The notes beneath the pieces are model-generated. The model made no database searches. It had not been told where the DNA came from and was given only the letters and a program-made list of their open reading frames with translations. Of a stretch of DNA of 64,000 nt, positions 1 to 64,000 are shown in pieces. Origin of the DNA: Lutibacter sp. Lineage in GTDB: Bacteria > Bacteroidota > Bacteroidia > Flavobacteriales > Flavobacteriaceae. Position 1 is the stretch's first letter, and the number at the start of each line of letters is the position of its first letter. The stretch spans positions 186,001 through 250,000 of the forward strand of contig JAUXPH010000015.1 in the NCBI GenBank assembly GCA_030683995.1. Direction: 5' to 3'. Made by a program: the position numbers and the translations under genes.

Positions 1-298
1 TGAAATCGTTGCTTAAATCGATAATTTTCGTGTATTTGGAAAATTGATGCTGTTCCAAAAACTTTTTTGAATTTCCGTGACCCAAACACAAAAAGAGCAC
101 ATCAACAGTCGGATTTATTTTATCAGTGAATTTCAAATCAATTTGACCCAACAAATCCTGATGAACCGCATAAACAGCATTGCCGGCATTTGAAGTGCTG
201 TACACAAAATCCAATGCAACTTTTGAATGGTTCACCAGCAACCTAATCAATTCGCCTGCGGTATAACCTGCGCCGCCAACAATACCTGCTTTAATCAT
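1..298 (-). CDS. argC: N-acetyl-gamma-glutamyl-phosphate reductase, N-terminal part (runs off window)
   Basis: Reverse-strand translation MIKAGIVGGAGYTAGELIRLLVNHSKVALDFVYSTSNAGNAVYAVHQDLLGQIDLKF...; GGAGYTAGELIRLL motif; start overlaps argG stop (ATGA). Confidence 0.9.
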   Translation of the reverse strand, partial: MIKAGIVGGAGYTAGELIRLLVNHSKVALDFVYSTSNAGNAVYAVHQDLLGQIDLKFTDKINPTVDVLFLCLGHGNSKKFLEQHQFSKYTKIIDLSNDF

Positions 299-1482
299 AA
301 TTCTGAATTTACGCTGTGATAAATTTTTGTGGCGTTGCCCACTATTTTAATAAAACCTTTTGCTTCATCGGCGGTCCAGTCTTTATTGGTTTCTCCATAC
401 ACCCCAAATTTCGATTTCATTAAATCGTGTTTGGACTCAATGCCATTGATACTGAAATGATAAGGTTTTAAAGTTACAAAAACTTCGCCGGATACAGTTT
501 GTTGCGAATCGGTTAAAAAAGCTTCAATATTTCGCATTACCGGATCAAAATACTGGCCTTCGTGCAACAACATTCCGTACCAATTTCCCAATTGTTCCTT
601 CCAATATTGCTGCCATTTGGACAAAACATGTTTTTCCAACGTATGGTGCGCTTTTATGGTAATTAAAGCAGCGGCGGCTTCAAAACCAACCCTTCCTTTG
701 ATTCCGATAATGGTATCGCCCACGTGGATGTCTCTTCCGATGGCATATTTTGAAGCGATTTCCTCTAATTTTAGAATATTATTTACGGGTGTATCAAATT
801 CATTGTTAAAACCAACAAATTCCCCTTTTTCAAAATGAAGCGTCACTTCAACCGGTTCCGTTTTTTCCAATTGGCTCGGATAAGCGCTTTCAGGCAAAGA
901 TTTATCGGAAGTCAGCGTTTCCACGCCGCCAACACTGGTTCCCCAAATTCCTTTATTGATGGAGTATTTTGCCTTTTCCCAAGAATATTCCACACCTTGT
1001 TGTTTCAGGAATTCAATTTCTTCCTGACGAGACAGTTTTAAATCCCTAATTGGGGTAATAATTTCAATTTCCGGCGCCAAAATTTGAAAAATCATGTCAA
1101 ATCGCACCTGGTCATTTCCTGCTCCCGTGCTTCCATGTGCCACATATTTTGCTCCAATTTGCTTGGCATACTCAACCACTTCAATGGCCTGAAAAACCCT
1201 TTCGGCACTTACGGAAAGCGGATAGGTGTTGTTTTTTAAGATATTTCCAAAAACCATATATTTGATGGCTTTTTCATAAAATTCTTCCAGAATATTTTTA
1301 TTGGTATGGGAAAAAACCCCCAATTCATACGCTCTTTTTTCTACGGATTCCAATTCATTTTCTGAAAATCCGCCCGTATTCACCAATACGCTGTGTACTT
1401 CTAAATGCAATTCGTTTTTTAAATATTTTACGCAAAACGAAGTGTCTAAACCTCCGCTGTATGCCAACACTACTTTTTCCAT
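295..1482 (-). CDS. argG: argininosuccinate synthase
   Basis: MEKVVLAYSGGLDTSFCVKYL N-terminus, AHGSTGAGNDQVRFD motif, full length 395 aa. Confidence 0.97.
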   Translation of the reverse strand: MEKVVLAYSGGLDTSFCVKYLKNELHLEVHSVLVNTGGFSENELESVEKRAYELGVFSHTNKNILEEFYEKAIKYMVFGNILKNNTYPLSVSAERVFQAIEVVEYAKQIGAKYVAHGSTGAGNDQVRFDMIFQILAPEIEIITPIRDLKLSRQEEIEFLKQQGVEYSWEKAKYSINKGIWGTSVGGVETLTSDKSLPESAYPSQLEKTEPVEVTLHFEKGEFVGFNNEFDTPVNNILKLEEIASKYAIGRDIHVGDTIIGIKGRVGFEAAAALITIKAHHTLEKHVLSKWQQYWKEQLGNWYGMLLHEGQYFDPVMRNIEAFLTDSQQTVSGEVFVTLKPYHFSINGIESKHDLMKSKFGVYGETNKDWTADEAKGFIKIVGNATKIYHSVNSEL

Positions 1483-1637
1483 GATTTTATATTTTTTTTA
1501 TTAATCCTATCCCCAACCCTTTCCTAAGGAAAGGGAGTTTGATTTGGAATTAGAAAGATGTTTAAAACAAATAACTTTTAACCTGCCTGCCGGCAGGCAG
1601 GCTTTTAACTTTTAACTTATAACTTTCAAACTACGCA

Positions 1638-2324
1638 CTAATCTTTTTTTTTTAGAAACAATGCTTGTTTAATTTTTTTCAATCGTGACAATACTTTTGA
1701 ATCATACTTATGCTGTTTGATGTTTTTTTCATGATTTGGATCGTACAACATTCCGGTGCACAAACACATTTTTCGATTGGTTCTTGTTAGAATATCGTAA
1801 TTCTTGCAAGTTCTGCAGCCATCCCAAAAAGCTTCATCTGTTGTTAACTCTGAAAATGTAACCGGCTGATAACCCAATTCGTAATTAATTTTCATAACCG
1901 CCAGTCCGGTAGTGATTCCAAAAATTTTAGCATTTGGATACAGTTCTTTTGAATGTTCTAAAATCCGCTTCTTAATTTCTTTTGCCAAGCCCTGATTTCT
2001 GAAATCAGGATGCACAATGAGTCCGGAATTCACCACAAATTCTTTATTGTCCCAAACCTCAATATAGCAAAAACCTGCAAATTCATCATTATGACTTGCA
2101 ATTACGGCGTGGCCTGTACTTATTTTTTTGATGATATATTCCGGAGTTCTTTCAGCAATACCGGTACCTCGAACCTTTGCTGATTCTTTTATGGTTTCAC
2201 AAATTAATTCGGCATATTTAATATGCGATTCATTAGCAATGACAATTTTCATTGGCTTAATTGTTAAATTTAGGATTGAAATTTTCTGTTTTTCTAAAGG
2301 GGAAAACGAACGCATCATTTTCAA
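1638..2324 (-). CDS. GNAT family N-acetyltransferase linked to the arginine cluster (true start probably the internal Met at 2249, MKIVIANESH)
   Basis: GNAT-like fold signature (HPDFRNQGLAKEIKKRIL), position upstream of argG on the same strand. Confidence 0.8.
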   Translation of the reverse strand: MKMMRSFSPLEKQKISILNLTIKPMKIVIANESHIKYAELICETIKESAKVRGTGIAERTPEYIIKKISTGHAVIASHNDEFAGFCYIEVWDNKEFVVNSGLIVHPDFRNQGLAKEIKKRILEHSKELYPNAKIFGITTGLAVMKINYELGYQPVTFSELTTDEAFWDGCRTCKNYDILTRTNRKMCLCTGMLYDPNHEKNIKQHKYDSKVLSRLKKIKQALFLKKKD

Positions 2325-2483
2325 AAAGTCTAAGCCCTCAAGGGGCGACTACGGGAAATAACACGAACAGGCATGCTGTCTGAGATTGATAAAATCAGAT
2401 TTAAAAATGTTGTGATGTTAAAAAAGTTTTGCAAAATGGTAATTGTATAATGAAAATTAATAACTGCTTTTTAATAGGTAGAA

Positions 2484-2558
2484 TTAGCGCGTACGGCGGC
2501 GTAAGCCGGAAAGGCGACTGGGTATTCTTGCAGTAATATTTGAATTGTATATTTTCAT
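2484..2558 (-). CDS. putative arginine-rich leader peptide MKIYNSNITARIPSRLSGLRRRTR*
   Basis: Codon-by-codon reading of the reverse strand; 6 Arg in 24 codons, clustered R-R-R-T-R at the end; lies upstream of the GNAT-argG-argC cluster. Confidence 0.5.
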   Translation of the reverse strand: MKIYNSNITARIPSRLSGLRRRTR

Positions 2559-3006
2559 CGGTGCGAAATTAAATAAAAAATGTAAGCAAAAAGAAACTTG
2601 TTATATAATTAACAAAAATTTAGAATGAACTGTTCATATTTAACAATTGGGCTTATTTGATTTTAATGTCAATCTAAAAAAATATAATTTTGCGCTATAG
2701 CACTCATCTTTTAACCGCAAAGCCAAAGTTTTAAACAAAGTTCACAAATGGCTAATATTTCTTTGTGCAACTTGGTGGCTCTCCGTGAAACTTAGTGTAA
2801 CTATAAGCTATGACACAGAGATTCACAAAGCAAAAAAAAAAGATTCACAGAGTTCAACGGTAAAAAAATTTAACTTATTCAATTTAACCGCAAGGGCCGC
2901 AAGGTTTTTTCGCTAGGAACGCAAAGCTGTAATAAAATTATTTGCATTTTGCGAATATAGCGCCCATTTTACGAGCATTGCGGTTAAACTGAGTATTTCA
3001 TATTCC

Positions 3007-4482
3007 TTAAATAATCTTGGTCATTGCAGTCATAGATTCCCTTAAATCGTACCCAACCAATTCAATTGCGTGGAACCTGATGGCTTCATTGATTTCTATC
3101 AATTCCTTGTTGTCAACCCCATTGTCTTTTCCTTCGCCATATTTTTTGCCGATCACGTCGGTATCAATTTTCTTCATAAAATCGGCCAATAAAGGTTTGC
3201 AGGCGTGGTCAAACAAATAACAACCGTATTCGGCGGTATCTGAAATAATTCTGTTCATTTCAAACAATTTTTTACGCGCGATGGTATTTGCAATTAAAGG
3301 CGTTTCGTGAAGCGATTCATAATAAGCCGACTCTTCTTTGATGCCGGATTCTGTCATCGTTTCAAAAGCCAATTCCACACCCGATTTCACAAATGCAACC
3401 ATTAAAACCGCATTGTCAAAAAACTCTTGCTCTGAAATTTTCATACTTCCGGCAGCTGTTTTTTCGAAGGCAGTTTCTCCTGTTGCCGCTCTCCAGCTCA
3501 ATAAATTTTTATCGTCATTCGCCCAGTCTTCCATCATGGTTTTAGAAAATTCGCCGCTCATAATATCATCCATATGTTTTTGGAACAGCGGACGCATAAT
3601 TTCTTTCAATTCCTCTGAAAGTTTGAATGCCTTAACTTTCGCCGGATTCGACAAGCGATCCATCATATTGGTGATTCCGCCGTATTTTAAAGCTTCTGTA
3701 ATCACTTCCCAGCCATACTGAATCAGTTTTGAAGCGTAACCCGGATCAATGCCTTTTTCTGTCATTTTATTAAAAGACAAAATAGAACCGGTTTGCAACA
3801 ATCCGCATAAAATGGTTTGTTCGCCCATTAAATCCGATTTTACCTCTGCCACAAATGAAGAATGCAACACCCCGGCTTTATGTCCGCCCGTAGCCGCACA
3901 ATACGCTTTTGCATAATCAAAACCATCGCCGTTTGGATCGTTTTCAGGATGAACCGCAATCAATGTCGGTACACCGAATCCGCGCTTGTATTCTTCGCGA
4001 ACTTCAGAGCCGGGCGATTTTGGAGCCACCATAATTACCGTAATGTCTTTTCTTATTTGCATCCCTTCTTCCACAATATTAAATCCGTGCGAATAAGAAA
4101 GAATCGCGCCTTTTTTCATTAAAGGCATAATGGCCGAAACCACGCTGGTATGCTGTTTGTCGGGTGTTAAGTTGATCACCAAATCGGCTGCAGGAATCAT
4201 TTCTTCATAAGTTCCCACTTTAAATTTGTTATCCGCCGTATTTTTATAGGATTGACGTTTTTCTTTGATTGCTTCCGGACGCAAAGTATATGAAACATCC
4301 AATCCGGAATCTCTCATATTTAATCCTTGGTTAAGCCCTTGCGCGCCACAACCCACGATTACTATTTTCTTGCCTTCCAGTTTTTTTACGCCGTCTTCAA
4401 ATTCTGAGGAATCCATAAATTCACAAATTCCCAATTGTTGTAATTGTAAACGTAAAGGAAGCGAGTTGAAATAATTTGCCAT
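3007..4482 (-). CDS. ilvC: ketol-acid reductoisomerase (long, class II type)
   Basis: 491 aa; [55 protein letters not shown] motifs. Confidence 0.97.
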
Positions 4483-4570
4483 TTTTAATATGTTATATGT
4501 TATTAGTTATATGTTAGATGTTAGGTGTTAAATGTTAGATGCTGAACTTTTAACATCTAACTTTTAACTT

Positions 4571-5092
4571 TTAACTTTTTTCTATCAAGACATCTGAAAT
4601 CGCCATTCTTGGCCTTGAGATCGCAATGCGTCCGGAGCGGACAAATTGCATCAGTCCGTAATGCTTTAATTTTTGATACATATTGTCGATATCTTCTTTT
4701 AATCCGGAAGCTTCAATCACAAAATAACGTTCGGTGATTGCAATGATATGGGCTCTTCTGAATTTTAATTTATTCTGAATATTTTCATCATATAAATGTT
4801 CCGACGAAATTTTAAACAAGGCCGTTTCGTGATAAATGATTTCCTCTTCGGTATGAAAAAAAGCGCCAATCACTTCTATTTGCTTTTCCAGTTGCAGCAC
4901 AACTTTACGAATCAACGTTTCAGTCACTAGCACCACAAAAGTAAATCGATGTACGTGCTCAATTTCCGATTCGGAAACGGTCATGCTTTCGATATTGATA
5001 TGTCGTTTTAAAAATATGGCCGACAACCGGTTCAATATTCCTATATTATTTTCGGTATAAACCGATACGGTATAATTCTTTTTTTCTTCCAT
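4571..5092 (-). CDS. ilvN: acetolactate synthase small subunit
   Basis: ACT-domain N-terminus YTVSVYTENNIGILNRLSAIFLKRHINIESMTVSESE; adjacent to ilvB. Confidence 0.93.
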   Translation of the reverse strand: MEEKKNYTVSVYTENNIGILNRLSAIFLKRHINIESMTVSESEIEHVHRFTFVVLVTETLIRKVVLQLEKQIEVIGAFFHTEEEIIYHETALFKISSEHLYDENIQNKLKFRRAHIIAITERYFVIEASGLKEDIDNMYQKLKHYGLMQFVRSGRIAISRPRMAISDVLIEKS

Positions 5093-5094
5093 AA

Positions 5095-6828
5095 CTAAGT
5101 CAATCTTATATCTGAAACACTTGCTCCTGTCGGTATCATCGGAAACACATTGCTTTCCGGTTCAATCACCACTTCCAAAAAATAAGCTTCTTTTGAATCT
5201 GTCATTTTTTTGATGGCATCGGCCAAATCTTCACGTTTTGAAACCCTGTTCGCTTCTATGCTGTAACCTTCCGCAATTTTCACAAAATCGGGATTTGTCA
5301 TCACCGTTGAAGCATAGCGACGGTCGAAAAACAATTCCTGCCACTGCCTTACCATTCCCAAAAAGCTGTTATTTAACACCACAATTTTTACGGCTGCTTT
5401 TGTTTGAAGGATGGTTCCCAATTCCTGTATGGTCATCTGATAACCGCCGTCACCAATAATGGCGATCACTTCACGATCCGGCGCACCCATTTTTGCGCCG
5501 ATGGCTGCCGGCAAAGCAAATCCCATCGTTCCCAATCCGCCCGAAGTGATATTGCTTCTGGTTTTTGTGAATTTCGCATAACGCCATGCAATCATTTGGT
5601 GCTGGCCAACATCGGAAACGATTACCGCTTCGCCTTTGGTTTCTTTATTGATTCCTGCCAAAACCTCACTCATGGTCAAGCCTTCTTTGGTCGGATTTAA
5701 TTGATCATTAATCACAACTTCCTTCTCAATTTCATACAATTTATGAAATTCTTTCATCCATTCGCTATGATTTCCTTTCTTTACAAATTGCATAACTTCA
5801 ACCAAAGATTCTTTAACGGTTCCCAAAACAGCCACATCGGTTTTCACATTTTTATCCACTTCGGAAGGGTCAATTTCAAAATGAATAATTTTTGCCTGTT
5901 TGGCGTAGGTATTTAAATTTCCTGTAACACGGTCATCGAAACGCATTCCGATGGCGATCAACACATCACATTGGTTTGTCAATACATTTGGCCCATAATT
6001 TCCGTGCATTCCAACCATGCCCACATGCAAAGGATGGTCGGTTTCCAATGCCGACAAGCCCAAGCCTGTGCACGCCGACGGAATGCCTGTTTTTTCTATA
6101 AAGTTTTTAAATTCATTTTCAGCACTGCCAAGAATCACGCCTTGCCCAAAAACAATCAATGGTTTTTTGGCGGCATTGATTAACACGGCGGCTTCTTTCA
6201 CTTTTTCGATGTTCAATGTCGGAATTGCCTTGTAACTTCTGACTTTTACGCATTTGTTATACGAAAAGTCGAGTTCGCCAAATTGGGCATCTTTGGTAAT
6301 ATCAATCAATACCGGACCTGGGCGTCCCGATTTTGCGATGTAAAATGCTTTCGCAAAAACCGCGGGAATTTCACTGGCCTTGGTGATTTGATAATTCCAT
6401 TTTGTCACCGGTGTAGAAATCCCGATGATGTCCGTTTCCTGAAAAGCATCTGAACCCAACAAATGAGAACCAACCTGACCGGTGATGCAAATCAAAGGCG
6501 TTGAATCAATTTGCGCATCGGCTATTCCGGTCACTAAATTGGTGGCACCGGGACCGGAAGTTGCAAAAACAACCCCAACTTTACCCGTTACGCGGGCAAA
6601 ACCTTGTGCCGAATGAATGGCGCCTTGTTCGTGGCGCGACAATACGTGGTGAAATTGCTCACGGTATTTGTACAATTCATCATAAACCGGCATAATGGCA
6701 CCGCCTGGATAGCCGTAAGCCAAGGTTGATCCTTCTTCCAGCAAACATCTGATGACTGCTTCAGCCCCCGACATCTTTACCGATTTTACCGTATTTATTT
6801 CCTGAACTTCCTTTTTTAATGTCTCCAT
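5095..6828 (-). CDS. ilvB: acetolactate synthase large subunit
   Basis: YGYPGGAIMPVYDELY, ThDP motif GDGGYQMTIQELGTILQTKAAVKIVVLNN. Confidence 0.97.
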   Translation of the reverse strand: METLKKEVQEINTVKSVKMSGAEAVIRCLLEEGSTLAYGYPGGAIMPVYDELYKYREQFHHVLSRHEQGAIHSAQGFARVTGKVGVVFATSGPGATNLVTGIADAQIDSTPLICITGQVGSHLLGSDAFQETDIIGISTPVTKWNYQITKASEIPAVFAKAFYIAKSGRPGPVLIDITKDAQFGELDFSYNKCVKVRSYKAIPTLNIEKVKEAAVLINAAKKPLIVFGQGVILGSAENEFKNFIEKTGIPSACTGLGLSALETDHPLHVGMVGMHGNYGPNVLTNQCDVLIAIGMRFDDRVTGNLNTYAKQAKIIHFEIDPSEVDKNVKTDVAVLGTVKESLVEVMQFVKKGNHSEWMKEFHKLYEIEKEVVINDQLNPTKEGLTMSEVLAGINKETKGEAVIVSDVGQHQMIAWRYAKFTKTRSNITSGGLGTMGFALPAAIGAKMGAPDREVIAIIGDGGYQMTIQELGTILQTKAAVKIVVLNNSFLGMVRQWQELFFDRRYASTVMTNPDFVKIAEGYSIEANRVSKREDLADAIKKMTDSKEAYFLEVVIEPESNVFPMIPTGASVSDIRLT

Positions 6829-6832
6829 CGCT

Positions 6833-8515
6833 TTAAAATTTATCCGTTACACAGCCTTCCGAAGCCGTTGAAACGATTTTTGCATATTTGTACAATATTC
6901 CTTTTTTGTGTTTTGGCTCTGGCGCTGTCCATGCTGCTTTTCTCAAAGCCAGCTCCTCCTGAGATAATTTTACATTGATGGTTTTATTTTTGGCATCAAT
7001 CACAATGATATCGCCATCTTTCACCAATGCAATTGTTCCGCCAGACTGTGCTTCAGGCGTAATGTGCCCAACCACAAATCCGTGCGTTCCGCCCGAAAAA
7101 CGTCCGTCTGTCACCAAAGCGACCGATTTTCCCAAACCAGCACCCATAATCATGGAAGTTGGCTTTAACATTTCCGGCATTCCGGGACCGCCTCGTGGGC
7201 CGACATAACGAATCACCACCACATCGCCTTTTGATACTTTTCCTGCGCCAATGCCATTGTTTGCATTTTGTTCGCCATCAAAAACTACCGCTTTCCCTTC
7301 AAATAAATCTCCTTCATTTCCGCTTATTTTAGCCACAGATCCTTCCGTGGCCAGGTTTCCATATAAAATTTGAATGTTCCCCGACGATTTCAAGGCTTTT
7401 TCAGTGGTGTGAATGACGTGCTGGTCATTTTCAAAACTCAATGCTTTAACATTGGCCAAATTTTCAGCAATCGTTTTTCCGGTAATGGTCATACAATCTC
7501 CGTGTAACAATCCTTTTCCCAGCAAATATTTCATCACGGCAGGCGTTCCGCCAACTCCGTGCACATCTTCCATCAAATATTCACCGCTTGGTTTTAAATC
7601 GGCAATTACCGGCGTTCTGTCGCTTACCCGTTGAAAATCTTCCAAGGTAAAATCGATATCCGCCGCGTGTGCAATCGCCAAATAATGAAGCACCGCATTG
7701 GTTGATCCGCCCAAGGCATTCACCAAAGCCACCGCATTTTCCAACGATTTTTTGGTAATGATGTCCAATGGTTTTAAATCGAGTTCCAATAAATTTTTAA
7801 TGGCGGCAGCGATTCTTTCCGTTTCTGATTCTTTTTCCTCGTTTACTGCAGGAATGGAGGAATTGTAAGGCAAAGCAAAACCCAAGGCTTCTATGGAAGA
7901 AGACATGGTGTTTGCTGTATACATGCCGCCGCAAGCTCCTGCGCCCGGAATGGCATTTTTTATAATTTCCCTAAATTCTTCTTCTGAAATGACTCCGGCA
8001 ATTTTTTGTCCGAGTGCTTCAAAAGCCGAAACGATATTTAATTTTTTTCCTTTGTATCTTCCCGAAGCTATAGTTCCGCCGTACACCATTAACGATGGCC
8101 GGTTTAACCGCAACATCGCCATAATGGCACCGGGCATATTTTTATCGCAACCAACAACGGTCACCAAAGCATCGTAACTTTGGGCATTCATCACCACTTC
8201 AATGGAATCGGCAATAATATCGCGCGAAGGCAAGGAATAATTCATTCCCGATGTTCCCATAGAAATCCCATCGCTAACGCCGATGGTGTTAAATACGAGT
8301 CCGACCTGGTTTTTTTTATTGACTTCCTCCTTAATTTTATAGGCCAGATTGTTCAGGTGCATATTGCACGGATTTCCGTCGAAACCAGTGCTTGCAATGC
8401 CTACCTGAGGTTTTTTCATGTCTTCATCCGTCAAACCAACGCCGTATAACATAGCTTGGGCAGCAGGCTGCGTTTCATCTTGTGTGACTCTTTTGCTGTA
8501 TTTATTTAGTTGCAT
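6833..8515 (-). CDS. ilvD: dihydroxy-acid dehydratase
   Basis: 560 aa; [40 protein letters not shown] motifs. Confidence 0.97.
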
Positions 8516-8722
8516 TTATATTTGTAATTTTTTACTTCTGTTAAATTTTATTGATAAAACCTTGGTTTTAATCGCCGTTTAAAATAAACGGCAAATTTAA
8601 ACCTGTCATTTATTATGCGCCTTTGGCATTTGTTTATTTTACAGTATCCACTTGCTGTTAATTATCGTTATATTTCTGTTTTTCATTTAGTTAACCCTAT
8701 TTTTTTTACAATGATTATACCA

Positions 8723-8760
8723 TAAAAAAAACCTTCCCAATGTTGATTAGGAAGGTTTTT
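8723..8760 (-). terminator. intrinsic terminator/attenuator between BCAA leader ORF and ilvD
   Basis: Reverse strand AAAAACCTTCC-taatcaacattg-GGAAGGTTTTTTTT: stem followed by U-tract. Confidence 0.75.
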
Positions 8761-8791
8761 AAAGTTTTTTTACTCAAACTAAATCATCATC

Positions 8792-8857
8792 CTAACCTCC
8801 TTGTGAAATAATCACAGAGACACGAATAGCGACGATATTTAGAATTACTTGGTTCAT
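8792..8857 (-). CDS. putative branched-chain amino-acid leader peptide MNQVILNIVAIRVSVIISQGG*
   Basis: Reverse-strand codons read directly; 10 of 21 residues are Ile/Leu/Val; located just upstream of a terminator hairpin and the ilvDBNC operon. Confidence 0.7.
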   Translation of the reverse strand: MNQVILNIVAIRVSVIISQGG

Positions 8858-9303
8858 TGGAGGCAAATATGGGAAATAATTATTAAAAATCAGGCATAAA
8901 ATGTTCGATTTTTTTGGTTCTTATGATAAAAACCAAGTAAAAAATCATAAAAATGAATTCAATTGAAATTTGTTTTAACCGCAAGGAACGCAAAGAAAAA
9001 TACACAAGGAGCGCAAAGAAAATTTTGGATTTACGATTGATGATTGACGAATTTTACCTTGTCGATATTTTTAATTTTAAAACAAATCGTAAATCCGTCA
9101 TCCTGAGCGGAGCCGAAGGACGTAAATCAATTCGCGTTAGGGAGTGTAGTGAAAATCCTTTTTAATGGTTTTTACCGTTAAAAAGATTGTAACGGAAAGC
9201 CCGACCTGCCTGCCGGCAGGCGGGTAACGCCCACCAAAAAGTCGGGCAGGCCCAAAACTTCTAAATATAAATTGTTGTAGTTATTGGCCTTAAACCAATT
9301 TTT

Positions 9304-10857
9304 TTATTTCACCAGTTTTCCGGCTTTTTGGCGAATGATTTCTTCAATGGAAACATGCTTAATTTTGCTTTCCAGCCACGACAGGATGTCCAGATATAAA
9401 AAAGCGCGTTTTTCATAAGGGTGATCTTCGAATTTTAGCAATTCACCGTGTAAATTGACAAATGCCTTGTGCAATTCCTGCGGATAAATGTTTTTTAGGT
9501 TTTTAAGGAACTGGATCATTTTGCGCTGTACCTGATGCAAGTCGTTCATTTTTATCAAAAACTGATAGGTGGAAACAATCAATTTTTCAATATTGTCATC
9601 CAAACCGGCATCATAATGCGCCACTAAATTTAACACCCGCGAAAAGCACAAAAGGTCTTCACGCATTTTAAGCTCTTTGTTGTCGATAATTTTTTCAAGG
9701 TAAAAAATGCATTCCTCATTTTTGCCGGCGCCAAAATACATACAGGCAATTTTATAGTAAAAAACCATAATATGATGCGCATCAATATTGCTTTCATATT
9801 TTGGGATTTCTTTCAATAAAGTAGACACAAAACCCAAGCCTTCGGTAAATTTTCCCTCGAGAAAATAATAATTCAATTTATTTTGGTTGAAGTATAAAAA
9901 CGCCAAAGTTTTGGTGTTTTCATTCAACGTAATATTTTCGTTTTTGATGTCGGATGTCAGATTTTTCAAGACATTGTTGTATTTTGTCTTGTGCTTGATC
10001 AAATAAAGGGATTCCAACAAATAATTGACGCCTTTTAAATAAAATACCGGATTCTGGATTTTCATTTCAGGGTTTTCCTCAAACAAATCGACCCATTTTT
10101 GGGAATATCGGTAACTCAGCACAAAATCCTGTAAAATAAAGCTGTGCCACAAATAGGCCTGATACAAAAACAGTTTTTCCCTGAAACCCAATTCAGAAAA
10201 TTTGTATTTCGGCAATTTCTTTTCAAAATAGGCCGTCACTCTTTTCAATCCTGCATCGTCTTTCACATAGCCTTCTTTCAAAAACAAACTGTACAATTGA
10301 AGTGAAAGATTCGACAATTTGCTGATGCGAACGTTTTTTAAACTCAATTCTTTTGCCTGAATCGCCAATTCATCGGCCCTGTTGCTCATGCTTCGGGTGA
10401 TGTATTGCGATTCGATCACTTTTTCAAACTCCACAATTTCATAGGCCAAATTGTTTTCGCCGGTGTTTAACGACAACTCTTTTGCCTTATCCAAAATTTT
10501 CAAACTCTGCTTGTACAAGCCTTTGTTGTATAAAATTGAAGCAAAATCGAATTGCTCCCGAATATGCGCCCGTACATTTTGATGCACCGGATTAAAGCGC
10601 AGACTCACCAAAATTTGTTTGTACAAATGCGCTTTTGTGTTCGATATTTGTTGCTTTTTGATGTTTGTTTTGCTTAAAATCAATTCATCATCATACTCCG
10701 TTACTTTGTCCAACAAATTAAACAAGGCCATAAAATTGGCCTCCGCATTTCCGCCCAATCGTCCCGCATACAGTTTAAATTGCCGCTTTTCCGATTTAGA
10801 AAGGGACTTCACCAACATAAAAAGCGCATCTTTTTGATCAATAGCCATTGTAACCAA
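9304..10857 (-). CDS. conserved helical-repeat (TPR-like) protein of unknown function
   Basis: 517 aa long ORF, alpha-helical repeat-like composition; no specific family recognised. Confidence 0.7.
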   Translation of the reverse strand: MVTMAIDQKDALFMLVKSLSKSEKRQFKLYAGRLGGNAEANFMALFNLLDKVTEYDDELILSKTNIKKQQISNTKAHLYKQILVSLRFNPVHQNVRAHIREQFDFASILYNKGLYKQSLKILDKAKELSLNTGENNLAYEIVEFEKVIESQYITRSMSNRADELAIQAKELSLKNVRISKLSNLSLQLYSLFLKEGYVKDDAGLKRVTAYFEKKLPKYKFSELGFREKLFLYQAYLWHSFILQDFVLSYRYSQKWVDLFEENPEMKIQNPVFYLKGVNYLLESLYLIKHKTKYNNVLKNLTSDIKNENITLNENTKTLAFLYFNQNKLNYYFLEGKFTEGLGFVSTLLKEIPKYESNIDAHHIMVFYYKIACMYFGAGKNEECIFYLEKIIDNKELKMREDLLCFSRVLNLVAHYDAGLDDNIEKLIVSTYQFLIKMNDLHQVQRKMIQFLKNLKNIYPQELHKAFVNLHGELLKFEDHPYEKRAFLYLDILSWLESKIKHVSIEEIIRQKAGKLVK

Positions 10858-10999
10858 ATTATTTTTATTGTATTGAACAGCAGTATTTTAACTATTCAGT
10901 TTTAGGGTTGAATATAGTAAACCATCCTATTTACAAAAGTATATAAAAAATCCATACCCCTATTTTTGACAATCTATAATGTGATAAAATAAATCGAAA

Positions 11000-12175
11000 A
11001 TGAGTATAAATAACGTTCAAATTTTTGACACAACCTTAAGAGATGGGGAGCAAGTGCCTGGCTGTAAGTTAAATACTGAACAAAAACTGATCATTGCAAA
11101 CCGACTTGATATATTAGGCGTGGATGTGATTGAGGCCGGTTTTCCAGTTTCAAGTCCGGGCGATTACAATTCGGTCTTGGAAATTTCAAAAATAATTAAA
11201 AACGCCACTGTTTGTGCATTGACCCGTGCGAATCAAAAAGATATTGAAGTTGCCGCTGCGGCCCTAAAATACGCCAAACGCCCGAGAATCCATACCGGAA
11301 TCGGCACATCAGATTCTCACATTTTATATAAATTCAATTCAACCCAGGATAAAATAATTGAACGCGCCATTCAGGCGGTTTCTTACGCGAAAAAATTTGT
11401 GGAAGATGTGGAGTTTTATGCCGAAGATGCAGGAAGAACCAGCAATGAATTTTTGGCCAAAGTTTGCGAACAGGTGATAAAAGCCGGCGCTACCGTTTTA
11501 AATATTCCCGATACCACAGGCTATTGCTTGCCCGATGAATACGGCGCCAAAATAAAATTTTTGAAAGAAAATGTGAAGGGAATTCACAACGTGATCATTT
11601 CCTGCCATTGCCACAACGATTTGGGTCTGGCAACAGCCAACGCCATTGCCGGCGTTCAAAACGGTGCACGCCAAATTGAATGTACCATCAACGGCATTGG
11701 AGAACGTGCCGGAAATACCGCTTTGGAAGAAGTCGTCATGATTTTAAAACAGCATCCGTATTTAAATTTAGACACCAATATCAATACCCGATTATTGTAC
11801 GAAACCAGCCAGTTGGTGCAACAAAGTATGGGAATGATTGTGCAACCAAATAAAGCCATTATTGGTGAAAATGCCTTCGCGCACAGTTCGGGAATTCACC
11901 AGGATGGCGTGATCAAAAACCGTGAAACCTACGAAATTATCAATCCTGCCGATGTTGGCGTTAACGAATCTTCCATCATATTAACTGCAAGAAGCGGACG
12001 GGCCGCCTTGGCTTACCGCGCCAAAAATGTGGGTTACGACCTGACAAAAATTGAATTGGATGATATTTATCCGCAATTTTTGCAATTTGCCGACCATCAC
12101 AAAGAAGTGAACGACAACGACCTTCACCATTTAATGGAATTGAACCATATCTTTAAATCGAGTATCGCTATTTAA
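11000..12175 (+). CDS. leuA: 2-isopropylmalate synthase, short form without C-terminal regulatory domain
   Basis: [60 protein letters not shown]; 391 aa; followed by leuB. Confidence 0.9.
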
Positions 12176-12295
12176 TTTTTAGTTAAAAAACAAAGACCAA
12201 AATTGTCTGTTACAAAATAATGATTATTTTAACGGGCTAATTTGTAAGGTCGCGGCATGCAATTCTGCAACGGCCCTTAAAATGAAATACGACTT

Positions 12296-13411
12296 ATGAA
12301 AATAAAAATAGCCGTGCTTCCGGGTGATGGAATTGGCCCGGAAGTCACCCAACAGGCCATCAAAGTTTTAAATGCAATTGCAGAAAAATACGACCACACT
12401 TTCGACTATGAAAAAGCGTTAGTTGGCGCCAAAGCCATTAATGAAACAGGAGATCCTTTGCCGGAAGAAACCCTGAAAATTTGCGCAAATTCCGATGCTA
12501 TTTTATTTGGCACCATTGGCGACCCAAAATACGACAGCAATCCGAATGCAAAAATTCGTCCGGAACAAGGCCTGATTAAACTTCGAAAAAGTTTGGGATT
12601 GTTCGCCAATATTCACCCTTTAATTACTTACAATTCCTTAATTCACCGATCAAATTTGAAGAAAGATGTGATTAAGGGAACCGACTTTGTGATTTACAGG
12701 GAAGTCACCAGCGGCATTTATTTTGGGGAGAAAAAATTAAGCGAAGACGGAAATACCGCTTCCGACAATTGCAGCTATACTTCTGAAGAAATAGACAGAA
12801 TTGCCCATTTGGCGTTTAAGGCGGCGCACATCCGAAGAAAAAAACTGACCTTGGTTGACAAAGCCAATGTACTGGAAACATCACGACTTTGGCGGAAAAG
12901 AGTGCTGGAGATCTCAAAAATTTATCCTGATGTAAAAGTAGAATTTTTATTTGTTGACCACGCCGCAACGCAGCTTATTTTAAATCCGAGGCAATTCGAC
13001 GTTATTTTAACCGAAAATATGTTTGGCGATATTTTAACCGATGAAGCCAGCGTAATTTCTGGTTCGGTTGGCTTGCTGGCTTCTGCATCGGTTGGAGAAC
13101 ACAACGCTTTGTTTGAGCCCGTTCACAGCTATTATCCGCAGGAAAAAGGTAAAAATATCGCCAATCCGCTGGCCACAATTTTAGCGGCAGCGATGTTACT
13201 GGACCATTTTAATTTGTATGATGAAGCAGAAAATCTTCGGGTAGCCGTTGAAAAATCCATCGAATTGAACATTTCAACACCCGATTTAAACACAACCAAC
13301 CATTTTTCGACCACCAGTGTCGGGAATTTTATCAGCGATTTTATTTTGGATGATGAAAATACGTTTTACAACAAACACAATATAGATTTGGGGCAGTCGA
13401 CCATCATCTAG
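12296..13411 (+). CDS. leuB: 3-isopropylmalate dehydrogenase
   Basis: IAVLPGDGIGPEVTQQAIKVL, DVILTENMFGDILTDEASVISGSVGLLASASVG. Confidence 0.96.
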   Translation: MKIKIAVLPGDGIGPEVTQQAIKVLNAIAEKYDHTFDYEKALVGAKAINETGDPLPEETLKICANSDAILFGTIGDPKYDSNPNAKIRPEQGLIKLRKSLGLFANIHPLITYNSLIHRSNLKKDVIKGTDFVIYREVTSGIYFGEKKLSEDGNTASDNCSYTSEEIDRIAHLAFKAAHIRRKKLTLVDKANVLETSRLWRKRVLEISKIYPDVKVEFLFVDHAATQLILNPRQFDVILTENMFGDILTDEASVISGSVGLLASASVGEHNALFEPVHSYYPQEKGKNIANPLATILAAAMLLDHFNLYDEAENLRVAVEKSIELNISTPDLNTTNHFSTTSVGNFISDFILDDENTFYNKHNIDLGQSTII

Positions 13412-13556
13412 CCCCCTGGCCCCCTAACCCCCGAAGGGGGAACTGATAACTAACAATCAATGATTAAATTATTAAATCGTAAGTCTTATAAATTTTTTGT
13501 CATCATTCCTTTAATTCCCTCTTCGGGGGTTAGTGGCTTTTGTTTAATTTTGCGCT

Positions 13557-14294
13557 ATGGAAAAACACGAAAATTTTATTGATGCCTTAAACTACCGTCG
13601 ATCGGTCAGGGTTTATGACGATGCTAAGGAACTTGACGATGAGATTGTAAAAAAATGCATTCAGCAAGCCACCTTGGCGCCCAACAGCAGCAATATGCAG
13701 TTGTGGGAATTTCACCATGTGACTTCAACAGATTTGGTAAAAAAATTGGCGGAGGCTTGTTTGGGTCAGCCTGCTGCAACTACCGCAAAACAAATGGTGG
13801 TGGTTGTGGTTCGGAAAGATTTATGGAAACATCGCGCCAAAAGCAACCTCAACAACCTTCAGCAATTATTTGGAAATAAACCGAAGGAAAAACAAAGCTC
13901 ACGAGAGAAATTCGCGCTCAATTATTATGGCAAATTGATGCCTTTTGTATATGGCGAATTCCTGGGACTGTTTGGCTATCTGAAATTTCTCATCTCCTGG
14001 GTAACCGGAATTTTCAGACCAACCTATCGCCAATTACGCAATTCGGATTTGCGAATCGTTGCCCATAAAAGTGCGGCATTGGCGGCGCAAACCTTTATGT
14101 TAAGCATGGCAGCCGAAGGTTACGACACCTGCCCGATGGAAGGAAGTGATACGTTACGCATCAAAAAAATATTGAAATTGCCTTTAAGCAGTGAAATTAA
14201 TATGGTGATTTCCTGCGGCATCCGAAAGCCTGAAGGCGTTTACGGAGAGCGTTTCCGCATTCCTTTTGAAGAAGTTTACAAACATTGGTCGTAA
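13557..14294 (+). CDS. nitroreductase family protein
   Basis: NYRRSVRVYDDAKELDDEIVKKCIQQATLAPNSSNMQLWEFHHV. Confidence 0.85.
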   Translation: MEKHENFIDALNYRRSVRVYDDAKELDDEIVKKCIQQATLAPNSSNMQLWEFHHVTSTDLVKKLAEACLGQPAATTAKQMVVVVVRKDLWKHRAKSNLNNLQQLFGNKPKEKQSSREKFALNYYGKLMPFVYGEFLGLFGYLKFLISWVTGIFRPTYRQLRNSDLRIVAHKSAALAAQTFMLSMAAEGYDTCPMEGSDTLRIKKILKLPLSSEINMVISCGIRKPEGVYGERFRIPFEEVYKHWS

Positions 14295-14322
14295 TTTTTA
14301 ACATTAACCGTCAAACCAACCT

Positions 14323-15111
14323 ATGACAACAGCAGAAATTATCAATCAGATTATCTCAAACAAAAACAGACCGCATTTAAATTTCAGTCTGAAACACAAG
14401 ACCGAAAAATTTACGGACAACTTGTTTTATACCTTGTTTGATGCAGGCGCCTGCGTTTCAAAAAATATTGAACAGCTGGAAATTGATTTCAAAGAAGTCT
14501 ACAAATTGGCTTGTTTGGTTCAGGATGGTTCCTGCAAAGAAATTTGGAACAACTTCTTGTTTAAATTGCCTGAAATTTTAGAGAATTTAAATTTAGACGC
14601 GCTGGAACTCTATGAAAATGATCCGGCTTCAAACAACCTCGAAGAAATTTATTTGGCCTATCCCGGATTTTATGCCATCGCCATTTACCGGTTTAGCCAC
14701 GAATTGTTTTTGTTGAAAACACCTTTAATCCCAAGGTTGATGAGCGAATATGCCCACAGCAAAACGGGAACTGACATTCATCCCGGCGCAACCATTGGCA
14801 AAAGCTTTTTTATAGACCACGCCACAGGAACCGTTATTGGCGAAACTTGCGTGATTAAAAACCACGTGAAAATTTATCAGGGCGTTACCTTGGGCGCTTT
14901 GCAGGTTGATAAAAATTTAAAAGACACAAAACGCCACCCAACTGTTGAAGATAATGTCACCATTTACGCCAACGCCACCATTTTGGGAGGAAACACAGTG
15001 ATCGGCGAAAACAGCACCATTGGCGGTAACGTGTGGATTACGGCATCAATTCCGAAAAATTCCATCGTTTACCACACCCACGAAATAAAGTTAAAACCAA
15101 AAAGAAGATGA
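14323..15111 (+). CDS. cysE: serine O-acetyltransferase
   Basis: Left-handed beta-helix hexapeptides; HPGATIGKSFFIDHATGTVIGETCVIKNHVKIYQGVTLGAL; followed by cysM with ATGA overlap. Confidence 0.93.
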   Translation: MTTAEIINQIISNKNRPHLNFSLKHKTEKFTDNLFYTLFDAGACVSKNIEQLEIDFKEVYKLACLVQDGSCKEIWNNFLFKLPEILENLNLDALELYENDPASNNLEEIYLAYPGFYAIAIYRFSHELFLLKTPLIPRLMSEYAHSKTGTDIHPGATIGKSFFIDHATGTVIGETCVIKNHVKIYQGVTLGALQVDKNLKDTKRHPTVEDNVTIYANATILGGNTVIGENSTIGGNVWITASIPKNSIVYHTHEIKLKPKRR

Positions 15112-15998
15112 TGAAGAATCAAAGTCTGTTAGATTTTATAGGAAATACACCGCTCATTAAAGCGAATAATATTCTGGTTAAGGAAGGTGTTTCTTTGTAC
15201 CTTAAACTGGAAGGAAACAATCCGGGAGGCAGCGTTAAAGACAGACCAGCATTGAATATGATCCGTTCGGCTTTTGAACGAAACGACCTCAAAAAAGGGG
15301 ATTATTTAATTGAAGCCACCAGCGGAAACACCGGAATTGCCCTGGCGATGATTGCCCAGCAATATGAAATAAACATAGAATTGGTGATGCCCGAAAACTC
15401 GACCAAAGAACGCGTGCAAACGATGGAAGCCTATGGCGCGAAAGTGACTTTAACGCCTGCTTCAGAAGGCATTGAAGGCTCCAGAACTTATGCCGAAAAA
15501 CAGGTTGCTAAAAAAGGATTTTATATGCTGGACCAGTTTGCAAATCCCGACAATTGGAAGGCGCATTATAAAACCACAGGTCCGGAAATTTGGCGGGACA
15601 CCGAAGGGAAAATCACCCATTTTGTTTCGGCGATGGGAACAACGGGCACCATTATGGGCACTTCAACCTATTTAAAAGAAAAGAATACCGCCATTCAAAT
15701 TGTGGGTGCACAACCTGATGACGATTCGAAAATTCCGGGCATCAGAAAATGGTCTCCGGCATTTCTTCCAAAAATATTCGATGCCAAAAAAGTGGATCGG
15801 GTGATAGAAGTCACTGAGGCCGAAGCCCGGCTTATGACCAAAAGACTGGCAAAAGAAGAAGGTGTGTTTGCCGGAATGAGCAGCGGCGGCTCGGTAACTG
15901 CAGCTTTAAAATTGGCAGAAACCCTTGAAAAAGGCGTTATTGTGGCCATTATTTGCGACCGCGGCGATCGTTATTTGTCTTCGGATTTATTTGAATAG
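15108..15998 (+). CDS. cysM: cysteine synthase (CysM-type)
   Basis: MKNQSLLDFIGNTPLIKANNI, EATSGNTGIALAMIA, GTTGTIMGTSTYLKE; start set at MMKNQ rather than the ORF-track start at 15033. Confidence 0.92.
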   Translation: MMKNQSLLDFIGNTPLIKANNILVKEGVSLYLKLEGNNPGGSVKDRPALNMIRSAFERNDLKKGDYLIEATSGNTGIALAMIAQQYEINIELVMPENSTKERVQTMEAYGAKVTLTPASEGIEGSRTYAEKQVAKKGFYMLDQFANPDNWKAHYKTTGPEIWRDTEGKITHFVSAMGTTGTIMGTSTYLKEKNTAIQIVGAQPDDDSKIPGIRKWSPAFLPKIFDAKKVDRVIEVTEAEARLMTKRLAKEEGVFAGMSSGGSVTAALKLAETLEKGVIVAIICDRGDRYLSSDLFE

Positions 15999-16181
15999 GT
16001 TTATTAACTTATTTCTTGGTGCCTAAATCAGTACATTCTAACTTAAATTTTTCTTTGTGAATCTTTGTATTTCTTTGTGAATCTTTGTGTTATCATTATT
16101 TCACTGAGTTATTTAAAGGTGACACAGAGATACACAGGGGATTATTATAAATCATTATTGTCCGGCTAAATTTTTCAAAAA

Positions 16182-16333
16182 AACAGGTCGCCCCGAAGGG
16201 GCTTTAAACCTGACTTTTTACAATATTCTACAAACATTTCGCTCCTACGGAGCTGTTTTTAGTCCCATCGGGACGACCTGATTGTAGAAAATAGTTTTTC
16301 ATTAAAAACAAGCCCCATCGGGGCGACCTGTTT
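16182..16333. repeat. large palindromic intergenic element (AACAGGTCGCCCCGAAGGGGCTT ... AAGCCCCATCGGGGCGACCTGTTT)
   Basis: Terminal inverted repeats seen directly; partial second copy at about 22785-22880. Confidence 0.8.
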
Positions 16334-16525
16334 GTTAAGTCCCATTTAGATAGAGATTTATAAAATGCAATGAGTTTTTATCGGACAACATTGATTATAT
16401 ACATATTTACCTGGTTTTATATATTTATAATTTAGAAACAGTCTACCTGAGTTATTCCTTGTTTAAATTGCTTGTAAAAGCCTTTTATTGTATTTTTGCA
16501 CCTCAGAAAATTTTAATTTCTACAC

Positions 16526-17659
16526 ATGAAAAAAATTCAAATGGTTGACTTACAAAGTCAGTACGCAAATATTCAAGATCAAATAGATTCAAAAATAGCA
16601 GACGTATTAAAATCTGCAGCTTATATCAACGGACCAGAGGTTCATTCCTTCCAAAAAGGACTGGAAAATTACTTGGGCGCAAAACATGTGATTCCTTGCG
16701 CCAACGGCACTGACGCACTTCAAATCGCGATGATGGGATTGGGATTAAAACCCGGTGATGAAGTCATTACTGCCGATTTCACCTTTGCCGCAACTGTTGA
16801 GGTTATTGCTTTGCTTCAGTTAACACCGGTTTTGGTTGATGTTGATCCAGTGGATTTCAACATTTCCATAGAAGCCATCAAAAAAGCGATCACACCAAAA
16901 ACAAAAGCCATTGTGCCTGTCCATTTGTTCGGAAAAGTGGCCAATATGGAAGCCATTATGGAAATTGCCAAAGAACACAATTTGTTTGTGATTGAAGACA
17001 ATGCCCAGGCAATTGGCGCCGCTTACACTTTTAAAGACGGCAGCAAAAAGAAAGCGGGAACCATAAGCCATGTGGCTTCAACCTCGTTTTTTCCTTCAAA
17101 GAATTTAGGCTGTTACGGAGATGGCGGTGCTATTTTTACCAATGATGATGATTTGGCCCATAACATCAGAGGCATTGTAAATCACGGAATGTATGTGCGT
17201 TACCACCACGATGTGGTTGGCGTAAATTCACGTTTAGACAGTATCCAAGCCGCTGTTTTAAACGTGAAACTTCCACATTTGGACGCTTACAACAAAGCAC
17301 GTCAGGCAGCTGCCAGAAAGTACAATCTGGCTTTCGCCCATGAAAAAAATATCATCACGCCTGCAATTTGTGAAGATTGCGATTGTCACGTTTTCCATCA
17401 ATATACTTTAAGGGTTTTAAATACCGACAGAGATGCTTTGGTAAATTTCTTAAATGAAAACAGCATTCCTTGCGGTGTTTATTATCCGATTCCATTGCAC
17501 TCGCAAAAAGCATACGCCGATACAAGATATGATGAAGCCGATTTCCCTGTTACCAATCAATTGGTGAAAGAGGTGATTTCATTGCCGATGCACACCGAAT
17601 TGGATGATGATCAAATCGATTTTATCACATCCAAAGTAATTGAATTCATAAACAAATAA
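16526..17659 (+). CDS. DegT/DnrJ/EryC1/StrS family sugar aminotransferase
   Basis: HVIPCANGTDALQIAMMGLGLKPGDEVITADFTFAATVEVIALL; VIEDNAQAIGA. Confidence 0.92.
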   Translation: MKKIQMVDLQSQYANIQDQIDSKIADVLKSAAYINGPEVHSFQKGLENYLGAKHVIPCANGTDALQIAMMGLGLKPGDEVITADFTFAATVEVIALLQLTPVLVDVDPVDFNISIEAIKKAITPKTKAIVPVHLFGKVANMEAIMEIAKEHNLFVIEDNAQAIGAAYTFKDGSKKKAGTISHVASTSFFPSKNLGCYGDGGAIFTNDDDLAHNIRGIVNHGMYVRYHHDVVGVNSRLDSIQAAVLNVKLPHLDAYNKARQAAARKYNLAFAHEKNIITPAICEDCDCHVFHQYTLRVLNTDRDALVNFLNENSIPCGVYYPIPLHSQKAYADTRYDEADFPVTNQLVKEVISLPMHTELDDDQIDFITSKVIEFINK

Positions 17660-17664
17660 AAAAT

Positions 17665-18675
17665 ATGAAAGTACTCGTTACCGGAGGATTGGGTTTTATT
17701 GGTTCGCATACCGTTGTTGCATTGCAGCAAGAAGGTTTTGAAGTGGTTATTATCGATAATTTATCGAATTCCACCATTGACGTGCTTGATAAAATAACGT
17801 CGATCACCAACCAAAAACCGGATTATCACAACATCGATTTACGGGATAAAACAGCGGTTAAAACCTTTTTCGCCAACAATGCCGTTGATGGGGTCATTCA
17901 TTTTGCCGCTTCAAAAGCAGTGGGTGAAAGCGTGCAAATGCCTTTGGAATATTATGAGAATAACATCAGTTCCCTGGTTTATGTGCTGCAGGAAATGACG
18001 GTCAACAACATCCATAATTTTATTTTCAGTTCTTCTTGCACTGTTTACGGACAGGCAGATGAGCTTCCGATTACAGAAAACGCACCCATAAAACCGGCAG
18101 AATCTCCTTACGGAAACACCAAACAAATTGGCGAGGAAATCATAAAAGACACCACCAAGATATCCGATTTAAAAGCCATTGCTTTGCGATATTTCAATCC
18201 GATAGGCGCCCACGAATCGGCTAAAATTGGAGAATTGCCTATGGGCGTTCCTCAAAATTTAATTCCGTTTGTCACCCAAACCGCTGCAGGATTCAGAAAA
18301 GAATTGTCTGTTTACGGCAATGATTATCCGACCCCCGACGGCACCGCCGTGAGAGATTATATTCATGTGGTGGATTTGGCAAAAGCGCATATTGTTGCTT
18401 TAAAAAGACTTCTGGAAAATAAAAACAAAGCTGCCTTTGAGGTTTTTAATTTGGGTACGGGAAGAGGAAATTCGGTTTTGGAAGTGATCCAAACTTTTGA
18501 AAAAGTCACCGGCAAAAAACTAAACTACAAATTTGTGGACAGACGGGAAGGCGACATCACAGCCGCTTACGCTGATACCACCATCGCCAACAAAGAACTG
18601 GGATGGAAAGCCGAGCTTTCTTTGGATGATGCTTTGCTATCTGCGTGGAAGTGGCAGTTAACACTGGCCCCCTAA
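17665..18675 (+). CDS. galE: UDP-glucose 4-epimerase
   Basis: MKVLVTGGLGFIGSHTVVALQQEGFEVVIIDNLSNS; VRDYIHVVDLAKAHIVALK; C-terminus runs into an intergenic repeat. Confidence 0.94.
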   Translation: MKVLVTGGLGFIGSHTVVALQQEGFEVVIIDNLSNSTIDVLDKITSITNQKPDYHNIDLRDKTAVKTFFANNAVDGVIHFAASKAVGESVQMPLEYYENNISSLVYVLQEMTVNNIHNFIFSSSCTVYGQADELPITENAPIKPAESPYGNTKQIGEEIIKDTTKISDLKAIALRYFNPIGAHESAKIGELPMGVPQNLIPFVTQTAAGFRKELSVYGNDYPTPDGTAVRDYIHVVDLAKAHIVALKRLLENKNKAAFEVFNLGTGRGNSVLEVIQTFEKVTGKKLNYKFVDRREGDITAAYADTTIANKELGWKAELSLDDALLSAWKWQLTLAP

Positions 18676-18730
18676 CCCCCGAAGGGGGTATTTATCAAAA
18701 GTTAAAAGTTAAAAGTTTTGGTTATTATAA

Positions 18731-18768
18731 ATCTCGTTTTGAACAAATTCAAAACGAGATTTATTTTT
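18731..18768 (+). terminator. intrinsic terminator downstream of galE
   Basis: ATCTCGTTTTGAA-caaa-TTCAAAACGAGATttatttttt, 13-bp perfect stem. Confidence 0.8.
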
Positions 18769-18795
18769 TAAGGCATAATATTGCCAATTATCAAT

Positions 18796-18824
18796 TCTGG
18801 TGCTCGTCTGTGACGAGCACCAGA
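18796..18824. repeat. perfect palindrome TCTGGTGCTCGTC-TGT-GACGAGCACCAGA, related to the R3 repeat family of the capsule locus
   Basis: 13-bp stem, 3-nt loop; related sequence recurs at about 33922, 42990, 45690, 46119, 48705. Confidence 0.8.
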
Positions 18825-18866
18825 TGAGGTTTTTTATTACTGCCAACTGCGACTAAAAAACTGCAA

Positions 18867-19745
18867 CTATTCCGCGCTGCCGGCTGTTGCGGTTCTGTCA
18901 ATTTTTTTAACCAAGCCCTGCAACACTTTTCCCGGACCCACTTCAATAAATTCTGTGGCACCATCGGCAATCATTTTTTGGATGGTTTGTGTCCAGCGAA
19001 CCGGAGCTGTTAACTGCAATATTAAATTTTCTTTAATTTCTACGGAATCTTTTACTGCTTCGGCAACCACATTTTGGTAAATCGGACAAGTGGGTTTGTG
19101 AAATATGGTGTTTTCAATGGCTTCTGCCAATTCTTCACGTGCAGGCTCCATTAAAGGAGAATGAAATGCACCGCCAACAGGGAGCTTTATGGCACGCTTT
19201 GCCCCTTTTTCAATCATTGCAGCACAGGCTTTATCGATGGCTTCAATTTCTCCCGAGATCACCAATTGACCCGGACAGTTGTAATTTGCCGCAACCACAA
19301 TACCCTCAATACTTTCGCACACTTCTTCAACAACGGCATCTTCCAGTCCCAACACGGCAGCCATCGTGGAAACTTGCATTTCACACGCTTTTTGCATCGC
19401 CAAAGCCCTTTTTGAAACCAATTTAAGTCCGTCCTCAAAAGACAAAACCCCATTGGCCACCAAAGCCGAAAATTCACCCAAAGAATGACCGGCCACCATT
19501 TTTGGCTTAAAATTATTTCCCAAGGTTTTTGCCAAAATTACGGAGTGCAAAAATATGGCAGGTTGTGTCACTTTCGTTTGTTGCAATTCTTCAGGAGTTC
19601 CTTCAAACATAATGTCGGTAATGCGAAATCTCAAAATTTCATTGGCCTGTTCAAAAAGGTCTTTTGCCATAGGAGAGGTGTTGTATAAATCCAATCCCAT
19701 TCCTGTATATTGGGCGCCCTGGCCCGGAAAAATATATGCCTTCAT
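18867..19745 (-). CDS. fabD: malonyl-CoA:ACP transacylase
   Basis: MKAYIFPGQGAQYTGMGLDLY, VAGHSLGEFSALVA. Confidence 0.95.
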   Translation of the reverse strand: MKAYIFPGQGAQYTGMGLDLYNTSPMAKDLFEQANEILRFRITDIMFEGTPEELQQTKVTQPAIFLHSVILAKTLGNNFKPKMVAGHSLGEFSALVANGVLSFEDGLKLVSKRALAMQKACEMQVSTMAAVLGLEDAVVEEVCESIEGIVVAANYNCPGQLVISGEIEAIDKACAAMIEKGAKRAIKLPVGGAFHSPLMEPAREELAEAIENTIFHKPTCPIYQNVVAEAVKDSVEIKENLILQLTAPVRWTQTIQKMIADGATEFIEVGPGKVLQGLVKKIDRTATAGSAE

Positions 19746-20019
19746 TTTATATCATTAATAATTTCAATAGCAAAAATAAGCATAATTTCCTGTTTTTGGG
19801 TGACCTATCTGCCAACTATTCTTACCATCTTCGTAAAAATCACCAACAATTGAAAAATTAATTTTTTAAAAACTGGAAAACGGAGCACATTTTATTAAAC
19901 CAACTTTTTATTATGATGCAAATCTTTATTTTAAACTACTCCATTTCAAAAACTTATTCTATATTCGTGAACATTTTTAACCAAATTATTTTTATCCATC
20001 TACATTAAACCTAAATACT

Positions 20020-22626
20020 ATGAATAACTTAAGATTCGCATTCCTTTTTACTTTTGCAGTTTTGTTTTTTGCAGGTTCTTCTTTTGCGCAAAATAAACCG
20101 CCGCGCAAAAAGGAAAATAAAAAAGAAGCTGCAGCGGCAAAATTAGACTCCGCTAAGGTAAAAAAAACAGCCAAAATCTCTATCAAAGATAAAATTAAAG
20201 GCAGCAAAAAAATTGAAGGATTGTTTACGGTGTATCAGGACACCGTTACAGGAAGTATGCAACTATACATTAAGAAAGACCAGATGAATAAGGAATTTAT
20301 TTATCAAAGTTATTCGATGAATGGTCCAACTGGCTTGAATTTAAATCAGAGCATGCATCGCAATACCAATGTTTTCGATATAAAGAAAGCCAACGACAAA
20401 ATTGAATTTGGATTGGTAAACACTGCTTTTTATTACGACAAGGACAATGCCATCAGTAAAACTGCCGGAACGGACATCTCAGAAGCCATTTTTCTGTCTG
20501 AGAAAATAGTGGCACAAGACAGTACCGGTTTTTTAATTGCCGCAGACGGACTTTTCTTAAGCGAAAAATTAGATCCTGTGAAGCCAACCCCACGTCCGGG
20601 CGCAACTCCCGGAGCAGCATTCGTTCTCGGAAATTTCAATGCAGCAAAATCAAAATATTTCAGTGTTCGATCTTTTCCAAATAACACAGACGTTACGGTA
20701 GACCTTGCCTATGACAATCCTGCACCATTGAATGGCGGCGGCGCTGACATCACCGATGCACGTTATGTTCGGGTTCGCATTCAGCATACCTTTTTGCAAA
20801 TGCCCGAAAATAATTTCCGAGCAAGAAGAGATGATCCGCGCATTGGCTATTTTGGCGAACAAATCAATGACCAAACAAGCATCAAACCATCACCTTACAA
20901 AGACATTATACATCGATGGTATTTAACTAAAAAAGACCCTTCGGCAGCGCTAAGTGAACCTGTGGAACCCATTACTTTTTGGGTAGAAAACACAACGCCT
21001 GTTGAATATCGTGAAGTGATTCTGGATGCCGGAAACCGTTGGAACCAAGCTTTTGAAAAGGCAGGTTTCATAAATGCCGTGGTGATGAAAATGCAACCAG
21101 ACACTGTTGATTGGGATGCAGGCGATGTGCGATATAATGTGATCCGTTGGGTTGCCTCTTCTACTCCGAGATACGGCGCTATTGGCCCAAGTTTTGCGAA
21201 TCCTCGAACTGGGCAAATTTTAGGAGCTGATATTACGGTGGAATGGGCTTCAGGAAGCAGGTCACCAATATTTGACGACTTATTTTCAGCAAATAGCTTC
21301 GAAAAGGAATCAAATATCAATAGTTATTTCCATAATAATGGCCAATTATGCTCATTGGCAAGCGAACTCAAAAGTCAGTTTTTGATGGGTGCCACCTTGG
21401 CCGATGCCAGTGATGATGACCCGAAGACCATTTTAAAAATTCACAAAGAATTTTTGTATTATTTATTGCTGCATGAAATGGGACATACACTTGGCTTAAA
21501 TCACAATATGAAATCGAGTCAAATGTTGAAGCCTTCTGAACTTCACAACACGGCAATTACGGAAAATATTGGGTTGATTGGATCCGTGATGGATTATCCG
21601 GCAATCAATCTTTCATTAGACCGATCAAAACAGGGAAATTATTATACCACAAAACCGGGGCCTTACGATCTATGGGCTATAGAATATGGCTACAGAGAAT
21701 TTGACGAAAACCTTGAAGAAGCCGAATTGAACAAAATTCTTAGCCGCAGCACAGAGCCAAACCTTACTTTCGGGAATGATGCGGATGATATGCGTTCTCC
21801 TGGAAAAGCAATTGACCCACGTGTGATGATCAATGATTTAAGCAGTGATGCCATAACCCACGCTGAAGAAAGATTTATGTTGGTGAACAATGTGATGGGC
21901 AAGCTTAAATCGAAATACAGCAAAAACGGAGAGAATTATGCAGAATTACGTTCCAGATTTGGTATGTTAAACGGCCAAAGAAGAGATATGATGGCTGTGG
22001 TGAGCCGTTATGTTGGCGGGGTTTATGTTGACAGAAGTTATGTTGGACAAAACACTGCTGAAAAACCATTTACGCCAGTTTCCAAAGCAGAACAAAAAAG
22101 AGCCATTTCCATATTAAACAAATATGCGTTTGCGCCAAATGCTTTTGATGCCGACATTCCGTTATACCCTTATTTGCAAATGCAAAGACGCGGATTTGGA
22201 TTCTTCTCCTCAACAGAAGACCCAAAATTGAACACTATTTATTTAGCCCTGCAAACCGAACCGCTTTCGCATATGATGCACCCAACAACCTTGCAAAGAA
22301 TTTCCAATTCAGGTCTTTATGGCAATGCATATTCTGCCGCAGAAGTGATGGGTGACTTGGCAAATGGGATTTTTAAGGCCGATTTATTGGGGAAAGTAAA
22401 CATTCACCGACAATACCTGCAAACTTATTTTGTAAAACAAGTAGCTGAAATTGCGGACATCAACAATCCAAAAAACGCTTATGATGACATCTCTAAAGCA
22501 GCGGCGCTGTTAACCTTGAAAAAAATTAAAACGATGCTTGCCGGTGCGACTTCAGCCGATGAAACAACAAGGGCACATCGTGCCGGTCTCATTTTCATCA
22601 TTGACAATGCGCTTACCATAAAATAA
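20020..22626 (+). CDS. secreted zinc-dependent metalloprotease
   Basis: Signal peptide MNNLRFAFLFTFAVLFFAGSSFAQ; HEMGHTLGLNHN zinc motif; 868 aa. Confidence 0.85.
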   Translation: MNNLRFAFLFTFAVLFFAGSSFAQNKPPRKKENKKEAAAAKLDSAKVKKTAKISIKDKIKGSKKIEGLFTVYQDTVTGSMQLYIKKDQMNKEFIYQSYSMNGPTGLNLNQSMHRNTNVFDIKKANDKIEFGLVNTAFYYDKDNAISKTAGTDISEAIFLSEKIVAQDSTGFLIAADGLFLSEKLDPVKPTPRPGATPGAAFVLGNFNAAKSKYFSVRSFPNNTDVTVDLAYDNPAPLNGGGADITDARYVRVRIQHTFLQMPENNFRARRDDPRIGYFGEQINDQTSIKPSPYKDIIHRWYLTKKDPSAALSEPVEPITFWVENTTPVEYREVILDAGNRWNQAFEKAGFINAVVMKMQPDTVDWDAGDVRYNVIRWVASSTPRYGAIGPSFANPRTGQILGADITVEWASGSRSPIFDDLFSANSFEKESNINSYFHNNGQLCSLASELKSQFLMGATLADASDDDPKTILKIHKEFLYYLLLHEMGHTLGLNHNMKSSQMLKPSELHNTAITENIGLIGSVMDYPAINLSLDRSKQGNYYTTKPGPYDLWAIEYGYREFDENLEEAELNKILSRSTEPNLTFGNDADDMRSPGKAIDPRVMINDLSSDAITHAEERFMLVNNVMGKLKSKYSKNGENYAELRSRFGMLNGQRRDMMAVVSRYVGGVYVDRSYVGQNTAEKPFTPVSKAEQKRAISILNKYAFAPNAFDADIPLYPYLQMQRRGFGFFSSTEDPKLNTIYLALQTEPLSHMMHPTTLQRISNSGLYGNAYSAAEVMGDLANGIFKADLLGKVNIHRQYLQTYFVKQVAEIADINNPKNAYDDISKAAALLTLKKIKTMLAGATSADETTRAHRAGLIFIIDNALTIK

Positions 22627-22642
22627 TATTTTTGAGATTAAA

Positions 22643-22686
22643 TAAAAATCCCATTCCGACTTTAAAAGTTTGAATGGGATTTTTTG
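22643..22686. terminator. intrinsic (bidirectional) terminator
   Basis: AAAAATCCCATTC ... GAATGGGATTTTTT. Confidence 0.75.
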
Positions 22687-22784
22687 TTTATAGGTGAAAT
22701 AAAATAGGCTTGTGGGCGAAATTTAAAAATAAACAATTTAAAACTTTTATATGTTTTCATTGTTGTCCGATTAAATTTTAACAA

Positions 22785-22880
22785 ACAGGTCGCCCCTATG
22801 GGGCTTTAAAAATCTGATTTTTCACAATATTCTACAAACATTTCGCTCCTACGGAGCTTTTTTAGTCCCATCGGGAATAA
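22785..22880. repeat. second, partial copy of the GGTCGCCCC palindromic element
   Basis: Shares caggtcgccccNNNggggcttt...acaatattctacaaacatttcgctcctacggagct...agtcccatcggga with 16182-16333. Confidence 0.8.
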
Positions 22881-22950
22881 GATGCTTTATCTGTGATAAG
22901 TGGGCTATTTAATCAAAAAATCCTAATCCCAATAGCTATCGGAACGTAAA

Positions 22951-23748
22951 TCAAAAAATCGTCAATTGCACTTTATAGCCTTCGCTGTTTCTGATGTTAA
23001 ATGCAGTGCCATCTTCAAACAACAAATATTGTCCTTTGATGCCCATCAGCTTACCCATAAAATTTGGGGTATTTTCCAAATTCAAGGTTTTAATTTTTGC
23101 AGGATATTTGATTACGGGATATTCAATGTCGGTTATTTTCCCGTTATTCGGCAAAAAATAAGGCCTGGCTTCCTCAGGAATGTATTGTTTTAATTTTTCA
23201 CGTTCTTCAATTAAATTGAGTTCGGCGATTTCATTTTTCAGCATTTTTTGCCAGCTGGTTTTATCGGCCACATGGTCTTTTAGGGCCACTTCGGTAATTC
23301 CCGCCAAATAGCGGTTGGGAACTTCCACAATTTCAATGGCTTTGGAAGCTCCTTGGTCTATCCACCGTGTTGGAACTTGCGTTTTTCGGGTGACGCCCAC
23401 TTTTACGTTGCTGGACAAGGCCAGATACACAATGTGCGGTTGCAGCTGCACTTTTTCTTCATAGTCCAAATCGCGATCGCTGATTCCCAAATGCGCGGTG
23501 CTTAATTCGGGTTTCATAATCCAGTCGCCCACGTGGGCACTTTCATAAAAACATTCATAACAAAATCCCTGTCTGAAAATTTTCTTTTCTTTTCCGCAGC
23601 ACAAGCATTGATAGCCTTCAAAATGAATTTCCATATTGCGTCCCAGCAGCTGGTTCAGATTCAGGAAATCATTTTCAACTTCCAAATAATAGTTCACGGG
23701 TTCATTAAACTCCGTCATCATCTTTTTTAAAACAGTGTGGTATTGCAT
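22951..23748 (-). CDS. DUF2797-like protein
   Basis: Cys-rich CLCCGKEKKIFRQGFCYECF and GVTRKTQVPTRWIDQGA motifs. Confidence 0.7.
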   Translation of the reverse strand: MQYHTVLKKMMTEFNEPVNYYLEVENDFLNLNQLLGRNMEIHFEGYQCLCCGKEKKIFRQGFCYECFYESAHVGDWIMKPELSTAHLGISDRDLDYEEKVQLQPHIVYLALSSNVKVGVTRKTQVPTRWIDQGASKAIEIVEVPNRYLAGITEVALKDHVADKTSWQKMLKNEIAELNLIEEREKLKQYIPEEARPYFLPNNGKITDIEYPVIKYPAKIKTLNLENTPNFMGKLMGIKGQYLLFEDGTAFNIRNSEGYKVQLTIF

Positions 23749-23793
23749 CGTAATTTTTTAGTAAATTTAAAGCCTAAAGATACTTAATAAAAC

Positions 23794-25314
23794 ATGCCAT
23801 ATCCAATAGTTAATTCAATAATTTCCTGGTTTTTAAAAAAACGAAAACATCAAATGGAATTATTTTTAAAATATCCCATTGATGTTCAGGAAGAATTGTT
23901 GCATAAATTGGTAGAGAAAGCCCAAGATACCGAAATCGGAAAAAAATATCAATTCTCTGAGATTACCACCTATGCCGAATTTGCCAGAAATGTCCCAATT
24001 CAGCAATATGAATCTATTGAATACCTTGTTGAGCGCACGCGAAAAGGGGAACAGAACGTGTTTTGGCCCACACCCATCAAGTGGTTTGCAAAATCGAGCG
24101 GCACCACCAATTCAAAAAGCAAGTTTATTCCCGTGAGTGAAGAAGCTTTGGAGGATTGCCACTTTAAAGCCGGAAAAGACATGCTGTGTTTGTATTTCAA
24201 CAATAACGAGAACGCCAAACTTTTTATGGGAAAAAGCCTTCGTTTGGGCGGAAGCAGTGCCGTTTATGAAGACAACAACTCCTATTTTGGCGATTTATCG
24301 GCCATTATCATAGAAAATTTGCCTTTTTGGGTCGATTATAACAGTGCGCCAAAGCAGGAAACCGCATTGATGGGCGAATGGGAAAGCAAAATGAAAGCCA
24401 TTGTTGATGAAACCATCAACGAAGACATCACCAGTTTGGTTGGCGTGCCATCATGGATGCTGGTGCTGCTAAACTATGTGCTGGAAAGAACCGGAAAAAA
24501 CAATATTCTGGAAGTTTGGCCAAACCTGGAAGTCTATTTTCACGGTGGCGTAAATTTTAATCCGTACCGGGAACAATTCAAAAAATTGATCCCAAAAGAA
24601 ACCTTTAAATATTACGAAACTTACAATGCATCCGAAGGATTTTTTGCCATTCAGGATGTCAACAATTCACTGAATATGCTGCTTATGCTTGATTATGGCA
24701 TTTTTTACGAGTTTATTCCGATGGATAATTTTGAAGGTGAAAACTCCATTGCCATACCGCTTTCCGAAGTAAAACTCAACACTAATTACGCTATGGTGAT
24801 TACCACCAATGGCGGCTTGTGGCGTTATTTGATAGGAGACACCGTAAAATTTATGTCATTAAATCCATTTAGAATCAGGATTACAGGCAGAACCAAACAT
24901 TTTATCAATGTTTTTGGCGAAGAATTGATTATTGAAAATGCAGAAACCGCCCTAAAACAAGCCTGTTTAAAAACAAGTGCCGAAGTATGTGAATTCACCG
25001 TTGCCCCTATTTTTATGGTTGATGATAAAAGTGGCGGACATGAGTGGCTGATTGAATTTACAGCGCCTCCTGAAAACCTGAACTATTTCACCGAATTGCT
25101 GGATAACGCACTGAAATCCATCAATTCCGATTATGAGGCCAAACGCTATAAAAATATGACCTTGGCAATGCCTGTCATTATCTGCGGAAGAAAAGGTTTA
25201 TTTTATGATTGGCTGAAACTCAAAGGAAAATTAGGCGGACAGCATAAAGTGCCCCGATTGTCAAATTCAAGAAAGCATTTGGAAGAGTTGTTAAAACTGG
25301 CAGAGGCCGTTTAA
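23794..25314 (+). CDS. GH3 auxin-responsive promoter family (acyl-adenylate-forming) protein
   Basis: WFAKSSGTTNSKSKFIPVSEE, TTNGGLWRYLIGDTVKF. Confidence 0.88.
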   Translation: MPYPIVNSIISWFLKKRKHQMELFLKYPIDVQEELLHKLVEKAQDTEIGKKYQFSEITTYAEFARNVPIQQYESIEYLVERTRKGEQNVFWPTPIKWFAKSSGTTNSKSKFIPVSEEALEDCHFKAGKDMLCLYFNNNENAKLFMGKSLRLGGSSAVYEDNNSYFGDLSAIIIENLPFWVDYNSAPKQETALMGEWESKMKAIVDETINEDITSLVGVPSWMLVLLNYVLERTGKNNILEVWPNLEVYFHGGVNFNPYREQFKKLIPKETFKYYETYNASEGFFAIQDVNNSLNMLLMLDYGIFYEFIPMDNFEGENSIAIPLSEVKLNTNYAMVITTNGGLWRYLIGDTVKFMSLNPFRIRITGRTKHFINVFGEELIIENAETALKQACLKTSAEVCEFTVAPIFMVDDKSGGHEWLIEFTAPPENLNYFTELLDNALKSINSDYEAKRYKNMTLAMPVIICGRKGLFYDWLKLKGKLGGQHKVPRLSNSRKHLEELLKLAEAV

Positions 25315-26297
25315 ATTTTACGTTCGATCACATAATTGACCATGGTCAAAAGGGAATTTTTGTACGAAGATTCTGGATAGATTTCCAGTAATTCCAATGC
25401 TTTGGATTGATATTCTTTCATTTTTTGAGTGGCATATTCAATACCGCCCTTTTCTTTTACAAAAGCAATAATTTCTTTGACGCGTTGTTTGTCTTTGTTG
25501 TACTTTTTAACCGATTTGATCAGCCAGTCGCGTTCCTCTTTGGCGCAGGTATTTAACACATAAATAAGCGGCAAAGTCATTTTTTGTTCTTTAATGTCGA
25601 TGCCAGTAGGTTTTCCAATTTTTTCATCGGTATAATCGAATAAATCATCTTTTATCTGGAAAGCGATGCCAATGCGTTCCCCAAACAAGCGCATATTCTC
25701 AATTTCTTCTGCAGTACTTCCCACAGAAGCCGCCCCTATTCCGCAACAGGCCGCAATTAAAGTGGCTGTTTTTTGGCGGATGATTTCGAAATAAACTTCT
25801 TCGGTAATATCGAGTCGGCGTGCTTTTTCAATCTGCAGCAATTCCCCTTCGCTCATTTCACGAACGGCCACCGAAATCAGTTTTAAGATGTCAAAATCGT
25901 TGTTGTCGATAGAGAGCAACAGGCCTTTAGACAATAAAAAATCTCCGACAAGCACTGCAATTTTGTTTTTCCATAAGGCATTTACAGAGAAAAAACCTCG
26001 GCGTTTGTTGCTTTCATCCACTACATCGTCGTGCACCAAAGTTGCCGTATGAATCAGTTCTATCACAGAGGCGCCACGGTAGGTGCGTTCTTCAAACCTG
26101 CCGCCCGAAACCATTTTAGCCACCAAAAACACAAACATCGGGCGCATTTGCTTTCCTTTTCGCCTTACGATGTATTGGGTGATTCTGTTTAGCAATGGCA
26201 CTTTTGTAGCCATAGATTCTTTGAACTTGCTTTCAAAGAGTTCCATTTCTTCAAGAATGGGTTGTTTTATTTGTTCTATAATTTTCATGTGCAGCAC
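25311..26297 (-). CDS. polyprenyl synthetase (octaprenyl-diphosphate-synthase-like)
   Basis: LVHDDVVDESNKRRG and FQIKDDLFDYTDEKIGKPTGIDIKEQKMTLPLI (two Asp-rich motifs). Confidence 0.92.
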   Translation of the reverse strand: MLHMKIIEQIKQPILEEMELFESKFKESMATKVPLLNRITQYIVRRKGKQMRPMFVFLVAKMVSGGRFEERTYRGASVIELIHTATLVHDDVVDESNKRRGFFSVNALWKNKIAVLVGDFLLSKGLLLSIDNNDFDILKLISVAVREMSEGELLQIEKARRLDITEEVYFEIIRQKTATLIAACCGIGAASVGSTAEEIENMRLFGERIGIAFQIKDDLFDYTDEKIGKPTGIDIKEQKMTLPLIYVLNTCAKEERDWLIKSVKKYNKDKQRVKEIIAFVKEKGGIEYATQKMKEYQSKALELLEIYPESSYKNSLLTMVNYVIERKI

Positions 26298-26394
26298 AAA
26301 AATAACGGTTTATTTGGATCAATTTGCTGCATTGGGAATTATTTGTTAAAAAAAGGTAAAAGTTAAAAAATATAAAGTTTGAATGCTTTAAAGC

Positions 26395-26763
26395 TTGTGC
26401 CTAAAAAACTTAAACGCAAATACCGCAAAGTTTTACGCGAAAGGCGCAAAATTAGAAAGAACTGCATGTAGTTTTCAGTATTCAGTCTCGGTTTTCAGTA
26501 AGAAAAAAGAAAAATGTTTGTGCCTAAAAAACTTAAATGCAAAGGCCGCAAAGTTTTACGCGAAAGGCGCAAAATTAGAAAGAACTGCATGTAGTTTTCA
26601 GTATTCAGTCTCGGTTTTCAGTAAGAAAAAAGAAAAATGTTTGTACATAAAAAACTTAAATGCAAAGGCCGCAAAATTTTACGCGAAAGGCGCAAAATTA
26701 GAAAGAACTGCAAGTAGTTTTCAGTATTCAGTAACAGTTTTAGAAAAAAGGAATGAGGAAATA
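26395..26763. repeat. 3 x 123-bp tandem repeat
   Basis: TTGTGCCTAAAAAACTTAAA... units begin at 26395, 26518, 26641 (period 123). Confidence 0.92.
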
Positions 26764-26893
26764 AAAAAGAAAGCACGGATTACAAATCCGCGCCAACTAT
26801 TTTAGATGATGTATTTGTCCTGATATCTATCGGGATTGAACTTTTAATATCTAATATTTAACTTCCGACTTCGGTCTTCAGTCTTCGGACTTT

Positions 26894-27970
26894 CTACTTT
26901 ACATTATGCTGAATATTAATCGATTCCACATGAATGGCTTTAAATATTTCTTCCACAAATTCTTTGTTAAGTCCTTTTTCTTCTGCGGCTTCGGTCATTG
27001 ATGCCAAAATATCGGCCCATCGTGCGCTTTGTAAAATTGCCACATTTTCACTGTGCTTCAACCTGCCTATTTGTTCGGAAATACCCATTCTGTCTTTCAA
27101 CAAATCAATCAAATTGCTGTCGAGCAAATCCAATTCTTTGCGGTACATATTCAGTTTTCTTTGAAACTCTTCTTTGCTGCTGCTTTTCAGACGAATTTTC
27201 AAATCCACCGTCATTTGCGCCAATTGTGCCGGCGTAATTTGTTGTTTGGCATCGCTCCAGGCATTGTCCGGGTCAATGTGTGTTTCAATCATAAATCCGT
27301 CGTAATTTAAATCGAGAGCCGTTTGGGAAACATCCAATAAGGTGTCTCTTCTTCCGCAGATATGTGAAGGATCAATAATCAACGGCAAATTAGGAAATTC
27401 CTTTTGCAGTTCAATGGCCAAATGCCATTTTGGTTTGTTGCGGTAATGCAACGAATTGTAGGTAGAAAATCCGCGGTGAATAACGCCCAACTGGGAAATT
27501 CCGGCTGCCTGAAAACGTTCTACGGCACCCAACCACAAAGGCAAATCGGGATTTACGGGATTTTTCACCAATACCGGAATGTTGACTCCTTTTAACGCGT
27601 CGGCAATTTCCTGCACCACAAAGGGATTCACGGTGGTTCTGGCGCCAATCCATAAAATATCGATCCCGTGTTTCAATGCCAATTCAACGTGATTTGCATT
27701 CCCCACTTCGGTGGTCACCAGCATTCCGGTTTCCTCTTTCACGCGTTTCAGCCAAGGCAACCCAATTTCCCCAACGCCTTCAAATCCGCCCGGACGCGTT
27801 CTTGGTTTCCAGATACCTGCACGGTACACATTGGCATCGGTATTTTTAAGCAAGTGCGCTGTTTTCATCACCTGATCTTCCGTTTCTGCGCTGCAAGGTC
27901 CTGCAATTACAATTGGATGCGATAAATTCATATCATCCAACCACTTTCTGTTTTCTTTCGTAATTTCCAT
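26894..27970 (-). CDS. bifunctional 3-deoxy-7-phosphoheptulonate synthase / chorismate mutase (type II)
   Basis: IVIAGPCSAETEDQVMKTA, ILWIGARTTVNPF; C-terminal AroQ-like YRKELDLLDSNLIDLLKDRMGISEQIGRLK. Confidence 0.92.
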   Translation of the reverse strand: MEITKENRKWLDDMNLSHPIVIAGPCSAETEDQVMKTAHLLKNTDANVYRAGIWKPRTRPGGFEGVGEIGLPWLKRVKEETGMLVTTEVGNANHVELALKHGIDILWIGARTTVNPFVVQEIADALKGVNIPVLVKNPVNPDLPLWLGAVERFQAAGISQLGVIHRGFSTYNSLHYRNKPKWHLAIELQKEFPNLPLIIDPSHICGRRDTLLDVSQTALDLNYDGFMIETHIDPDNAWSDAKQQITPAQLAQMTVDLKIRLKSSSKEEFQRKLNMYRKELDLLDSNLIDLLKDRMGISEQIGRLKHSENVAILQSARWADILASMTEAAEEKGLNKEFVEEIFKAIHVESINIQHNVK

Positions 27971-27992
27971 GTTCTTTCCTGTTTTACTTTGA

Positions 27993-28841
27993 CTATTTAA
28001 TGCCGTTTAAAATTGTTTTAATATAATTTGTATTGTTCATTGTTCTGTTTAATCCGTCTTCGTCATCGTTTTTAATCATTTCTTTAAATTCACTCAGGTT
28101 TTTGATATATTCCTCCAAAGATCTTATCACATTTTCTTTATTCTGAAGAAAAATGGGCGTCCAGGTGCTTGATGCACTTTTGGCCAAACGCACGGTTGAT
28201 GCAAAACCGGTACTTGCCATATCAAAAATATACTGTTCGTTTTTTTCAATTTCCAGCACTGTTTTTCCCAACATAAATGAACTCACATGCGACAGGTGCG
28301 ACACGTAGGCGATGTGCCTGTCGTGCTCAACCGGGTTCATCATTTTGATGCGCATATTCAGTTTTTTAAACAGGCTCAAGGCCTTGTCGAGCATTTGCCA
28401 GCCGCACTTTTCCGTTTCGCAAAGAATGGCCACTTTATGATCGAACAAATCGAAAATAGCCGCTTCAGGACCCGAAAATTCTGTCCCGGCTAGCGGATGT
28501 GCCGCCACAAAATTTTTGCGGTTTGGGTGGTTTTGTATTGCCTTGCAAATTTCATTTTTTACCGAGCCTACATCAAAAACCAGTGTTTCTTCCGAAACAT
28601 TGTCCAGTACTTTCAAAGTCACCTCCGCAATTTTATTCACGGGCACCGCAATCACCACCACCGATGCATCGGACAATTGAGAAAAATCAATTGCTTCATC
28701 AATCAAACCAAGCGCCAGCGCTTTTTTAATATGTTCGGGATTCTGGTCAATTCCGTATACTTTATAACCTTCTCTTTTCTTTAAATCGAGCGCCAAAGAA
28801 CCGCCAATCAAACCCAAACCAATTACCACTAATTTTTCCAT
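27993..28841 (-). CDS. tyrA: prephenate dehydrogenase
   Basis: VVIGLGLIGGSLALDLKKREGYKVYGIDQNP; HPLAGTEFSGPEAA. Confidence 0.93.
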   Translation of the reverse strand: MEKLVVIGLGLIGGSLALDLKKREGYKVYGIDQNPEHIKKALALGLIDEAIDFSQLSDASVVVIAVPVNKIAEVTLKVLDNVSEETLVFDVGSVKNEICKAIQNHPNRKNFVAAHPLAGTEFSGPEAAIFDLFDHKVAILCETEKCGWQMLDKALSLFKKLNMRIKMMNPVEHDRHIAYVSHLSHVSSFMLGKTVLEIEKNEQYIFDMASTGFASTVRLAKSASSTWTPIFLQNKENVIRSLEEYIKNLSEFKEMIKNDDEDGLNRTMNNTNYIKTILNGIK

Positions 28842-28844
28842 TTC

Positions 28845-30002
28845 TTAAATTTCTACGGTAGATAATCTGTTCAACACTTCCTTTAACACGGTTTCTGAAA
28901 CGCACAACGAAGCGCGGATATAGCCTTCACCCTGCGAACCAAATATATTTCCCGGGGTGATAAACACATCGTTTTCATACAGTAACTTGTCGGTAAACAC
29001 TGTTGCGTCTTTGCCTTCGGGCAGTTTTGCCCACACAAACAATCCGCCGTAATTTTTATTGTAGGTACAGCCTATGGCGTCAAAAATTTCCCGCACTATT
29101 TTCTGTCTTTTTTGATAGATGTCATTTTGATTGATAAACCAGTCTTCCGATAATTTTAGGGCTTCCACTGCGCCTTTCTGAATCCCGAAAAACATTCCGG
29201 AATCCATATTGCTTTTCACTTCCAAAATTGTTTTGATCATTTCGGCATTGCCCACCACCATTCCTACGCGCCATCCGGCCATATTGAAGGTTTTGCTCAA
29301 CGAATTCAGTTCAATAGCCACTTCTTTTGCGCCTTCCGTTTCCATAATGCTGATCGGATTGTCATTCAGCACAAAAGAATACGGATTGTCGTTCACAATT
29401 AAAATATTGTGCTTTTTTCCAAAGGCAATCAGTTGTTCAAAATCTTCTTTTGAAGCCACCGCCCCGGTAGGCATATGGGGATAATTCACCCACATTATTT
29501 TCACCTTGCTTAATTCCAGCTTTTCAATTTCATCAAAATTTGGCAACCAATTTGTTTCTTGTCGCAAGGCATAAAAAACAGGTTCCGCTTCCAACAACCT
29601 GGTTACAGATTCATACGTTGGATAGCCCGGATTTGGAATCAGCACTTGATCGCCGGCATTTAAAAAAGCCATAGAAATATGCATAATTCCTTCTTTTGAT
29701 CCCATCAAAGGCAATATTTCATTGGCAGGATTTAGCGATACGTTGAAATTGGTCTTGTAAAAATACGCGATGCCTTCGCGCAATTCAGGAATTCCCTGGT
29801 AACTCTGATACTGATGCGCCGTTGGCAGTTCCATCGCATTTTTTATGGCTTCAATCACCCTGGTTGGCGGATTCAAATCGGGACTTCCGATGGCCAGGTT
29901 GATAATTGGTTTTCCTGCATTCCGCAATGAGGCCACTTCCCGCAACTTTACGGAAAAGTAGTATTCTTTAACGTTCTTTAATCTGTTTGCTTTTGGTATC
30001 AT
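28845..30002 (-). CDS. class I/II pyridoxal-phosphate aminotransferase (aromatic pathway)
   Basis: INLAIGSPDLNPPTRVIEAI, SLSKTFNMAGWRVGMVVG; inside pheA-tyrA operon. Confidence 0.9.
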   Translation of the reverse strand: MIPKANRLKNVKEYYFSVKLREVASLRNAGKPIINLAIGSPDLNPPTRVIEAIKNAMELPTAHQYQSYQGIPELREGIAYFYKTNFNVSLNPANEILPLMGSKEGIMHISMAFLNAGDQVLIPNPGYPTYESVTRLLEAEPVFYALRQETNWLPNFDEIEKLELSKVKIMWVNYPHMPTGAVASKEDFEQLIAFGKKHNILIVNDNPYSFVLNDNPISIMETEGAKEVAIELNSLSKTFNMAGWRVGMVVGNAEMIKTILEVKSNMDSGMFFGIQKGAVEALKLSEDWFINQNDIYQKRQKIVREIFDAIGCTYNKNYGGLFVWAKLPEGKDATVFTDKLLYENDVFITPGNIFGSQGEGYIRASLCVSETVLKEVLNRLSTVEI

Positions 30003-30820
30003 TAACGTTTGCTTTTATTGTATTCGCCCAACACTTTTAAGGCTTCCGTTTTTTCATTCACTTCTTTGATGGCATTGAAATAATCGGCATAGCTGTCGAA
30101 AATAAAATCGGCAAAAAATGCATATTTCCAAGGCGTTTCAATTACCGGCATCGATTGTATTTTGGAAAGGTTTAAATTGTGCTTTGCCAAAATGGTCAAT
30201 ACTTGCGCCAAACTACCTGTGTCATTGCTGGTGATAAATTTGATGGATGCCTTATTTGCCGAAACACTTTTTTTGCTTTCACCATTGGTCAGGATGAAAA
30301 ATCGGGTTGCATTGTCTTTGATGGTCTGTATTTCCGGCGCAATGATTTCCAAATTGTAAATCTCAGCCGCCAAACTGCCTGCGATTGCCGCCACACCCAT
30401 CAGTTTGTGATCCTGAATTCTTTTTGCCACCGCTGCGGTATCTTTATCTTCAATGAGTTTGATATGCGGATAATCATTAAAAAATTTATGGCATTGCAGC
30501 AAAGCCATCGGGTGTGAATACACCTCCTTGATATCGGCTATTGTTTGTCCGCCCAAGGCCATTAAATTATGGTGAATGGGCAAATAATGTTCCCCGCAAA
30601 TGGTGAGTTTATGGTCGTCTATGAGCGCATAGTTTGGCAAAATAGCGCCTGCAATGGAATTTTCAATGGCCATCACAATAACCTCTGCCTTTTTGCTGAA
30701 CAGCAAGCCCGGCATTTCGCTGAACGACATACACTCGACCAAGTCGATATTTTTTCCGAAATATTCTTCGGCCACAATGTGGTGAAATGATCCTTTAATT
30801 CCTTGTATTGCTACTTTCAT
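30002..30820 (-). CDS. pheA: prephenate dehydratase
   Basis: VAIQGIKGSFHHIVAEEYF, NDTGSLAQVLTILAKHNLNLSKIQSMP (ACT domain). Confidence 0.93.
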   Translation of the reverse strand: MKVAIQGIKGSFHHIVAEEYFGKNIDLVECMSFSEMPGLLFSKKAEVIVMAIENSIAGAILPNYALIDDHKLTICGEHYLPIHHNLMALGGQTIADIKEVYSHPMALLQCHKFFNDYPHIKLIEDKDTAAVAKRIQDHKLMGVAAIAGSLAAEIYNLEIIAPEIQTIKDNATRFFILTNGESKKSVSANKASIKFITSNDTGSLAQVLTILAKHNLNLSKIQSMPVIETPWKYAFFADFIFDSYADYFNAIKEVNEKTEALKVLGEYNKSKR

Positions 30821-30996
30821 TCGGTATTCTTATCTGTTTTTTATTGGTCCTCAGGAATGCGTATTTGTTCCTTTTGTTTTTAAATCATGTTATAGTTATA
30901 CGCATTTCATTCGGTATTCTTATTTGTTTTAATTCTGTCCTCAGGAATGCGTATTTGTTGATTTTGTTTTTATATATGTTATAAGTTGTACGCATT
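30816..30996. repeat. 2 x 90-bp tandem duplication spanning the pheA start codon
   Basis: TTCATTCGGTATTCTTATNTGTTTT... begins at 30816 and 30906; each copy contains an AATGCGTA...TACGCATT inverted repeat. Confidence 0.88.
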
Positions 30997-31011
30997 TCAT
31001 CAAATTTGTAT

Positions 31012-31041
31012 CAAAAAAAAAGCCTCGAAATTTTTCGAGAC
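31012..31041 (-). terminator. intrinsic terminator/attenuator upstream of pheA
   Basis: Reverse strand GGTCTCGAAAAATTTCGAGGCTTTTTTTTT. Confidence 0.78.
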
Positions 31042-31081
31042 CTTTATTATTTATTTTTGTTAAAATAACACATACGAAGCC

Positions 31082-31144
31082 TCATCTCTTATTGCTAAAA
31101 TAAAAGTAAAAATAAAAGCTGTTCCAAGTGTAATTTGTCATCAT
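31082..31144 (-). CDS. putative aromatic leader peptide MMTNYTWNSFYFYFYFSNKR*
   Basis: Codons read directly; 4 Phe, 4 Tyr, 1 Trp in 20 residues with FYFYFYF run; upstream of terminator hairpin and the pheA-tyrA operon. Confidence 0.75.
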   Translation of the reverse strand: MMTNYTWNSFYFYFYFSNKR

Positions 31145-31161
31145 CGTTGTTTATTGAAGCG

Positions 31162-31169
31162 CAAATCTA
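31162..31169 (-). promoter_or_regulatory. candidate Bacteroidota -7 box (TAGATTTG) for the pheA operon
   Basis: Reverse strand TTG-N21-TAGATTTG, matching TAnnTTTG, 17 nt before the leader-peptide ATG. Confidence 0.5.
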
Positions 31170-31479
31170 ACCATTAATTTTAAAAACACACAATTTATTT
31201 GCCTAAAATAAATAACAATTATTAAAATCTCAGTAAAATTAACACAAAAATGATATATTCATAAATTAAATATTGCAATACAGTCTTTTTTTGAGTTTTA
31301 AACATATATTTATTAGGAATAATTTAATAAAGGCTAAAGAAAGTCATTAGGCAAAAAGCAGCAGGTACTTCATAATTTAAACAAGCCATTGATTCAACGG
31401 CGCAACAATTACATAATTAAACAGAAAAGACCACTTAAAAGTTAACTACCTTTGAAACAATTATTTTGAAATTTAAAAA

Positions 31480-32853
31480 ATGCTTTTGAAATTTTTATTG
31501 GCTGTGATCTTATATTGTATTGGCTTCTTGCAGGCCTTTGCACAAAACATTCCACTTAGCTATTCAGTGTCGATAAATTCATCGGTTTCTAGTGAAAGCA
31601 CCCTGCCTTTTTGGATGACAGCCAATAAATTTGGCGCCGTACCAAACAGCCGTCACAGTTCTGTTTATGCTAAAGTATTTTCAGACTTTAAGGATTCTGA
31701 GAGCAAATTTTCTTTTTCCTATAAAACAAGTTTTACAGGATATTTGGCCTCAAAAAACAATTTTTTTATCAATGAACTTTATGGAAGTTTAAAGTTTAAA
31801 GGCGTACAGTTGGATTTGGGCAGTAAAAATGATGAAATAAAATGGGAGGGGCTGTCATCTTCCAACGGAGATATTATAAAATCCACTAATGCAAGGGCTT
31901 TTCCGGGCTTCAACCTAAAAACAATAGATTATTTAAAACTTCCCTTTGCCAGAAAATGGCTGCGCGTAAAAGCATCTTTTGGGGAGTATCTGTTAATTGA
32001 CAAACGTATTGTTGAACAAGTGCGCCTTCACCATAAAAATTTGTATTTTAAATCGATTTTAAGCGAAAGGTTTTCCTTGATTGCAGGAATGGATCATTAT
32101 GTACAATGGGGTGGCATTTCAGAAGAATATGGGAATTTCCCATCCGCTTTTAAAGATTATTTAAGGATTAATATAGGGTATTCAGGCGGTGAAGGAGCTT
32201 TAATAGGCGATCAAATCAATGCTTTGGGAAATACTGTGGGCGCTTATTTGTTTCAATTTAATTATACGGGCGAAAAAACAAATTGGAATGCCTATTGGTC
32301 GCATCCATTTGAAGATCGATCCGGAAGAGAATTGTCCAATTATCCAGATGCTTTATATGGCCTTTTTATCGACCTGAAAAAACCTAAAAGTTTTATTACC
32401 CACATTTTAGGAGAGTTTACTTATACCAAACATATGAGCGGAAGCACTGGAATTAGCGGACGTGACGGTTACTTCAACAATGGCGTCTATAAATCTGGCT
32501 GGACTTATTTTGGCCGTACCATTGGCGCTCCTTTTCTACACACTAAGGAACCCGTTAACGGAATTACAGAGGGAATTGATCCAAATTACAGCAGGTTTAC
32601 CGCCTATCATTTAGGGCTTAAAGGCTTTTTGCGTCCGAACATTCAGTATAAAACATATTTCAGCTATGTCCGCTACCCCGGTTGGTTTGACAATCCCATA
32701 AATAAAGAACAGTTTTCATCCCTTATTGCATTTTATCTTCAACCAAAAAACAGTCCATTTGAAATTTCGGTTGGAGGGGCCGCCGATTTTGGCAGCGCTT
32801 TGCCCAAAAATTTTGGAAGTTTTTTTCAATTGCGGTTTCCTTTAAGTGATTAG
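31480..32853 (+). CDS. capsule assembly Wzi-like outer-membrane protein
   Basis: Signal peptide, beta-barrel-like composition, FWMTANKFGAVPNSRHS; start of capsule locus. Confidence 0.75.
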   Translation: MLLKFLLAVILYCIGFLQAFAQNIPLSYSVSINSSVSSESTLPFWMTANKFGAVPNSRHSSVYAKVFSDFKDSESKFSFSYKTSFTGYLASKNNFFINELYGSLKFKGVQLDLGSKNDEIKWEGLSSSNGDIIKSTNARAFPGFNLKTIDYLKLPFARKWLRVKASFGEYLLIDKRIVEQVRLHHKNLYFKSILSERFSLIAGMDHYVQWGGISEEYGNFPSAFKDYLRINIGYSGGEGALIGDQINALGNTVGAYLFQFNYTGEKTNWNAYWSHPFEDRSGRELSNYPDALYGLFIDLKKPKSFITHILGEFTYTKHMSGSTGISGRDGYFNNGVYKSGWTYFGRTIGAPFLHTKEPVNGITEGIDPNYSRFTAYHLGLKGFLRPNIQYKTYFSYVRYPGWFDNPINKEQFSSLIAFYLQPKNSPFEISVGGAADFGSALPKNFGSFFQLRFPLSD

Positions 32854-33111
32854 TTAATTGAAAAAATTATAAATTATGTGTTTTTGGTTATTTGTTAAAG
32901 GGGTTTTGAGTCTTGCTGTTGATGGATTGAATATAAATGTTGGATTTTAAAATAAATAAACTTCCGACTGCCGACTTCGGTCTTCCTGCTTTTTACACAC
33001 CCCTGCCCCTCTCAAGAGGGGAATTAATTGCGGTGAATTATTATAGTTCAAACGAATAAACTTCCCAACAAATTCCTTAAATTTGCCCCTTATCTCAAAT
33101 ATTGCTGTTTT

Positions 33112-33852
33112 ATGTTTTCCTTTTTTCAAAAAAAGACTCCGCTTACCGACTTATTTTCATCAGATTTTGTGGATATTCATTCTCATTTTTTACCTAATAT
33201 CGATGACGGTTCCAAAAGTATGGATGAATCGGTGGTGATGTTACGGAGGATGCAAGGCTATGGGGTTAAACATATTATCTGTACGCCACACGTGATGGAA
33301 AGTGTTTGGGAAAATGCTTCCGAAACCATTCAGCAACAATTAGATGCCCTGAATGCGCATTTAAAAAGCATTGCATTTACCGATATTTCTATCACTGCCG
33401 CCGCCGAATATATGCTGGATGCCAATTTTGACCGGCTGCTAAAAACAGAAAAACTGCGTACTTTAAAAGACAATTATATTTTGGTGGAACTGTCGTTCCT
33501 AAATGCACCCATTAATTTATATGAAACCCTTTTCAATATTCAAATTGCAGGCTATAAACCTGTTTTGGCGCATCCTGAAAGGTATTCTTATTTCCATAAT
33601 GACTTTAAGGAATATGCAAAACTAAAAGCAGCGGGCTGTTTGTTCCAGATCAACTTGCTTTCTCTGTCTAATTACTACGGATCCTCTGTTGCAGAGGTTT
33701 CTCTACAACTTTTAAAACAACAATTGATTGATTTTGCAGGCACTGATACGCACAAGCACCATCATCTCGATTTTTTGGAAAAGGCTGTTGATGGGAAGGT
33801 TTTAAAATTGATTGAACCTGTACTTAAGGCGAATGACTTTTTTAAAGAGTAG
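33112..33852 (+). CDS. CpsB/YwqE-type PHP-domain tyrosine-protein phosphatase
   Basis: VDIHSHFLPNIDDGSKSMDESVVMLRRMQGYGVKHIICTPH. Confidence 0.92.
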   Translation: MFSFFQKKTPLTDLFSSDFVDIHSHFLPNIDDGSKSMDESVVMLRRMQGYGVKHIICTPHVMESVWENASETIQQQLDALNAHLKSIAFTDISITAAAEYMLDANFDRLLKTEKLRTLKDNYILVELSFLNAPINLYETLFNIQIAGYKPVLAHPERYSYFHNDFKEYAKLKAAGCLFQINLLSLSNYYGSSVAEVSLQLLKQQLIDFAGTDTHKHHHLDFLEKAVDGKVLKLIEPVLKANDFFKE

Positions 33853-33921
33853 GGATTTACGCCCTTCGACCCGATAGCTATCGGGTGCGCTCAGGGTGAC
33901 GAATTACGATTGACGATTCCC

Positions 33922-34125
33922 TCTGGTGCTCGTCTGTGACGATTACCTACTTAAATTAGCATATAAAACGTAGCGTTTGCAATGCGGATAACGCATTCTC
34001 GATGTAAGGGTTAGGGACATTTTGGTGGTTCACAACAACTTTCTTAGAAGATTTAGTTAGTTCTGGACAGGTTGCCGCAGTCGAAACGGCTTTTCTAGCC
34101 GTTTCTCCATCGCAATGACGGGGGT
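33922..34125. repeat. R3 family repeat (ctctggtgctcgt...cgcggataacgcattctcgatgtaagggttagggacattttggtggttcac... plus ...caggttgccgcagtcg...cgcaatgacggggg)
   Basis: Related copies at 42988-43176, 46117-46320, 48703-48860. Confidence 0.85.
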
Positions 34126-34159
34126 TTTAAGGAACTTTGCAGTTGCAATGATTAGATAT

Positions 34160-34441
34160 CTATCCTTCAGATAGATCTTTCCAAGTTGGATTTTTTAGTT
34201 GTATCAGCTCTTCTTTTTTTTTGCGTTTGCCTGCTTTTAATTGCTTTTCTCTTACAATAGCTTGATTTATCTCCTCAAATTCTTCAAAATATACCAATTT
34301 ATCACAATTATATTTTGAAGTAAATCCTTTATAGACCTTTGTCTTATGTTGCTGTACACGTTCTAATAAATTACTGGTTACCCCAATATAAATAACCGTA
34401 TTGTTCCTATTAGCCATAAAATATATGTAACTCTTTTTCAT
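34160..34441 (-). CDS. GIY-YIG single-domain nuclease
   Basis: KKSYIYFMANRNNTVIYIGVTSNLLERVQQHK; near-identical to 40900-41214. Confidence 0.9.
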   Translation of the reverse strand: MKKSYIYFMANRNNTVIYIGVTSNLLERVQQHKTKVYKGFTSKYNCDKLVYFEEFEEINQAIVREKQLKAGKRKKKEELIQLKNPTWKDLSEG

Positions 34442-34464
34442 TTAGTGAAGTTACCTAATTTTTT

Positions 34465-34660
34465 CGACATCATAAGCCAGTAAAATTACTAAAACCCGTC
34501 ATTGCATTACTCTAAAGCTAATTGTAACCGAGTCATTGCGAGGCGTTATTGAGCGAGAGCGAAAGAACAACGTGGCAACCTGCCCTGAACTACCGCAAAG
34601 CTAATGAGAAAGCTATTGCTTATTTATCGTTGCGTTTGTTTAATTCCGTTAGTTCACAAC
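34465..34660. repeat. R1 family repeat (cgtcattgcgaggcgttattgagcgagagcgaaagaacaacg...)
   Basis: Copies at 41239-41440 and 50147-50400. Confidence 0.85.
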
Positions 34661-34825
34661 AGGTTTCTTAGGGACATTTCGGTAGTTCGCGACAAATTCT
34701 TATGGGATTGAGTTAGTTCACGACAGGTTGCCGCGTTGGATTTCTTCAGCTGCGCCTCAGTAATCCGCCTCGCAATGACGAAATTTGTTTTCACTTTAAC
34801 ATTTGAGCTTTGAACTTTTAAACCC

Positions 34826-34886
34826 CGCGCGCCGGCTGGCCCTTTCGCTAAAAATGTTCACTGAACATTTTTTTAACGCTCAGTCC
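34826..34886. repeat. R4 hairpin element (GCGCCGGCTGGCCCTNTCGCTAAAAATGTTC-ACT-GAACATTTTTTTAACGCT)
   Basis: Conserved flanks, variable palindromic core; other copies at 40738, 40821, 41539, 50500, 51688. Confidence 0.85.
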
Positions 34887-37246
34887 TACTTACTAAACAA
34901 CGTTTTATACCAAGGTTTCATTATAACTTCCTCACTATATCCTCCATATCCGTAGCCATAGCCATAACCTCTTTCAAGATCGGTGCCGTTTATCAACATC
35001 GCCATATTTGGCAATCTTTTTTCTTCATACATCATTTTTGGAATCGACAATAGGCGTTTGTCCAAATAATTGGCGCGCACCACATAAATAAACATATCTG
35101 CCAAATGGCTCAACAACAAGGTGTCTGTCACCAAATTTACAGGAGCCGTATCCACAATCACATAATCATAGTGTTGTTTTCCATAGGCCAAAACTTCTTC
35201 AAATCGTCCGTTCATCAACAATTCCGAAGGGTTTGGCGGTATGAGGCTGGAACTTATAAAATCGAAATTCACTGCTGTTACCGATTCAATAATGTCGGTT
35301 GGTTTTAAGGCATTGTCCATTAAAAAGTGTGTCAGACCCTTTTCATATTTTAATTCCAGATATTCCCCAATTTTTGGTTTTCTGATATCGGCACCTATCA
35401 GCAGCACTTTTTTGTCGGTCAAAGACAAAACAGCCGCTAAATTGATGGACACGAATGTTTTGCCCTCCCCGCTGATGGTTGAGGTGACAAAAATGGTTTT
35501 TCCGCCTTGTTTTACGCCTGTGAGCATAAAATTGATATTGGTTCTCAGCAACCTGAAAGATTCGGCGACACTGCTTCTGTCACTGTCGGAAACCACAATT
35601 TTATCTTCAGATTTTGTGTTGGGTACATCACCTAAAATTGGTGCATTCACCAGCGATTCCAAATCTTTTCGGGAATGCACTTTATTGTCCAGCAACGTCA
35701 GCACATAAATAACTCCAAAAGGAATCAATAAACCCAACAGCAAGGCCGCTAGGTAAATGATGTTTTGCTTTGGCGCCACGGGTATATTGCTTCCGTAAGC
35801 CGTATCAATAATTTTGGCACTTGGCAGGGTAACCGCCATCGTAATGGCATTTTCTTCTCTTTTCTGCAGCAAATACAAATAAATTGTTTCCATAATTTGT
35901 TGCTGGCGTTGCATATCCCTAAACATTCTTTCCTGTTTTGGCACTTCGGAAATTGTGGACGCAAATTTCGATTGCTGGCCTTTTATGGCATTTAAGGAAA
36001 TTTTTAGCGCTGTTTTTGAATTGATCAGGCTTTGTTTGATGCTTTCCTCCAAGTTTTTTATTTGTCCGTTTAAATTAACGATGACCGGATTTATTTCGCT
36101 GGACCCTTTCAATATTCTGTTGCGTTCCAGCACCAATTGGTTGTATTTTTCTGTATTTCCATCCACAGAAGCATCTCCAATGCCTAAATTGGCAGGAATC
36201 AATTCACCCGGATTGGCATTTACATAATCACTCACATACTCGGCCAATTTTAACTGGGTATTCAGTTCCAATACCTCTTTTTCGACCAATGATTTAGACT
36301 GTACCGCCAAACCCGCTTCCGTAGCCAAATCTGTTAATTGGTTCCTCGTTTTAAATTGCTCTGCCCCTTTTTCAACACTCGACAATTCTTCGTTGACGAT
36401 TAAAATACGTTGGTTGATAAAATCATTGGTATTCTTGGCCGTTAAATTTTTGTCCTCCACCGCATCATTGTTGTATTGGGCAACCAGATTGTCCAATATT
36501 TCAATTGCTTTGGGTTTTACCGGATCGGTCAAACTTATTCGCAATACGCTTGCCTGTTTGCTGATTGGCTGAATTTGCAAGGCATTTCTGTACCTGCTCA
36601 CCACGTTTTCAAAAGGCACAATTTGCACAATGACCTCCTCATCATCTTTAAATTTTCCCTGTTTTAAAGGCGTTATGGACATTTCACCAAAACTGGTTTT
36701 GATAAGGTCTCCAAAATTATGTTCTTTTGATTTGTTTCCTGTGGCATCTTTTAAGGTAAAAGTGCTTGGTGAAGTGATTCTCACGGAAAATGACGTGTCG
36801 AGTTTGTGAAATACCGAATCTGCCGAAAAGAAGTTGATTTTTATGGGAGCCGATTTGCTGAATAATTCCGATTTTATGACGTTTCCCTGTTTGAAAAAAG
36901 TGATGTTTGTCCCCAATGACTTCACCACCCTTTCTGCCAGCGATTTGGATTTCAGCAATTCCATTTCATTGTCCAACACTGCTTTTGAACCACCCATCAA
37001 TCCCAAATCTGCAAAAGCAGTCAATTCAGAAGCCAATCCGCCCGAATTTTTATCGTCCACCAAAATAGTGGTAGAAACTGCATATTGGTTTGGGGTGTAT
37101 CTTAAATATAAAAATGCCCCCAATAAGGCCACTGCAACCCCCAGCACAAACCATTTCCAATGAAAAAGGTAGTTTTCCAGCTGCTCGCGCAGGTTGAAGG
37201 ATTCGTCGTTGTCGTTTATAGGGTTGAACTGATTGTTATCTTGCAT
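34886..37246 (-). CDS. polysaccharide co-polymerase / tyrosine autokinase (Wzc-like)
   Basis: Wzz N-terminal domain, Walker motifs TSTISGEGKTFVSINLAAVLSL, Tyr-rich tail YGYGYGYGGY. Confidence 0.93.
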   Translation of the reverse strand: MQDNNQFNPINDNDESFNLREQLENYLFHWKWFVLGVAVALLGAFLYLRYTPNQYAVSTTILVDDKNSGGLASELTAFADLGLMGGSKAVLDNEMELLKSKSLAERVVKSLGTNITFFKQGNVIKSELFSKSAPIKINFFSADSVFHKLDTSFSVRITSPSTFTLKDATGNKSKEHNFGDLIKTSFGEMSITPLKQGKFKDDEEVIVQIVPFENVVSRYRNALQIQPISKQASVLRISLTDPVKPKAIEILDNLVAQYNNDAVEDKNLTAKNTNDFINQRILIVNEELSSVEKGAEQFKTRNQLTDLATEAGLAVQSKSLVEKEVLELNTQLKLAEYVSDYVNANPGELIPANLGIGDASVDGNTEKYNQLVLERNRILKGSSEINPVIVNLNGQIKNLEESIKQSLINSKTALKISLNAIKGQQSKFASTISEVPKQERMFRDMQRQQQIMETIYLYLLQKREENAITMAVTLPSAKIIDTAYGSNIPVAPKQNIIYLAALLLGLLIPFGVIYVLTLLDNKVHSRKDLESLVNAPILGDVPNTKSEDKIVVSDSDRSSVAESFRLLRTNINFMLTGVKQGGKTIFVTSTISGEGKTFVSINLAAVLSLTDKKVLLIGADIRKPKIGEYLELKYEKGLTHFLMDNALKPTDIIESVTAVNFDFISSSLIPPNPSELLMNGRFEEVLAYGKQHYDYVIVDTAPVNLVTDTLLLSHLADMFIYVVRANYLDKRLLSIPKMMYEEKRLPNMAMLINGTDLERGYGYGYGYGGYSEEVIMKPWYKTLFSK

Positions 37247-37256
37247 AAAGGTATTA

Positions 37257-38012
37257 TTATCGTATAAGTATCGCTACTATTGAAATTAAAAACGAAATTG
37301 AAGTTAGAATAATTCCGGTATTTGCGCCAACTGCTGAAGAATTTACCTTGGATTTGTTTGGCTCCACAATCAATACATCATTTTGGACCAGATAGAAATA
37401 AGGGGAATTGAGAATTTCTCTGCTGGTTAAATCGATGTCGATAAAGGTTCTTTTTCCGTTTTGTTCCCTGATCAACACCACCGTTTTTCGTTTGCCCTGA
37501 ATGGTTAAATCACCTGCCAGCCCTATCGCCTCCAATATGGAAATGCGCTCATTTGGCACCGGATAGGTTCCGGGTTTTTGCACTTCCCCCAAAACGGTAA
37601 CCTTAAAGTTTGTTAACCTGATGTTGACAATGGGATTTTTGATGTATACCGCCAATGTTTCCGCTAAATGGCCGGTGATTTCTTTGGTGGTAAATCCTTC
37701 TACTTTTATTTTCCCCAATACCGGAAAATTAATTTCCCCGTCGGAATTTACCAAATAAGTTAGGGATTTTGGTTGTGCCATTGCATTTCCTGCTTCAAAT
37801 AAATTAAACGGCAAGGCAGCTTCCGCATCCAAGGCAGACACATGAATGGCTAAAATATCGTCCTGCTGAATTTTAGGTTCCACTTTTACGATGGCTTCAA
37901 TAGCATCTATGCCGTCAGCATCCTGCAAATAAACCATCTCTTTTTTAGAGACACAAGATCCCATACTTATCATTAGCACTGTTACAATCGCTACTTTTAA
38001 CCTTTTTTTCAT
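37257..38012 (-). CDS. polysaccharide export lipoprotein (Wza-like)
   Basis: Lipobox-like MGSCVSKKEMVYLQD; VTVLGEVQKPGTYPVPNERISILEAIGLAGDLT. Confidence 0.93.
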   Translation of the reverse strand: MKKRLKVAIVTVLMISMGSCVSKKEMVYLQDADGIDAIEAIVKVEPKIQQDDILAIHVSALDAEAALPFNLFEAGNAMAQPKSLTYLVNSDGEINFPVLGKIKVEGFTTKEITGHLAETLAVYIKNPIVNIRLTNFKVTVLGEVQKPGTYPVPNERISILEAIGLAGDLTIQGKRKTVVLIREQNGKRTFIDIDLTSREILNSPYFYLVQNDVLIVEPNKSKVNSSAVGANTGIILTSISFLISIVAILIR

Positions 38013-39955
38013 TGTTCTGTTTTAATTTTTATCTGTTCAATATGGTCAAATTTTTCATAAACTGAATTGTTTGATAAGAACTCTGGCACAATTTCTTTCA
38101 TTTTTGATACAGTTTGTTCAAAATTTAATTCCCTGTTAAAAACACACAATTCATTTATTTTTTGCTGAATTTCATTTACATCCATAGTCTTCACTTTGGC
38201 AATCATAATTTTGCTGTGGTGCGTTGGAATGCAATTTTCGCCGTCACCCAGCAATTCTTCGTAAATTTTTTCACCAGGCCTTAGACCCGTAATTTCTATA
38301 TCGATGTCCTCCGGATATTTCAGGTTCGACAACTGTATCATATTTAGTGCCAAATCGTAAATTTTTATGGGGGTCCCCATATCAAACACATATATTTCGC
38401 CACCATCACCCATAATTCCTGCTTCCAATACCAATTGGCAGGCTTCGGGAATGGTCATAAAATAGCGTGTGATATCTTTATGGGTTAAGGTAATGGGTCC
38501 TCCGTTTTTAATTTGCGTTTTAAACAAAGGAATCACCGAACCGCTTGATCCCAATACGTTTCCGAAACGGGTGGTGATAAATTTTGAAGTTCCTTTGCCC
38601 TGTAAACTTGTGATGTACATTTCGGCAATGCGTTTAGTGGCACCCATCACATTGGCTGGGTTTACCGCTTTATCGGTAGACACCATCACAAACTTTTTGG
38701 CTTGGTGTTTTATCACCAAATCGGCAATCGTTTTGGTTCCAAACACATTCACAAGCACTGCTTCGTAAGGGTTTCCCTCCATAAATGGCACGTGTTTGTA
38801 GGCTGCGGCGTGAAATACCATTTCGGGCTTGAACTTTTCAAAAATGGAATCCATCCGTTTTTCATTCCTTACATCCGCCACAATGCAGGTTATATTTTGG
38901 TATTTTTTATAGTTGAAATATTGTTGCAAGTTGTACAAATCAGATTCGGCCTGATCTACCAATATTAAATGTTTGTAATTAAAATTGGCAAGCTGCCTAC
39001 ATATTTCACTTCCAATGGAACCGGCAGCTCCCGTAATTAACACCACTTTATCATCGAATTCTTTTTGAAGTTCGGGATTGTCCATTTCAATCACCGACCT
39101 TCCCAATAGATCTTCAATTTTGATTGATTTAATCTGACCAACTTTTAAATTGGGCCCATTTATCCAGGTTCTTGTGGGCGGCACAATCTTTACCTTTACT
39201 GAAAGTTTTGTCAATTGGGCCACTATTTCAATAAGCCTTGATTGCTTTATGAATTGCATCGCAATAATTATCCTGGTAATCCTTTTAGCGGTAATAAATT
39301 CTTGCGTAACGTCTTTGGGATTGTACACCCTTACCCCATTGATTCGCTTGTTATGTTTGCGAGGATCATCGTCTATAAATCCACATATTTGCGAATTGTT
39401 CGCTTTGTCATTATTAAAAATAGAATAGGTCAACAATCCTGCTTCTCCCGCTCCATAAATCATTACTTTTGGTCCGACTTTATAGCTAGAAAACAAAATA
39501 TTGTAAAAAATCTTAAACAGAAATCTAAGTCCGATTAACACTATAGTATTCAACAAAAAATGGATCACTATGATGGACAATGGGAAATCTAAAATTTCAC
39601 CCAAATTTAGATAATTGACTAAAAATACGGTCGCCATTAAGAAAACCATAATTAAAAAACTGGCCATAATTACTTTTATGGCATCCCTAGATCCGGTATG
39701 GCGTATAATTCCTTTATAAGAACCCGTAATTAAGAAAGAAAAAACAGTGATGGCAATTACAACAGGGAGTTGAATTTTAAGCACAGAGCCGTCCAATGAA
39801 AATCTAAAATTAAAACGTATTAAGTGTGCAAATAAAAAATTATTTACCACCCAATACAAATCAATCGCCAAAACCAACCAGCTGGGAGCGCTTCTTATAA
39901 AAAACTGCTTCCGAATTCTTCTTAACATATTCCCAATTATTAACCCCCTTGACAA
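38009..39955 (-). CDS. nucleoside-diphosphate-sugar 4,6-dehydratase, membrane-bound (PglF/CapD/WbpM-like)
   Basis: N-terminal TM helices; VVLITGAAGSIGSEICRQLANF; FVMVSTDKAVNPANVMGATKRIAEM. Confidence 0.93.
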   Translation of the reverse strand: MSRGLIIGNMLRRIRKQFFIRSAPSWLVLAIDLYWVVNNFLFAHLIRFNFRFSLDGSVLKIQLPVVIAITVFSFLITGSYKGIIRHTGSRDAIKVIMASFLIMVFLMATVFLVNYLNLGEILDFPLSIIVIHFLLNTIVLIGLRFLFKIFYNILFSSYKVGPKVMIYGAGEAGLLTYSIFNNDKANNSQICGFIDDDPRKHNKRINGVRVYNPKDVTQEFITAKRITRIIIAMQFIKQSRLIEIVAQLTKLSVKVKIVPPTRTWINGPNLKVGQIKSIKIEDLLGRSVIEMDNPELQKEFDDKVVLITGAAGSIGSEICRQLANFNYKHLILVDQAESDLYNLQQYFNYKKYQNITCIVADVRNEKRMDSIFEKFKPEMVFHAAAYKHVPFMEGNPYEAVLVNVFGTKTIADLVIKHQAKKFVMVSTDKAVNPANVMGATKRIAEMYITSLQGKGTSKFITTRFGNVLGSSGSVIPLFKTQIKNGGPITLTHKDITRYFMTIPEACQLVLEAGIMGDGGEIYVFDMGTPIKIYDLALNMIQLSNLKYPEDIDIEITGLRPGEKIYEELLGDGENCIPTHHSKIMIAKVKTMDVNEIQQKINELCVFNRELNFEQTVSKMKEIVPEFLSNNSVYEKFDHIEQIKIKTEQ

Positions 39956-40254
39956 TCAAAAATCTTTAAATTAAAGATTTTAAAGTCCTCTTATGCCTAT
40001 ACAATTCTTTTCTTTCCCCTATAATTCAACCCTATTTGAATGAGTGCAATTTATTAAAGCAGTGTACTATTTTTGTTGGAGTAAGGTTATTTAAATTTTT
40101 ATTGTGCAAATATAAGAGATTTTTCAATAAGTCAATCCATTTTGAAACAGTCAATTACTTAAAACATCCTATTTATTTGATTTTTATTACAAATTGCTGG
40201 TTTGTTGGGGGTTGGATACGTTGATATGTTGATGGGTTGATTGGGTGCTTATGG

Positions 40255-40885
40255 GGTTTCGTTAGTTCTCAACAGGTTGCCACGTCGGCTACGCCTTCTC
40301 GCAATGACGGGGGTTGCTTAGGGGCATTACGGCAGTTTGGGGAAGGTTTTTTAAATGATTTAGTTAGTTCTCAATAACTTTCTTATGAGATTGCGTTAGT
40401 TCTTGACAGGTTTCTTAGATGATTTCGGTAGTTCTCAACAACTTTCTTATGAGATTGCGTTAGTTCACAACAGGTTGCCACGTCGGCTACGCCTTCTCGC
40501 AATGACGGGGGTTGCTTAGGGGCATTACGGCAGTTTGGGGTAGGTTTTTTAGATGATTTTGTAAGTTCTCAACAAATTCTTATGAGATTGCGTTAGTTCT
40601 TGACAGGTTGCCGCGTCGGATTATTTCGGCTTTACTTCGGCTACGCTCAGCAACCAGCCTCAGTAATCCTTCTCGCAATGACGAAATTTGTTTTCTTTTC
40701 AACTTTAGTGTTTGAGCTTTAAACTTAATAAAGCTCACCGCGCCGGCTGGCCCTATCGCTAAAAACAGCTACCAGCTGTTTTCTTAACGCTCTGTCCTCC
40801 CTTCGGGGGCTAGGGGGCTTTCAACGCGCCGGCTGGCCCTATCGCTAAAAATGTTTACCAAACATTTTTTTAACGCTCTGTCCCG
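40255..40885. repeat. block of tandemly arranged R2 (caggttgccacgtcggctacgcc...cgcaatgacg) and R4 repeats
   Basis: Segment around 40262-40375 is repeated almost verbatim around 40460-40570; R4 cores at 40738-40796 and 40821-40882. Confidence 0.85.
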
Positions 40886-40899
40886 CAATGAAGGCGGAT

Positions 40900-41214
40900 T
40901 TAAGGGGCTTTATATATCGCAATGATAGATATCCACCCTTCAGATAAATCCTTCCAATATGGGTTTTCAATTTGTATCAGTGCTTCTTTTCTTTTGCGAT
41001 TGCCTGCTTTTAATTGCTTTTCTCTTGCTATTGCCTGATTGATATTTTCAAATTCTTCAGAATAAACCAATTTATCGCAATTATAGCTAGCGGTAAAACC
41101 TTTGTGAATTTTAGTTTTGTGCTGATACACACGTTCTAATAAATTACTGGTTACCCCAATGTAAATAACGGTATTGTTTTTATTGGCCATAAAATAGATG
41201 TAGCTCTTTTTCAT
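40900..41214 (-). CDS. GIY-YIG single-domain nuclease (second copy)
   Basis: KKSYIYFMANKNNTVIYIGVTSNLLERVYQHKTKIHKGF. Confidence 0.9.
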   Translation of the reverse strand: MKKSYIYFMANKNNTVIYIGVTSNLLERVYQHKTKIHKGFTASYNCDKLVYSEEFENINQAIAREKQLKAGNRKRKEALIQIENPYWKDLSEGWISIIAIYKAP

Positions 41215-41238
41215 AAAGGAAATTTACTTAATTTTTCC

Positions 41239-41500
41239 GACATCAAAAGCCAGTAAAGATACTAAAATCCCGTCATTGCGAGGCGTTATTGAGCGAGAGC
41301 GAAAGAACAACGCGGCAACCTGCCCTGAACTACCGCAAAGCTAATGAGAATGCTTTTGCTTATTTATCGTTGCGTTTGTTTAATTCCGTTAGTTCTCAAC
41401 AACTTTCTTATGAGATTGCGTTAATTCGGGACAGGTTGCCGCAGTCGCCACGGCTTTTTAAGCCGTTGCTCCATCGCAATGACGAAATTTGTTTTCTTTT
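41239..41500. repeat. R1/R2 repeat block
   Basis: Same sequence as 34465-34660 with small differences. Confidence 0.85.
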
Positions 41501-41538
41501 CAACTTTAGTGTTTGAGCTTTAAACTTAATAAAGCTAA

Positions 41539-41596
41539 CCGCGCCGGCTGGCCCTATCGCTAAAAACAGCTACCAGCTGTTTTCTTAACGTTTCGC
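41539..41596. repeat. R4 hairpin element (core AAAACAGCT-ACC-AGCTGTTTT)
   Basis: Direct reading; same core as 40738-40796. Confidence 0.85.
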
Positions 41597-41738
41597 CCCA
41601 CCCAGACCGCCGGGATGTATTGCTAAAATATTGGCTTTTTAAGATGGCTCTTTGGGTTGCTGCTATGGCCATTATGATTGAAACTTCATTTTATGAGATC
41701 CTGAAACAAGTTCAGGATGACGTTATCAATATTTTACT
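41597..41738. repeat. R5 repeat (cacccagaccgccgngatgtat...aaaatattggctttttaag...)
   Basis: Copies at 46463-46628 and 50563-50722; more divergent one at 45783-45930. Confidence 0.8.
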
Positions 41739-41739
41739 T

Positions 41740-42879
41740 TTACTTCAAGAAAAAAGCATCCAGCGCAACTTTAATTCGGTCTCGGTCCTCGCTGGTGAGG
41801 TTGGAGCAGGAAGGAAGACAGAGTCCGTTTTGGAAAAGGGATTCGCTTATGGTTCCGCCGTAGTAGGGATCGTTTGCGAAAATGGGCTGCAGGTGCATAG
41901 GTTTCCATAATGGGCGACTTTCAATGTTTGCCGCATCCATCGCCAAACGGAGGTCTTCGCGTGTTTTTCCGCCGGTTTGTTCGGGGTTGACCAAGATGGC
42001 AGAGAGCCAGTGGTTTGAATAATAATCGGTATTGGGTTCGGAAAAAACGGTGACACCTTGGATGTCTTTGAAATAATTGACATAAAAATCGTGCATCGCC
42101 CTGCGCAATGTGACGTGTTCGTCCAGTACTTCCATTTGTCCGCGTCCGATGCCTGCCACGATATTGCTCATTCGGTAGTTGTAGCCAATTTCACTGTGTT
42201 GGTAGTGTGGTGCATTGTCTCGTGATTGTGTGGCGAAGAACACCGCTTTGTCTTTAATTTCCCAGGTTTTTGCCACCAATGCCCCACCACCAGAAGTGGT
42301 GATGATTTTGTTGCCGTTAAAGGACAGTATGCCTATATCGCCAAAAGTGCCGCATTTTTGGTTTTTAAAGGTGCTTCCCAAAGCACTTGCGGCATCTTCA
42401 ATTAAAAAAAGGCTGTATTTTTTTGCTATTGCCGCAATCTCATCCCATTTTGCAGGCATTCCGTAAGAATCGACCACAATGATGGCCTTTGGTTTTTTGC
42501 CTTTTGCGATGCGATCAATAATCGCTACTTCCAGGGTTTTCGGACACATATTAAAAGTATCGGCTTCACTGTCGATAAAAACCGGTGTTGCCCCTTGGTA
42601 TACAACAGGGTTTGCCGATGCTGAAAATGTGAAGGTTTGACACAAAACCTCATCGCCCTGGCTTACCCCTGCCAGTATCAACCCCAAATGAATGGCTGCC
42701 GTGCCTGAGCTAAGTGCTGCAACAAAATTGTTTTCACCCAAATAAATTTGCATCGTATTTTCAAACTCAGTTACATTCGGGCCCAATGGGGCTATCCAGT
42801 TGGAGTTGAATGCTTCTTGTATGTATTTTATTTCTTTGCCTGACATATGGGGGGATGACAGCCATATTTTTTTGTTCAT
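41740..42879 (-). CDS. DegT/DnrJ/EryC1 aminotransferase (PglE/EpsN-like)
   Basis: FVAALSSGTAAIHLGLILAGVSQGDEVLCQTFTFSASANPVVYQGATPVFIDSE; LIEDAASALGSTF. Confidence 0.92.
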   Translation of the reverse strand: MNKKIWLSSPHMSGKEIKYIQEAFNSNWIAPLGPNVTEFENTMQIYLGENNFVAALSSGTAAIHLGLILAGVSQGDEVLCQTFTFSASANPVVYQGATPVFIDSEADTFNMCPKTLEVAIIDRIAKGKKPKAIIVVDSYGMPAKWDEIAAIAKKYSLFLIEDAASALGSTFKNQKCGTFGDIGILSFNGNKIITTSGGGALVAKTWEIKDKAVFFATQSRDNAPHYQHSEIGYNYRMSNIVAGIGRGQMEVLDEHVTLRRAMHDFYVNYFKDIQGVTVFSEPNTDYYSNHWLSAILVNPEQTGGKTREDLRLAMDAANIESRPLWKPMHLQPIFANDPYYGGTISESLFQNGLCLPSCSNLTSEDRDRIKVALDAFFLK

Positions 42880-42984
42880 AGGGTGATATTCTAGTAGGTT
42901 ATAAAATTAAGGATTTTTTACACACCCCTACCCCTCTCAAGAGGGGAATTTGAATTTGGTTAAATGATTTCTTTTTTCTTTCCC

Positions 42985-43375
42985 CGCTCTCTGGTGCTCG
43001 TTTGCAACGAGTACCTACTTAAATTGGCCCATAAAATGTAGCGTTTGTAACGCGGATAACTCCTTTGTGATATAAGGGTTTTGGACATATTGGTGGTTCG
43101 CAACAGGTTTCTTAGATGATTTAGTTAGTTCACGACAGGTTGCCACAGTCGCTACGGCTTTTTAAGCCGTTTCCCTGCGCGCCAACTGGCTCGATCGCTA
43201 AAAACAGCCACTCCAGAACCGCCGGCTTGTATCTGCCCAACATCTCGCCCATAACTGTCGCTATGTCGTGTTAAAAACATCCACTGCATGTTTTCTTTAC
43301 GCTTGAACCTCTTTACGCTCCGTCCCGCAATGACGGGGATTTTTAAGGAACTTTACAGTAGGGCAATGACGGGGG
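42985..43375. repeat. R3 + degenerate R4 + R2 repeat block
   Basis: ctctggtgctcgtttgcaacgagtacctacttaaattggcc...; cgatcgctaaaaacagccact; tttaaggaactttacag. Confidence 0.8.
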
Positions 43376-43377
43376 TT

Positions 43378-43947
43378 TCAAGGGGCTTTGCGGAGCAGAG
43401 ACATTGCCGTTTTCCAAATAATTTTAAGATCCCCAAAAAAGCTGTGGTTGTGGTAATATTCTAAGTTTAATGTTACTTTGTCGGGAAAGAGGATGGTGTT
43501 GTTGTAGTGCAAGGGATTTTGCTGCTGAGCCAATAAGGCTTCTTCGTTGGCGTATTTTAAGGTGGCCAAACTTGTAAGTCCGGGTTTTAGTTCTAGAATT
43601 TTGCGGTGTTCTCCTTGTAATTTGTCGTAATAGCCCGGTACATCTGGGCGGGGGCCAACGACACTCATGTTGCCGATGAGGACATTGAACAGTTGCGGTA
43701 ATTCATCTATTTTGGTTTTGCGGATGAAATTGCCAAAACGGGTAATGGTTTTTACGCCGTTAATCGCTTTCATAGACTTTAGCTTGTATATGTTAAACGG
43801 TTTCCCGAATTGGCCTATTCTTTTTTGGATGAAAAGTCCGTTGGATCTGGTGTCTATGGAGGAAAGTAGCCAGCATAAAATGATGAGCCAGCCCAATAAT
43901 AAGAGGCCGGTAATGGAGAAGATGATGTCGAAGAGTCTTTTAGACAA
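43378..43947 (-). CDS. phosphoglycosyl transferase / bacterial sugar transferase (PglC-like)
   Basis: [76 protein letters not shown]. Confidence 0.95.
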
Positions 43948-44016
43948 TTTGTTGCTGGTTAATATATTTATTCTTTTAATTGTTGAAGCGTTGAATTATT
44001 TAATTGACCCATTTTT

Positions 44017-44379
44017 TTATTCCAAATCCATTAGAATGGCAATATTTTCTTTGATTTTATCAATTAATTCAGTTGGGAGGTTCCCTACTTTTTTCACCAA
44101 ACGCTTATTGTCAATGGCCCTGATTTGATCAATCATCACATCACAATTTTCCTGCAAATTTGCTGTACCTTTTTTGAGATGTACCCTTAAAATATCCGAT
44201 TCCTTTTGAACATTTGTTGTAATTGGACATACAATGGTTGATGGATGCGGTATACAATTCAGCAAGTTCGTTTGAATCACTAAAACGGGTCTTGTTTTAC
44301 CTGCTTCCGTTCCAATTTGCGGATTTAAATCCGCTATCCAAATTTCGTACTGGTTAATTGTCATCGCCAATATTTTCAA
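44017..44379 (-). CDS. MazF/PemK-family toxin (start probably 44364)
   Basis: [36 protein letters not shown]. Confidence 0.88.
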
Positions 44380-44584
44380 AATCTTTAAGTACCTTCAAGG
44401 AATCCTCGCGCACTAAAACGGACTCTGTTTTTAATTTTTTTTCCAAAAGCTGTCTCTTTTGCACTTTATTATAATAGGCAATGGCTTCATTGATATACCT
44501 GTTCCTCGGCATTTTGGTGCCTGAAAGAATTTTTTCGGTTTCTCCAAATATGGAATCGTCTATTTTAAGGGATACTGTTTTCAT
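44354..44584 (-). CDS. cognate antitoxin (ribbon-helix-helix-like)
   Basis: MKTVSLKIDDSIFGETEKILSGTKMPRNRYINEAI; overlaps toxin ATG. Confidence 0.82.
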   Translation of the reverse strand: MKTVSLKIDDSIFGETEKILSGTKMPRNRYINEAIAYYNKVQKRQLLEKKLKTESVLVREDSLKVLKDFENIGDDN

Positions 44585-44596
44585 TTGTAATTTTTT

Positions 44597-44977
44597 ATTG
44601 TTTTTTATTTGTCAAATGGAATGCCCAGAATCTTTTTTTTTCTGTTAAATTATTTTGTTGCAGGCATTTCATCTGTTATCATTTTATTTTTTAGCGGGAA
44701 CAGATGCCGTTCGCCATTAATAATTCTTTTATATGTCAAATTTTGATATGCTCGGTTCATTTGTTATCATTTATTGTTTTTTATTTGTCAAATGGAATGC
44801 CTAGCATCTTTCTTTTTTCTTTTAGATTATTTTGTTGCAGGCATTTCATCTGTTATCATTTTATTTTTTATTGGTAACAGCTGCTGCCTGCCTGCCGGAC
44901 AGGCAGGCCTGCTTGCCGCAGGCAGGTTCTCCATTAATCATTCTTTTATATGTCAAATTTTGTTAGGCTCGGTTCAT
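44597..44977. repeat. imperfect tandem duplication (period 176 bp) upstream of the mazEF-like pair
   Basis: attgttttttatttgtcaaatggaatgcc...gctcggttcat at 44597-44760 and 44773-44977; second copy carries an extra CTGCCTGCCGGACAGGCAGG-type palindrome. Confidence 0.88.
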
Positions 44978-45654
44978 ATTTATAAATTATATACCAAAGA
45001 TATATCATTTTAGTATATCCTAAATTAAAAATATTGTTAAAATTATTGCTTAATTGTTTTTGGGGTGATTATTTGTATATTTAGATTTAAGAGGGGTCAG
45101 CTTGCTCCGGAATACGCACTTCCAGGAAAAATTCCGTTTCTCAATTTTTATTAAACATCACTTTGCATATACAGTTTGATTTACAAATAGCGGCTTCATA
45201 AAATCGCTTAATTTTGTAAGGACTGGGATTTGAAAAATATTCATATTGCATATTCTATTGTGCAATTTGATACAAAAAACGCCTGTTCTAATATGCTTTT
45301 TAAATTGTTTACAGGAGGAACAATCGGTACAAATTGTGCCAGTAATAACGGTTTGAATTGTGCCACTTTAATAGATTAAGCATAAACTGCCTTGTGGCAA
45401 AAGCGCTGATTTTTTTCTTTGAGGGGGTCAGTATGCTCGGGAATAGCAATCAAGTCTGTAATTTGATTTGATGAACCCATTATGCGAATTTATAGGATGT
45501 TTGGTTCACGAAAACATAAAAACCTGCGGCATAAACAAATTCAAAGAGTGCTGAATTGTTGTCATTCATCTCCGATAGTCGGAATGAAGGGTTGACTTAT
45601 GATAAGCTAATAATAGAGAAAATGAGATTTTATCTATAAGAGCCGCGTTGCAAA

Positions 45655-45748
45655 CGCTTTGCTTTATTCACACAAGTAAGTAGGTACTCGTTGCAAACGA
45701 GCACCAGATTGGTAAGTAGGTACTCGTTGCAAACGAGCACCAGATTGG
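45655..45748. repeat. inverted R3 fragments, tandem 'gtaagtaggtactcgttgcaaacgagcaccagattg' x2
   Basis: Direct reading; reverse orientation relative to 42990 and 46119 copies. Confidence 0.8.
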
Positions 45749-45965
45749 TCTTTTTCTGTAAAATAAGCTCATTTTGCCTTGCGCCGACCATAATGATTAA
45801 ACTTCATTTTATGAGATCCTGAAACAAGTTCAGGATGACGTTTTCAATATTTTACTACGAAAAAAATCATAGGACGGGCTTCTTTGATTTGGGTTTAAAT
45901 TATGTTTAAAACTTATTTTGTTACTTTATACTTTTCCAATCCAACATTAGGGGCTTTTATGAGGC

Positions 45966-46102
45966 CTAATGCGTAACGCCTTTACTGCCCAGTACCCGCG
46001 TAAATGTAAGCACCAAAATTTTTAGGTCGAATAAAAATGATTTTCTATCGAGATATTCTTTTTCGTAGGCCACTTTATCTTCCAGTGACAATTCGTCCCT
46101 TG
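45966..46102 (-). pseudogene. 3' fragment of a sugar transferase gene (duplicate of the end of 46654-47205)
   Basis: Reverse strand encodes ...DELSLEDKVAYEKEYLDRKSFLFDLKILVLTFTRVLGSKGVTH*; homology stops abruptly at 'cgtccctt', about 15 nt before an R3 repeat. Confidence 0.9.
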
Positions 46103-46116
46103 GACGTTGCAAGCTT

Positions 46117-46320
46117 TCTCTGGTGCTCGTTTGCAACGAGTACCTACTTAAATTGGCCTATAAAATTTAGCGTTTGTAACGCGGATAACGCATTCTCGAT
46201 GTAAGGGTTAGGGACATTTTGGTGGTTCACAACAACTTATTTAGAAGATTTAGTTAGTTCTTGACAGGTTGCCGCAGTCGAATCGTTTTTTCTGTCCGTT
46301 TCTCCATCGCAATGACGGGG
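46117..46320. repeat. R3/R2 repeat block
   Basis: tctggtgctcgtttgcaacgagtacctacttaaattggcctataaaatttagcg...cgcaatgacgggg. Confidence 0.85.
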
Positions 46321-46462
46321 ATAGTTATGTTGTTTTACGTTAGCTGGATATTTGGATTTTTTTAGTTTATTCTTTTTCTTTTTTGCATCGCCCAAAAAAG
46401 AAACAAAAAAGTCTAGTCTGATGATCTTTTTCTGTAAAATTATTGAATTTTTATATCCACAT

Positions 46463-46628
46463 CACCCAGACCGCCGAGATGTGTCGTTAAAATATTAGCT
46501 TTTTAAGTCGGCTCTTTGGGTTGCTCCATCATCCAACGCCAAAAATTTCAATATTTCACAACGAAAAACATCATATGACGGTTTCTTTGCTATGGGGTTA
46601 AATTATGTATGGACGTACATTTTTAACT
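46463..46628. repeat. R5 repeat
   Basis: Same sequence as 50563-50722 with few differences. Confidence 0.85.
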
Positions 46629-46653
46629 TTTAACTTTTAACTTTTGACTTTTT

Positions 46654-47205
46654 TTAATGCGTAACGCCTTTACTTCCCAATACCCGCATAAATGTCAGCA
46701 CTAAAATTTTTAGGTCGAATAAAAATGATTTTCTTTCGAGATATTCTTTTTCATAGGCTACTTTATCTTCCAGTGACAATTCGTCCCTTCCGTTGATTTG
46801 CGCCCATCCCGTGATGCCGGGTTTTAGCTTGTGCACGCCTGCCGCAACGCGCAACGCCATTAAATCGTCCTGATTGTACAATGCGGGACGCGGACCCACA
46901 AAAACCATTTCTCCTTTTACAATATTGATTAGATTGGGCAATTCATCGAAACTTAATTTGCGCAATATGCGTCCGATTTTAAGCACATATTGTTCCGGAT
47001 TGGTTAACAAATGCGTGGCCACATTGGGGGTGTTTTTTTTCATACTGCGAAACTTGTATATGTTGAAAAACGTATAGTTGACCCCAACCCTGTTCTGCTT
47101 AAAAAAAACAGGAAAGCCGTCTTCAAAAAATATGAGCAATGCCACCATAAGAAAAATTGGGGAAAGCAACAGGAGCATGATGAGTGAAAGTAATCTGTTT
47201 AACAT
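46654..47205 (-). CDS. bacterial sugar transferase (initiating phosphoglycosyl transferase, WcaJ/PglC superfamily)
   Basis: FFKQNRVGVNYTFFNIYKFRSMKK, KLSFDELPNLINIVKGEMVFVGPRPALYNQ, VHKLKPGITGWAQINGRDE. Confidence 0.95.
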   Translation of the reverse strand: MLNRLLSLIMLLLLSPIFLMVALLIFFEDGFPVFFKQNRVGVNYTFFNIYKFRSMKKNTPNVATHLLTNPEQYVLKIGRILRKLSFDELPNLINIVKGEMVFVGPRPALYNQDDLMALRVAAGVHKLKPGITGWAQINGRDELSLEDKVAYEKEYLERKSFLFDLKILVLTFMRVLGSKGVTH

Positions 47206-47361
47206 TGTTTATTCGTTGATTTGTTGCCCTTCGACCCGATAGCTATCGGGTGCGCTCAGGGTGACGGTTTAATTGTTTATTTATTTATTTAATCGTGTGT
47301 TCGTTCAGAAACTGTTTTTATTTGCTTAAATGGTTTTTTCCCTATTAAGCAAACAAATCTA

Positions 47362-48504
47362 TTAAATAATCTCACCTTCCCATAGCTTTTTTAAAAATTG
47401 TTCCCACGGCAAAACAGTGATATTCCCAATGACTCGCGCTATTGGGTCATTACTGACAATAATTAATTTCTTCACCGTATATTCTTCTGAAAAACTACTT
47501 AATCCTTTCAAATGACGCGTTTGAACATTGTTTGTTCCCTTTACTTCAATAGCAACTTCATGGTCCCCTAAAATAAAGTCCACTTCTATTTGAGAGGTTG
47601 TTCGCCAATATGAAATTGCATAATCAAGGTCTGAATATTTACTGTGTGCATACAGCTCCTGGTAAATAAAGTGCTCAAATGCGCTTCCAAATGCTTCACT
47701 GCCCACTTCAATCCTTCCTCTTTTAAGCAGATAATTGGCAATGCCAACATCAAAATAATAAAACTTTGGCGCCAGAATGACTCTGCGCTTGGGTTTCTTT
47801 TGAAATGAAGGAAGGAAACGACCAATTAATGTATCTTCCAGAATTTGGAAATACTCCTTCACAGTCGTTGAGCTTACCCCGCATTCAGAAGCAATATTGG
47901 TATAGTTTACCATTTCTCCATTAGAAAAAGCCGCTGCTTCCAAAAATTTTGTGAATGCACTGATATTTCTAATTTTTGCTTCCGCAATAATCTCGTCTCT
48001 TAAGTAACTTCCCAGGTATGCAGAAATTAATTTTTTTGAATTATCAGCCAAATAATGTCTTGGAAGCAATCCATTGCTCAATGCCCTCTGCAAATCAAAC
48101 TCGGGAATTTCTGCATAAATTAGCGGATAAAGTTCATATCTCAACGCTCTGCCTCCTAATAAATTAGCTCCTGAACGAATAATTTTCCTCGGACTGGATC
48201 CACTCAATATAAAACGTGTTTGATGATTTACGATGAGCCAATGAATCTCATCAAGCAATGCCGGGATTTTCTGAATTTCATCAACAATCACTATATCCTC
48301 ATTGGATGTTGCTAAAATTGCTTCCCTAAATTGCGCAGGATTCTTTTGATACCGCTCAAACACATCCGATTTTAATAAATCAAACCAAATTGCCTTTGGA
48401 AACAGCATTTTTAACAAGGTGCTTTTTCCCGTTTGGCGTGCCCCCCATAAAAAAAGACTTTCATTACCGGATCCTTCAAGTATTTGTTTTCGAAGAAACA
48501 TCAT
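47362..48504 (-). CDS. AAA ATPase with DUF4143-type C-terminus
   Basis: LFLWGARQTGKSTLLKMLFP (Walker A), IVIVDEIQKIPALLDEIHWLI, LSGSSPRKI. Confidence 0.88.
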   Translation of the reverse strand: MMFLRKQILEGSGNESLFLWGARQTGKSTLLKMLFPKAIWFDLLKSDVFERYQKNPAQFREAILATSNEDIVIVDEIQKIPALLDEIHWLIVNHQTRFILSGSSPRKIIRSGANLLGGRALRYELYPLIYAEIPEFDLQRALSNGLLPRHYLADNSKKLISAYLGSYLRDEIIAEAKIRNISAFTKFLEAAAFSNGEMVNYTNIASECGVSSTTVKEYFQILEDTLIGRFLPSFQKKPKRRVILAPKFYYFDVGIANYLLKRGRIEVGSEAFGSAFEHFIYQELYAHSKYSDLDYAISYWRTTSQIEVDFILGDHEVAIEVKGTNNVQTRHLKGLSSFSEEYTVKKLIIVSNDPIARVIGNITVLPWEQFLKKLWEGEII

Positions 48505-48702
48505 TTCAGTTTAAAGTTCATAAAATTATGATAATTAAAACAAGCACTTGTAAATGTCGTGATAATTTCAAGTACAAATATAAAAAATAATTTTGGATTT
48601 TTTCTTTTATTAAATGAAGGGTGTGTTCTCGGCTATTTCTTATTCTTTTGATTCTCAGCAATGAGGGGTTTTATTGACCATAAAATAGATGTCGCTCCCC
48701 GG

Positions 48703-48860
48703 TCTCTGGTGCTCGTTTGCAACGAGTACCTAATAAATTGGCCTATAAAATGTAGCGTTTGTAACGCGGATAAGGCATTTTCAATGTAAGGGTTAAGTGA
48801 CATTTTGGTGGTGTACAACAACTTTCTTAGAAGATTTAGTTAGTTCTTGACAGGTTGCCA
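48703..48860. repeat. R3 repeat
   Basis: tctctggtgctcgtttgcaacgagtacctaataaattggcctataaaatgtagcgtttgtaacgcgg. Confidence 0.85.
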
Positions 48861-49301
48861 CAGTTGAAACGTGTTCTTTACTTTTTTGCATCGCCCAAAA
48901 AAGAAATCGGCTTTAGGAGATTCACAACTCCAAAAAAAACAATATAAATAGTGAGTTAAACAAACCCGCCTGCGGCCCAATGTCATTAGGTTAAGATTTT
49001 TATGCATTATTTTTGTCCTTCCGAGGTACGAGGAATCCCATCATACGTGCTCATTTGTTGCGATTCCTCCATTGTCGGGCACGAGCGATAGCGAACTGGC
49101 GAAGCAATGACAAATATTTCCTTAACTTAATGACATTGACCTGCGGCCAGCAGGAAAGTCTACACTGATGATCTTTTTCTGTAAAATGAATTCTACCCGC
49201 GCGCCGGCTGGTATCTGCGCGCCATCTCACCCTTAGCTATCGCTACGTCGTACTAAAAAAAGCTACCAGCTGTTTTCTTAACGTTCTGCCCTCAACGCGC
49301 C

Positions 49302-49445
49302 TTATGGCCATGGGAATCCCTTTTGTACCAAATAAAAAGTAGCTTAAGATTTCCTTTGTTGGCAGGGAATAAATTATGAAAGGTCTCAGAATATAAACTT
49401 GTTTTCCTTCAAAAAAAAATTCTTGAATTTTATGCAATAATTGAT
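49302..49445 (-). pseudogene. internal fragment of an SDR/epimerase gene related to 51732-52652
   Basis: Reverse strand ...FFEGKQVYILRPFIIYSLPTKEILSYFLFGTKGIPMA versus intact ELPSGKRVYILRPCMIHGPGNKGNLNLLYSLVSKGFPWPLGA. Confidence 0.7.
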
Positions 49446-49451
49446 TCCGCC

Positions 49452-49784
49452 CTATTTGATGATTTGGTTGATTCTTTGAATTAATTCCTGATATTTAGCG
49501 ATTTTAAGGCTTGATACTTTGCCTTTGATTAACTTTTGTTCAAGGACAAATATCTTATGTACACGAAATATAGCTTTTTGCCGGTAAATCTTCAGTTACA
49601 TCTTTATTGGTAATAGTGATACTGAGTTTATCTTGTTTCAACTTTGAAGTGATTTGAACAATCATTATATCACCGGTTTCATGAACTGTATCATTCGAAA
49701 TAACAAAGCCGGACGAAGTTTATACCCTTTATTGTCGGTAAATGGAACCGGAATGATCACAATATCGCCTTTATAAAAATTCAT
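49452..49784 (-). pseudogene. MazF/PemK-like toxin gene disrupted by at least two frameshifts
   Basis: MNFYKGDIVIIPVPFTDNKGYKLRPALLF / SNDTVHETGDIMIVQITSKLKQDKLSITITNKDVTEDLPAKSYI / FRVHKIFVLEQKLIKGKVSSLKIAKYQELIQRINQIIK* in three frames. Confidence 0.82.
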
Positions 49785-49966
49785 GAACGTGCCGTTTTCA
49801 GTTTTTCTTTTGCCCAGTTATCCCAAATATCATCTTCTGCACTGCTCCATTCTTTTTCGAGTGAACTTTCTGTTAATACCGCAAAAGGCACTTCTTCCTT
49901 TGCTTCAACGATTTCAATACTTTTTACATCCTTAAGCTTCGATAAAAGTTTTTTAAGAAATCCCAT
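49781..49966 (-). CDS. small antitoxin-like protein paired with the decayed MazF-like gene
   Basis: MGFLKKLLSKLKDVKSIEIVEAKEEVPFAVLTESSLEKEWSSAEDDIWDNWAKEKLKTARS; stop overlaps toxin ATG. Confidence 0.65.
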   Translation of the reverse strand: MGFLKKLLSKLKDVKSIEIVEAKEEVPFAVLTESSLEKEWSSAEDDIWDNWAKEKLKTARS

Positions 49967-50146
49967 TGATTGTTTGCTTTTTGGTGTAATTAATTACTAT
50001 GTTTTGCATTTTTTTATGTTTTTTATCAAAGTTACATAAAAATCCTGAATGATTCATTTTGGTGATTTAAGCTCAATTATATTTGCTTGTACGCCAAAAA
50101 ATGAAGCGCAAAATTACATAATCTTTTCGAAAACTGATAACAAAGA

Positions 50147-50400
50147 CATCATAAGCCAGTAAAGATCCTAAAACCCCGTCATTGCATTACTCTAAAACTA
50201 ATTGTAACCCCGTCATTGCGAGGCGTTATTGAGCGCGAGCGAAAGAACAACGCGGCAACCTGCCCTGAACTATCGCAAAGCTAATGAGAAAGCTTTTTAC
50301 TTATTTGGCAATGCGTTTATTTTGTGGGGGTTGTTTAGCGTCATTCCATTAGTTCACAACAAATTTTTAGAAGATTTAGTTAGTTCTTGACAGGTTGCCG
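50147..50400. repeat. R1/R2 repeat block (copy without an adjacent GIY-YIG gene)
   Basis: gacatcataagccagtaaagatcctaaaaccccgtcattgcattactctaaaactaattgtaaccccgtcattgcgaggcg. Confidence 0.85.
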
Positions 50401-50499
50401 CAGTCGAAACGTGTTCTTTACTTTTTTCATTGATAAAAAAGTAACAAAAAATCTAGTCTACTGATCTTTTTCTGTAAAATTGATTGAATTTTTTTTGCC

Positions 50500-50558
50500 T
50501 TGCGACGTCTGGCCCTATCGCTAAAAATGTCCACTGGACATTTTTTTAACGCTCTGTC
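50500..50558. repeat. R4 hairpin element (core AAAATGTCC-ACT-GGACATTTT)
   Basis: Direct reading. Confidence 0.85.
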
Positions 50559-50562
50559 CTAT

Positions 50563-50722
50563 CACCCAGACCGCCGAGATGTATCGTTAAAATATTGGCT
50601 TTTTAAGTCGGCTCTTTGGGTTGCTCCATCGGCCAACGCTAAAAATTTCAATATTTTACAACGAAAAACCTCATATGACGGTTCTTCTTTGCTATGGGTT
50701 TAAATTATGTATGGACGTACAA
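50563..50722. repeat. R5 repeat
   Basis: cacccagaccgccgagatgtatcgttaaaatattggc...atgtatggacgtac. Confidence 0.85.
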
Positions 50723-50753
50723 CGTGAACTTTGAGCTTTCACCTTTAAGCTTC

Positions 50754-51058
50754 TAACTTTTTCTAAACGACCCAAACGTTTTCAACATACCCTCTTTTGC
50801 GGCAACGGGAAAAGGTTTGCCGATAGCTTGCTTTATTTTTGCATTGCTCACCACATAACTTTCAGTTAGTTTTTGCAGGCGTTCGGTGTTTAATGGCAAG
50901 TGCAACTTATCCCCCAATTTTGCCATATGGCTAATGAACTCTTTTGAAAGATTAAGAATTCTCGCTTGCTTGTTTTGAGAAGCAGCAATTAATTGTATCA
51001 ATTCGATGGTTGAAAGCGGTGTGTCATCTGCCACATTGTAGATGCCTGACGGAATGTT
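50754..51058 (-). pseudogene. 3' fragment of an SDR/epimerase gene (duplicate of the end of 51732-52652)
   Basis: NIPSGIYNVADDTPLSTIELIQLIAASQNKQARILNLSKEFISHMAKLGDKLHLPLNTERLQKLTESYVVSNAKIKQAIGKPFPVAAKEGMLKTFGSFRKS. Confidence 0.92.
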
Positions 51059-51075
51059 TTGGATTTACTTAAAAA

Positions 51076-51339
51076 TTAATAGTGACCCTTGAGGGTTTCA
51101 ATTTCTATGGTATTATTTTCAATATTTACACTGTAAACAAGGCGATCAATTTTTGTTATTCTTCGTGACCAAGAACCCGACAATTCGTATTTTAAAGCTT
51201 CTGGCTTGCCTAAACCGGTATAGGGATGCACGATAATATCGGCCAGCAATGCCGCTATTTTTTTCTGCACTGCTTTATTTCCACTCTTTTTCCAGTAGTT
51301 TATATCCTCAAGTGCCTTTAAGGAGTATATTATTTCCAT
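51076..51339 (-). CDS. YoeB/Txe-like RelE-superfamily toxin
   Basis: MEIIYSLKALEDINYWKKSGNKAVQKKIAALLADI...GKPEALKYELSGSWSRRITKIDRLVYSV...ETLKGHY. Confidence 0.88.
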   Translation of the reverse strand: MEIIYSLKALEDINYWKKSGNKAVQKKIAALLADIIVHPYTGLGKPEALKYELSGSWSRRITKIDRLVYSVNIENNTIEIETLKGHY

Positions 51340-51536
51340 AAATCTTTGGTGGCAATTTTAACCCCTTTTCCCTTTTTTATTTCTTCTTTGGCTAAAAGTA
51401 CCCTTTCAACAAACGCTGGATTGTATGGCGCTTCTTTTTCAACTTCAAACTTGATTTTAAAGGCTTTAAACACCGACTTAATCGCTTTTAATTGTGCCTT
51501 ATCTTCTGGATATACCTTAATGTTAATTGCATCCAT
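51330..51536 (-). CDS. antitoxin of the YoeB-like pair
   Basis: MDAINIKVYPEDKAQLKAIKSVFKAFKIKFEVEKE...; overlaps toxin start. Confidence 0.75.
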   Translation of the reverse strand: MDAINIKVYPEDKAQLKAIKSVFKAFKIKFEVEKEAPYNPAFVERVLLAKEEIKKGKGVKIATKDLWK

Positions 51537-51687
51537 TTTGTCTTATTTTTTCACAAAGATATAAAATTCATCAATAATATTTCTTTATGGTTTTGTTAAT
51601 TGTTTCCCTTCAACTCCCCACAAGGTAAACTTTGAGCTTTAACTTCGGCTCCGCTCAGTTACCTATCTTTGAGCTTTTAATGCCAAC

Positions 51688-51775
51688 GCGCCGGCTGGCC
51701 CTATCGCTAAAAATGTTCACTGAACATTTTTTTAACGCTTTGTCCCCCCTTCGGGGGTTAGGGGGCCAAAAGACC
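51688..51775. repeat. R4 hairpin (core AAAATGTTC-ACT-GAACATTTT) joined to the 'cccccttcgggggttagggggcc' palindrome
   Basis: Direct reading; overlaps the 3' end of the SDR gene. Confidence 0.85.
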
Positions 51776-52652
51776 CAAACGTTTTTAGCAAACCGTCTTT
51801 TGCGTTTACGGGTAATGGTTTTCCCATTGCGGCAACAATTTTGTTGTTGCTTACCACATAGCTTTCGGTTAGTTTTTGCAGGCGTTCTGAGTTTAAAGGC
51901 AGGTGCAAATAATCCCCTAATTTTGCTAGCCTACTTATTAAACCTTTTGGAATATGGAATATTTTTGCTTGCTTGTTTTGTGATGCCGCAATTAGTTGGA
52001 TCAAATCGTTGGTTGAAAGCGGCGTATCATCTGCCACATTGTAAATGCCGGATGGAATGTTAGTTTGTATCAATAGTTCTTTGATCACAAAACACAGATT
52101 TTCTACGGATAAAAAGGATCGTTGGTTCTCAAAAGCTCCCAATGGCCAAGGAAATCCTTTGCTGACCAAACTGTACAACAAATTTAGATTGCCTTTATTC
52201 CCGGGACCGTGAATCATGCAGGGTCTAAGTATATAAACTCGTTTTCCAGATGGCAATTCTTTAGCTATAATATAATTCTCTGCCTGCTGTTTGGCAATAC
52301 CATAATGGGTTTTTGGGTTTGAAATTTCGTCTTCGCTCAATACTTCTTTTACTTCATCAGCTACAGCTTTAACTGTACTCATAAAAATAAAAACAGAGGC
52401 TTCTGACATTAAGAAAGAATCAAATATTTGTTTTGTTAATTCAAAATTGGCCTCATAATATTCTTGCGGATTGGAGACTTTTTTTAAATCGTGCGCTTTC
52501 CCTGCCGAATGAATAATAACATCCATTTTCAATTCAAAGATTTGATTCGGAATATAGCGAACGCTAATAGGTTCAATCTCGTGAGATAACCTCAAATAAT
52601 CTTGCAGATTTACACCAACAAATCCAGAAGCTCCTGTTATTGCTATTTTCAA
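51732..52652 (-). CDS. NAD-dependent epimerase/dehydratase (SDR; WbpV-like UDP-QuiNAc 4-ketoreductase is a possible role)
   Basis: MKIAITGASGFVGVNLQDYLRLS; STVKAVAD..., YGIAKQQAE motif; neighbours an initiating sugar transferase. Confidence 0.85.
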   Translation of the reverse strand: MKIAITGASGFVGVNLQDYLRLSHEIEPISVRYIPNQIFELKMDVIIHSAGKAHDLKKVSNPQEYYEANFELTKQIFDSFLMSEASVFIFMSTVKAVADEVKEVLSEDEISNPKTHYGIAKQQAENYIIAKELPSGKRVYILRPCMIHGPGNKGNLNLLYSLVSKGFPWPLGAFENQRSFLSVENLCFVIKELLIQTNIPSGIYNVADDTPLSTNDLIQLIAASQNKQAKIFHIPKGLISRLAKLGDYLHLPLNSERLQKLTESYVVSNNKIVAAMGKPLPVNAKDGLLKTFGSFGPLTPEGGTKR

Positions 52653-52654
52653 TA

Positions 52655-53860
52655 TTATTTCTTTAGGATGAATTCTAAATTATCAATACACTTTTCCAAA
52701 GTAAAATTATCTTCATAAAAGTTAAGCCCATTGTTGCCTAAATTGATTCTTTCTTCAGTACTCATATCGTACATTTCAAGAATAATCTTAGATAGGCCAA
52801 TAGAATCGCCTGCATTAACCGACAATCCACATTTAGCTTCATTTATAATCGCTGCACCCTCTCCATTTAACATCCCCAAAATTGGTTTTTTAGTACATAA
52901 GTAGGCTTGTAGTTTAGCCGGCACTGTTAAATTAAAAATTATTTCATCTTTTAATGAAACTAAAAGTACATCAGCTTGGTTAAAAAATGTTTTCATCGCA
53001 TCAATCGGAAACCTACCTAAAAAATGAACTGTCTTATTCAAATCATTTTTAAGCACAAAATCTTCAAGTTTTCCTTTACTTCTTCCATCTCCTATAAAAA
53101 CAAAATGTATATCAATCTTATCTTTAAGAATTAAAGCCGTCCTTATTATTGAATCAACATCCTGTGCTGCTCCAATATTTCCAGCAAATATAATTTTGAA
53201 GCCTTCCGGTAAATTAGGAACAGGATAATCTGCATTTCCTTTTAAAATTGAATCCTCAGCCCAGTTTGGAAAATAAATCAGCTTGTTTATATAATTCCCT
53301 TTAGCTAAAATGGACTCTTTAAATCCTTTGGAACTCATTAAAATTTTATCCGAATTATTATAAATATATTTTACCATTTTTGTAAATAGCGACAAAACAT
53401 ATTTATTGTTTATCCCGCCTGCAGATGTTAAGCTTTCAGGCCATAAATCCAACACCCAAAAATGAAGAGGAATCCTTTGAATCTTTTTAACGATAATTGC
53501 AGGAAATCCTTGTGTTATCGGAGAAGGCTCATGTACTAAAACAATATCAAATTTCTTCTGAAAGGCCAAAATCAAAGCTCTAAAAGAAGCAAAAAAAGCC
53601 CAGCTGAAGTAATTTAAAAAAAGCCTAATTCCACCACCTTTTCCTCTAGGAACTAACCAAGTCCTAATCACATTAACACCTTGATAATTTTCTTTGGTTT
53701 TTTTAAAAAATCCATAATTTTCATAGATTTTCCCTTCAGGATAATTAGGCAATCCTGTTAGTACAGTGACTTGATGTCCTCTTTTTGTCAATTCAAGCGC
53801 AATATCATTACTTTTAAAATTCTCAGGGTAAAAATATTGGGTTACAAGAAGGATTTTCAT
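52655..53860 (-). CDS. glycosyltransferase family 4 (WbuB-like)
   Basis: KILLVTQYFYPENFKSNDIALELTKRGHQVTVLTGLPNYPEGKIYENYG; directly after the FnlC-like gene. Confidence 0.9.
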   Translation of the reverse strand: MKILLVTQYFYPENFKSNDIALELTKRGHQVTVLTGLPNYPEGKIYENYGFFKKTKENYQGVNVIRTWLVPRGKGGGIRLFLNYFSWAFFASFRALILAFQKKFDIVLVHEPSPITQGFPAIIVKKIQRIPLHFWVLDLWPESLTSAGGINNKYVLSLFTKMVKYIYNNSDKILMSSKGFKESILAKGNYINKLIYFPNWAEDSILKGNADYPVPNLPEGFKIIFAGNIGAAQDVDSIIRTALILKDKIDIHFVFIGDGRSKGKLEDFVLKNDLNKTVHFLGRFPIDAMKTFFNQADVLLVSLKDEIIFNLTVPAKLQAYLCTKKPILGMLNGEGAAIINEAKCGLSVNAGDSIGLSKIILEMYDMSTEERINLGNNGLNFYEDNFTLEKCIDNLEFILKK

Positions 53861-53864
53861 TCAA

Positions 53865-55028
53865 TTAATTTATTTCACTCCAAACCACACGTTTCACATA
53901 ATCGGTATAACTCAAAATAATGCGAACCACCTTATCACTTACATTTGGCATAGAATAATCGGCTACCAAACGTAACGTTCTTTCTTCACCCCTTTTTTGT
54001 GTATTCAGCATTTCCAAAGCCTGCATAATACGTTCCGGGTTTAACCCCACCATCATTACGGATGCCTCTTCCATCGCTTCAGGGCGCTCGTGGGCTTCAC
54101 GAATATTTAATGCCGGAAAATTCATAATCGAAGATTCTTCAGAGATGGTACCGCTATCAGACAGCACCACTTTTGCATTTTTTTGCAAATGATTGTAGTC
54201 GTGAAAACCCAAAGGTTTCATTAATTGAATCAAGGAATTAAATTTAACGCCTGTTTCATTGATTTTATTTCTTGTGCGTGGATGTGTTGAAACAATAATT
54301 GGCAACTTATACGTTTCCGCAATGGCATTCAAACTTTCGACCAGCTTTATAAAATTATTGGAATTGATGTTTTCTTCCCGATGCGCTGATACCACAAAAT
54401 AATTTTCCTTTTGTAATCCCAATGTCGCCAACACCTTTGAATCGTCGATTTGTTTGCTGTACGCAGCCACCACTTCGTAAATGGGTGAGCCCGTTTTTAT
54501 GATTCTGTCGGCCTGCAAGCCTTCCCGCAACAAATATTCCCGGGCAATATCGCTGTAGGTCATGTTAATGTCGCTAATGTGATCCACTATTTTTCTGTTG
54601 GTTTCTTCAGGCACTCGCTGATCAAAACAACGGTTTCCTGCTTCCATATGAAAAATAGGGATTTTTCTTTTCTTGGCCGCAATGGCACACAAACAAGAAT
54701 TGGTATCGCCCAATACCAAGAAGGCATCTGGATTTACGGATTCCAATACGGGATCAATATTTATGAGTATTTGGCCTGCAGTTGTAGTGGCATTGTCTCC
54801 AGCGGCATTCAAAAAATAGTCAGGTTTTCTCAGCCCTAAATCTTTGAAGAATACTTCGTTTAACTCGTAGTCGTAATTTTGACCTGTATGCACTAAAATG
54901 TGTTCTATACTTTCGGTTGCGTCTAATTTTAAAATCACTCTGGAAAGGCGGATGATTTCCGGGCGGGTTCCAACTACGGTCAGGACTTTTAGTTTTTTCA
55001 TATTTTGTAATTTTATCGCTGGTATCAC
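53865..55028 (-). CDS. fnlC: UDP-GlcNAc 2-epimerase family, FnlC/CapG/WbjD-like (start probably MKKLKVLTVVG)
   Basis: KVLTVVGTRPEIIRLSRVI, EAGNRCFDQRVPEETNRKIVDHISD; context of FnlA and FnlB. Confidence 0.88.
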   Translation of the reverse strand: MIPAIKLQNMKKLKVLTVVGTRPEIIRLSRVILKLDATESIEHILVHTGQNYDYELNEVFFKDLGLRKPDYFLNAAGDNATTTAGQILINIDPVLESVNPDAFLVLGDTNSCLCAIAAKKRKIPIFHMEAGNRCFDQRVPEETNRKIVDHISDINMTYSDIAREYLLREGLQADRIIKTGSPIYEVVAAYSKQIDDSKVLATLGLQKENYFVVSAHREENINSNNFIKLVESLNAIAETYKLPIIVSTHPRTRNKINETGVKFNSLIQLMKPLGFHDYNHLQKNAKVVLSDSGTISEESSIMNFPALNIREAHERPEAMEEASVMMVGLNPERIMQALEMLNTQKRGEERTLRLVADYSMPNVSDKVVRIILSYTDYVKRVVWSEIN

Positions 55029-55029
55029 C

Positions 55030-55165
55030 TATTATTTCTCGCAGATATACGCAGATTTTTTTTTCGCAGATTTGCGCTGATTTTGTTTTTATTTATTTAA
55101 TAAAATTTGCGGTAATCTGCATTTTTATCTGCGGCTATCTGCGTGAAAATTTTTTCTTATGTTTT
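55030..55165. repeat. 'ctcgcagatttacgctgatttt ... aatctgcgtttttatctgcggctatctgcgtgaaa' repeat
   Basis: Related blocks at 55590-55800, 56940-57345, 57795-58065. Confidence 0.85.
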
Positions 55166-55182
55166 ATTTCTCGCAAATTTAC

Positions 55183-55560
55183 TTAAAGATTATTCACAAT
55201 TCGTTTAATGGACTCATCAATTTTTGATGTATTGAAATTGATTAATAATCCTAATTTTTTATTTGATAACTTTAAATAAGTGACTACTTGTTTGTAATGA
55301 ACATCCGTTAAATTTTCTACTGACTTAACTTCGATAATCACTTTGTCATTCACCATCAGGTCAATTCTATATCCAATATCTAATTTTATGGTTTCATATT
55401 GAAAAGGCAATCCCAATTGGCAAATTACGTTTAAATTTTCTTGTCTCAATTCATACGCTAAAGCTGCTTCATAAGCCGATTCTAATAATCCTGGACCTAA
55501 GGCGTTGTATACTTTAAATATGCAGCCTCTTATGATATAAGATATTTCGTTTTCAGACAT
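55183..55560 (-). CDS. GxxExxY protein
   Basis: IIRGCIFKVYNALGPGLLESAYEAALAYELRQENL...IEVKSVENLTDVHYKQVVTYLKLSNKKLGLLINFN. Confidence 0.92.
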   Translation of the reverse strand: MSENEISYIIRGCIFKVYNALGPGLLESAYEAALAYELRQENLNVICQLGLPFQYETIKLDIGYRIDLMVNDKVIIEVKSVENLTDVHYKQVVTYLKLSNKKLGLLINFNTSKIDESIKRIVNNL

Positions 55561-55589
55561 ACTTAAATTAATTTTTGTTTTCAGCTATT

Positions 55590-55800
55590 TTTTATTTCTC
55601 GCAGATTTTCGCGGATTTTGTTTTTATTTATTTAATAAATTTGCGTTTATCTGCGCTTTTTATCTGCGGCCATCTGCGTGAAATTTTTTACACTTCCTGA
55701 AAATTGATTGTTGTTTCTCAGATATTTATTTGTCTCTCGCTGATTTACGCTGATTTTTATCGCAGATCTTCGCTGATTTTGTTTCTCGCTGATTTACATG
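55590..55800. repeat. cgcagat/ctgcg repeat block
   Basis: tttctcgcagattttcgcggatttt...tatctgcggccatctgcgtgaaa. Confidence 0.85.
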
Positions 55801-55807
55801 AAATTTT

Positions 55808-56926
55808 TTATACTTCCTCAAAATAGGTATCCGCATCATTGGGATCATAAAACTCGTTGATCCAGAAATTGGTGTATAAAATGTCATCGCCTATATTTTT
55901 GATATTGTGTGTGTACCAAATTGGCATATCCACATAAGCCGGTTCATTGCCGTCCAAATAGAAATCCAATACTTCCTTGGTTCCTATGCGGCGTAATTGG
56001 ATTAACGCTTTTCCTTTGATGACCGCAAAGCGTTCAATTTTACGGGTATGATAATGATTTCCCCTAGTGATTCCTGGCACTGTGGTTGAAAAAGACACTT
56101 GTCCGCCAACGCCCAATCGGATCACCTCCACAAAGGAACCTCTAGGATCGGTATGCTGGGTGAATTTTACCGGAAAATGATTGGCAATGTCCATATAACA
56201 ACGGAATGTATTGAATAAATTTAATTCGAACGTGTTGTTGATTGCAGGAATTTCTCCCTTGTCCTGATATTGTGTTTTATAGTTTTCCAGCAAGGAAAGC
56301 ATGGCTGATACTTTCGAAACCGACGTATGTGGCACCAAAACTTCCTCTTTGCTTTCAGCACATTTTATTTCATTGATAATTTCACCCACCAGTTCACCCA
56401 CATAAATCAACTTTACCTCACTGTCAACCTCAATTTTTGGTATTTCATTGTGGTATAACTTATGGCAAAATGTAGCGACCACTGAATTATAATTCGGTTG
56501 TCCGAAGGGCCCAAATACATTTGGAATAATCATTCCCGTAAATTTTCCTCCTGATTTTTTTGCCCAATCTACCATCAATTCCCGGCCTTCTTTTTTGGAT
56601 TTGCCATACAGATTGTCTTTTTCTTCCTGTGTAGAGGATGAAAATAAGACGTGGGCTTTGCTATTTGTTTTGTTGAGGGCGCTGATTAATTTTTGAACCA
56701 ATCCGATGTTCGTGTCATAAATCACTTGTGGTTCATTATGGCGATTCATCGCGGCCAAATGCACAATTACATCGCATTGCGACACAAATTCATTTAATTT
56801 GTTTTCATCCTCAAAAAAACTTCTTTGAAAATCAATACGCTCAAATTCTTCGGGATGCAAGCCCACGGTGTTATATAAATGGGTGCCGACAAATCCGGCC
56901 TGGCCGGTTATTCCTATTTTTAACAT
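55808..56926 (-). CDS. fnlB: UDP-2-acetamido-2,6-dideoxy-hexulose epimerase/reductase, FnlB/CapF/WbjC-like
   Basis: N-terminal SDR (KIGITGQAGFVGTHLYNTV) plus C-terminal cupin (KFTQHTDPRGSFVEVIRLGVGGQVSFSTTVPGITRGNHYHTRKIERF). Confidence 0.92.
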   Translation of the reverse strand: MLKIGITGQAGFVGTHLYNTVGLHPEEFERIDFQRSFFEDENKLNEFVSQCDVIVHLAAMNRHNEPQVIYDTNIGLVQKLISALNKTNSKAHVLFSSSTQEEKDNLYGKSKKEGRELMVDWAKKSGGKFTGMIIPNVFGPFGQPNYNSVVATFCHKLYHNEIPKIEVDSEVKLIYVGELVGEIINEIKCAESKEEVLVPHTSVSKVSAMLSLLENYKTQYQDKGEIPAINNTFELNLFNTFRCYMDIANHFPVKFTQHTDPRGSFVEVIRLGVGGQVSFSTTVPGITRGNHYHTRKIERFAVIKGKALIQLRRIGTKEVLDFYLDGNEPAYVDMPIWYTHNIKNIGDDILYTNFWINEFYDPNDADTYFEEV

Positions 56927-56939
56927 TGTGATTGGTTTT

Positions 56940-57345
56940 TTATTTCTCGCGGACCTGGCTGCCGGCAGACAGGTTTACGCGGATTTTTTGTTTCTCGCTG
57001 ATTTTCGCAGATTTCTTTCGCAGATCTACGCGGATTTTGTTTTTAACTGTTTAATAAAATCTGGATAATCTGCGTTTTTTTATCTGCGTTCATCTGCGTG
57101 TAACTTTTAATTCTATATTTCCAGAAATTGATTCTTGTTTCTCAGATATTTTGCTTTATTTCTCGCGGATTTTCGCAGATTTCTTTCGCAGATCTACGCG
57201 GATTTTGTTTTTAACTATATAATAAAATTTGCGATAATCTGCGTTTTTTTATCTGCGCTCATCTGCGTGAAACTTTTATCTTATGTTTTATTTCTCGCAG
57301 ATCTACGCTGATTTTTTCCGCAGATCTACGCTGATTTTTTTTATC
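56940..57345. repeat. cgcagat/ctgcg repeat block (two tandem units)
   Basis: Direct reading. Confidence 0.85.
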
Positions 57346-57346
57346 T

Positions 57347-57757
57347 TTAAATAAAATAATCCGCTTCATATCGGTATTCATCTTTTATTTCACCTAACAA
57401 ATGATCAGCCATTACCAATAATTTTGAGCCTTCTTCCAGTGATTGAATACCGGAAACATAGCCTTTGGGCACATGCAGCACATCTAATTTTTTGGTATTG
57501 ACTGTAAAAGTAAGCATTTCTAAATTTTTAGCAGGATTTTCCCAATTGTCAATTTTTATTAATCTAATTTTAAATGACCCATTTATCGCGGAAAACCATC
57601 GCTGCTCTATTTTATGTCCTTGCCAAGCCCTGATAAAATCTCCATTATTTTCAATTACATAAATTCTTTTGATGGCCGAAGCGTCAAAATCGTTGTTATA
57701 AAATACTGTTCCTCTTGCATCGGTATGGCTGTTTCCGGTGATTATTTTTGGAATCAT
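57347..57757 (-). CDS. WxcM-like / RmlC-type cupin protein
   Basis: SHTDARGTVFYNNDFDASAIKRIYVIENNGDFIRAWQGHKIEQRWFSAINGSFKIRLIKID. Confidence 0.85.
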   Translation of the reverse strand: MIPKIITGNSHTDARGTVFYNNDFDASAIKRIYVIENNGDFIRAWQGHKIEQRWFSAINGSFKIRLIKIDNWENPAKNLEMLTFTVNTKKLDVLHVPKGYVSGIQSLEEGSKLLVMADHLLGEIKDEYRYEADYFI

Positions 57758-57794
57758 CTTTTTTGTGATTTGTGACTGGTTATTTTTAGGATAA

Positions 57795-58065
57795 TTGTAT
57801 TATTTCTCGCTGATATACGCTGATTTCTTTCGCAAATCTACGCGGATTTTATTTTTAGCAATTTAATAAAATCTGCAGAATCGGCGTTCTTTTAATCTGC
57901 GCTCATCTGCGTGAAATATTGATTGTTGATGATTGGTGAATTATTTTTTTCAGGATGATTGTACTTTTTCTCGCTGATTTTCGCAGATCTTTCTTTTCGC
58001 AGATTTACGCTGATTTTGTTTCGCTGATTCTCGCGGATTTTTATTTGTTACTGATTCATGAAATT
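57795..58065. repeat. cgcagat/ctgcg repeat block
   Basis: Direct reading. Confidence 0.8.
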
Positions 58066-58104
58066 TGCGTGAAACATGCGTTACTAAACACTAGTAGCAA
58101 ATTA

Positions 58105-59139
58105 CTATCCCGGCAATTGTGCCACATCTTCCCCAAAAACTTCTTTACGAATCAATGGCAATTTCACCAATAAGGCTTTGGTGCCTTCCACGCCTAAACG
58201 TTCTGTATTGTGTGAATGGTAATCTTCTATGACTGAAACGTCCTCAATCCCTTCAGAAAAATAACGGGCATAATTTAAATCCCGATTGTCGGCCGGCACC
58301 CGGTAAAATTCCCCCATATCTTCGGCTTTCACCATTTCTTCACGGGTGCATAAAGTTTCATACAATTTTTCACCGTGACGCGTTCCAATAATTTTTACTT
58401 CATTTTTGGCATTACAGATTTCTTTTAGCGCCTGCGCCAAATCGCCTATGGTACCTGCCGGTGCTTTATTGACAAACAAATCACCCGGATTTCCGTGTTC
58501 AAATGCAAACAATACCAGCTCAACAGCTTCTTCCAAAGACATTAAGAAACGTGTCATATTTGGATCGGTAATGGTAATGGGTTTTCCTTCTTGTATTTGT
58601 TTTAAAAACAATGGAATCACAGAGCCCCGAGAGCCCATCACGTTTCCGTAACGCGTTAAACAAACGGTGGTATCCATGGTATTTCTAGACGCCGCAATGG
58701 CCACTTTTTCCATCAATGCTTTGGAGATTCCCATTGCGTTGATTGGATAAGCCGCTTTATCGGTGCTTAAACAAATTACTTTTTTCACTTTGTTAGCTGA
58801 TGCCGCATCTATGACATTTTGGGTTCCAAACACATTTGTTTTTGCGGCTTCCAACGGAAAAAACTCGCAAGAAGGCACTTGTTTTAAGGCGGCCGCATGG
58901 AAAACATAATCCACACCGCGTATGGCTTTTTCTATACTCGTGTAATCACGCACATCACCAATATAAAATTTGAGTTTCTCATTTTTTAACTGGTTACGCA
59001 TGTCATCCTGTTTTTTCTCGTCACGAGAAAAAATGCGAATTTCTTTAAAATGGTCTGTATGTAAGAAACGGTTTAATACGGCGTTCCCAAAGGAACCTGT
59101 GCCTCCTGTGATGAGGAGGGTTTTGTTTTGTATTTTCAT
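58105..59139 (-). CDS. fnlA: UDP-GlcNAc 4,6-dehydratase/5-epimerase, FnlA/CapE/WbjB-like
   Basis: KTLLITGGTGSFGNAVLNRFL, DYVFHAAALKQVPSCEFFPLEAAKTNVFGTQN, CLSTDKAAYPINAMGISKALME. Confidence 0.93.
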   Translation of the reverse strand: MKIQNKTLLITGGTGSFGNAVLNRFLHTDHFKEIRIFSRDEKKQDDMRNQLKNEKLKFYIGDVRDYTSIEKAIRGVDYVFHAAALKQVPSCEFFPLEAAKTNVFGTQNVIDAASANKVKKVICLSTDKAAYPINAMGISKALMEKVAIAASRNTMDTTVCLTRYGNVMGSRGSVIPLFLKQIQEGKPITITDPNMTRFLMSLEEAVELVLFAFEHGNPGDLFVNKAPAGTIGDLAQALKEICNAKNEVKIIGTRHGEKLYETLCTREEMVKAEDMGEFYRVPADNRDLNYARYFSEGIEDVSVIEDYHSHNTERLGVEGTKALLVKLPLIRKEVFGEDVAQLPG

Positions 59140-59141
59140 TA

Positions 59142-60152
59142 TTAAGATTTTAAAAGTAAAATTAAATCGTCTATTTGATTAAAAGCCAACTGCTGTGTAT
59201 TTTTAATATCCTCTTTTTGAGAATCTAGCAATGCTCTTATGATATCATTGGAATCTAAAGGATTAAAAACAATTGAAGGATTACATACCGCATACGTATA
59301 AGGTAAATCTGCGCCAATAACTTTACACCCATTTTCGATGGCTTCTATAATACCTAAACCAAAGCTTTCAGATAGTGAAGGATATATTGTAAAAGTAGCT
59401 TTACCATAAATTTCACTCAATAAATCTCTGGGCACAAAACCATGATTAATTATTGGATAGCCTACTTTTTTCCTTTCTTTCACCAAATCATTTAATGCTT
59501 TATAATCACTGCCTATTGTTAAATGAAGTTCCACTTTTTTATTTAAATGATAAAACCGGCAGAACGCTTCTATGAGATTTAAATGATTTTTATGCTCACT
59601 GCCCGCACTTATGTATACAAAAACTTCTTTTTTTCTAGAGTCAATAATGCCTTTTTTTAACGACGGATAAAATGGTAGAATCAAGACTTTTTCTTTATTT
59701 ATTTTTGCTGCTTTCCTTAAAAAAACATCTTTCATTACTTGTGTTTGCACTACCCAAAAATCAGTGTTTTGTTGCAATATTTTAAAAACCTCTGCTTTTA
59801 TTTGAAAAATAATTTTTTGTTTAAATGAAATTTCCTTCGGTATTTCGAGGAAAAGCTTTTGATGAAAGTAAGTAAATACTTTGGCCTTTAATTTTAAGGA
59901 AGGTGGTATATTTCCAAAACATAAAACTTTTGAAAAATTTATGCTGTTTTTTTTATAAAATTTATGACGTTTCAGTAAACTTGCTTCGAGATAAGTAATT
60001 TCATTGTTGATTATTTCAGGATGACTATTTTTTATGCGTTTATCTAAAAGATAATGTACTTTTAACTGCCTCCTTTCAAGTTCCTCAATAAGGTAGTCGA
60101 GTAAAATTTTCCCGCCACTATTATTAATATACACCGCATCAATAAGAAGCAT
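59142..60152 (-). CDS. glycosyltransferase family 4
   Basis: VYISAGSEHKNHLNLIEAF; TIYPSLSESFGLGIIEAIENGCKVIGAD. Confidence 0.9.
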   Translation of the reverse strand: MLLIDAVYINNSGGKILLDYLIEELERRQLKVHYLLDKRIKNSHPEIINNEITYLEASLLKRHKFYKKNSINFSKVLCFGNIPPSLKLKAKVFTYFHQKLFLEIPKEISFKQKIIFQIKAEVFKILQQNTDFWVVQTQVMKDVFLRKAAKINKEKVLILPFYPSLKKGIIDSRKKEVFVYISAGSEHKNHLNLIEAFCRFYHLNKKVELHLTIGSDYKALNDLVKERKKVGYPIINHGFVPRDLLSEIYGKATFTIYPSLSESFGLGIIEAIENGCKVIGADLPYTYAVCNPSIVFNPLDSNDIIRALLDSQKEDIKNTQQLAFNQIDDLILLLKS

Positions 60153-60153
60153 A

Positions 60154-61011
60154 CTAGTTTAATATTTTTTTAATGCTATGATTAATAAACTCTTCTGAAA
60201 AATCACTCTGAACCCATTCATGATTAGGATCATCCAAAACGTTTCCAAAATGTCGTTTATAAAAAAGAATTGGAACTTGTCCTAAATAAGCACTCCAAGC
60301 GGAAAATGTTGAATCAGAAGCAATGATAAATTTTGCTTTTGAAAGCACTAAAATATCCGCAATAGCACTTCCAAAAAAAACCAATTTAGTATTTGGAAAA
60401 TTAAGCATTTCCGATAATTCATCAGCACTGCCATCTGAGAAAATTAAAAATTCAATTTCAGAATCATAATTGTCATGAATAAACTTCATTTTTTCTAAAT
60501 ACCAAGTAAAAGAGATTCTACTTTCTATATCATAATCTCCTAATCTGATATGGACACCAACAAATTTATTGTTTATACTTTTATAACATTCCAAAACATC
60601 ATTATTTACAATACCTAATAAATGATTTTTAACCAAATCACTTTGAAAATGCAAATCAGTGAAATAATTTTTCAACCCTTCCACAACTATAATACCTTGA
60701 TCTGACATCGAAGGATTTGAATTTTCAGGAAGTCCTTTTTGTGTCAATAATAGCCATTGCTTATTTAAATTTTTAATCCCAAATGAATTAAACAAACCAT
60801 TGTAGTGTCTTTTATCCTTTTCTCTTCGAATATAGGGACCAATATTAAATTGAATCCATGATGGGTTAATTATTTCTAATTTATATTTATTTGCTAGAAT
60901 TATAGCTCTGGCATAAACAAATAAGCAATTTGCAAGGCCTGATCCCATAAATCTGATTATAAAATGCAGTTTAGATGGTAGTTTAGGATAAATAACAATT
61001 TTATTCTTCAT
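60154..61011 (-). CDS. GT11-like alpha-1,2-fucosyltransferase family protein
   Basis: GSGLANCLFVYARAIILANKY; VGVHIRLGDYD; SDSTFSAWSAYLG. Confidence 0.7.
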   Translation of the reverse strand: MKNKIVIYPKLPSKLHFIIRFMGSGLANCLFVYARAIILANKYKLEIINPSWIQFNIGPYIRREKDKRHYNGLFNSFGIKNLNKQWLLLTQKGLPENSNPSMSDQGIIVVEGLKNYFTDLHFQSDLVKNHLLGIVNNDVLECYKSINNKFVGVHIRLGDYDIESRISFTWYLEKMKFIHDNYDSEIEFLIFSDGSADELSEMLNFPNTKLVFFGSAIADILVLSKAKFIIASDSTFSAWSAYLGQVPILFYKRHFGNVLDDPNHEWVQSDFSEEFINHSIKKILN

Positions 61012-61747
61012 GGTAATGCTGTTTTGTGTATCGTTCTCTAAAAATGTTTAATCCCCCATACAGAATACAATTGAAATCAAAAATAGAAGAAAACTGAACA
61101 AGATTCCTATTAATTATATCAAAAGGATTTTGTTCATTAAAACTTCCTGGAATACTCGAATATAATTTATCATATCCGTATTCATTTGCTGTCACTAAAA
61201 CCAATTTATTAAATAATCCTTTTGGAAAACAAATTTCATTAATAGGTTCATTAACAAAATTTTCTAATATCTTTTTTGAAGTTATCATTTCTGTTTTCAT
61301 TTCGCTCTCAGAGAGTAAATTTAAATCTGGATGGGTATGGGTATGGGATTGAAACCTAAAACCTTTATTTTGTAAAAATATAATTTCATTTGCATTCATA
61401 AAAGTATTCGTGCCTATACAATTAGAAATTATAAAAACAGTTGGCTTTAAACCCTGATTGAAAAAGAAATCCTTATTTTTAAAAATGCCTATATAACCAT
61501 CATCAAAAGTGAGCATAATTTGATTTTTTGGTTGTGTAATTACATCAACAATTTCAAATCCCTGTTGCCTAATTATACGAATATGTTCAGTAAAAAGACT
61601 AAGCGGGGTGGACATCATTGTTTCTGGGACATCTTTATCCTTATGAACATCATGATAATATAAAACCTTGCTATTTCTATTATTATATTTAATTTTTCCC
61701 AATAGCAAAGCTGCAGAATATAAATTAGATTTAATCTTTCCTAACAT
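61001..61747 (-). CDS. polysaccharide deacetylase family protein
   Basis: IMLTFDDGYIGIFKNKDFFF; FRFQSHTHTHPDLNLLS (NodB-type motifs). Confidence 0.9.
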   Translation of the reverse strand: MLGKIKSNLYSAALLLGKIKYNNRNSKVLYYHDVHKDKDVPETMMSTPLSLFTEHIRIIRQQGFEIVDVITQPKNQIMLTFDDGYIGIFKNKDFFFNQGLKPTVFIISNCIGTNTFMNANEIIFLQNKGFRFQSHTHTHPDLNLLSESEMKTEMITSKKILENFVNEPINEICFPKGLFNKLVLVTANEYGYDKLYSSIPGSFNEQNPFDIINRNLVQFSSIFDFNCILYGGLNIFRERYTKQHYHEE

Positions 61748-62804
61748 AATTTATAAGTTGATTTAAAGATTTTATATACAAATCATAATTCCAGTAGTTC
61801 AACATAAATTCTTGTCCTCGTTTTGCTTTTTCTTTTATTTGTTTTGGATGATCTATAATATTTAGTAACAATGCTGTCAGTTCTCGCTCATCATTATTTT
61901 TGAATACCCAACCCGTATTTGGCTTTAACACTAAATCATGTGAAGCACCTACAGCCGAACTACACACAACAGGCAAGCCAGCAGCCATAGCTTCATTAAC
62001 AACCAGTCCCCAAGGTTCAAAACTAGACGGCAAAATTAAAATCTGTGCACCTTGATAAGCTTGGAGCAAATCTGAACCAAATTTCTTTCCCAGCAGTTTA
62101 ATTTGTGGAGTCATGGCGATCATTTTTTTTAATTCAGCCTTATCTTCGCCATCTCCAATAAGATTTAACTCGACATTCTTGTGTTGCTTAAGAACCGTTT
62201 GAAATGATTTTATAAGTAATTGTATGTTTTTTTCAGGTGCTAATCTACCCACAAAAATAAATTTGAGAGGGTTATTATTTAATGTTTCTACATGTTTTAT
62301 TGCGAAATACTTTGCATTACTAACCATCATAGGTAAAAAAAAGATTCGATTTTCAGGCATGCCATACTTTAGAAATAAATCACGATGCAAGCCAGTTCCT
62401 CCAGGCAGCCCCACGATTTGCTTATTTGAAAAAATGAAATTCAAATAAATTTTTTTAACCATACCTTTTATTCCTGTTTTAGGCCTATAAGGGGTATCCG
62501 ATTCAACCCCAATTGTACAAGAATTAACTATAGAAAATAACCACATAATTATGAAGGGCATATGATTGTATCCGTTTATAATAACCAACTCATTTTCCTT
62601 GGAACAATTCCATAGAAAAACAATGTTTTGCCACACACTACTTTCATCAAAGAGATGCTTTGCAGAGGCAACAATTGTATTGTCATTTGTTGCTGCCGAA
62701 TTGGAATTCAAAAAAGAATAACTAATGCCTAATCTTTGATACACATTTTCTATCAAATCTTGGGTATAATTGGCAGGCTCAACAAATAGTGTATGAATTT
62801 TCAT
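61731..62804 (-). CDS. glycosyltransferase family 4
   Basis: FIFVGRLAPEKNIQLLIKSF; ILPSSFEPWGLVVNEAMAAGLPVVCSSAVG. Confidence 0.93.
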   Translation of the reverse strand: MKIHTLFVEPANYTQDLIENVYQRLGISYSFLNSNSAATNDNTIVASAKHLFDESSVWQNIVFLWNCSKENELVIINGYNHMPFIIMWLFSIVNSCTIGVESDTPYRPKTGIKGMVKKIYLNFIFSNKQIVGLPGGTGLHRDLFLKYGMPENRIFFLPMMVSNAKYFAIKHVETLNNNPLKFIFVGRLAPEKNIQLLIKSFQTVLKQHKNVELNLIGDGEDKAELKKMIAMTPQIKLLGKKFGSDLLQAYQGAQILILPSSFEPWGLVVNEAMAAGLPVVCSSAVGASHDLVLKPNTGWVFKNNDERELTALLLNIIDHPKQIKEKAKRGQEFMLNYWNYDLYIKSLNQLINYVRKD

Positions 62805-63833
62805 TTACAACTTTTTAATAATGCGTTTTAAAAAATACTTTAACAGATAATAATTGGTAAATAAAAAATCGAATTTAGATTTACTGTATCTCAAATTATA
62901 CAAATTTTGAACATTTGGACAAAATGTAGATTTGAAAGAATAATCTCCTCTGCCAAAACTAAAGTAGTACTCATCTTTTTTTTCTAATGAACTAATAAAA
63001 TCCACATAAGTTGTAAGATTTATATATTTTATATCTGCATCATAAAGCGTTAACCAAAAAGTATATAATTTCTGCTCTACGTTTTTAAATACAAAAACAA
63101 TTGATACTATTTTATTTTGTTGCCAGTTAGTAATTAAAACCAACTCTTTTGAATCATATAATTTATGACAAAATTTTATAAATTTATCGTTAAAAAATGA
63201 TTTATCGCGCCATCCATTACTAATCATTTTGTTTCTAAGAGCAACAATCTCTTCAAAAGGAAAATTATTTGGAGAATCAAATACCTTAAAACCGTAAGCT
63301 TTGTTTATTTTTGAAACTCTTAGCAACTCACTTCTTTGTCTTGATTTTAATTTACTGTAATACCCGATTTTTAAATCAGAATGAATAAATGAATGATTAT
63401 TATAACAAGATATAGCAGTGCCAACGCCAAGGAAGTTTTTTAAATAATTTAATAATGAATCATCCGGCAGCAGGTTGTCCAGGCTGATTTTATTTATTTT
63501 TGATTCGTTTAAAATTACTTTTGATAAATCTTTAAAGAAATTAAAGGCTGGTTTTTCTCCAATTACCCCACAAAAATCAGTATGTTCATCAAAAATAAAT
63601 CTAAGCGTTTTTTTTTGATCAATATATAGCGGGATGTAGGAAACTATCTTGTTATTTTCCCGCATTATTATAAAAAAAAGATGTGTTTTATCAGATTCAA
63701 ATTGAAATTCTTTATAAGCTGTTAAAAAAAATGTTGGGGAATTAAAACTCCAGCCCACATGTTTATTATATACCCCTTCTAACTCAAACTTTATGTCATT
63801 TAAAATCTTAATCTCATCAATTACTTCTAACAT
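62805..63833 (-). CDS. GNAT/FemAB-like acyltransferase
   Basis: SDLKIGYYSKLKSRQRSELLRVSKINKAYGFKVFD; ALRNKMISNGWRDKSFFNDKFIKFCHKL. Confidence 0.65.
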   Translation of the reverse strand: MLEVIDEIKILNDIKFELEGVYNKHVGWSFNSPTFFLTAYKEFQFESDKTHLFFIIMRENNKIVSYIPLYIDQKKTLRFIFDEHTDFCGVIGEKPAFNFFKDLSKVILNESKINKISLDNLLPDDSLLNYLKNFLGVGTAISCYNNHSFIHSDLKIGYYSKLKSRQRSELLRVSKINKAYGFKVFDSPNNFPFEEIVALRNKMISNGWRDKSFFNDKFIKFCHKLYDSKELVLITNWQQNKIVSIVFVFKNVEQKLYTFWLTLYDADIKYINLTTYVDFISSLEKKDEYYFSFGRGDYSFKSTFCPNVQNLYNLRYSKSKFDFLFTNYYLLKYFLKRIIKKL

Positions 63834-63855
63834 TATTTATATTTATTTTTTTAAA

Positions 63856-64000
63856 TTAAACCCGTAGAGTTAATTCCAAATTATTTTTTGACACAGTTAC
63901 TTTTTTACTATTATTTTTTGATAAAATAATAAAATTATATCCAATACACCCCACAGCGAACCAAAATAATAGTGTTATAAACTCATTTAACCCAACTATT
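63856..64000 (-). CDS. C-terminus of a membrane protein (possibly flippase or polymerase), runs off window
   Basis: Reverse strand ...IVGLNEFITLLFWFAVGCIGYNFIILSKNNSKKVTVSKNNLELTLRV*; one hydrophobic helix. Confidence 0.5.
   Translation of the reverse strand, partial: IVGLNEFITLLFWFAVGCIGYNFIILSKNNSKKVTVSKNNLELTLRV

Follow-up and report, generated by a model that had tools for sequence, protein, structure and literature searches.

The window analysed here, 64,000 nt of the genome of a marine Lutibacter (Flavobacteriaceae), carries on its minus strand the ilvDBNC operon, with all four genes assigned by NCBIfam models: ilvD, the first gene of the operon, encoding dihydroxy-acid dehydratase (6833..8515; TIGR00110, 737 bits), ilvB, encoding the acetolactate synthase large subunit (5095..6828; TIGR00118, 691 bits), ilvN, encoding the small subunit (4571..5092; TIGR00119, 104 bits), and ilvC, encoding ketol-acid reductoisomerase (3007..4482; NF003557, 915 bits). 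Upstream of ilvD, beyond a 208-nt spacer (8516..8723, minus strand), lies a unit composed of a short leader ORF and an intrinsic terminator; the search for two serial units returned one in the window. An earlier note on this DNA had described the leader ORF, the stem, the 8-T tract and the ilv operon that follows; its coordinates are correct, and the NCBIfam assignments confirm the operon. The Rfam search, both strict and permissive, found no leader family at the gathering cut-off (Phe_leader: 21.8 bits vs 55). On the opposite strand, ~270 nt upstream of the leader, there is a match to the Flavo-1 RNA (RF01705, 9129-9210, plus strand), which has 62 matches in the genome (46 over the cut-off), some of them near his and trp, and thus resembles a dispersed repeat in its distribution. 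In the closest relative (L002), the sequence at this position is different.

The leader ORF (MNQVILNIVAIRVSVIISQGG*, 8792..8857, minus strand as all features below; ATG at 8857-8855, TAG at 8794-8792) has 21 codons, and 10 of its 21 residues are Ile, Leu or Val, i.e. it is rich in codons for the operon's own product. A candidate -7 promoter box, CATATTTG (8864..8871), agrees with TAnnTTTG at 5 of 6 positions and its 3' end is 6 nt upstream of the ATG, hence the leader is probably nearly leaderless. The control codons of strand 1 (TAAATATCGTC, 8831..8841) form the 5' arm of a protector helix, the partner of which lies at ~8780-8791 in the minimum free energy structure, and a further hairpin, TGTGA-TTATT-TCACA (8802..8816), is internal to the ORF. 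Strand 2 (GGTTAGGA, 8790..8797), the 5' arm of the predicted antiterminator, contains the in-frame TAG and pairs with strand 3 (TCCTAATC, 8745..8752), which is common to the antiterminator and the terminator, lying in the 5' arm of the latter. With flanking bases the 2:3 helix (GGTTAGGA:TCCTAATC) comprises 8 bp including one G-U, and it contains the complementarity between TTAGGA (8795-8790) and TCCTAA (8752-8747) that had been noticed before. The intrinsic terminator (8724..8760), recognised by sequence, fold and covariation, starts 31 nt past the leader stop codon and consists of a 15-bp stem (AAAAACCTTCCTAAT/CAAC/ATTGGGAAGGTTTTT, 8760-8727) and an 8-T tract (8731-8724). The leader RNA folds with -40.4 kcal/mol, compared to -24.6 +/- 3.4 in shuffled sequences (z = -4.7), and the 2:3 and terminator alternatives both use strand 3.

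The unit is conserved in the genus. The upstream regions of 27 Lutibacter genomes could be aligned over it, with the leader in the same position and a similar peptide (core NIISIxVSVIIS), and the stop codon is located within strand 2 or a few nt 5' of it in most species. A covariance model built from these 27 units matches the window at 8725-8857 with 118.7 bits. Of 37 Lutibacter genomes, 32 have a strong match to it (70-134 bits), and the five that lack one are at most 88% complete; the genus counts leave out L007, where the contig ends, and L016, which has unrelated sequence upstream close to the end of its contig. The strong copies occur once per genome, immediately upstream of ilvD. Matches below ~50 bits correspond to generic terminators on either strand and were not used; the model is thus unfit for locating other operons across the genome, and his and trp were approached via hisG and trpE (see below). 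In one congener (L008), unit I has a 2-nt insertion (GGTTATAGGA), by which the leader is out of frame at strand 2 and stops farther downstream; its attenuator may be altered, or the insertion may be an assembly error.

Over the terminator, the ORF-internal hairpin and the protector helix taken together, 9 pairs exhibit two-sided changes vs 4.9 in shuffles (reached in 1/500), with 32 cells changed on both sides vs 10.3 in shuffles (reached in 0/500), and the fraction of paired cells drops from 91% to 43-53% when the partners are slid, every slid control being far lower. The terminator is paired in 97.8% of cells and has 4 pairs with two-sided changes among the 27 species. The ORF-internal hairpin is paired in 88% of cells, with two-sided changes in 2 of its 5 pairs (TGTAA/TTACA in some species), and the protector helix (alignment columns 18-29/67-78), which joins the control codons (CAATATxATTTC) to the stretch GGAATGTTATTG overlapping and following the stop codon, is paired in 86%, with 3 pairs changed on both sides. 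The antiterminator core gave no covariation signal among the 27 species, because TAGGA:TCCTA is nearly invariant in Lutibacter, and therefore a partner-swap test across the phylum was used instead.

For this survey, a mechanical finder required an ORF rich in Ile, Leu and Val codons, a terminator 12-75 nt past its stop codon and 2:3 pairing. At least one complete unit was found in 40 of the 77 upstream regions of ilvD from named Bacteroidota, while each of five dinucleotide shuffles yielded 0-1/77 and the antisense strand 4/77; a stricter finder returned 31/77 vs 0. The mean score of 2:3 complementarity is 14.4, as opposed to 11.3 with swapped partners, and 0 of 2000 permutations match the observed value. 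The alternative antiterminator pairing proposed in the earlier note is conserved in the genus and recurs across the phylum with different sequences (TAGGA, GGTGAGA, GGAATGG, TGATGCA and others), and the leader peptide itself drifts widely with its Ile/Leu/Val content kept. A survey of the family Flavobacteriaceae covered 90 genomes, in most cases a single one from each genus; the unit is present in 48 (shuffled: 3/270; antisense: 5/90), and the mechanical finder returned no unit at the remaining 42 of the 90 ilv loci. A -7 box with at least 5 of 6 matches precedes 32 of 34 unit I leaders of the family, mostly 7-11 nt 5' of the ATG (shuffled flanks: ~30%), which suggests that type I units have very short 5' leaders; according to the available text of PMC9723704, only 5.5% of the mRNAs are leaderless in Flavobacterium psychrophilum.

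The codon content of the leaders sharply tracks the pathway in Flavobacteriaceae (Trp for trpE, His for hisG, Ile-Val-Leu for ilvD). A Trp-run leader followed by a terminator lies upstream of trpE in 29 of 30 genomes and a His-run leader upstream of hisG in 28 of 30 (WW leaders: trp 97%, his 0%, ilv 0%; His-run leaders: trp 0%, his 93%, ilv 2%; leaders rich in Ile, Leu and Val: trp 17%, his 7%, ilv 44%). The genome from which the window derives has its own codon-matched his leader (MNFSQNHHHHFHNRTQVS, L150) and trp leader (MNLKNTNTNWWWNSLNL, L171), both with terminators. The rare Val codon GTC accounts for 9% of the Val codons in 13 genes of the window, 39% of those in unit I leaders and 74% in unit II leaders (described below). 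Both the presence of the ORF and terminator in relatives and the wider claim of a Bacteroidota ilv attenuator, made previously from a single sequence, are thus borne out by the Lutibacter congeners and by codon contents that follow the pathway; the control-codon protector, the stop codon inside the antiterminator arm, the -7-type box and the tandem units in relatives were absent from the earlier note.

We consider it highly probable that the unit controls ilvDBNC by ribosome-mediated transcription attenuation, a mechanism for which the start site, translation, stalling, termination and response to amino acids are inferred from the sequence. A ribosome following the RNA polymerase would translate the nearly leaderless 21-codon peptide. 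With plentiful Ile and Val (and Leu), it would reach the UAG within strand 2 and cover this strand, so that the terminator (3:4) would fold and transcription would end before ilvD. If Ile or Val were short, the ribosome would stall at the control codons in strand 1, leaving strand 2 free for strand 3, and with 2:3 paired no terminator would form and the operon would be transcribed. In an untranslated RNA, strand 1 could pair with the strand 2 region (the protector, 1:2), which would favour termination more in some species than in others. Folding with a ribosome mask, which represents geometry and thermodynamics with an assumed footprint rather than kinetics, agrees with mutual exclusion of antiterminator and terminator set by the ribosome position through the common strand 3: in RNAs ending at strand 3, the mean probability of the 2:3 helix is 0.96 with the ribosome at early codons and 0.93 at middle codons; with the ribosome at the stop codon it falls to 0, a value that is due to the footprint assumed. 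When the ribosome is omitted, the mean is 0.60 in unit I (window: 0.45) and 0.77 in unit II, i.e. the helix is often not suppressed, which makes the untranslated state uncertain.

Could the same features arise otherwise? The upstream gene (10857-9304) is transcribed in the same direction as the leader and Ile codons arise easily in T-rich sequence, so the hairpin might be the ordinary intergenic terminator of that gene and the short ORF a product of chance. We find this very improbable, as a promoter-like box separates that gene from the leader ORF, the leader peptide, hairpin and protector are conserved and covarying, shuffled sequences almost never yield a unit, and T-richness does not explain runs of Trp and His codons upstream of trpE and hisG. 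We also give very little credence to the idea that the terminated leader acts mainly as a small RNA or as a functional micropeptide, with attenuation being secondary: the terminated product would indeed be a ~135-nt RNA with conserved hairpins, but what is conserved is the alternative pairing and the type of codons, while the peptide drifts across the phylum with its Ile/Leu/Val content retained, and in the genus the leader is located just upstream of ilvD, with one strong copy per genome.

Another possibility is that the attenuator is real, but most expression of ilvD starts at a second promoter located within the 208-nt spacer, which would make attenuation minor or limited to certain conditions. 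The length of the spacer from the T tract to ilvD is nearly constant (208-210 nt in most Lutibacter congeners), and the genus alignment reveals conserved elements in it, namely ATAATCATTGTAAAA (8704-8718), a second TATTGTAAAA-like copy and TAAATTTG (8599-8592), a -7-like box that fits TAnnTTTG. These elements perhaps represent a second promoter or an operator, and the box between the terminator and ilvD could allow the attenuator to be bypassed. Nonetheless, the second promoter is proposed from a motif match, and the attenuator has been retained in nearly the whole genus; we regard its dominance as unlikely and prefer attenuation as the main control. ATAATCATTGTAAAA was also considered as a regulon site and dropped, having one exact copy genome-wide.

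Relatives of the window reveal a further layer of organisation. In 11 of the 27 Lutibacter species, two non-identical leader-terminator units are arranged in series, the second starting 9-19 nt past the T tract of the first. Unit II has a leader of the type xIILIQVIIV, a TGA stop codon inside TTGATGCA and the terminator CCTGTATCA..TGATACAGG. Among the 90 Flavobacteriaceae genomes, 12 contain a pair of units, compared with 0/270 shuffled and 0/90 antisense sequences; in 11 of the 12, type I is followed by type II, with the ATGs 131-159 nt apart. The flank-pairing test for the type II antiterminator provides weak support, 83 of 5000 permutations reaching the observed value. Two-unit ilv leaders were also found in Tenacibaculum, Gaetbulibacter, Aquimarina and Myroides, as well as in MAGs labelled Cyclobacteriaceae, Flavobacteriales and Ignavibacteriae. 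At other operons of the family, two units occur at 1 of 30 trp loci and 0 of 30 his loci.

In the IlvD tree, which has uneven support, species with tandem units are intermingled with single-unit species, and most of the early branches are tandem. Read by eye, the tree suggests repeated loss of unit II, including in the clade of the window, which appears to have kept only the first unit. The single-unit species have a terminator at the place occupied by the unit II terminator in tandem species (~208-210 nt from ilvD), as expected if the stretch from one terminator tail to the other had been deleted. We think it fairly probable that ilv in Flavobacteriaceae was ancestrally under two different serial attenuators (type I with CCTTCC, type II with CTGTATCA), both reading branched-chain codons and together forming a steeper, AND-like gate, that one or the other was lost depending on the lineage, and that the window became type-I-only after loss of unit II, possibly via recombination between two GGTTTTTTTAT terminator tails.

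Two Lutibacter genomes (L022 and L024) contain only remnants of unit II, with the GGTTTTTTTAT tail kept and the ORF and stem degenerate. The MAG labelled Ignavibacteriae (L055) encodes, downstream of its two-unit leader, an IlvD 68% identical to that of Lutibacter; this case could represent transfer, mis-binning or a wider distribution. At a trpE locus from another family of Flavobacteriales (L159:77-400), a terminator follows each of two WWW leader ORFs, which makes this a possible tandem trp attenuator.

In enterobacteria, ilvGMEDA (ilvL) and ilvBN (ivbL) are preceded by a leader peptide rich in Ile, Val and Leu, a protector, an antiterminator and a terminator. The Lutibacter unit resembles them in logic. 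It differs in that the stop codon falls inside the antiterminator arm, that the leader, behind a candidate promoter box of the Bacteroidota type, is probably nearly leaderless, and that relatives have two units. A literature search for serial ilv attenuators in Bacteroidota found none; Lopatovskaya et al. 2010, reportedly a comparative study of attenuation (cited in PMC4833913), was outside its scope. In F. psychrophilum, of the same family, the transcriptome gave "strong clues" of leader-peptide attenuation upstream of amino-acid operons according to the available text of PMC9723704, the main text of which does not contain the term ilv and in which neither covariation nor a tandem arrangement was found. 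In the leader of Salmonella mgtCBR, an attenuator belongs to each of two short ORFs, an arrangement that has been called "a singular example" (PMC3641672); the signal there differs between the units (ATP and proline), whereas both Flavobacteriaceae ilv units carry branched-chain codons. The ilvBNC operon of Corynebacterium glutamicum, from a different phylum, has a leader peptide and a three-hairpin attenuator, as described in the available text of PMC11857589, and is likened here by this description. The element in the window is hence very probably a case of ribosome-mediated attenuation, a known mechanism already suspected for amino-acid operons of Flavobacterium; the serial attenuators of the same pathway in its relatives look new.

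These results provide sequence-level evidence, throughout Flavobacteriaceae, of pathway-specific attenuation at the ilv, trp and his operons. As the family is reported, in the available text of PMC9723704, to be without Shine-Dalgarno sequences, such attenuation offers a route to study the coupling of ribosome and polymerase in these bacteria. The double ilv attenuator additionally raises the questions of whether two stacked attenuators of the same pathway sharpen the response and why only some lineages have kept both.

Follow-up and report, generated by a model that had tools for sequence, protein, structure and literature searches.

Most of what is known of leader-peptide attenuation comes from Proteobacteria and Actinobacteria, and in the ilv and thr operons of enterobacteria one leader carries codons for several operon-linked amino acids. 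For the aromatic amino acids, the Escherichia coli pheL-pheA system (RF01859, Phe_leader) regulates prephenate dehydratase and has an aromatic leader, a terminator and an antiterminator, as does the locus described here. The Phe-Tyr-Phe leader aroR of Corynebacterium glutamicum controls the aroF (DAHPS) operon by ribosome stalling (Neshat et al. 2014, as summarized in PMC11802643); in that summary, Phe limitation is effective and Tyr limitation is without effect. According to a 2010 survey, Proteobacteria and Actinobacteria were until then the only groups with demonstrated leader-peptide systems, to which it added Firmicutes (PMC2965389). A Bacteroides thetaiotaomicron transcriptome includes leader-like small ORFs in long 5' UTRs, with pheA unmentioned (PMC7366714). 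In Flavobacterium psychrophilum, the main text of a 2021 study describes a conserved structured 5' element before pheA that is kept in other Flavobacteriaceae genera, and its authors noted hints of leader-peptide attenuation upstream of amino-acid operons (PMC9723704).

We analyzed a 64,000-nucleotide stretch of Lutibacter sp. DNA, referred to as the window, in which a short ORF rich in Phe and Tyr codons precedes four genes of aromatic amino acid synthesis (Table 1). The first-pass annotation had called these genes a pheA-aminotransferase-tyrA-DAHPS/CM operon, and their Pfam and NCBIfam domains bear this out. The pheA gene is up to 99% identical to the closest Lutibacter records. Since the sole chorismate mutase domain among the four operon proteins is that of the DAHP synthase-chorismate mutase fusion (DAHPS-CM), this protein is the source of the prephenate from which both Phe and Tyr derive.

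Table 1. Features of the attenuator and its operon in the window.
Feature	Positions	Strand	Basis or remark
-7 promoter element of Bacteroidota type, TAGATTTG (TAnnTTTG)	31162..31169	-	sequence and comparison; expected transcription start about 31155
Leader peptide ORF, MMTNYTWNSFYFYFYFSNKR followed by a stop	31082..31144	-	read from the sequence; alternative start 31141
Control codons TTT TAT TTT TAC TTT TAT TTT (FYFYFYF)	31097..31117	-	sequence; alignment columns almost invariant
RNA segment 1 (ACAC 31131-31128; AGCUUU 31120-31115)	31115..31131	-	MFE fold; pairs with segment 2
RNA segment 2 (GAGGCUU 31083-31077; GUGU 31071-31068)	31068..31083	-	pairs with segment 1 or 3
RNA segment 3, terminator 5' arm (AAAGGUCUCGAA)	31034..31045	-	common to terminator and antiterminator
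RNA segment 4, terminator 3' arm (31029-31018) into nine-T tract (31021-31013)	31013..31029	-	
pheA, prephenate dehydratase (PDT + ACT), without chorismate mutase	30002..30820	-	Pfam PF00800, PF01842
Class I/II aminotransferase, presumed aromatic	28845..30002	-	Pfam PF00155; operon position
tyrA, prephenate dehydrogenase	27993..28841	-	NCBIfam NF006307 above cutoff; PF02153, PF20463
DAHPS-CM, DAHP synthase-chorismate mutase fusion	26894..27970	-	PF00793 and PF01817

Read directly on the minus strand, the leader runs ATG ATG ACA AAT TAC ACT TGG AAC AGC TTT TAT TTT TAC TTT TAT TTT AGC AAT AAG AGA TGA (31144-31082), and either of two in-frame ATGs could serve as the start. It has the four Phe, four Tyr and one Trp previously stated. 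The lone Tyr of the segment NYT is unique to the window genome; its relatives mostly have Asn at that position. A whole-genome search for the FYFYFYF DNA pattern returned a single match in 3.08 Mb, which is the leader itself, and none for the reversed control; the pattern is present in 34 of 38 Lutibacter genomes. In the same genome, a histidine-run pattern, sought as the mark of a possible second attenuator, gave five matches, against two in its control.

The TAnnTTTG-like -7 element that had been placed 17 nt 5' of the first leader ATG is indeed there. The motif was found about 26 nt 5' of the leader ATG in 30/30 Lutibacter, and it occurs in 21/43 other named Flavobacteriaceae and 35/59 other Bacteroidia, compared with 138/2640 shuffles (5%). 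A scan for sigma-70 TTGACA/TATAAT promoters was set aside, this being the wrong promoter type for Bacteroidota.

Several repeats and an RNA element lie elsewhere in the window. Two direct 90-bp repeats, 81% alike, occupy 30815-30994 between the terminator and pheA, and each holds a long inverted repeat (AATGCGTA...TACGCATT). One or two copies occupy the equivalent place in some Lutibacter and are absent from others; diverged copies (73-77%) occur elsewhere in a few Lutibacter genomes. The repeat may be a small mobile hairpin element, which would lengthen the 5' UTR. Downstream of DAHPS-CM, at 26395-26772, is a tandem array of about three 123-bp units (90-96% alike) that is open in one frame as a 136-aa ORF. 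A Flavo-1 RNA (RF01705) at 9129-9210 scored 55.2 bits, above its gathering score.

The terminator had been described as a hairpin, CTCGAAA-aa-TTTCGAG, followed by a 9-T tract. Both the hairpin and the nine Ts are present, but the true hairpin is longer: AAAGGUCUCGAA and UUCGAGGCUUUU form 12 pairs (31045-31018; -13.2 kcal/mol, z = -4.4 versus shuffles), and a consensus scan also picked it up. The leader RNA of the window folds into a 1:2 helix plus the 3:4 terminator, at -25.9 kcal/mol (z = -3.1). In an alignment of 31 Lutibacter sequences, 99.7% of cells in the 3:4 helix were paired, versus at most 75% in slid controls. For the 1:2 helix the figure was 95.5%, with slid controls at 54% or lower, and this helix shows compensatory C-G to U-A changes. 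The alternative 2:3 helix was kept in 99.5% of cells in the same sequences and hardly varied. Because it is nearly invariant in Lutibacter, there is no covariation within the genus, and support was drawn from differences between families. Across families, 111 distinct segment 2/segment 3 pairs stay complementary (for example GAGGCUU/AAGUCUC, CGGGACU/AGUCCCG, GCCGGGACU/AGUCCCGGC and ACGAGGU/GCCUCGU), and the 2:3 region was more stable than shuffles (p ≤ 0.05) at 92% of 163 loci.

The position of segment 2 relative to the control codons is also constrained. In 95% of the 153 distinct loci examined, versus 15% of shuffles, its first base lies 7-14 nt past the last aromatic codon; across Bacteroidia the median is 11 nt (middle half 9-12), and in the window the first base of GAGGCUU lies 13 nt past the last Phe codon. 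The identical measurement on E. coli K-12 pheL, used as a positive control, gave 8 nt and 9 pairs. The GAGGCUU of segment 2 overlaps the UGA stop of the leader, and its nucleotides are kept while the end and frame of the peptide vary (KR, KREA or KRNEALYV before the stop). In Lutibacter with a one-base shift, for instance, the nucleotides are kept while the peptide end changes from KR to KREA. The locus has a short ORF rich in codons for the operon's products, an intrinsic terminator before the first gene and an antiterminator that uses the terminator 5' arm and so excludes the terminator, with segment 2 just past the site where a stalled ribosome would sit; in the Lutibacter sequences, the 1:2 pairing takes in the control-codon region.

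We scanned the DNA upstream of pheA genes for short ORFs in which at least 7 of 9 residues are aromatic, F and Y both occur, and a T run follows. Such leaders were found in 112/157 pheA upstreams, 1/3140 dinucleotide shuffles and 0/548 upstreams of other ORFs; the leader, terminator and promoter element are more than chance. The leader counts for DAHPS-CM operons given below come from a scan for ATG-started ORFs plus four GTG-started leaders; a strict T-run requirement misses some real ones. The leader and terminator are present at all 29 Lutibacter loci for which the upstream DNA is long enough, and the leader core NTWNSFYFYFYF is almost fixed in the genus. Absence of the leader in relatives, which had been raised as a point against the original reading, was checked for, and the leader is present across Lutibacter, Flavobacteriaceae and other Bacteroidia families. 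Elsewhere in Flavobacteriaceae it takes forms such as MTKQYFWNGFYFYFFF (Arenibacter), MLQNIWQGFYFYFYFF (Tenacibaculum), MHYTYFNNWFYFFF (Flaviramulus) and MSNNRFYFSNTFYFFF (Flavobacterium), and more distant families have MNNSRAYFYGFYFYFTSKSRD, MKRFNAYFWFYYYYF and MKTLNASFFYFYFYF, among others. No leader was found in a handful of sampled non-Bacteroidia genomes (L193-L200), where the dehydratase gene lies outside such an operon.

In total we collected 163 leaders, comprising 141 distinct peptides with 730 F, 460 Y and 70 W between them. All 141 contain both Phe and Tyr, and 140 have at least two Tyr. Conservation of the alternation of the two residues in related genomes had been proposed as a check. 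Both codons are kept throughout the class, but strict alternation is confined to Lutibacter and near relatives, with a free mixture elsewhere. At four loci, three of them in one family (L146, L163, L172) and the fourth at L170, two consecutive Phe/Tyr leaders, each with its own hairpin and T run, stand in tandem 5' of pheA, up to 350 nt before it.

Ribosome-mediated transcription attenuation is very likely the mode of control to which this arrangement points, and the best explanation overall, which we hold to be probable, is a pheL-type attenuator relieved by scarcity of Phe-tRNA or Tyr-tRNA. The analogy with pheL had been drawn in the first-pass annotation, and the conserved leader, the conserved antiterminator, the geometry matching that of E. 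coli pheL and the operon content agree with it. Transcription would start about 12 nt 5' of the leader ATG. When Phe-tRNA or Tyr-tRNA is scarce, a ribosome would stall in the FYFYFYF run and hide segment 1, leaving the GAGGCUU of segment 2 free to pair with segment 3 (AAGGUCUC). This pairing would block the terminator, so that the PDT-AT-TyrA-DAHPS/CM operon would be transcribed. With both amino acids plentiful, the ribosome would reach the UGA and cover the overlapping segment 2; segments 3 and 4 would then pair and RNA polymerase would halt at the T run. Without translation, the 1:2 helix would form and termination would again be expected. We infer the stalling, the premature termination and the sufficiency of either amino acid's lack from this arrangement of sequence elements.

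Two other accounts would leave the small ORF without a role. It could be a chance ORF beside the ordinary terminator of an upstream transcript, as short F/Y ORFs are somewhat likely to arise in AT-rich intergenic DNA and a T-rich hairpin could end another transcript. However, the neighboring gene at 31480 is opposite in direction, and the scan counts (112/157 versus 1/3140 and 0/548 in controls), together with class-wide conservation, refute this account, which we regard as practically dismissed. We also find it very hard to credit that the ORF is incidental to a U-rich non-coding 5' element, either a riboswitch or a protein-binding site. That idea would draw on the U-richness of F/Y codons and on the structured element before F. 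psychrophilum pheA, for which the main text reports no assigned ligand (PMC9723704). It does not fit the peptide-level constraint seen over 141 distinct peptides and in the excess over shuffles and other ORFs, or the distance between the last aromatic codon and segment 2, which is fixed despite sequence change; nor did any Rfam riboswitch match at its gathering score.

If the leader is translated, which amino acids it senses depends on which codons lie where a stall could act. Segment 2 begins 11 nt after the last Phe codon and 15 nt (5-95%: 8-22) after the last Tyr codon; the Trp codon is usually 38 nt away, with 12% within 24 nt. Because the last Phe and Tyr codons are in the stall window and Trp is far from it, sensing of both amino acids is likely; judged from codon content and position, a response to Tyr as well as Phe seems somewhat more probable than its absence. 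The reading we take most seriously among the others, although we lean against it, is a Phe-only attenuator in which effective stalls occur at Phe codons, and Tyr codons are tolerated one-step neighbors (UUU to UAU) that add U-richness or slight slowing. None of the 141 distinct peptides is Phe-only and just one has a single Tyr. Tyr codons persist 8-22 nt ahead of segment 2, a position from which a stall would be effective; Phe and Tyr are both supplied by the operon and DAHPS-CM; and E. coli pheL, serving a Phe-only enzyme, has no Tyr. On the other hand, the Phe-Tyr-Phe leader aroR is described as responding to Phe and not to Tyr limitation (PMC11802643), Phe outnumbers Tyr in the leaders (730 versus 460), and the final aromatic codon encodes Phe in 106 of 138 peptides. 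Sensing of Trp in addition, through the conserved tryptophan of NTWNS, so that all three aromatics would control DAHPS supply, appears improbable. Trp is found in 86 of the 163 leaders and in most Lutibacter, and DAHPS supplies the Trp branch too, but the codon is about 38 nt from segment 2 in most leaders (within 24 nt in 12%), is swapped for Phe or Tyr in several Lutibacter, and belongs to segment 1, the pairing of which accounts for its being conserved. Given this location and its distance from the stall window, the Trp codon more probably reflects a constraint on the RNA than sensing of Trp.

Nearly all sampled Bacteroidia DAHPS-CM operons carry a mixed Phe/Tyr leader. Among pheA operons with a visible downstream DAHPS-CM gene, 128 have ATG-started leaders, four have GTG-started ones (L097, L098, L105, L171), and three have no recognizable leader (L121, L185 and L220, the last in a 1.2-Mb genome). 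L121 has three consecutive prephenate dehydratase copies ahead of the aminotransferase, tyrA and DAHPS-CM. Where pheA has no downstream DAHPS-CM, 18/23 loci have no leader and 5/23 have one; three of these five (L106, L139, L205) lie on stretches that are cut short. DAHPS-CM comes first in the cluster in one family (L231-L235), where the leader and terminator are in front of it (MLITAAIYFTFFYFYFRSQSRIGAVYCLAKN). At L229 the leader MNWHKAYFFYYSPSRD precedes a separate DAHPS-CM gene, and in family f82 a leader was found neither at pheA nor at DAHPS-CM. Genome G168 (contig C6; L233 and L235) has two DAHPS-CM copies about 0.5 kb apart, at 457515-458549 and 459020-460039, with an F/Y leader upstream.

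No F/Y leader was found at separate Bacteroidia aminotransferase-tyrA operons, so the leader does not follow tyrA by itself. Since the loci are related by descent, these counts are not independent, and the relocations are the stronger evidence. Judging from these genomes, the leader tracks the DAHPS-CM gene, a supplier of both amino acids, and not simply the occurrence of tyrA. The first-pass annotation had explained the F/Y mix as fitting an operon that makes both amino acids; the mixed codons are kept, but it is DAHPS-CM that they accompany. Sequence and comparison together establish the leader, terminator and antiterminator, their geometry and conservation, and the association with DAHPS-CM. 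The wider proposal, that an attenuator acting as an OR-gate for Phe or Tyr starvation is the ancestral and general aromatic control of Bacteroidia, tied to and moving with DAHPS-CM and doubled in some lineages, seems to us evenly poised.

The mixed Phe/Tyr leader appears as standing equipment of Bacteroidia, with more than 100 natural variants in which the two arms of the antiterminator have co-varied while keeping a fixed distance from the last aromatic codon. With this set one can test whether a single leader is able to sense two amino acids, as against the silent Tyr codons of aroR, and how stalling and folding are coupled in bacteria that usually initiate translation without a Shine-Dalgarno sequence. 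It also predicts how aromatic amino acid supply may be controlled in a major marine, soil and host-associated bacterial group.

The RF01859 Phe_leader model matched in the window at 27.7 bits (E = 0.03), below its gathering score of 55, and the leaders at 12 related loci gave no gathering-score Rfam match. Assignment to RF01859 was rejected on both counts. A search of open-access literature found no description of a mixed Phe/Tyr leader in Bacteroidota, of its class-wide spread or of the link to DAHPS-CM. The element before F. psychrophilum pheA is most likely the same as that of the window; the main text of that study gives no leader sequence, Phe/Tyr content, distribution beyond the family or link to DAHPS-CM (PMC9723704).

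Compared with E. coli pheL, whose antiterminator begins 8 nt past the last Phe codon, the window has an offset of 13 nt, and its leader mixes Phe and Tyr whereas pheL is Phe-only. In E. coli, pheA and tyrA each have their own chorismate mutase, and pheA does not share an operon with tyrA or DAHPS; the window operon holds DAHPS-CM and has its chorismate mutase on that fusion. The FYFYFYF leader resembles C. glutamicum aroR, by the available description, in placing a Phe-Tyr-Phe run before a DAHPS operon, but aroR is actinobacterial and its aromatic run, as described, is shorter. The ilv and thr leaders combine branched-chain amino acids or threonine and isoleucine, whereas this one combines Phe and Tyr. 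The mechanism is thus classic; what is new, as far as we have seen, is that the mixed specificity spans a whole class and is linked to DAHPS-CM.
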